Below, in pieces: positions 1 through 25,250 of a DNA stretch of 25,250 nucleotides; position 1 is the first letter of the stretch, and every line of letters starts with the position of its first letter. The notes beneath the pieces are model-generated. The model made no database searches and was not told the origin of the DNA. It saw nothing but the letters and a program-made list of their open reading frames with translations. The position numbers and the translations under genes were made by a program. The stretch lies in assembly GCA_965371225.1 (NCBI GenBank), contig CBDUXP010000056.1:1-25250 (forward strand), written 5' to 3'. Source of the stretch: CBDUXP01 sp965371225 [NCBI: uncultured bacterium]. Lineage in GTDB: Bacteria > Abyssobacteria > SURF-5 > CBDUXP01.

Positions 1-288
1 GTGTGGATCCAGCCGCCGCCCACCAGCGCGCCGAACGGCAGCCAGTTCACAGTGGAATGGCAGTTGCTGAACTTCGTCGATCCCGCTCCAGAAAACGCCA
101 CGGTCTGGGGGATTTCGCATGTGATTGGCCACACGGCGAATCAGCCCGGGGGCAACGGGACGTACACCGCGGTGGTCGATGTGCCGGTCACGTCGAGTAG
201 TGGGACGCTGTTTTATGCGGCGGCGGCGCAGAACGAGATCGAATTCGCGTTCAGTCCCATTACCCCCGTGTTCATCGTCGGGCCGTAA
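1..288 (+). CDS. C-terminal part of an unrecognised protein (5' end outside the window)
   Basis: The frame is open from the first base and ends at a TAA at 286-288, leaving about 95 residues. The GTG at base 1 is probably internal, because no ribosome binding site can be seen and the reading frame may continue upstream. The fragment is rich in Pro, Thr, Val and Gly, with alternating hydrophobic residues typical of beta-sandwich or secreted domains. I do not recognise a family. The composition (APNGSQF, PGGNGTY, VTSSSGTLFY) would suit an extracytoplasmic Ig-like or fibronectin-like fold, but that is inference. The next gene starts about 110 bp downstream on the same strand. Confidence 0.55.
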   Translation: MWIQPPPTSAPNGSQFTVEWQLLNFVDPAPENATVWGISHVIGHTANQPGGNGTYTAVVDVPVTSSSGTLFYAAAAQNEIEFAFSPITPVFIVGP

Positions 289-398
289 CGGATTTCGCGC
301 TCCCGCCCCCGGGCACACGGTCGCCCGCGACGTGGCGGCGCGCCGGGCACTTTCGCGGTAGAATCCGGGTGCCCGGAAGGCTCGGGGAGGGACTGCGC

Positions 399-1967
399 AT
401 GCTGACATTGGAATCGCCGGCGGCGGGGGTGGTGAGTTCGCACCACCCGCTGGCGTCGCAGACGGGGCTGGACGTGCTGGAGGCGGGCGGCAACGCAGCG
501 GATGCGGCGGTGGCGACCGCCGCGGCGCTGAACGCGATCGACCCGTCGAACACGGGCGTGGGCGGCGACATGTTCGCGCTGGTGTACTGGGCGGACGAGG
601 GCCGCGTGCGCGCGCTGAATGGCAGCGGGCGTGCGCCCGCGGCGGCGACTATCGAGAAGTATCGCGCCGAGGGGTACGAGCGGATGCCGGAGGACGGCCC
701 CCTGACGGTGACCGTGCCTGGGGCGGCCATGGGCTGGCACGAGCTGCACCAACAGTACGGTTCCAAACCGTGGCACGAGCTGTTGCAACCGGCGGTGCGG
801 TTCGCCCGCGAGGGGAGGGAGGTCAATCCGCTCACGAGCGTGCAGATCGGCGGCAGCGTGCAGAAGCTGTCCAAGTGTGCAGCGGCGAAGGCGATCTTCT
901 TGCACGCGGACGGCAGCACGTATCAGACGGGCGAGACCCTGACGCAACCGGACCTGGCGGACACGTTGGAGCAGTTGGCCGCGGACGGGGCGGCCGCGTT
1001 CTATGAGGGGGACCTGGGCCGCCGGTTCTGCGACGGCCTGCAGGCGGAGGGGGGGCTGATCGCGCGCGACGATCTGGCGGCGCACTCGGTGCTTTGGACC
1101 GACCCGCTGCGCACCACGTACCGCGGGTGCGAGGTGCTGGTCATGCCGCCGAACTCGCACGGGCTGACGCTGCTGGTCATGCTCAACCTGCTCGAGCCGC
1201 TGGACGTGGCCGGCATGGGGCCCGGCAGCGCGGACCGCGTGCACGTGCAAGTGGAGGCGAAGAAGCTGGCGTACGCTGTGCGGCGGCAGTACATCGGCGA
1301 TCCCGAGCACCTCCCCGTGGACCCGGCCGACCTCTGCTCGAAGGCGTACGCGGACACGTTGCGCCCGCGGATCGACCTCACGGGCGCCGATCCGCGGCCG
1401 GCGCCCGTGCCACTCCCGGACGAGCACAGCGACACGACGTATTTCTGCGTGGCCGACGCGGCGGGCAATTGCGTGTCGTTCATCAACAGCCTGTTCGCGC
1501 CGTTCGGCTCGGGCGTCGTAGCGGGGGACACGGGGATTGTCTGCCAGAATCGCGGTGCGAGTTTCAGTCTCACGCCCGACCACGTGAACGCGCTGCACCC
1601 GGGGCGGCGGCCCATGCACACGCTGATCCCGACCATGGTGCTGGAAGCGGGCCGGCCCCGCTACACCATCGGCTGCGTAGGCGGCGACCAGCAGCCGCAG
1701 GGCCTGTTGCAGATCCTGCAGCACTTGATCGACGACGGTGACGACGTGGAGGCGGCGGTCACCGCCCGGCGCTTCCGGTCGTACGAGCGCAACCAGTTGG
1801 CTTTGGAGGGGCGGCTGCGCGAGCATGGCCCCGAACTGGAGCGGCGGGGTCACGAACTCTGTGCGGGCGAGTTCTTCGGCGGGTGCCAGGTCATTGAGAA
1901 TCTGCCCGGCGGCGGGCTGCGCGCGTTCAGCGACCCGCGCGTCGGCGGCGGCGCCCGCGGCGCCTGA
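399..1967 (+). CDS. Gamma-glutamyltransferase family protein (cytosolic type)
   Basis: An Ntn-hydrolase that would cleave itself into two chains and use the new N-terminal threonine to attack gamma-glutamyl or related amide bonds. About 522 residues, usual family size. The start follows GGGGAGG with 8-nt spacing; an in-frame GTG at 369 is possible but lacks such a site. Near the N-terminus, GGNAADAAVATAAALN and GVGGDMF are classic family motifs. NGSGRAP (around residue 70) carries the Arg expected to hold the substrate carboxylate. The catalytic Thr is probably residue 346 in SDTTYFCVAD, followed by NSLFAPFGSGVV and the GCVGGDQQPQG loop as oxyanion-hole equivalent. No signal peptide is visible, unlike periplasmic GGT, so a cytosolic YwrD-like or acylase-like role is likely. 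Substrate unknown. Convergent with the next gene, with only 2 bp between stops. Confidence 0.9.
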   Translation: MLTLESPAAGVVSSHHPLASQTGLDVLEAGGNAADAAVATAAALNAIDPSNTGVGGDMFALVYWADEGRVRALNGSGRAPAAATIEKYRAEGYERMPEDGPLTVTVPGAAMGWHELHQQYGSKPWHELLQPAVRFAREGREVNPLTSVQIGGSVQKLSKCAAAKAIFLHADGSTYQTGETLTQPDLADTLEQLAADGAAAFYEGDLGRRFCDGLQAEGGLIARDDLAAHSVLWTDPLRTTYRGCEVLVMPPNSHGLTLLVMLNLLEPLDVAGMGPGSADRVHVQVEAKKLAYAVRRQYIGDPEHLPVDPADLCSKAYADTLRPRIDLTGADPRPAPVPLPDEHSDTTYFCVADAAGNCVSFINSLFAPFGSGVVAGDTGIVCQNRGASFSLTPDHVNALHPGRRPMHTLIPTMVLEAGRPRYTIGCVGGDQQPQGLLQILQHLIDDGDDVEAAVTARRFRSYERNQLALEGRLREHGPELERRGHELCAGEFFGGCQVIENLPGGGLRAFSDPRVGGGARGA

Positions 1968-1969
1968 GC

Positions 1970-2893
1970 TCAGCGAGACGCGCCGTTCTGGGGACGGGAG
2001 TCGGCGAGGAATTCCGCGAGCCGCGCGTTGAACTTGTCGGGCACTTCCATCTGCGGCACGTGGCCGCAGTGGTCGAAGGTGCAGAGCTTGGCGTGCGGAA
2101 TTTCCCGGTGCAGTATGCTGGCGGCCTCGAGTGGCACCAGTTTGTCCTGCTTGCCGTGAATCACCAAGGTCGGCGCACTAATGGTCGGCAACCAGGGGCG
2201 GAAGTCGGCGCGCGCGATGTTCCACAGCGCCCGCCGCGATGCCCGCGCCCGCGCCCGCCGGGCGTCCCGATCCTCCTGCGCGTACTTGCTCATCTCAATC
2301 CGCAGCTCCTCCAGGAGTTCCGGCGGCTGCTGCTCGAACACCCACCGGCGCATGGACCGCATGATGCGGTCGAGATTGCCCGCTTTGCGCACGATCAGGG
2401 TTGCGGTCTCCAGCGTGAGCGCCAGCGCGGTGCGGCGGAGCGGATGCACGCCCGCGGCGTCCACCAGCACGAGGTGGTCGACCCGCTCGGGGTTCCGCAC
2501 GGCCATGGCCAGCGTGACGAGCCCCCCCATCGAGTTGCCGATGAGCGTGGCGCGGGGAATGTCCAGCGCGTCGAGGAACGCCGTGAGCACGCCCCGAAAG
2601 TACGGCATGTCGTAGGCCACGTCCGGTTTGGCGGAATGGCCGAAGCCGGGCAGGTCCAGCGCCACGCACCGGTAGCCGCACGCCGTCATGTAGGGGAGAT
2701 TGGCCGCCCAGTTGCGCAGCCATCCGCCCAACCCGTGCACGAAGAGCAGCGGCGCCCCGGCCTCCGGCCCCTCGGCGGGCAGGTCGGCATAGTGCAGGTG
2801 CAGCCCGTCGAGCGTCAGCATTTGCGTGGGCACCACGGACAGCCCCGCGGCCGCGCCGCCGCGGGATGCCAGGGCGGGCTGGGCGATTTGCAT
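1970..2893 (-). CDS. Alpha/beta hydrolase fold protein
   Basis: 307 residues, the normal size for single-domain alpha/beta hydrolases. HGLGG at residues 53-57 is the oxyanion loop. GNSMGG places the nucleophile at Ser121, the acid is probably Asp250 in HGKQDKLVP, and the base His278 in DHCGHVPQME, so the triad looks intact. The cap region (about 150-225) is Arg- and Glu-rich. The family includes esterases, C-C bond hydrolases (MhpC/BphD type), haloperoxidases and lipases; the substrate cannot be read from sequence. The first 24 residues are low-complexity, and a Met at residue 25 (before LTLDGLHLHYADLP) could be the real start. Upstream on the minus strand are two copies of a 17-bp element containing TATA, annotated separately. 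Confidence 0.88.
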   Translation of the reverse strand: MQIAQPALASRGGAAAGLSVVPTQMLTLDGLHLHYADLPAEGPEAGAPLLFVHGLGGWLRNWAANLPYMTACGYRCVALDLPGFGHSAKPDVAYDMPYFRGVLTAFLDALDIPRATLIGNSMGGLVTLAMAVRNPERVDHLVLVDAAGVHPLRRTALALTLETATLIVRKAGNLDRIMRSMRRWVFEQQPPELLEELRIEMSKYAQEDRDARRARARASRRALWNIARADFRPWLPTISAPTLVIHGKQDKLVPLEAASILHREIPHAKLCTFDHCGHVPQMEVPDKFNARLAEFLADSRPQNGASR

Positions 2894-2903
2894 ACCCGTC
2901 CAC

Positions 2904-2943
2904 TATAGCGCACTGCGTCATTCGCGTATAGCGCACCGCGTCA
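2904..2943 (-). repeat. Two direct copies of a 17-bp element upstream of the hydrolase gene
   Basis: Bases 2904-2920 and 2927-2943 match at 16 of 17 positions and are 23 bp apart (about two helical turns). Read on the minus strand each is TGACGC-R-GTGCGCTATA. The copy nearest the gene ends in TATAGT, which could be a -10 box about 12 bp before the ATG, giving a near-leaderless transcript. The arrangement suggests a tandem operator or duplicated promoter core. No good -35 is present at 17 bp. Confidence 0.5.
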
Positions 2944-2960
2944 AAACCGTTCTGGTGGCC

Positions 2961-2980
2961 CGCCGGTGCGGGGACCGGCG
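2961..2980 (-). terminator. Hairpin downstream of the HDOD gene (weak terminator candidate)
   Basis: Arms CGCCGGT (2961-2967) and ACCGGCG (2974-2980) form a perfect 7-bp stem with a 6-nt loop, about 29 bp past the HDOD stop on the minus strand. There is no immediate T-run; the nearest is TTTT some 15 bp further on. It may attenuate read-through into the hydrolase gene. Confidence 0.3.
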
Positions 2981-3008
2981 CTGCGCCCCGGCCGGGTGAC
3001 CCGCGGTG

Positions 3009-3875
3009 CTACGTGGTGGAGCCGTGCAGCGGATCGAAGATCTGCAGGCGCTCGTGCACCTTGTCCGCCACGCCCGCGAGCGATTTCGCGTCGATGCTCA
3101 GCACGTGCAGGGCGCCGGAGTCCAGGTCCGTATCCGGCCCCACGTGCAACTTCGCGTCGCCGAACTGATTCGCCACGTGGTTGGCCACGTGCACGATGCT
3201 GGCGAGCACGTAGGAGCCCTTGCAGCGCATGGGTTCGTGGTGGAAGCGTAGCGCATCAGTCAGCACGGCGGGAAACTTCCACACCTTCCCCAGGAGATAG
3301 CCGATGTCCGCGTGGCTGAGTCCCAGCACCTGCCGCTCGGCCTCCAGCATGGTGACGTTTTGCGCGCCGACCAGCTCCAGAATCGTGTGCATATGCTGGG
3401 GGAAGTACTGGTCGATCACGATCTTGCCCAGGTCGTGCAGGAGGCCGGCCGTGTAGCTGTACGGCAGGCGCGCGTCCAGTTTCTGTTGCAACTCATCGGC
3501 GGCGGTGGCGCACGCCAGGGCGTGTAGCCAAACGTGGTCGCGCTCGAACGTGCCGCCGGGATAGCTGGCCATGAGATCGAAGACCGAGACCGCGAGCACA
3601 ATGCGCTTGATCTCCTCGAAACCCAACAGCACCGCCGCGTCGGTCACCGTGGCCACCTCACGGCTGAATCCGTAGAAGGCGCTGTTCGCTACCCGCAGGA
3701 CGTTCGCCGTCACGGCCGGATCGCGGATGATGACCTGCTCCAGGTCCTGCGCGCTCGAGTGCGCATTATCGATGACCCCCAGCATTGCCGACATCATCGC
3801 GGGCACCGTCGAGATGCGCTCGATGCGCACCACGGCGCGCCGGATATCCTGCGGGCTGAGTTTCACGGTATCCAT
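3009..3875 (-). CDS. HDOD domain signalling protein
   Basis: 288 residues, essentially one HDOD domain (about residues 14-215) plus a short tail. Typical features are TVPAMMSAMLGVIDN at the start, RDPAVTANVLRVANSAFYG, the LLGFEEIKRIVL helix, and HD-like residues His118, His147-Asp148 in LLHDLGKIV, His188 in LSHADIGYLLGKVW, and His212-His213. HDOD proteins are HD-superfamily relatives lacking the HD-GYP signature; many act as scaffolds in chemotaxis, motility or c-di-GMP circuits. Because the HD pair is retained here, residual metal binding is possible. The start follows GGAGAG on the minus strand. A sigma-54-type element sits about 60 bp upstream of the start, which links it to the flagellar regulon; that link is inference. 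Confidence 0.88.
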   Translation of the reverse strand: MDTVKLSPQDIRRAVVRIERISTVPAMMSAMLGVIDNAHSSAQDLEQVIIRDPAVTANVLRVANSAFYGFSREVATVTDAAVLLGFEEIKRIVLAVSVFDLMASYPGGTFERDHVWLHALACATAADELQQKLDARLPYSYTAGLLHDLGKIVIDQYFPQHMHTILELVGAQNVTMLEAERQVLGLSHADIGYLLGKVWKFPAVLTDALRFHHEPMRCKGSYVLASIVHVANHVANQFGDAKLHVGPDTDLDSGALHVLSIDAKSLAGVADKVHERLQIFDPLHGSTT

Positions 3876-3935
3876 CGGCCTGCTCTCCGAAGGGTCGGGG
3901 CTGCACGCCAGTCAGACAGGCGCCCGGCTATTTCA

Positions 3936-3952
3936 CGCAATCCTGGTGCCGG
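3936..3952 (-). promoter_or_regulatory. Sigma-54-type promoter of the HDOD gene
   Basis: On the minus strand the sequence reads CCGGCACC-AGGA-TTGCG. GG (at 3950-3949) and GC (at 3938-3937) are separated by exactly 10 nt, as the RpoN -24/-12 consensus TTGGCACG-N4-TTGCW requires. Core GGCAC and TTGC are perfect; the flanking T, G and W positions deviate. Predicted start of transcription is near 3925, giving a leader of about 50 nt before the HDOD ATG. Confidence 0.55.
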
Positions 3953-4164
3953 AACGGTCATTCCTGAAGCCCCAATGACCATAGCCATGTTAGCAATTTC
4001 ATCAGTAAAGTCCAAATCGACAATTGCACGATTTTGTGCTCTGTCCGCACGAAATCGCACGCGGCATTCCCCTCGGCGCCCCCAGCGAGGGCGCAAATTC
4101 TGAGGATATGGGACGGGCTGAAGTGTTCGGATCCCCCCCCTGTGGGAATATGCCATGTATCAGC

Positions 4165-4179
4165 CGGCAGGCCTTGCTT
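4165..4179. promoter_or_regulatory. Variant GGCA-N5-TGCC palindrome overlapping a -35 box
   Basis: CGGCA-GGCCT-TGCTT. Fourteen bases (4164-4177) are identical to 7784-7797, one of the boxes upstream of the flgF sigma-54-type promoter; the right arm has one deviation (TGCT for TGCC). It lies about 247 bp upstream of the predicted HDOD transcript start, suitable for an enhancer, and covers the -35 of the right-facing promoter, suitable for repression. Confidence 0.45.
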
Positions 4180-4202
4180 GACAGCCTATATATGCGTATA
4201 CT
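4174..4202 (+). promoter_or_regulatory. Sigma-70-like promoter of the gene at 4239
   Basis: TTGCTT (4174-4179), a 17-bp spacer, then TATACT (4197-4202, 5 of 6 matches to TATAAT). The -35 matches only 3 of 6. Expected start near 4209, about 30 nt before the ATG at 4239. The overlap of the -35 with the palindrome at 4165-4179 suggests it may be repressed by the factor binding there. Confidence 0.5.
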
Positions 4203-4238
4203 GCCAAAAGCGCTGATTTCAGTGCTCCCCTATAGCCC

Positions 4239-4904
4239 ATGCAGCGTCGTTGGCTTCGCAATAACCCGTTTCTCCCCGGAAACCCCGTCGGTCGTGGGGT
4301 CGCCCTGCTGCAAGAGCTGGAAACGGTAGGCGCCAAGGCGCGCACCCAAGCCAGCCGGCACTGGCGGCGCGCCCGCTCGCGCGGACTGACCACCAATCAG
4401 CTCGCCCACCTGCAAGGGCAGCTCGCCGTGTGGAACCAACTCCCCGCCGAGGAACAGCAGCAGGTCGAGACGCGGCTGTCGGCCGAGGCGGGCTTCCCGG
4501 CCGAGGTCATCGCGGATTTGCGCAAGGCGGCGCTGCTGGAGCGGTGGAGCCAACGGGTGCGGGAAACGAACAACACGCTGAGCGCCGTGGAGGCGCACTT
4601 GCAGGAGCGGCGCGCCCACCTGGCCCGCGTCGAGGAACTCCGCGAACGCGGTGCCCCGCCCGGGCTGCTGCGCCAGGCCGAGAGCGCCGCCGCCGGGGCC
4701 GCTGAGGAATTACAGGCACTGACCGCGCGCTGCAATGACCTGCAAACGGCCCTGATTCGGGAACTCCTGGAGGAGGGCGTCGACCTCTTTCCAGACTTCA
4801 TGTGGCGGCTCGTCGAAGACGGGATCTTCCTGCCCGAGGATGTGCGCGACTTCCGGGGCTTCAACGACCTGGCTCTGGCCCTCGAAGACTCCCCCCCCGA
4901 GTAG
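4239..4904 (+). CDS. Unrecognised Glu/Arg/Leu-rich, coiled-coil-prone protein
   Basis: 221 residues with no family I recognise. Residues about 55-165 are rich in Glu, Arg, Gln, Leu and Ala with heptad-like spacing (LAHLQGQLAVWNQL, VEAHLQERRAHLARVEELRERG, AAEELQALTARCNDLQTALIRELLEEG), suggesting a helical coiled-coil domain. The C-terminal 50 residues (FPDFMWRLVEDGIFLPEDVRDFRGFNDLALAL) look like a compact helical end. There is no signal peptide or membrane segment, so it should be cytoplasmic. No clear Shine-Dalgarno precedes the ATG, but a sigma-70-like promoter ends about 36 bp upstream. It diverges from the HDOD gene and shares its control region, so a motility or signalling link is possible but unproven. 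Base composition and length support a real gene. Confidence 0.7.
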   Translation: MQRRWLRNNPFLPGNPVGRGVALLQELETVGAKARTQASRHWRRARSRGLTTNQLAHLQGQLAVWNQLPAEEQQQVETRLSAEAGFPAEVIADLRKAALLERWSQRVRETNNTLSAVEAHLQERRAHLARVEELRERGAPPGLLRQAESAAAGAAEELQALTARCNDLQTALIRELLEEGVDLFPDFMWRLVEDGIFLPEDVRDFRGFNDLALALEDSPPE

Positions 4905-4919
4905 GGGCTGCGCCACGAC

Positions 4920-4935
4920 CGGGGCTCTGGCCCCG
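4920..4935. terminator. GC hairpin between convergent genes (weak terminator candidate)
   Basis: CGGGGC (4920-4925) and GCCCCG (4930-4935) make a 6-bp stem with a TCTG loop just after the gene ending at 4904. No T-tract follows on either strand, so it may at most assist termination. Confidence 0.25.
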
Positions 4936-5007
4936 CATCCATCGTTCACCGTCCTCGCGAGGGACCGTGCATTCTGGTGACGCGTGGCCGGGAGGCGGAT
5001 CAGCGCC

Positions 5008-5802
5008 TCACGGGGCTGGGCTGTGCGTCAGGTACTCCTCCGTCAGGTCGTGTACGGGCATGTCCGCGGGCACGCTGGGCACAAACAGGGCATCGGGAAT
5101 CGGGGCGTTCACCTTGACGTTGACGAAATCCCGTTCGAGCAGCAGCCGGCCGGCGGGGGCGCGCAGTTCCAGGCGCCGGGGCAACCCGTCTCCCGGCGCG
5201 ACCCAAATGCGGAGTTCGCCCGGCGGCCCGTCTCCCGTGGTGGCGGACACGTGGAACCGATCCAGCGTCTGCTCCTTGCGCAGGACGGGGCCCAGGTAGC
5301 GCACGCTGCCGGGTGGTACGCCGCGGAACACATCGAGCGTATCGGCCGCGGCATTCGGGACAGCCACGTGGGGCGCCTCCGCGCGCACCCGCTCCATGTC
5401 CACCCGGGTCGCCACACCGGCCGTGAAATTGATCGTCCACTGTTCGGCCGCGGTCACGAAGCTTTCCTGCACGACGTGTTCCCCGGCATCGTCCACTTCC
5501 GCGACGCGGTAGTAGGCCAGTGGGCCGCGCAAGACGACGCGCCCCACCGTGTGCCCGTCGGGGCCATGGGTTCGGGTGATCACGTCCGCCTGCACCGAGG
5601 CCAGCTGCTCGAGAGTTTGGCGATGGGCGTCCAAGCGGGCCGCGGTCGCCGCGTCTGTCGCGATGGAGTCGCCCGCGGGTATGGCCCGGGCCGGCGCGAG
5701 CATCGTGAGCACCAGCGCCGCGGTACCCGTGCGGAGTACGGCGCGGGCGGCGTCGCCGACGCGGGACGCCCGTGGACCGGGACGAGAGGCGGTCTGCGCC
5801 AT
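5008..5802 (-). CDS. Exported LolA-like (outer-membrane lipoprotein-sorting type) protein
   Basis: 264 residues from the ATG at 5800-5802. The open frame extends to 5934 but that extension crosses the divergent gene's start and looks non-coding. A signal-like segment follows an Arg-rich start (about residues 22-42, VLRTGTAALVLTMLAPARA). The mature part begins with a helix (LDAHRQTLEQLASVQADVITR) then many beta strands, and ends with FVNVKVNAPIPDALFVPSVP, the closing pattern of LolA/LolB-fold proteins. Such proteins hold lipoproteins or lipids in the periplasm. Similarity is by architecture only, and no LolCDE gene is nearby, so substrate and partners are unknown. It diverges from the AEC permease at 5891 across an 88-bp gap containing a 13-bp inverted repeat. 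Confidence 0.7.
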   Translation of the reverse strand: MAQTASRPGPRASRVGDAARAVLRTGTAALVLTMLAPARAIPAGDSIATDAATAARLDAHRQTLEQLASVQADVITRTHGPDGHTVGRVVLRGPLAYYRVAEVDDAGEHVVQESFVTAAEQWTINFTAGVATRVDMERVRAEAPHVAVPNAAADTLDVFRGVPPGSVRYLGPVLRKEQTLDRFHVSATTGDGPPGELRIWVAPGDGLPRRLELRAPAGRLLLERDFVNVKVNAPIPDALFVPSVPADMPVHDLTEEYLTHSPAP

Positions 5803-5806
5803 GATG

Positions 5807-5860
5807 CGCGCATGGTACCCAGTGCGGAGAACCGAGGCAAGCCGCGTGGTACCATGCGCG
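5807..5860. repeat. 13-bp perfect inverted repeat between divergent genes
   Basis: CGCGCATGGTACC (5807-5819) and GGTACCATGCGCG (5848-5860) are perfect inverted copies 28 bp apart, with inner GCGG/CCGC arms (5824-5827 and 5842-5845) that can extend the stem. It fills most of the gap between the start at 5802 (minus) and the ATG at 5891 (plus). It could be a shared operator with two dyad sites or an RNA hairpin in both leaders. No T-run supports a terminator. Confidence 0.6.
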
Positions 5861-5890
5861 GCATTTCGCCCCCGCCCCCCGCTGCGCCGC

Positions 5891-6760
5891 ATGTCCGTCG
5901 TTCTCAACACCATCGTCCCCGTCTTCAGCATCATCGGCTGCGGCTATCTCTTGGGCGGCCGCCGCGGCCTGCACCTCCCCACGATCGCGGACCTCGCGAT
6001 TTTCGTCTCCTCGCCCGCGCTTATCTTCTCCGTGTTGGCGCGCACCACCGTGCAGCCGGCGCAGTGGGCGCTCTTGGCCGGCGGCACCGCCTGGATCGCG
6101 GCGGGCACGGGGCTGTGCGCGTATGCCTATGTGCGGCGCGCGCCCGGAACGCTGCGCGGCCTCGCCCTGCCGGCCGTGTTCTGGAACGCGGGCAACATGG
6201 CGCTCCCGTGCGCGCATTTGGCGTTTGGCGACGCGGGGCTCGAGGCGGCGGTGATCGTGTTCGTGACCATGGTGGTCTTCCAATCCACGTTCGGCATCTG
6301 GATCGCCAAAGGCGAGGGGGGCTTATTCGAGATCTTTCGCATGCCCCTCATTTACGCCTGCGGGGCGGGGTTGGTGGTCGCCGCCACCGGTGTGACCGTG
6401 CCCCCCATGGTGCTGCGTCCCATCACGATGGTGGGCGACATCGCGATTCCCCTCATGCTCATCAACCTGGGCCTCCAGTTACGCACGTTGCAGATCACCG
6501 AAATGCATCACTCGCTGGTCGGTGTCGGGATTCGCATCGGCGGAGGGCTGCTGTTCGCGGTCCTGTACGTCGCGGTGTTCCAGCCAGGGGGCGTCTCGCG
6601 GAACGTCTTGCTCCTTGAGGCGATCATGCCGGCCGCGGTCATCAACATCGTGATGGCGCAGCGGTACAACACCAATCCGGCCCTGGTCGCCTCCACCATC
6701 GTGCTGGGCACGCTCCTGAGTGCGCTGACCATTCCGCTCCTGCTCCTCTATCTGACCTAG
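5891..6760 (+). CDS. AEC (auxin efflux carrier) family transporter
   Basis: 289 residues, slightly short for the family (usually 300-320). The ATG at 5891 opens MSVVLNTIVPVFSIIGCGYLLG, the standard first helix of AEC permeases; the frame is open to 5549 but that part runs antisense through the LolA-like gene. About nine or ten hydrophobic segments are visible. Helix-break motifs are present in both halves: PAVFWNAGNMALPCAHLAFG (the NxGxxxLP signature, about residues 95-115) and EAIMPAAVINIVMAQRYN (about 245-262). Family members export organic anions such as malate or malonate, or auxin-like molecules, across the inner membrane; the substrate here is unknown. A 12-bp palindrome follows the stop. 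Confidence 0.85.
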   Translation: MSVVLNTIVPVFSIIGCGYLLGGRRGLHLPTIADLAIFVSSPALIFSVLARTTVQPAQWALLAGGTAWIAAGTGLCAYAYVRRAPGTLRGLALPAVFWNAGNMALPCAHLAFGDAGLEAAVIVFVTMVVFQSTFGIWIAKGEGGLFEIFRMPLIYACGAGLVVAATGVTVPPMVLRPITMVGDIAIPLMLINLGLQLRTLQITEMHHSLVGVGIRIGGGLLFAVLYVAVFQPGGVSRNVLLLEAIMPAAVINIVMAQRYNTNPALVASTIVLGTLLSALTIPLLLLYLT

Positions 6761-6772
6761 CCTGGGCCCAGG
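6761..6772. repeat. 12-bp perfect palindrome after the AEC gene
   Basis: CCTGGGCCCAGG follows the TAG stop immediately. It could fold as a short hairpin near the 3' end of the message, but has no loop-plus-U-tract structure. The remaining gap to 7034 (about 260 bp) shows no gene and no convincing promoter; TACACT at 6892-6897 is the only -10-like hexamer and lacks a -35. Confidence 0.3.
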
Positions 6773-7034
6773 GCCTGCGGAGCCACCCGGGCGAGGGGGG
6801 TGTGCTTCCGCTCGGGCGCGCCACCGGAGGGTGGGCGCGTCACTGGTCGGGGTGCGACCGTACACGGACGGGTGCGGGGCAGGCGATGTGGTACACTGAT
6901 TCAGTTTGTGATAAGTCGCTGTGCCAATGTGTGGGGCGCTGTGGGTGAACTGCACGGATTGGCGACCGGCTGGTCTGTACCGGCTGCGTAACGAGGGGAC
7001 TAGGCGAGACCCCTCGGGATCCCGGGGAGAGGAT

Positions 7035-7739
7035 TTGCTGAGGGAACTCTTTTCCGACCTGCGGGGCACCAGCCTTGAAACACTGCTGGTCGCCCACGAG
7101 TCGCTGCTCGAAATCGTCCCCGCGGGCCTGACCGTGGTCTCTCCCGAGGGGCACGCCCGGTTCGTCAACAGCTATCAGAGCACGATTCCCGGGTGTCCGT
7201 GGGTTCAGGACGGGAAGGTGGACCTGCGGTTCCATGAGGCGGTGCCGGCGCCCTTGCGCACGGGGCTGCGCCGGCTGTGGTCCACCCCCGCAAAGGATGC
7301 CCCGGTCCAGCTTCCGCCGTTCAGCTTCGCGGGGCAGGCGAACGTGCTGGAGACGTGGCTCGTCCCGATCGTGGGGACTGCCGGCATTGTGGCCGCGGTG
7401 ATCGTGCAGCACGACCGCGCGGCGGTGCGGGTGGACTACGGTTCCCGGCGCCGCGTCCCGCCGCCCGACCACACGGCGGAGGCGGAGCACCTGGGGGTCT
7501 ACGCGGCTCCCGCGCTGGACGTGTCGCGTCTGCGCGCGACCTTCGCCCTGACCGACCGGGAATTGCAGATCGTCGATGCCCTGTGCCGGGGGCACGGCAC
7601 CGCCCAGATCGCGCAGGACATGGGGATCAGCACGCACACGGTGAAGGACCACGTGAAACGTATCCAGCGCAAGATGAACGCCCCCAACCGCCTCACCATC
7701 GTGTCCCGCGCACTCCAGGTGTCCCTCTTCGAGACGTAG
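7035..7739 (+). CDS. LuxR-type (HTH) transcriptional regulator with N-terminal sensor-like domain
   Basis: 234 residues from a TTG at 7035, chosen because GGGGAGAGG lies just upstream; an in-frame GTG at 6921 would add 38 residues of poor composition (many Arg, Trp, Gly). The C-terminal 57 residues are a clear LuxR/FixJ HTH: FALTDRELQIVDALCRGHGT, then AQDMGISTHTVKDHVKRIQR-KM and a final Leu/Val-rich helix. The N-terminal 130 residues (HESLLEIVPAGLTVVSPEGH, RFVNSYQSTIPG, then a beta-rich WLVPIVGTAGIVAAVIVQHD) resemble a PAS-like fold. No receiver Asp pocket or sigma-54-interacting AAA+ domain is present, so it cannot itself open a sigma-54 promoter. Its 3' end abuts the palindrome cluster upstream of flgF, so an accessory role in flagellar control is possible, but only position suggests it. 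Confidence 0.85.
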   Translation: MLRELFSDLRGTSLETLLVAHESLLEIVPAGLTVVSPEGHARFVNSYQSTIPGCPWVQDGKVDLRFHEAVPAPLRTGLRRLWSTPAKDAPVQLPPFSFAGQANVLETWLVPIVGTAGIVAAVIVQHDRAAVRVDYGSRRRVPPPDHTAEAEHLGVYAAPALDVSRLRATFALTDRELQIVDALCRGHGTAQIAQDMGISTHTVKDHVKRIQRKMNAPNRLTIVSRALQVSLFET

Positions 7740-7744
7740 CCTCC

Positions 7745-7799
7745 CGGCAGTTTTTGCCGCCACCGGCAGATCTGCCCCGCCGCCCGGCAGGCCTTGCCG
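7745..7799. promoter_or_regulatory. Cluster of three GGCA-N4/5-TGCC palindromes, candidate enhancer of the flgF promoter
   Basis: Box 1 is CGGCA-GTTTT-TGCCG (7745-7759), box 2 is CGGCA-GATC-TGCCC (7764-7777), box 3 is CGGCA-GGCCT-TGCCG (7785-7799). Centres are about 19 and 21 bp apart, nearly two helical turns each, so all face the same side of the DNA. They lie about 122-163 bp upstream of the predicted sigma-54-type start site, where NtrC-type enhancer sites usually sit. A 5-bp spacer between inverted half-sites also fits that family's Fis-like HTH. Inner stems of only 4-5 bp make terminators unlikely. Confidence 0.6.
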
Positions 7800-7887
7800 T
7801 CTCACCCCAAGCCTCCGCTTCAGTCGTAAAGCACTGTAAATAGTGTAGTTCTGCGTATGCTGGCCGATCTGCTGGTGGCCCGGTAGG

Positions 7888-7904
7888 TAGGCACGCGGCT
7901 TGCC
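7888..7904 (+). promoter_or_regulatory. Sigma-54-type promoter of the flgF operon
   Basis: TAGGCACG-CGGC-TTGCC. GG at 7890-7891 and GC at 7902-7903 are separated by exactly 10 nt; 7 of 8 positions match TTGGCACG and TTGC is perfect. The predicted start near 7915 leaves a 28-nt leader carrying the GAGGAG ribosome site before the GTG at 7943. The palindrome cluster at 7745-7799 is correctly placed to be its enhancer. Confidence 0.7.
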
Positions 7905-7942
7905 ACCTTGAACGCCGCGGGCGTGGCCCGCTGAGGAGTGCT

Positions 7943-8698
7943 GTGGATAGAGGTTTGTACGCCGCCGCCAGCAGCATGCTCGTCCAGCAGGGGGCGATGG
8001 ATGCCGCGGCCGCCAATACCGCGAACGTCAACACCGCAGGGTACCGGCGCACCATTCCGCTGGCGCGCGGTTTCCACATGCTGTTCGCTAACGAGATTGC
8101 GCGGTCGCCCGGTCACCGCGGCGGGATCGTGGACGGCGGGGGCGCCACCTTGGAGGCGACCTACACCGATACGACCCAAGGCCTCTTGCGCCCCACCGGC
8201 CGGGCCCTGGATGTGGCGTTGGACGGGCCCGGGTTCATGGCCGTGCAGACCCCCGCCGGGGTGCGGTACACGCGGGCGGGAAACTTCCAACTCAACGGCC
8301 GAAATGAACTCGTGACGGCGCAGGGGCACCCGGTCCTGGGCCAGGGGGGGGCGATTCGCATCACGGGCACCACCGTGCACTTCGATACGGGCGGGGTCGT
8401 GACGGTGGATGGCGCGGCAGTCGATCGGTTGCAGATCGTGGACTTTCCCGATGCCCAAGGGCTCGTCCGGCTGGGGGAGAACCTGTACCGCGCGCCGCCC
8501 AGCGTTGAGCAGGCGCGCCTGGACGCCACGGAAACCCAGGTGCGCGGCGGCCACCTGGAAGTGGCCAACCTGAACATCGTGGACGAGATGGTGCGGTTGA
8601 TCGATATCCAACGCGCGTTCGAGATGGCCGCCCGCACCGTGCGGGTGGTGGATCGCACCCTCGGCGTGGCGGTGCAGGACATCCCGGGACCGGGTTAA
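7943..8698 (+). CDS. flgF: Flagellar proximal rod protein FlgF
   Basis: 251 residues, normal for FlgF. It is one of the axial proteins that stack on the MS ring to build the proximal rod, exported by the flagellar type III system. The start is GTG at 7943, four nt after GAGGAG. The N-terminus MDRGLYAAASSMLVQQGAMD and NTANVNTAGYRR match the rod/hook N-terminal helix with its N-x-A-N-x-x-T-x-G-Y signature. DGPGFMAVQTPAGVRYTRAGNFQLN is the central motif shared with FlgG, and EVANLNIVDEMVRLIDIQRAFEMAARTVRVVD is the conserved C-terminal helix. It precedes flgG as in most bacteria; assignment to FlgF rather than a second FlgG rests on order and divergence. First gene of the sigma-54-type operon. 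Confidence 0.9.
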   Translation: MDRGLYAAASSMLVQQGAMDAAAANTANVNTAGYRRTIPLARGFHMLFANEIARSPGHRGGIVDGGGATLEATYTDTTQGLLRPTGRALDVALDGPGFMAVQTPAGVRYTRAGNFQLNGRNELVTAQGHPVLGQGGAIRITGTTVHFDTGGVVTVDGAAVDRLQIVDFPDAQGLVRLGENLYRAPPSVEQARLDATETQVRGGHLEVANLNIVDEMVRLIDIQRAFEMAARTVRVVDRTLGVAVQDIPGPG

Positions 8699-8720
8699 CC
8701 CTGATGAAGGAGCGTTCGGA

Positions 8721-9506
8721 ATGAGCCTATCGCTATTCGTCGCCGCCACGGGCATGTCCGCCCAGCAGCGGAACGTGGACGCGATTTCTAACAACTTGGC
8801 CAACGTCAACACCACCGCGTTCAAGCGCGGTCGCGCCGAGTTCCAGGACCTGCTCTACCAGACCGTGCGCGCGCCCGGCACCCAGTCCGCCGCCGGGATC
8901 ACGATCCCCAGCGGGCTGCAGTTCGGCGTGGGCGTCGGGCTCGTGGGGATCTCCAGCTTCTTCGGGCAGGGCTCCCTGACCCAGACGGGCAATCCCATGG
9001 ACCTGGCCATCGAGGGCGATGGCTTTTTCCAGATTCTGGTGCCCAGCGGAGAAATCGCCTACACCCGCGATGGCTCGTTTCAACTGAATCAGGACGGCCA
9101 ATTCGTCACGAGCGACGGTTTTGCCTTGGAGCCGGAGATCACGATTCCTGACGACGCGATTGCGATCACGGTGGGGATCGACGGCATCGTGACGATCTCC
9201 CTCAACGATCTGACCACGGCGGAGGTGGGGCAGATCGAGCTGGCGCGCTTCATCAATCCGTCGGGCCTCTTCGCCCTGGGCCGCAACAGTTTCAGCGAGA
9301 CCGAAGCGTCGGGCCCGCCGCTGCTGAGCAACCCCTCCGAAGCTGGTGCCGGCAACCTGCGGCAGGCGTTCATCGAGGGATCGAACGTGGAAGTCGTGCA
9401 GGAAATCGTCAACCTCATCATCGCGCAGCGCGCCTTCGAGCTGAACGCGAACGTGCTGCGCAGTTCGGACGAGATGATGCAAACCACGGGTCAGCTCCTT
9501 CAGTAG
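8721..9506 (+). CDS. flgG: Flagellar distal rod protein FlgG
   Basis: 261 residues, matching the usual 260. Builds the distal rod that passes through the P and L rings. AAGGAG ends 8 nt before the ATG. N-terminal MSLSLFVAATGMSAQQRNVD and SNNLANVNTTAFKRGRAEF, central GNPMDLAIEGDGFFQILVPSGEIAYTRDGSF and C-terminal GSNVEVVQEIVNLIIAQRAFELNANVLRSSDEMMQ are textbook FlgG segments. The GVGVGLVGISSFFGQGSLTQTGN stretch, specific to FlgG, separates it from FlgF. It lies 22 bp after flgF and 15-18 bp before flgA, so it should be co-transcribed. Confidence 0.96.
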   Translation: MSLSLFVAATGMSAQQRNVDAISNNLANVNTTAFKRGRAEFQDLLYQTVRAPGTQSAAGITIPSGLQFGVGVGLVGISSFFGQGSLTQTGNPMDLAIEGDGFFQILVPSGEIAYTRDGSFQLNQDGQFVTSDGFALEPEITIPDDAIAITVGIDGIVTISLNDLTTAEVGQIELARFINPSGLFALGRNSFSETEASGPPLLSNPSEAGAGNLRQAFIEGSNVEVVQEIVNLIIAQRAFELNANVLRSSDEMMQTTGQLLQ

Positions 9507-9524
9507 GCGCGTACCGGTTTCGTG

Positions 9525-10499
9525 ATGCGCCACCTTCTCACGGCCTTCGCCGTCGCGGCTCTCCTCGGCCTCTCCGGCGGTCACGCGGCCGCACTCGCGT
9601 TCGGCGAGGCGACCGTGGTCTTGCGCGCGGACGTGGAAGCGGTCGGACGGGAGGTGACCTTGGGCGACATCGCGCAGGTTCACGCGGGGTCGGTCGAGCA
9701 GCGGCGGGCGCTCGAGGCGATTCCCATGTGCTTCGCGCCGCTGGGAGGCAACGCGCGCACGCTGACGCGGGACTACGTGCTGCTCAAGCTGCGGCAACAG
9801 CAGGTGGACACGGGGCGTATCACCCTTGGGGGCGCGGACACGGTGCGGATCGTATCCGCCATGGCGCGCATTCCGGCCGACACCATCGTTACCACCGTCA
9901 CGGAGGCCATCATGGCTGCCATGCCCTGGAGCCCCGAGGAAGCGGTGATCGAGCCGCCCCGCTCTATTCAGGACCTGATCGTGCCCGGCCGCGAGCCCAC
10001 CTTAGCCGTCGCATTTCCGGGGCGCCCGGACTTCCTCGGCAGCACCCTGGCCCGCGTGGCCGTCTACGCGGGCGGCGAACAAATCGAAACGGCGTCCTAC
10101 CGCTTCAACGTGGCGCTGTACCGCGAGGTCTATCTGGCCGCGACGACCATTCCCCGCGGCACGGTGCTGGAACGCGCGCACCTCCGCGCGGAGCGGCGGG
10201 ACGTGGCGACGCTGGGCCGGCAGTACCTGGCCGATCCGGATGGGATCGTCGGCCTCCGGGCCCGCCGCAGCATTCGGGCGGGCACGCGGCTGACCCCCGC
10301 CATGGTGGAAGCCCCCCCCTTGGTGGAGCGGGGCGATCGTGTGCGGGTGCGCGTGGAAGGGCAGCAGTTTGAAATCTCAGTCGTCGGCCAGGCGCGCGAA
10401 GCAGGCGCGCTTGGCCGCATCATCCGCGTGGACTTGCCCACGCGCCGCCGCGTGTTCGCCCGGGTCAGCGGCCCCGGCACGGCGGTGCTTCAGGAATGA
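9525..10499 (+). CDS. flgA: Flagellar P-ring assembly chaperone FlgA
   Basis: Periplasmic chaperone needed for FlgI to polymerise into the P ring. ATG at 9525 (324 residues) and the adjacent GTG at 9522 are both possible; neither has a strong ribosome site, so translation may be coupled to flgG. A signal peptide is clear (HLLTAFAVAALLGLSGGHAAA). The middle contains repeated beta-rich segments, then an SAF-type domain (VYLAATTIPRGTVLERAHL, DGIVGLRARRSIRAGTRLTPAMV). The C-terminal PLVERGDRVRVRVEGQQFEISVVGQAREAG and GRIIRV block is the FlgA hallmark. It is longer than the roughly 220 residues of enteric FlgA, because of the extra N-terminal domain found in many non-enteric homologues. Confidence 0.92.
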   Translation: MRHLLTAFAVAALLGLSGGHAAALAFGEATVVLRADVEAVGREVTLGDIAQVHAGSVEQRRALEAIPMCFAPLGGNARTLTRDYVLLKLRQQQVDTGRITLGGADTVRIVSAMARIPADTIVTTVTEAIMAAMPWSPEEAVIEPPRSIQDLIVPGREPTLAVAFPGRPDFLGSTLARVAVYAGGEQIETASYRFNVALYREVYLAATTIPRGTVLERAHLRAERRDVATLGRQYLADPDGIVGLRARRSIRAGTRLTPAMVEAPPLVERGDRVRVRVEGQQFEISVVGQAREAGALGRIIRVDLPTRRRVFARVSGPGTAVLQE

Positions 10500-10508
10500 G
10501 GGGGACGT

Positions 10509-11150
10509 ATGCGTGAGTTTTCAGCAGCCGGTCTGGCGCTGTTGCTGGTGGCGGGACCGGCCTCGGCCGACTCCCTGTGGGCGGCGCGGGCGGAAGAGAC
10601 CTCCAATCTCTACAGCAATGCGGCGCGCGCGCTCGAGCTGGGGGACATCGTGACGATCCAGATCGTGGAGAACACCCGGGCCACGAACTCCGCGGAGTTG
10701 GAGACGGAGAAGGAGTCCACCAAAGAGCTGGACTTCCAGGGGTTCGACCGCATCGGCGTGCCGCTGGGCATCGCGGACATCTCAGAGGTGTTCGGCGTGC
10801 CGCTCTCCGCGAATCCGTCCTTCAGCGTGGAAGGCACGAGCGAGTTCGAAGGGGAAGGGAAGACTGGGCGGTCCGCAAGCATCTCGACCACAATCAGCGC
10901 CCAGGTGGTGGAGGTGCTCGCGAACGGGACGCTGAAGATCGAAGCGACCCAGGCGGTGCACATCAACGAAGAGCTGAACACCATGGTGCTCACGGGCATC
11001 ATCCGGCCGGATGACGTGAGCGCGAACAACGTGGTGCTCAGCTCGCGGATCGCCAACGCGGAAATCTTCTACACCGGCCGCGGCCCGCTCACGAACACGA
11101 ACAAGCGCGGCCTCTTCACGGAACTGTGGGAGTTCCTATGGCCGTTCTAG
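10509..11150 (+). CDS. flgH: Flagellar L-ring protein FlgH (without lipobox cysteine)
   Basis: 213 residues. Forms the outer-membrane bushing around the distal rod. GAGGGGGACGT precedes the ATG at 10509. Family motifs include SNLYSNAARALELGDIVTIQIVE (N-terminal third), FEGEGKTGRSASISTTISAQVVEVLANGTLKIE and the C-terminal LTGIIRPDDVSANNVVLSSRIANAEIFYTGRGPL. In well-studied FlgH the mature protein starts with a lipid-modified Cys. Here the signal sequence (AAGLALLLVAGPASA) is followed by DSLW and no Cys occurs in the N-terminal region, so processing by the general signal peptidase is expected. The last 13 bp overlap flgI. Confidence 0.95.
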   Translation: MREFSAAGLALLLVAGPASADSLWAARAEETSNLYSNAARALELGDIVTIQIVENTRATNSAELETEKESTKELDFQGFDRIGVPLGIADISEVFGVPLSANPSFSVEGTSEFEGEGKTGRSASISTTISAQVVEVLANGTLKIEATQAVHINEELNTMVLTGIIRPDDVSANNVVLSSRIANAEIFYTGRGPLTNTNKRGLFTELWEFLWPF

Positions 11151-12205
11151 CGCGGACCTGGCGGTCCTGGCTCGTGCCGGCGCTGGCGCTGGCGCTCTGC
11201 CTGCCCCTGCCGTCGCCGAGCGCCGCCACGGCGCGGGTGAAGGACGTGGCCACGATCGACGGGGTGCGGGACAACCAGCTCGTCGGGTACGGGCTCGTCA
11301 TCGGCTTGAGTGGCACGGGCGACAAGAAGATGCCGTTCACCAATCTGGCCGTGACGAACATGCTGCACAAGCTCGGGATCCGGTTCGATCCCGGCCAGCT
11401 CAAGGCGAAGAACATCGCCAGCGTGCTGGTCACCGCCACCTTGCCTCCGTACGCACAGACGGGCCACCGCATCGACGTGACCGTGTCTTCCGTGGGGGAT
11501 GCCAAGAGCTTGCAGGGCGGGGTGCTGGTGCTCACGCCCCTCGTCGGCCCGGACAATGCCGTCTACGCCGTGGCCCAGGGCTCGGTCAGCATTGGGGGGT
11601 TCGCGGCGCAGGCCCGCGCCGCCTCGCAGGCGAAGCACTTGACGGTCGGGCGGGTTCCCCAAGGCGCGCTCATCGAGCGGGAGGTGCCCAGCAGCATTAC
11701 GGATGGCGACCATGTGGTGCTCACGCTGCACGAGCCGGACTTCACCACCGCCCAGCGCCTCGTGCGCACCTTGACGCTGCACTTCCACGAGCCCCTGGCG
11801 CGAGCGTTGAACGGCGGCGCCGTGCGCGTCCGTATTCCCCCGCGCTACATCGGCGATCCCGTGGCGTTTATCGCGGAGTTGGAAGACCTGCCGATCCGGC
11901 CGGACGCAGTCGCGCGCGTGGTCATCAACGAGCGGACCGGCACCGTGGTAGTGGGGGAACACGTGCGCATTTATCCCGTGGCCATCGCGCACGGAAACCT
12001 CACCATCCGGATTCAGGACGAGGATGCGGACGAAGGCGACTTCGGCGGCGGCGCCGAGGCGCGGATGGGGAACGTGAGCGGCGCCAGCGTGCGTGAGGTG
12101 GCCCGGGCGCTCAACGCGTTGGGCGTGTTGCCGCAAGAAATCATCGCCATCTTCCAGGCCATCAAAGAAGCCGGCGCCCTCCCGGCGCAGTTGGAAGTGA
12201 TGTGA
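11138..12205 (+). CDS. flgI: Flagellar P-ring protein FlgI
   Basis: 355 residues from the ATG at 11138, which follows GGGAG with good spacing and overlaps flgH by 13 bp; a GTG at 11126 would add four residues. Forms the periplasmic ring in the peptidoglycan layer. Signal peptide WLVPALALALCLPLPSPSAATA, then ARVKDVATIDGVRDNQLVGYG and LVIGLSGTGDK, the standard mature start. Further family motifs are QLKAKNIASVLVTATLPPYA, GGVLVLTPLVGPDNAVYAVA-QG, NERTGTVVVGEHVRI, and SVREVARALNALGVLPQEII at the C-terminus. Length and order are normal. Coupled to flgH. Confidence 0.96.
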   Translation: MAVLARTWRSWLVPALALALCLPLPSPSAATARVKDVATIDGVRDNQLVGYGLVIGLSGTGDKKMPFTNLAVTNMLHKLGIRFDPGQLKAKNIASVLVTATLPPYAQTGHRIDVTVSSVGDAKSLQGGVLVLTPLVGPDNAVYAVAQGSVSIGGFAAQARAASQAKHLTVGRVPQGALIEREVPSSITDGDHVVLTLHEPDFTTAQRLVRTLTLHFHEPLARALNGGAVRVRIPPRYIGDPVAFIAELEDLPIRPDAVARVVINERTGTVVVGEHVRIYPVAIAHGNLTIRIQDEDADEGDFGGGAEARMGNVSGASVREVARALNALGVLPQEIIAIFQAIKEAGALPAQLEVM

Positions 12206-12341
12206 GCATGCCCCGAAATGCGACGACGCCTCACCGTTGGCGGCTGTGGCCTGCGCGCCACCCCGGCCCCGCCGCCGAACACCTGGAGTGCACCCCCGCC
12301 TGGGCGTAGGCCGGGTCACCGAAGAGGAGGAGGAACCGCCG

Positions 12342-12710
12342 ATGTACGCGGACCTCGCGAGCACACTGGCGCCCGGGCTCCACTCGACCCGGCTGCAGGA
12401 TCTGGCTCCGCCGCCTGCGGCGCTGGCCCTGCGTGCCGGTGGTCTGCAGGACCGCCCCGCGGACCCGGAGGCGGTGCGGGAGGCCGCCCAGCAGTTGGAG
12501 AGTTTCTTCCTGACCATGCTGCTTCAGGAAATGCGCGAGCCGCACCTGTTTGACGAGGACGAGGAGGGGCTGTTCGTGCAGAGTCGGGAGGAGCGGATGT
12601 TCCTGCAGCAACTGGATCAGGCGCTCGGGGACGAATTGGCACGCACGGGCCAGTTGGGGCTCGCGGAGGTCATTCTGAGGCAACTCCAACCGGAGAAATC
12701 GTTGTCGTAA
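12342..12710 (+). CDS. flgJ: FlgJ-type rod-binding protein (rod domain only)
   Basis: 122 residues from the ATG at 12342, set by the strong GAGGAGGAGG upstream; the open frame back to 12237 is Pro/Arg-rich and looks non-coding. The core EAAQQLESFFLTMLLQEMREP and EERMFLQQLDQALGDELARTGQLGLAEVILRQL is the rod-cap domain found at the N-terminus of enteric FlgJ. The C-terminal glucosaminidase domain of E. coli FlgJ is absent, as in many other phyla, so wall opening must use a separate enzyme, not encoded in this window. A 136-bp gap separates it from flgI, the largest gap inside this operon; I see no gene or convincing promoter there. Confidence 0.88.
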   Translation: MYADLASTLAPGLHSTRLQDLAPPPAALALRAGGLQDRPADPEAVREAAQQLESFFLTMLLQEMREPHLFDEDEEGLFVQSREERMFLQQLDQALGDELARTGQLGLAEVILRQLQPEKSLS

Positions 12711-12726
12711 AACTTAAGGCAGAACT

Positions 12727-12753
12727 TCAAGAAGCCTCGAATTCTGCCGATAC
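12727..12753 (+). promoter_or_regulatory. Sigma-28 (FliA)-like promoter before flgN
   Basis: TCAA (12727-12730), a 15-nt spacer, then GCCGATAC (12746-12753), against the FliA consensus TAAA-N15-GCCGATAA: 7 of 8 at -10, 3 of 4 at -35, exact spacing. It lies between flgJ and flgN, where late flagellar genes commonly acquire their own promoter. The predicted start (about 12760) falls within the AGGAAGGGA ribosome site, so the leader would be very short; this lowers confidence. GGCAGAA (12718-12724) and TTCTGCC (12742-12748) also form a 7-bp inverted repeat across it. Confidence 0.45.
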
Positions 12754-12770
12754 AGGAAGGGACGCCCGCC

Positions 12771-13265
12771 ATGAGTGACATCACACGACTGCTGCGATTG
12801 ATGGATGAGCAGCACGACAACTACGAGCGGCTGCACGACCTGCTGGCGAAGAAGCGCGCCGCCATCGAGGTGAACGACTTGCAAGCCCTGGCCCGCGCCG
12901 CGCACGACATCGAACGGCTCATCGGCCAGAACAATCAGGTGGAAGAGCAGCGCCAAACGGCGGCCGGAGAGTTGGCCAAGCAAGTGGGACTCCGCGACGC
13001 GAAGCCGACCGTCGCGCGCCTCCTCCGGCGTCTACCGGAGGAACCGGCCGGCCAACTGACGGCGAGCCGCGACCGGCTGACTGCGACCATGAAGGAGCTG
13101 CGGGCGGAGTCCTACACGATTCAGAGCGTGTTGGGATTGAACTTGCAGCTCATCGACGATTTGGTGCGGGCGCTGCTGAGCGGCGTTTCGGACCTGACCA
13201 CGTACGAGGCCGACGGGGCCAGTGCCGCACCGCGTTCCATGCGGTTGTTGGATCACACCGCCTAG
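12771..13265 (+). CDS. flgN: FlgN-type chaperone for FlgK and FlgL
   Basis: 164 residues, close to the usual 140-165. Cytoplasmic export chaperone that holds the hook-filament junction proteins before secretion. AGGAAGGGA precedes the ATG. The protein is almost wholly alpha-helical: ITRLLRLMDEQHDNYERLHDLLAKKRAAIEVND at the start, then DIERLIGQNNQVEEQRQTAAGELAKQ, and the helical SRDRLTATMKELRAESYTIQSVLGLNLQLIDDLVRALL with an amphipathic C-terminal helix. FlgN homologues diverge strongly, so the call relies on helical pattern plus position directly upstream of flgK and flgL. First gene of the proposed late operon. Confidence 0.82.
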   Translation: MSDITRLLRLMDEQHDNYERLHDLLAKKRAAIEVNDLQALARAAHDIERLIGQNNQVEEQRQTAAGELAKQVGLRDAKPTVARLLRRLPEEPAGQLTASRDRLTATMKELRAESYTIQSVLGLNLQLIDDLVRALLSGVSDLTTYEADGASAAPRSMRLLDHTA

Positions 13266-13280
13266 GGCGGGGGCACGACC

Positions 13281-15026
13281 ATGGGCGGCCTCTTCCAGAT
13301 GCTCACGCTGGGCACCTCGGCGCTGCAGGTGCAACAGCGGATCCTTCAGACTACCGGTAACAACGTCGCGAATGCGTCCACCCCGGGCTACTCCCGGCAG
13401 CAGGCGGACGTGGTGAACCTCTTCCCCACGCGCTTGGGCAATCTCATCGTCGGGAACGGCGCCCGTGTCGCCGACATCACCCGCGTGCGCGACATTTTTC
13501 TGCAACAGCAGATCGTCCGCGAGGCGGGCGTGCTCGCCGACCTGAACGTTCGGCGGGATTTCATCACCCAGGTCGAGGACATTCTGAACGAACCGGGCGA
13601 TTTGGGAATCTCCGCCGCGCTCGGCACGTTCTTCAACAGTATCCAGGACCTGGCGACCAATCCCGAACAGAGCAGCGTCCGCGTGCAGTTACGGGATACG
13701 GCCCTGGCGCTGGCCGACACCCTGTCGAGCACGTTCGAGGCGTTGGACCGGCTGCGCACCAATCTGAACGACCGGGTCGAGGATTCGGTGCTGCAGATCA
13801 ACGAACTCGTGGGCGAAGTGGCCGACCTGAACAAGGCCATCATCAACCTGGAAGCGGGCGGCCCCTCGGCGAACGATCTGAAGGACCGCCGCGACCAGTT
13901 GGTGCGGCAAATCGCCGACCTGATCGATGCCAATATCACCTTCAACGACAACGGCACGATCAACGTGTTCCTCGACGGCTACGCGCTCGTGCAGGAGTTC
14001 ACGTCCAACGAGTTGGGTACGCGGACGGATCTCACCATCGACCCGAATCGCCCGGACCTGTTCGTGGTGTTCGGCGTGCAGGACAACCGCGTCCTGGAGG
14101 TGAACAGCGGCACCATCGGCGGACTGCTCGCCCTGCGCGATGACCTGCTGACGCGCAACGTGCTCGGCTCGCTGAACACGCTCGCGGCCGGGCTGACGGA
14201 GCACATCAATCGGGTGCATCTCCAGGGGATCGGCCTGGACCGGTTCACGGATGAAACCTCCGCCTACGGGGTCGACGATCCGACGCTGACCCTGGACAGC
14301 GTCACCGGCTTGCCGTTCTCCATGCAGGCGGGCGCATTCTTCATTACCGTGTACGACGGGACCGGGGCGTTTGTCGAACAGCGGGAGATTACCGTGGATC
14401 CCACGGTGGACACGTTGAACGACGTCGCCGCGCGCATCAACGCGGAATTCCCGTCCGGCAACATCGTGGCGACGGTGGACATCAACAACCGGCTCCAAAT
14501 CCAGACCACGGGGCTGGGGCAGACGTTTACGTTCATCAGCGACGACACCGCCGCGGCCGATACCAGCGATTTCCTGCTGGCTATGGGTTTCAACCAGTTC
14601 TTCACGTTCGATCCCGCGGCGGACGCGGCGGTGACCCTCGACGTCGCGCAGGACATTCAGGACAACGTGGCCCGCATCGCGGCGGCCCGGACCACCAGCG
14701 TCGGGGATAACCAGAACGCGATCGCGCTGGCCGACCTGCGCGGGCAGCTGCTCCTGTCCACCACCGGGGCGCCGACCACGCTCGAGGAATTTTTCGAGGG
14801 GACGGTGGTGCAGGTCGGCATCGCCTCGGCCGATATTCAGATTCGGCAGCTCAGCCAGGCGAGCTTCGTCCTGACCATTGAGAACCGAATCGAGTCCGTG
14901 AGCGGCGTGAACATCGACGAGGAAACCGTGTCCCTCATCGAAGCCCAGACGGCGTTCGCGGCCGCGGCCCGGTTTATCGCGACGGTGAGCAACGTGCTGG
15001 AAATCTTGACGACGGAAGTCGCCTAA
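13281..15026 (+). CDS. flgK: Hook-filament junction protein 1, FlgK
   Basis: 581 residues (E. coli 547). First of two adaptor layers between hook and flagellin filament. The N-terminus LTLGTSALQVQQRILQTTGNN and ANASTPGYSRQQADV has the axial-protein signature, and the C-terminus (SGVNIDEETVSLIEAQTAFAAAARFIATVSNVLEIL) is the matching D0 helix. The DRRDQLVRQIADLI segment (about residues 203-216) is typical of FlgK. An insert at about 345-440 (DTLNDVAARINAEF, VATVDINNRLQIQTTG, FLLAMGFN) has the layout of a flagellin hook IN motif and resembles the three repeats in the next gene. The start lies 16 bp after flgN. Confidence 0.96.
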   Translation: MGGLFQMLTLGTSALQVQQRILQTTGNNVANASTPGYSRQQADVVNLFPTRLGNLIVGNGARVADITRVRDIFLQQQIVREAGVLADLNVRRDFITQVEDILNEPGDLGISAALGTFFNSIQDLATNPEQSSVRVQLRDTALALADTLSSTFEALDRLRTNLNDRVEDSVLQINELVGEVADLNKAIINLEAGGPSANDLKDRRDQLVRQIADLIDANITFNDNGTINVFLDGYALVQEFTSNELGTRTDLTIDPNRPDLFVVFGVQDNRVLEVNSGTIGGLLALRDDLLTRNVLGSLNTLAAGLTEHINRVHLQGIGLDRFTDETSAYGVDDPTLTLDSVTGLPFSMQAGAFFITVYDGTGAFVEQREITVDPTVDTLNDVAARINAEFPSGNIVATVDINNRLQIQTTGLGQTFTFISDDTAAADTSDFLLAMGFNQFFTFDPAADAAVTLDVAQDIQDNVARIAAARTTSVGDNQNAIALADLRGQLLLSTTGAPTTLEEFFEGTVVQVGIASADIQIRQLSQASFVLTIENRIESVSGVNIDEETVSLIEAQTAFAAAARFIATVSNVLEILTTEVA

Positions 15027-15039
15027 GCCCGGAACGCGT

Positions 15040-16992
15040 ATGGGAATACGGATTACCAATCAGCTCCTGATCAACACGACGCTGTTCAACCTGCAGGGAT
15101 CGTTGCGGCGCATCGCGCGCCTGCAAGACGTGCTCGCCAACGGCGGCAAGGAACTGCTGCGGCCGTCCGACAATCCGGAAGCGGTGGCGACGGCCCTGCG
15201 CCTGCGCGGGACCCGCACGGAGCTCGAGCGCTTCACCACGAACATCGAGCGGGTGCGGCCGTTCGTCGAACTGACGGAATCGGCGTTGGGCGATCTCGGG
15301 ACCGCATTTATCACTCTGCGCGAGGCCGCACTCACCGGCGCGGACGAGAGCATCGATGCGCAGGGGCGCCTTGCCCTGTTCCAGCAGGTATCCAGCCTGC
15401 TGGAGGACATCATCAATACCGCGAACGCCGACTTCGCCGGGCGCTTCCTGTTCGGCGGGACCGAGACGCGGACCGAGCCGTTCATCGATGGGGGCAGCGT
15501 GGTGCAGTTCGCCGGGAATCTCGACGCGATCTTCGAAGAGATCGTCGACGGGAACGTGGTGCAGATCAACACCATCGGGGGCACGGTCTTTTCCGGCGCC
15601 GCCGGCGTGCTCACCGGCTCGGGTGACTTGGCCGCCGGGATTGGGGACGGTGTGGTTGGTGGATTCGATACGCCCCTGGCGCACCTGAACACCGGCGCCG
15701 GCGTGACGGCAGGCGCGATCACGATTACCGATCGTCTCGGGGCCGCCGCGGTGGTGGCCATCGGCACCCCAGGGGTGACCGACACCATCGGCGGTGTGAT
15801 CGCCGCGATCAACGGCACGGGCCTCGCGGTGAACGCGCAGATCAATCTGGCGGGCCACGGCTTGTTCATCGAGGATACGGCCGGCGTGCCCGTGACCAAC
15901 CTCATCGTCGCCAGCGGGACGACCACGGCCGCCGAGTTGGGCATCGAGACCGACCCCTTGGGCGTCGCCGGTGGTGTGGTGGGCACCGACCTGGATCCCG
16001 TGGCGACGCTGTCGAATGCGACCCTGGCAACCACGCTCGCGGACGTGAACAACGGCGCCGGCATCGCGTTCTCGACTTTCCAAATCCAGGACAAGGACGG
16101 CACCATCGTCACGGTTGATCTGACCGGCTTTACGGGCGCCAACACGGTGGGCGACGTCATCGCAGCGATCACCGGCGCGGGGACGAATATCGTGGCCTCC
16201 CTGGATGCCGACGGGTCCGGTATCCTGCTGACCGATACTACGAGTACGGGCCGCAACGAGATTCGGGTAACGGAAGGGCCGAGCACGACCGCCGGTGACC
16301 TCGGCCTGGTGAACGCGGTGAGCGGCACCGTGCTCGAGGGCGCACGCCTCAATCCCGCCGCCGACCTGACGGCGCCCGGTACCCTGTCAACCTCGCTGGC
16401 GTTGCTGGATAACTCCAACGGGTTGAATTTGCAAGGGTTGCGCGTGACCAACGGCGAGAAGACGGCGACCGTGGACCTGTTCGGCGCCGTCACGCTGGGC
16501 GACGTGGCCGCGGCCATCGAGGGGGCGGGCGTGGACCTGCGCGTGGACGTGGACGTGCAGGGCAAGCGCTTGATTCTCACCTCCACCCTGGGGAACACGC
16601 CCATTACCGTCACCGATCTCGGGCAGCCCGGTGACGCGCGGGCCCTCGGTCTCAACGCGCCGAGCATTTTCGACACCGTCATCCAGGTGAAAAATGCGCT
16701 GGTGAACGACGATCCGCAGACGCTCACGCGGTTGGTGGCGGACATCGACATTCAGCTCGCGAAAATCAACGACGCACGGGCCGTCACCGGCGGGCGGATT
16801 CTGCAGTTCAACTCCGTCCAGCGGCGGTTGGAGGATCAGCTGGCGGACATTCAGATCCTCATCACGCAGACCGAGGACGCGGACATCTCCGAAGTGATCA
16901 CGAACCTCTTCGCGGCGGAGAACACCTTCCAAGCGGCGCTGAGCGTCGCCGGCCGCGTGCTGCCGCGTTCGTTGCTTGAATTCCTGCAGTAG
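15040..16992 (+). CDS. flgL: Hook-filament junction protein 3, FlgL, with a triple-repeat insert
   Basis: 650 residues, about twice the usual 300-400. The flagellin-like N-terminus is clear (MGIRITNQLLINTTLFNLQG, then RPSDNPEAVATALRLRGTRTELERF) with DFAGRFLFGGTETRTEPF near residue 131-148. The C-terminal D0 helix ends AENTFQAALSVAGRVLPRSLLEFLQ. Between lie three tandem units of about 100-110 residues, roughly 205-303, 320-424 and 441-539. Each runs T-x-GxVxAAI, a segment like VASLDADGSGILLTD, then a Thr-rich stretch ending LGI, LGL or LGL. These match the hook IN motif pattern and should form extra surface domains on the junction. Start 14 bp after flgK. The C-terminus plus gene order exclude flagellin. 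Confidence 0.92.
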   Translation: MGIRITNQLLINTTLFNLQGSLRRIARLQDVLANGGKELLRPSDNPEAVATALRLRGTRTELERFTTNIERVRPFVELTESALGDLGTAFITLREAALTGADESIDAQGRLALFQQVSSLLEDIINTANADFAGRFLFGGTETRTEPFIDGGSVVQFAGNLDAIFEEIVDGNVVQINTIGGTVFSGAAGVLTGSGDLAAGIGDGVVGGFDTPLAHLNTGAGVTAGAITITDRLGAAAVVAIGTPGVTDTIGGVIAAINGTGLAVNAQINLAGHGLFIEDTAGVPVTNLIVASGTTTAAELGIETDPLGVAGGVVGTDLDPVATLSNATLATTLADVNNGAGIAFSTFQIQDKDGTIVTVDLTGFTGANTVGDVIAAITGAGTNIVASLDADGSGILLTDTTSTGRNEIRVTEGPSTTAGDLGLVNAVSGTVLEGARLNPAADLTAPGTLSTSLALLDNSNGLNLQGLRVTNGEKTATVDLFGAVTLGDVAAAIEGAGVDLRVDVDVQGKRLILTSTLGNTPITVTDLGQPGDARALGLNAPSIFDTVIQVKNALVNDDPQTLTRLVADIDIQLAKINDARAVTGGRILQFNSVQRRLEDQLADIQILITQTEDADISEVITNLFAAENTFQAALSVAGRVLPRSLLEFLQ

Positions 16993-17011
16993 CCGGCCGT
17001 AGGATGCTGCC

Positions 17012-17482
17012 GTGATGCCCGTCGAAATCGAGACCCCCCGGTTCGGCCCCCTCGCCCTCGCCGAGGACGAGGTGTGGGCGTTCACGCGCGGCGTCATCGG
17101 GTTGCCCGAGTGTTGTCGCTTCGCCCGGTTGCCCTTCGACGACGCCGCGATGCCGTTCGAGTGGCTTCAGTGCCTCGACGACGTGGGCGTCGCGTTCCTG
17201 TTGGCCGATCCCCAGCGCTTCTTTCCGGATTATCGGGTGGTGGTGCCGCCGGAAGAGTTGGCCGCCATCCAACTCACGGCAGGGGCCAGCCCCGAGATTC
17301 GCTGCATCGTGACGGTGGGCGGAGCCGTGGCGGACATGACGGCGAACCTGCTGGGGCCCGTCGTCCTGAACCGGTCGGAGCGCCTCGGCATGCAGGTCGT
17401 GCACGCCGACCCGCAGTACGCCACGCAACACCGGCTCTTTCCGGAGGCCGCGGCCCATGCTGGTTCTGAGTCGCCGGCCTGA
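17012..17482 (+). CDS. fliW: Flagellar assembly factor FliW
   Basis: 156 residues from GTG at 17012 (ATG at 17015 is equally likely; AGGATG at 17001-17006 serves both). FliW binds CsrA and blocks its repression of flagellin translation; free flagellin displaces CsrA from FliW, making a feedback loop. Family features: [59 protein letters not shown] with FFPDYRV, then a beta-rich end ([23 protein letters not shown] and LGMQVV). It follows flgL by 19 bp and overlaps csrA by 26 bp, so the two should be made together. Confidence 0.94.
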
Positions 17483-17690
17483 CGAAGCCATCATCATCGG
17501 CGCCGACGTGGAGGTGAAGGTCCTCGGCATCGAGGGTGACCACGTCAAGCTTGGCATCACCGCTCCGCGCGCCGTGCCGGTGCACCGCGCGGAAGTGTTC
17601 CTGGCGATTCAAGAAGCGAATCGCACCGCGGCCGAAGGCGCAGTGCCCGATGCTGCCGCCCTGCGCAGCCTGTTAGGCGACAGCAGCTAA
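17457..17690 (+). CDS. csrA: Carbon storage regulator CsrA, translational repressor
   Basis: 77 residues. RNA-binding dimer that recognises GGA motifs in hairpin loops near ribosome sites, typically of flagellin mRNA in FliW-bearing bacteria. [35 protein letters not shown] and [16 protein letters not shown] are canonical; Leu4 and Arg44 needed for RNA binding are present. A tail of about 20 residues ([21 protein letters not shown]) extends past the core; in other FliW-containing species the C-terminal extension helps bind FliW. GGAGG at 17443-17447 inside fliW serves as ribosome site. The stop overlaps by 3 bp the stop of the convergent gene on the minus strand. Confidence 0.96.
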
Positions 17691-18430
17691 GGACTCGCGC
17701 TCGGGCCGGTGTCCGGCGCCTGCAGCGCCTCGGTCACCGGCGGATCGTCGGGTTCGGGTTCCGTCTCTTCCACAGCCTCGGCCGCACCACCCCCGGTCCC
17801 CTCAGGCGGCCAGGGCGGCAATTCCCGTATTCGCCGGAAGGCGAACTCTTCGTCGTCCGGCCCGTACAGGTCGGGATTCTCCACGTGCGCAGCCAAGAAC
17901 GCGCGCAGCGCTTCCGGGCTGTCGACCGCCGGCACGTCTGGTCCCTCGAACAGCGATTCATCCACGAACCGGATGCGTAACACGTCGTCGGCGATCGTGT
18001 AGCGGCCCAGAAAAATCTGACCGTCGACGAAGCCCTCATCCGGGTCGAACTCCGGCACCCCGTCCTTTTCACCGGCGAACCATCGCAGTTGCAGGTATGC
18101 CCTGCCGGCAATCGTGCCGGTGGTGGCGCGCATGTGGTGGATCTCCCGGCCGTCCAGGGATCGCATTGCCGTGTAATAGCTGTGCCCGTCGAACGGGAGG
18201 AAGACGACATACGCGAAGTCCTCGCCAGCCAGCTCCTCGGCCTCTTCACTCGGCTCCGCGTCGTGGTCGAACCAAACCCAGTACCCCGTGAGGGCGGGGT
18301 CCACGCGCCCTTCCGCCCACGGCCAGGCGGGAACGGATGATTCGTAGAAGTCGTAGCACGCCAGGGTGGCGACCACGAGGAACGCAGCGCCCACCCAGTC
18401 ACGCAGACGTGGCAGGGCCCCGGGCCTCAT
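17687..18430 (-). CDS. Unrecognised exported or membrane-anchored protein
   Basis: 247 residues from the ATG at 18428-18430, which overlaps the stop of the upstream fusion gene as ATGA; the frame is open to 18976 but that part is antisense-like Arg/His-rich noise. A single hydrophobic segment near the N-terminus ([18 protein letters not shown]) suggests a signal anchor; the Cys lacks a standard lipobox. The mature part is acidic with many aromatic residues ([66 protein letters not shown]) and looks like a beta-barrel or lipocalin-type fold, ending in a Pro/Glu-rich tail. I do not recognise a family. The 4-bp overlap indicates translational coupling to the lipid-synthesis fusion. Confidence 0.7.
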
Positions 18431-20871
18431 CGTTCCGCCAGCAGCTCGTGGAAGCGTTCGGCCGTGGCCTCTTCGCCGTTGTAGATGATGTCGTGGAGGC
18501 AGTTCGCGATGGGCAGGTCCACGCGATGCTTCCGCCCCAGTTCCCAGAGCGCCTGCGTGGCGTGGTAGGTCTCGGCGGCTTCCTGTTTTTCGGCGAACCG
18601 CTTGAGCACCCGTTCCGCGGACCAGCCCTGCCCGAGCAGCGTGCCGAACCGGCTGGAGCGGCCGCCGAGCGCGGTGGCATGGAAGTCCGGCCACCACGCG
18701 TGCCCCTCGGTGAACGTGCGCGCGGACGCGCCCATCGCCCGGGCGAGCCGGATGATCTCTTCGGTGGCGAGCATGCACAACTCGCCGAGATAGTTCTGGC
18801 CGAGCTGCAGCGTGGCCGCGCAGGCGTACATGGTGGCGTAGGGATTCTTCGCGGCGCCGGCGAGCGCGGTGCCGATGGGGTCGTTGTTCGTGAAGACCCG
18901 GAAGTGCGGCCCGCGGAAGTAGCCCGCGACGCGGGGCAGGAAGATAGGCTCGAACCCCGCCAGCACCGTGGCGCACGGGTGGCCCGCCAGCACCTCACTG
19001 GCGATGTTCGCGCCGCTGAGCGTGAAGAGGTGGATGGGCGCGGGCGGATGGAACCGGGAGAGCACCTCGCGCGCCACCTCGGGCATGACTTGCAGGGTGT
19101 CGCGGTCGAAGCCCTTGGTGCCGATGACCAGGTCCAACTCCCGCGACGCGTACCGGCCCACGTGCTCGATCACCTCGCGGAACCGGCCGGAGGTGGTGGC
19201 GACGACGATGCACTTGGCGCCGTCGATGGCGTCCTTGTACGAAAACTTCGGGTGCACGATCTTCGGAATTTCCACCCCTTCGCTGAAGTGCGGATGGATG
19301 CGGCTTTCCTGAATCGCCTTCGTGATCTCCTCGCGCGTGTCGTAGATCACAATGCTGTGCCGCTCGAACGCGCTGTCGCGCAGGAATTTTTCCCCGATGA
19401 TGTGGCAGAGCGTGTAGCCCCAGCGGCCGGCGCCGATGACGGCAACCTTGTCCGAGAAGTCCGCACTGAAGAGCCGGTGGTCCGCCATGTTGCCGTAGTA
19501 CGCGACCATGTCCCGGTCGCGGACGGTCACCTTCGGCGTGAACCAGCGCCGCCGCCGCACAATGTTGGTGTGCTCGAGCATGGCGAGCCCGGCCTCCACC
19601 ACGTCCGCGGCGCCTCCCTGAAATTCGCGCGAGAAGTTCGCCGGCGTCCCGAACGTCTTCTGGTGGTACTCCTCGACCTGGTCGATTTCGCGGCGCACCC
19701 GATCGGTGAGCGTGGGGAGGTCCACCTCGCGGAAATCCTCCACGGCCTCGGCTACTACCTGCGTCGGCAAAACCTTCTTGACCTGGGCCACGCGCCGCAT
19801 GGCCTCTTCCCCGACCCGCTGGGCGCCGTTCCCCACGCCATCCACGTCTTCGCTGGTCAGGAGATCCTTCACGCTAAAGGGCTCGCCGATCACGACGCAC
19901 GCCTTGCCGTACGTGTTGCGATAGCGGCCGAACACTTGCGCGAAGCGGCGTTCCAGGAAGGTGGCATCTGCCGGCACGCGGCAGGCCGGGCCCGGGTGGC
20001 GCGGTGGGTGGCGCAGGAAGTTGAAGGTGCCCGAGCCGGTGATCATCTTCCGGGTTTCCGGCACGCGGCTGTACGCCACCGCCATAGGCACGATCACGGC
20101 GTCCGCCTCGGCGTTCACGATGCCCTCGATCACGCGGAGCCGGTCCGGCAGGCGCAAGGTGCCGTTGCGGGTGCGCGCGCCCGCCCGGTTGTTCGCCTCC
20201 ACGAACACGATAAAATCTTCCTCCCGCTGCGTGAGCGCGCGGCACGTGTACGTGAGCACGCGTTTGTATAGCTCCCCCTCTTCCTCCGTGTCGAACCGGC
20301 GCAGAATCTTGATGCAGTTCATCTCCTTCATCAGCCGCTCGATGAAGGGGACCACCATCAGGTTGGCGCCGGCGGCGAAGTGCGCCAGCCCGAACCCGTT
20401 GCAGTCTTTGACGATGCCGACCATGGGGTCGTCGATGTTCGACGTGTGGTTCGGCGCCCAGACCAGGGACCGGCTCTCCGAGCGGAGGGGGAGCAGCGGC
20501 GCAATGTCTTGCTCCGTTTCCACAAAAAGCTGGTGCATCCCCGTGTGGTCGAACAGATGCTCCAGCAGGAAGAACAACGTAATGCGCATGGGCGCGTGCG
20601 TCGCCGGGTTGTACGTGGGCAGCGTGTCCCGCGTAAACCGCTCCACCAATTCCCGCTCGGCGGGATCCCCGTTGCAGATCGCGTCGCACACTTCCGCCGC
20701 GATGGCGTCCGGCGAGGGAATCGGCATGGGCGTGTACGGCTGCATGCGCTCCGGCGCGCCTTCGGCTTCGCCGATCCGGCGGACCACGTCGAAGAAGGCC
20801 ATGGTGGCCCGTTCGATCTGGCGCCAACGCCAAGTGGGGGCGGCTGGAGGGGCCGCGGTGGACAGGGGCAT
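18427..20871 (-). CDS. Bifunctional fusion: PlsB-like glycerol-3-phosphate acyltransferase + GpsA-like glycerol-3-phosphate dehydrogenase
   Basis: 814 residues. The N-terminal half (about 130-335) is a PlsB/PlsC-type acyltransferase: NHTSNIDD gives the HX4D catalytic pair (His142, Asp147), CIKILRRFDTEEEGELYKR resembles PlsB motif II, VFVEANNRAGARTRNG is a degenerate motif III and VIVPMAVAY is motif IV. The C-terminal half (about 473-800) is GpsA: KVAVIGAGRWG Rossmann loop (Gly480-x-Gly482-x-x-Gly485), IGTKGF with the likely catalytic-region Lys586, LSGANIASEV (GpsA LSGPSxAxE), AKNPYATMYAC with Lys675, and SSRFGTLLGQG, where the usual RN pair reads RF. Together they could turn DHAP into glycerol-3-phosphate and acylate it to lysophosphatidic acid. 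Start ATG at 20869-20871 lacks a clear ribosome site. Confidence 0.88.
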   Translation of the reverse strand: MPLSTAAPPAAPTWRWRQIERATMAFFDVVRRIGEAEGAPERMQPYTPMPIPSPDAIAAEVCDAICNGDPAERELVERFTRDTLPTYNPATHAPMRITLFFLLEHLFDHTGMHQLFVETEQDIAPLLPLRSESRSLVWAPNHTSNIDDPMVGIVKDCNGFGLAHFAAGANLMVVPFIERLMKEMNCIKILRRFDTEEEGELYKRVLTYTCRALTQREEDFIVFVEANNRAGARTRNGTLRLPDRLRVIEGIVNAEADAVIVPMAVAYSRVPETRKMITGSGTFNFLRHPPRHPGPACRVPADATFLERRFAQVFGRYRNTYGKACVVIGEPFSVKDLLTSEDVDGVGNGAQRVGEEAMRRVAQVKKVLPTQVVAEAVEDFREVDLPTLTDRVRREIDQVEEYHQKTFGTPANFSREFQGGAADVVEAGLAMLEHTNIVRRRRWFTPKVTVRDRDMVAYYGNMADHRLFSADFSDKVAVIGAGRWGYTLCHIIGEKFLRDSAFERHSIVIYDTREEITKAIQESRIHPHFSEGVEIPKIVHPKFSYKDAIDGAKCIVVATTSGRFREVIEHVGRYASRELDLVIGTKGFDRDTLQVMPEVAREVLSRFHPPAPIHLFTLSGANIASEVLAGHPCATVLAGFEPIFLPRVAGYFRGPHFRVFTNNDPIGTALAGAAKNPYATMYACAATLQLGQNYLGELCMLATEEIIRLARAMGASARTFTEGHAWWPDFHATALGGRSSRFGTLLGQGWSAERVLKRFAEKQEAAETYHATQALWELGRKHRVDLPIANCLHDIIYNGEEATAERFHELLAER

Positions 20872-20931
20872 ACGGGGCGTGTTCTCGACCGTCAAGCGAT
20901 GGGGGCACCGCTTCGACTGAGGAGTCACGCC

Positions 20932-20937
20932 AGTATA
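20932..20937 (-). promoter_or_regulatory. Possible -10 box of the acyltransferase-dehydrogenase gene
   Basis: TATACT on the minus strand, about 61 bp before the ATG, in the context CGCTATACTGG, similar to the CGCTATAGTGG upstream of the hydrolase gene at 2893. No acceptable -35 at 16-18 bp. The rest of 20940-21132 holds no gene; CTCGCA/TGCGAG arms at 21022-21057 form a weak inverted repeat. Confidence 0.3.
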
Positions 20938-21132
20938 GCGCGGCGGGGGTTTCCCAGAGCGTTTCGCTTCAGAACATGTATCATACCAGTAACTTACGCT
21001 GGTGGTATCCTGCGGGTGAGACTCGCAGCTTGACAGCCGGAGCCTCAGGGATGCGAGCTGCCTTACGGGCGGGCAGCCCCGGCGCATGCTACTGGTAACA
21101 GGCCGCGCCGGTGCGGCGCCCTCAGGAGGTCC

Positions 21133-21963
21133 ATGCGTTTCCGTTCACTGTTGTTGGTAGCCGGGGCGGGCGTCGCCGTCGCCGTGTGGACCGCCGCCTC
21201 CGCGCCCACCGTCACCGCAGCGCCTGACGGCGCCGGGACGCCCGTCGTCCTCGAACTGTTCACGTCGCAGGGTTGCTCGAGCTGTCCCGCTGCCGATGCG
21301 GTGCTCCACACGCTCGCGGGCACCGCGGGAGACCAAGGCCCCATTATTCTCCTGGCGTATCACGTGGATTACTGGAACCGCCTGGGGTGGGTGGACCCGT
21401 TCTCCGATGCGCAGTGGACGCGGCGCCAAGGGCGGTACGCTGAAGCGTTTCGCACCACCCGGGTGTACACGCCGCAGGTGATCGTCAACGGCCGCACGCC
21501 GCTCGTCGGCAGCGATCGGCCAAACATCCTCGCGGCCATCGCGCGGGCGCGTCGGACCCCGCCCGCGGGACGGCTGGACCTGCACCTCACTCCCCCTGAC
21601 GCTGGCGGCAACCAGCTGCACATTGATGTCAGTGCGCAGTTGCGCGAGCCGGTAGACGCGCAGGAATTGGTGGTCATGGTCGCGCTGTTCGAGAGCGGGT
21701 TCAGGATTCCCGTGCAGGCCGGCGAGAACGCGGGCCGTACGTTGGTGAACGATTACGTGGTGCGCCGGCTCGAGCGCGCGTTGGCGTTCGCGCCGACCGG
21801 TACGGACGCGCGGGATGGCCGCATCACGTTTACGCTTGCGCCGGATTGGGATCGCGCGCAATTGGGGGTGGCCGCGTTCCTCCAGGATCCGGCGACCATG
21901 GTCATTCATGCCGGAGCCGTCGCCCGGCTCGCTGACCCGCCGCGGGCCGCCCCTCAGACGTGA
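21133..21963 (+). CDS. DUF1223 family thioredoxin-like exported protein
   Basis: 276 residues. AGGAGG directly precedes the ATG. A signal peptide is visible (FRSLLLVAGAGVAVAVWTAASA). The segment VVLELFTSQGCSSCPAADAVL with its C-x-x-C pair is the DUF1223 signature, followed by LLAYHVDYWNRLGWVDPFSD, RVYTPQVIVNGR and a long beta-rich C-terminal half. The fold is thioredoxin-like with a partner beta-sandwich, and location should be periplasmic. Function in the family is unproven; a redox role is suggested by the two Cys. It converges with the GNAT gene, with 22 bp between stops. Confidence 0.88.
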   Translation: MRFRSLLLVAGAGVAVAVWTAASAPTVTAAPDGAGTPVVLELFTSQGCSSCPAADAVLHTLAGTAGDQGPIILLAYHVDYWNRLGWVDPFSDAQWTRRQGRYAEAFRTTRVYTPQVIVNGRTPLVGSDRPNILAAIARARRTPPAGRLDLHLTPPDAGGNQLHIDVSAQLREPVDAQELVVMVALFESGFRIPVQAGENAGRTLVNDYVVRRLERALAFAPTGTDARDGRITFTLAPDWDRAQLGVAAFLQDPATMVIHAGAVARLADPPRAAPQT

Positions 21964-21985
21964 GCGCGCCGGCGCCGCTCCCGCG

Positions 21986-22957
21986 TTAGCGCCAGTCGCT
22001 CCAGCAGACCCCCGCCGTGGGCAGGGGCCGGGTGCCGTGGATCATGCGCCCCAGGATGTCCTCGGGCCGGTAGCCGTCGGCATCGAGCCAGTCGAACAGC
22101 TCGGCGGTGCGCGGCTCCAGGGGCAGGCCGATGCGCGACTCGCCCCATTCCCGCGCCAGGCCCTCGCACGCTTGCACGAGCCGTTCGGCGCACGCGATGG
22201 CCTGGTCTCCGGGCTCCACGGCCACCGTGCGAATCCATGCACCCTCGCCCGGCTGCGGCGCACCGGGCCCGCCGCAGCACACCGCGAACCCCACGATCAC
22301 CTGGTCCTGGTACACGAGCACGGTTTCGCCCAACCGGCGGCTGTGGGCGACGCGGCTTTCCGGGCTTGGGTCGTAACCGGGGAGATAGCTGGCGCAGATG
22401 ACCGCCATGGCATGGGCGGCGCGCTCCCGTTCCCGCGTGCTCAACTGTGACCAGCGCCGGACGTGGGCCCCCAACAGGGTGCGGGTGGTCGTGGCGCCGG
22501 ACACGTCGCGATCGTGCACCGGCCCGCACATGGACACCACCAGCCCGGCCGGCAGAAAGCCGAGGCGGGAGTAGAGCGCGAAGTGCCCCGTGCTGTTCGG
22601 GAAGGTGTCCAGCCCAACCGTCATGCAGCCGCGCCCGCGGGCGTAGGCCAGGCAGGCCCGGGTCAACGCCTCCCCGTGGCGCCGCCGCTGGTGGCTGGGT
22701 TTCACCGCGATGGGGCCGATGACGCCCACGCGGCCCAGCACGCGCACGATGCCGACCCCGACCATGGCCCCGTCCTCTTCCGCGATGAACGCGCCGTCCG
22801 GCGTGGTCGCCACTTTTGCATCGGCCGGCCATTGATTGGCGACGGGATGACCCAGGGCGGGCCCGGGCAGCACGGGCCGGAGCGTGGCGAACGCTTCGGA
22901 GGTCACGGCCCGGGCCTGGGGCACTTCCTCCATCGCCATGGCGCGAACTGTGGTCAT
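21986..22957 (-). CDS. GNAT-family N-acetyltransferase, possibly two-domain
   Basis: 323 residues. The first domain (about 1-145) is a clear GNAT fold: GAFIAEEDGAMVGVGIVRV is the beta-4 strand region, VIGPIAVKPSHQRRRHGEALTRACLAYARGRG contains the acetyl-CoA loop and helix, and HFALYSRLGFLPAG is the usual GNAT C-terminal motif. The second half (about 170-323) looks like a degenerate GNAT copy (VLVYQDQVIVGFAVCCGG, WIRTVAVEPGDQAIACAERLVQACEGLA, ELFDWLDADGYRPE) with a weaker acetyl-CoA loop. Such tandem GNATs usually have only one active domain. Substrate unknown. GGGGGGAGGGGG just upstream of the ATG is the ribosome site. Confidence 0.85.
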   Translation of the reverse strand: MTTVRAMAMEEVPQARAVTSEAFATLRPVLPGPALGHPVANQWPADAKVATTPDGAFIAEEDGAMVGVGIVRVLGRVGVIGPIAVKPSHQRRRHGEALTRACLAYARGRGCMTVGLDTFPNSTGHFALYSRLGFLPAGLVVSMCGPVHDRDVSGATTTRTLLGAHVRRWSQLSTRERERAAHAMAVICASYLPGYDPSPESRVAHSRRLGETVLVYQDQVIVGFAVCCGGPGAPQPGEGAWIRTVAVEPGDQAIACAERLVQACEGLAREWGESRIGLPLEPRTAELFDWLDADGYRPEDILGRMIHGTRPLPTAGVCWSDWR

Positions 22958-23022
22958 GCCCCCTCCCCCCGATGACTACAAACGTCCTTCAGTGCACGTG
23001 CTTCCCCACGCGCGTTCCCCTG

Positions 23023-23571
23023 CTAGTGATGCCCGCGACGACGGTGGTGCCCGTGATGACGGCCGTGACCCGAGTGATGGAAGTACCCGAATCCAAAAGT
23101 GAACCGCGGCCCATAATAGTACGGATCGTAGTGGTGTGGGGGCTGTGCGATTCCCAGCCGCACCAGGTCGTCCCGGAACTGCACCTGGCGGAGGTCCAGC
23201 CGGGGGCCGCCACTCTCCCGCTCGTAGCGGCCGCTGCGCAAGTAGCCGATGACGAAGATGGGCGCGCCCGCATCCATGGCGCGGCGCACCAACCGGTCCG
23301 CCGCCTCGATATCTTCCGGGGCACGCCGGCTGGTATACACGCGGATGCGCTCGCCTTCCAAGTCTTCCAGCTCGAAGGCCCAGGTGCGTATCTCGTCCCC
23401 CCGCGGCCGTTCGTACGCCTCCACGCGCCCCTGCACTTCGACGTACTGGTTGCGGAACGTGGCCGGTTCGCGCAGGACCACCCCAACATCCGTTGCAATC
23501 GGCAGGGGCGTGGACGCGCAGCCCGCTCCCACCAGGGCCAGCAGCAGTACCATTCGTAGCAGTCGGCTCAT
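23023..23571 (-). CDS. Small exported (probable lipoprotein) with His-rich tail
   Basis: 183 residues from ATG at 23569-23571. MSRLLRMVLLLALVGAGCAST has a lipoprotein-like signal with Cys18, though Gly rather than Leu/Val stands at -3. The body (VVLREPATFRNQYVEVQGRVEA, TWAFELEDLEGERIRVYTS) reads like a small OB-fold or Slp-type beta domain, followed by a helix and FVIGYLRSGRY. The C-terminus is rich in His, Tyr and Gly (PPHHYDPYYYGPRF, then HHSGHGRHHGHH), which could bind metal ions. The start is 4 bp after the stop of the upstream gene, so they form an operon. No precise family recognised. Confidence 0.72.
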   Translation of the reverse strand: MSRLLRMVLLLALVGAGCASTPLPIATDVGVVLREPATFRNQYVEVQGRVEAYERPRGDEIRTWAFELEDLEGERIRVYTSRRAPEDIEAADRLVRRAMDAGAPIFVIGYLRSGRYERESGGPRLDLRQVQFRDDLVRLGIAQPPHHYDPYYYGPRFTFGFGYFHHSGHGRHHGHHRRRGHH

Positions 23572-23575
23572 GGGG

Positions 23576-24436
23576 TCACCCGGGTGCCGGTGCGCCCGGC
23601 AGTTCCTCGCGCAGGCGGGTCGCGGCGGCCTGGAGACAGCGCGTGCTGACCTCGTACGCCCGGAGTTCATAGGCCGCCAGCCGCTTGACGCGTTCGAAGT
23701 TTTCCGCGGCCGGCACGCGCGGGTCCACGTGTCCATAGTACACGTTCGCATCCCGAAGGGGACCGGCGATCATCCGGACCGCGCCGGCAGCACCGGCCGC
23801 CCGCTGCTCTGATACGAGGCGCGCGTTGGCCGCCAGGTCGTGGGCAACCAGCGCGTCGGTGAAGGCGTCCAGCGCCGCCTCCTGCCCGTCCTCCGCTTCG
23901 GCGCGCACGTAGCCCGGGTCCTGCCGGAGCGTCCCGTCGGCCAGGAGCGCCTCGGTCCGGGCGCGGGCGAACCGCCAGGCTTGCGCGTGCAAGTCCCGTT
24001 CATGGAGCGCTTCGTGTTCCTCGGCGCACGCGTGCAGCACCGGCGGCAACTGCGCGTCCGTCACGCGGGCGGCGCCGTCGGTCTGCATGCCCGACTTGAG
24101 TTGGGTGGGATCGAAGGCTTCCAGGCGCGCGCGGCGGGTGGCGTCCGCCTCCGCGGGGACCGAGGTGATGGTTTCCTGGCCGAGACGGGCGGCGCGATAG
24201 TGTCCGGCCCACGCCCACGCGAACCGGCTGCGCCCCAGGTCCGCCGTCGGCAGGGCGGTGAACTCCTCGAGGGTGATGGCGGGAAACGCCGCGAGCGCCT
24301 CGATCAGTTCCGCTTCGGTGGCCAGTTGCTTTTCGATGGTCTCCAGGTCCGCGCGTATGGCCGCCGGCGGGCGGGGTTCGGCCTGCGCCGGGCAGGGCAC
24401 GCCGGCCAACAGCAGGATGCAGACGGCCGCGCGCAT
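23576..24436 (-). CDS. Exported all-helical protein of unknown function
   Basis: 286 residues from ATG at 24434-24436; the open frame to 24847 continues through the neighbouring small gene in another register and is not believable. The N-terminus MRAAVCILLLAGVPCPAQAEP is a typical signal peptide with an AQA cleavage site. The mature protein is rich in Ala, Glu, Arg and Leu, predicted mainly helical (IRADLETIEKQLATEAELIEAL, EEHEALHERDLHAQAWRFAR, EAALDAFTDALVAHDLAANA, RVKRLAAYELRAYEVSTRC). No motif links it to a known family. The middle gene of a three-gene minus-strand cluster with short gaps (68 bp and 4 bp). Confidence 0.7.
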   Translation of the reverse strand: MRAAVCILLLAGVPCPAQAEPRPPAAIRADLETIEKQLATEAELIEALAAFPAITLEEFTALPTADLGRSRFAWAWAGHYRAARLGQETITSVPAEADATRRARLEAFDPTQLKSGMQTDGAARVTDAQLPPVLHACAEEHEALHERDLHAQAWRFARARTEALLADGTLRQDPGYVRAEAEDGQEAALDAFTDALVAHDLAANARLVSEQRAAGAAGAVRMIAGPLRDANVYYGHVDPRVPAAENFERVKRLAAYELRAYEVSTRCLQAAATRLREELPGAPAPG

Positions 24437-24504
24437 GGCGGGAGTATGCCATGCCCGCCCGCCGGCCGCTGCCGGGCGCGCGCCCTCGCGACGTGCGGCC
24501 CAGC

Positions 24505-24747
24505 CTACCTTGGTCGCTTGAAGATCGCGACGGTCTCCTGCGGGGAGATAAGCACCAGCTCGAAGCCCATCGCGCCCAGCTCGGTCAGGGTCTGCTCCAG
24601 CGTGGGGTAATCCCCGTGAAAGTGGACCTGCCGGTATTCCCAGGGGCGGTGGGACGTGGGCGCTGCTTCGCTGCCGCTGCCCAGAACTCCCCCCAGGAGC
24701 AGCACGGCCGCTAGCACCATGACCGCGATGGCGTACGTGGTCCGCAT
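24505..24747 (-). CDS. Small membrane-anchored or exported DUF4177-like protein
   Basis: 80 residues. Hydrophobic N-terminal segment (IAVMVLAAVLLLGGVLGSG) followed by a 45-residue domain, WEYRQVHFHGDYPTLEQTLT then ELGAMGFELVLISPQET and AIFKRPR, which has the W-E-Y, LN/LG-x-x-G-W/F-E and final F-K-R pattern of DUF4177-type proteins. Their function is not established. AAAGGA lies about 8 nt before the ATG. First gene of the minus-strand trio; its leader contains a 7-bp GC hairpin (24764-24781). Confidence 0.75.
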   Translation of the reverse strand: MRTTYAIAVMVLAAVLLLGGVLGSGSEAAPTSHRPWEYRQVHFHGDYPTLEQTLTELGAMGFELVLISPQETVAIFKRPR

Positions 24748-24763
24748 GAGTCCGGTCCTTTCC

Positions 24764-24781
24764 CGGCCGGAGGCCCGGCCG
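24764..24781. repeat. GC hairpin in the leader of the small DUF4177-like gene
   Basis: CGGCCGG (24764-24770) and CCGGCCG (24775-24781) form a perfect 7-bp stem with an AGGC loop. On the minus strand it lies shortly before the ribosome site of the gene starting at 24747. No T-tract on either side, so a terminator is unlikely. Confidence 0.4.
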
Positions 24782-24827
24782 ATCCGTATCCGTATAGTCG
24801 CATGAGACCGGCGCAGGACGCAGCCCA

Positions 24828-24840
24828 GGCAATATTTGCC
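24828..24840. promoter_or_regulatory. Exact GGCA-N5-TGCC palindrome, candidate enhancer
   Basis: GGCA-ATATT-TGCC, same half-sites and spacing as boxes 1 and 3 upstream of flgF. Its centre is about 110 bp upstream of the predicted sigma-54-type start site at 24944. A looser match with a 7-bp spacer (GGCA-TCCAGCA-TGCC) follows at about 24862-24876. Confidence 0.5.
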
Positions 24841-24916
24841 CGTTCACGTCCCTCTCCCCATGGCATCCAGCATGCCTAACTCGTGTTATACCAGTAGTTT
24901 ATGAAAACATGTGACC

Positions 24917-24933
24917 TTGGCAATGGGCTTGCT
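24917..24933 (+). promoter_or_regulatory. Sigma-54-type promoter of the gene at 25000
   Basis: TTGGCAAT-GGGC-TTGCT. GG at 24919-24920 and GC at 24931-24932 are exactly 10 nt apart. TTGGCA and TTGCTT match the consensus fully; the CG after TTGGCA reads AT. The predicted start near 24944 gives a 56-nt leader with AAAGGAG before the GTG at 25000. Confidence 0.65.
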
Positions 24934-24999
24934 TTGTAATCGGACGTTCAGACGGGGGTGCCTCGCCGGGATGAACACGAGAGCGCAAAGGAGTATCTG

Positions 25000-25250
25000 G
25001 TGGCTGCTGAATCGACCGGTACGTCGGGTCCCACCGACCAGCCAAACATGGACAAGCTGATGCACGATATTCACGAATTCCTGCGCGCGGAGGTGGCCGA
25101 GGATGAGTCCATCATCCGCAGCGTGCCCACGGACGGGGAGCCCGTGTTGGAAGGGGAACTGCTGGACGCGGCCGACGCCGGTTTCCTGCCGGGGGGGGAA
25201 CCCGAGATCCTGGGGCGGGTCGGGCGTCTGGCGCGCTGGGCGAGCTACGG
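25000..25250 (+). CDS. N-terminal part of an unrecognised protein (3' end outside the window)
   Basis: AAAGGAG (24987-24993) is followed 6 nt later by GTG at 25000, opening a frame that stays open to the window's end (83 codons). The visible part starts with a polar stretch (AAESTGTSGPTDQPN), then a helix (MDKLMHDIHEFLRAEVAEDESIIRSV), then an acidic segment with GELLDAADAGFLPGGEPEI and GRVGRLARWASYG. An internal Met at residue 17 is an alternative start. No family is recognisable from this portion and no signal peptide is seen. Control by a sigma-54-type promoter with the same upstream palindrome as flgF suggests a flagellar, chemotaxis or surface-modification role; that is inference. Confidence 0.7.
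   Translation, partial: MAAESTGTSGPTDQPNMDKLMHDIHEFLRAEVAEDESIIRSVPTDGEPVLEGELLDAADAGFLPGGEPEILGRVGRLARWASY

Follow-up and report, generated by a model that had tools for sequence, protein, structure and literature searches.

Flagellar genes form a long run in the stretch of DNA analysed here (25,250 nucleotides from an uncultured bacterium, referred to as the window), and the DNA between a LuxR-type gene (6921-7739) and the first gene of this run, flgF (7943-8698), carries an array of short palindromes followed by a promoter-like element. The question raised by this locus is what kind of switch it represents and which class of regulator would operate it. An earlier, sequence-only reading had regarded the palindromes as three sites of an NtrC-type activator, a flagellar master regulator encoded elsewhere, placed before a sigma-54 promoter of flgF. 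The computational analysis reported here, in which we considered the window itself, other flagellar loci and whole genomes, leads us to conclude, with a probability of about 0.8, that the DNA at 7746-7903 combines an enhancer and a promoter in a unit of the FlbD/ftr kind, which drives a sigma-54-dependent flgF operon and whose regulator is encoded elsewhere.

The sigma-54-type promoter element and the flgF gene run

Sigma-54 promoters are characterized by the consensus GG-N10-GC within TGGCACG-N4-TTGC. Of all sigma-54-like elements in the window, AGGCACGCGGCTTGC (7889-7903, forward strand, with GG at 7890-7891 and GC at 7902-7903) has the highest score; it differs from this consensus by one mismatch, and reaches 19.5 on a scale of our own weights put on the consensus, with a maximum of 20.5. 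It ends 39 bases before flgF, and the GG-N10-GC element that had been proposed to precede this gene is indeed present in the sequence; transcription would be predicted to start near 7915. The flgF gene itself, on the forward strand, was identified by family matches, and its GTG start at 7943 is preceded by GAGGAG at 7933-7938. Behind the promoter the genes run flgF-flgG-flgA-flgH-flgI-flgJ-type-flgN-flgK-flgL-fliW-csrA and would presumably make up one operon. The flgJ-type gene is of the rod-binding type, and the last gene (17457-17690) is what we take, from its sequence and signature, to be csrA. The flgL gene (15040-16992) encodes a 650-aa FlgL, whose long middle section falls outside the best matched stretch.

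Palindromes upstream of flgF

Three palindromes precede the promoter (these, the spacer and the palindromes of the second module described below are given without strand). The first candidate FlbD-type (ftr-like) site, GGCAGTTTTTGCC (with flanks CCCGGCAGTTTTTGCCG), occupies 7746-7758, its centre at 7752 lying 138 bp from the -24 GG, and the second one, GGCAGGCCTTGCC (with flanks CCCGGCAGGCCTTGCCG), occupies 7786-7798, with its centre at 7792, 98 bp from the GG. Both read CCCGGCA-N5-TGCCG and their separation is exactly 40 bp. Between them lies GGCAGATCTGCC (7765-7776, centre 7770.5), a palindrome with a 4-bp gap and likewise a candidate site, which lies in phase with the two outer ones, at centre-to-centre distances of 18.5 and 21.5 bp; the spacings of about 19 and 21 bp estimated previously are close to these values. 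A scan of the window also bore out the claim that exact GGCA-N5-TGCC occurs only three times (7746-7758, 7786-7798 and 24828-24840), and found GGCA-N4-TGCC at 7765-7776 and in one further copy at 18107. An imperfect 18-bp inverted repeat (7759-7776 / 7862-7879, 89% complementary) ties the middle palindrome to the promoter-adjacent DNA. The spacer between the enhancer and the promoter contains an AT-rich stretch, chosen after inspection (7815-7860, 54% A+T vs 32% in the window), which is possibly a bend or IHF region; over the whole enhancer-promoter spacer the A+T content is 44%, and 52% in the second module.

The palindromes start 6 bp past the stop codon of the luxR gene, a position that would also suit RNA hairpins, acting as a terminator of the luxR transcript from upstream or forming its RNA end. 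Folding of the region gives a stability modestly above that of shuffled versions (z -2.0, with 8 of 200 shuffles folding as well), but the predicted fold pairs bases across the palindromes and does not form three clean hairpins. No terminator-like site with a T-run was found in 6500-9000, and the intrinsic terminator reading, which calls for a GC-rich hairpin followed by a T-run, was set aside.

A second module and the role of chance

The third N5 copy, GGCAATATTTGCC (24828-24840), is a candidate FlbD-type site with exact GGCA-N5-TGCC, and, as had been noticed before, it precedes another sigma-54-type element, TGGCAATGGGCTTGC (24918-24932, forward strand, score 18.5 of 20.5), by 85 bp from its centre to the -24 position. 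Within this module are also a palindrome with a 7-bp gap, GGCATCCAGCATGCC (24862-24876), and, between the site and the promoter, an AT-rich stretch (63% A+T, chosen after inspection). The gene fragment behind it (approximately 25000-25250, forward strand), which gave no family match above the cut-off, leaves the window. Judged by its layout, 24828-24932 is a smaller module of the same kind as that of flgF, with one N5 site, and its promoter would be co-regulated with the flgF promoter.

The bare number of N5 sites is weak evidence, because the observed three (vs 0.98 expected) are reached in 9 of 100 dinucleotide shuffles. The combination of N5 sites with sigma-54-like elements is, on the other hand, far from chance. 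Each of the three sites is followed, at a distance of 30-200 bp, by a sigma-54-like element with a score of 18.5 or more, and two of the sites share one element. Among 1000 third-order Markov sequences none reached three such sites and none had two sites before one element; a single sequence had two elements with one site each, and 15 had at least one site-element pair. Elements of this score occur on average 1.97 times per Markov sequence, vs 4 in the window.

Comparison with other flagellar loci

No close relative of the window was found in the genome contigs and phylum searches, the best full-length FlgI identity among the matches listed being 53%. A FlgF search of the genome contigs yielded no relatives, as did a FlgI search of viral contigs; one FlgI match (51%) was obtained at the strict cut-off in the phylum of genome G025 (99 genomes), and the phylum of G008 entered the FlgI search with 2 genomes. 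In a tree of FlgG and FlgI from 58 loci the window stands alone on a long branch. The window also encodes, at 18427-21087 on the reverse strand, an acyltransferase fused to glycerol-3-phosphate dehydrogenase (GpsA); used as a second marker, it gave a match over both parts, with 27-29% identity, in 2 of the 30 genomes searched.

Palindromes of the form GGCA-Nx-TGCC were counted in the best 80 loci from a FlgI alignment search of genome contigs (40-52% identity, 1.28 Mb), in the regions that reach up to 250 bp upstream from sigma-54-like elements and together make up 2.25% of the sequence. With a gap of 5, 20 of 63 palindromes, in 12 loci, fell into these regions vs 1.42 expected (14x), an enrichment whose Poisson value overstates independence, as the loci are related to each other. 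The corresponding counts were 1 of 56 vs 1.26 expected for a gap of 4, 1 of 53 vs 1.19 for a gap of 6, and 6 of 46 vs 1.03 for a gap of 7, an excess weaker than that of gap 5. For two control half-site words the count in the same loci did not exceed 3 at any gap length, without clear enrichment. A hairpin would not require a gap of exactly 5, which is favoured here upstream of sigma-54-like elements; this, and the fold described above, make RNA hairpins a very improbable explanation of the array.

When the score required of the element was relaxed, 24 of the 29 listed sites have their centres 51-125 bp before the -24 position. The corresponding distances are 98 and 138 bp in the flgF module, where site 1 (138 bp) falls outside this common range, and 85 bp in the second module. 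Several of the 29 sites precede flgF/flgG-like or flgI genes. Secondary N5 sites (at most one mismatch) found near 42 distinct exact sites show the phasing of the window (18-22 bp) in 14 cases of 29, a count in which pairs are scored from both members and which takes in loci picked for carrying the motif. At one locus (L072) three N5 sites precede one sigma-54-like element and also a divergent, weaker one.

The same loci bear on the LuxR-type regulator encoded next to the array, for which the palindromes might serve as operators, through which it would act on flgF or on its own gene. LuxR-type flagellar regulators exist, e.g. VisN/VisR, the stop codon of the gene lies 6 bp before site 1, and its product has a LuxR-type HTH, with weak matches to those of VisR and VisN, far below the cut-offs. 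However, the N5 motif precedes sigma-54-like elements in loci without a tblastn match to this protein (E 1e-5), the palindromes are located downstream of the luxR gene, not upstream, and LuxR proteins are not known to activate the sigma-54 polymerase. The operator reading was set aside on account of the motif occurring without a LuxR relative, a statement that covers the fetched loci, and we consider it improbable, if slightly less so than that of RNA hairpins. As for the protein itself, its N-terminal part gave no Pfam match and it has no relative in the fetched loci.

Whole genomes of one phylum

A stricter pattern, in which the palindrome is followed by a sigma-54 element 72-102 bp later, was searched for in 148 genomes of one phylum, that of G024 (the genome sets of three phylum searches overlapped for the most part and are counted as one phylum). 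It gave 16 matches in 11 genomes for N5, 7 in 5 for N4 and 3 in 3 for N6, vs 0, 0 and 1, respectively, for the reversed patterns; the N5 pattern is absent from 137 of the 148 genomes. The flgI gene is present in all 11 genomes with N5 matches, in 3 of 5 with N4 and in 2 of 3 with N6, vs 80 of 148 overall. Frames behind the N5 matches were scanned in 15 of the 16 cases (L141 has no frame within 400 bp), and a flagellar part was found among the candidate frames in 6 of 16: FliD (at L138, the second of two candidate frames), FlgE twice, FliS, a FlgF-like rod protein and a flagellin-type protein. The remaining N5 matches comprise two glycosyltransferases, an AMIN/TPR protein, a transporter 274 bp away and five without a telling match. 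The N4 matches, by comparison, have a flagellar part in 0 of 7 cases and one chemotaxis receptor (for L156 and L159 one frame of several was scanned), and 1 of the 3 N6 matches has MotA behind it. The N5 counts, compared with those of N4 and N6, show that the signal resides in the gap of 5 bp, which leaves the N4 palindrome of the window as no more than a candidate site, whose notable property is its phase.

The FlbD class of activators

In PMC3333781 the motif of Caulobacter FlbD is given as CCCGGCA-N5-TGCCGGG. The outer palindromes of the window match this form in both the half-sites and the 5-bp gap, and the candidate sites were on these grounds assigned to the FlbD/ftr class. The same text presents DVU1063, a homologue of FlbD, as the apparent flagella regulator of Desulfovibrio vulgaris, with the motif GGCAxxxxTGCC, with whose four bases the gap of the middle palindrome agrees, but N4 sites are not enriched elsewhere (the 1 vs 1.26 reported above). 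FlbD is described, in PMC3930126, as a sigma-54 activator on ftr sites that represses early and stimulates middle and late flagellar genes.

No activator of the NtrC class was recognised among the genes identified in the window, and the cognate activator gene was not seen there, which leaves room for a different sigma-54 flagellar activator, of the FlrC, FleR or FlgR class, as the protein that uses the sites; FlbD is likened to FlgR, FlrC and FleR in PMC7064773. The sites, however, fit the FlbD and DVU1063 motifs (PMC3333781), and the motif yGTCA-N6-TGACr, predicted for the FlrA/FleQ-like DVU2894 in PMC4641369, differs from them. We find such an activator unlikely, although less so than either of the alternatives discussed above.

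FlbD and the motif occur together in several other genomes, though the agreement is imperfect. The genome of locus L072 (G029) encodes a protein, P0003, which matches the NCBIfam FlbD equivalog with 762 bits (cut-off 750). Including G029, 9 of 37 chosen genomes contain a FlbD match whose identity is 61% or higher (one of these matches is partial and another is interrupted by a stop codon), and an N5 site is present at the locus in 7 of these 9, L032 and L055 having FlbD but no exact site. In the other 28 genomes, where score alone cannot separate FlbD-like proteins from other activators, 7 loci have an N5 site, and in the genome of one of them (L049) no activator matched at the cut-off. G024 has the motif, and its best FlbD-like activator is encoded directly before flgB-flgC-fliE (flgB recognised by eye only); in G006, which has it too, the corresponding gene precedes flgB-flgC (recognised from their rod domains and size). 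G020 has the motif as well, and scanning of one neighbour of its FlbD-like gene revealed a TPR gene instead of a rod gene. TPR-repeat proteins adjoin FlbD-like activator genes at L116 (66-1289), L120 (2959-4215) and L137 (1-1485), and possibly such proteins, including the AMIN/TPR protein behind an N5 site, are a recurrent partner.

The earlier proposal holds as regards NtrC-type activator sites before a sigma-54 flgF promoter, with the class now narrowed to FlbD. Two parts of it are unproven: the label of 'master', because in Caulobacter it is CtrA that is called master, with FlbD placed below it, on early and middle genes (PMC3930126), and the equality of the three sites, because N4 sites near sigma-54-like elements do not exceed expectation in the best 80 loci.

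A model of the switch and its relation to known systems

We propose that an activator of the FlbD class (with receiver, AAA+ and Fis-type HTH domains), encoded elsewhere in the genome, would bind the two N5 sites as dimers and possibly also the in-phase N4 palindrome between them. It would assemble on the DNA, the AT-rich spacer may permit looping, and its ATPase would open the sigma-54 polymerase at 7889-7903, upon which transcription would run from flgF to csrA, through the genes for the rod, the rings and the hook-filament junction.

If so, the control of a flagellar operon in the lineage of the window is readable from DNA alone, and the results suggest that the FlbD motif (gap of 5 bp, spacing of two turns) is usable for annotating sigma-54 flagellar regulons beyond Caulobacter and Desulfovibrio. 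A broader conjecture, which we put forward tentatively and would not yet bet on, is that the FlbD code (a gap of exactly 5 bp and tandem sites separated by two helical turns, which precede a sigma-54 flagellar promoter by about 50-140 bp) is old and common to Alphaproteobacteria, the phylum of G024 and the lineage of the window, with rod genes next to those of FlbD-like activators in two or more genomes that do not belong to the clear FlbD group, and with N4 as a heterotypic third site that tunes cooperativity.

Among known systems, the NtrC enhancer of the glnA type places a pair of palindromes upstream of its sigma-54 promoter, at a distance of about 100-150 bp; the window resembles it in this arrangement, and differs in the half-site sequence and the targets. 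With the DVU1063 regulon of Desulfovibrio vulgaris the window shares GGCA...TGCC half-sites, sigma-54 promoters and flagellar targets. The gap, however, is written as 4 bases in PMC3333781, whereas 5 are favoured in the sample of the G024 phylum, and some DVU1063 sites are located downstream of the promoter, while those of the window are upstream. The ftr elements of Caulobacter crescentus, as described in PMC3333781, PMC3930126 and PMC7064773, are like those of the window in the CCCGGCA-N5-TGCCG sites, the sigma-54 promoter and the flagellar rod and hook genes as targets. Unlike them, the window has an array of three palindromes with one N4 member, its gene run also carries flgN, flgK, flgL, fliW and csrA, and FlbD and FliX were not seen among its own genes. 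The switch of the window is clearly a further example of the known FlbD/ftr regulatory kind, rather than a new kind.
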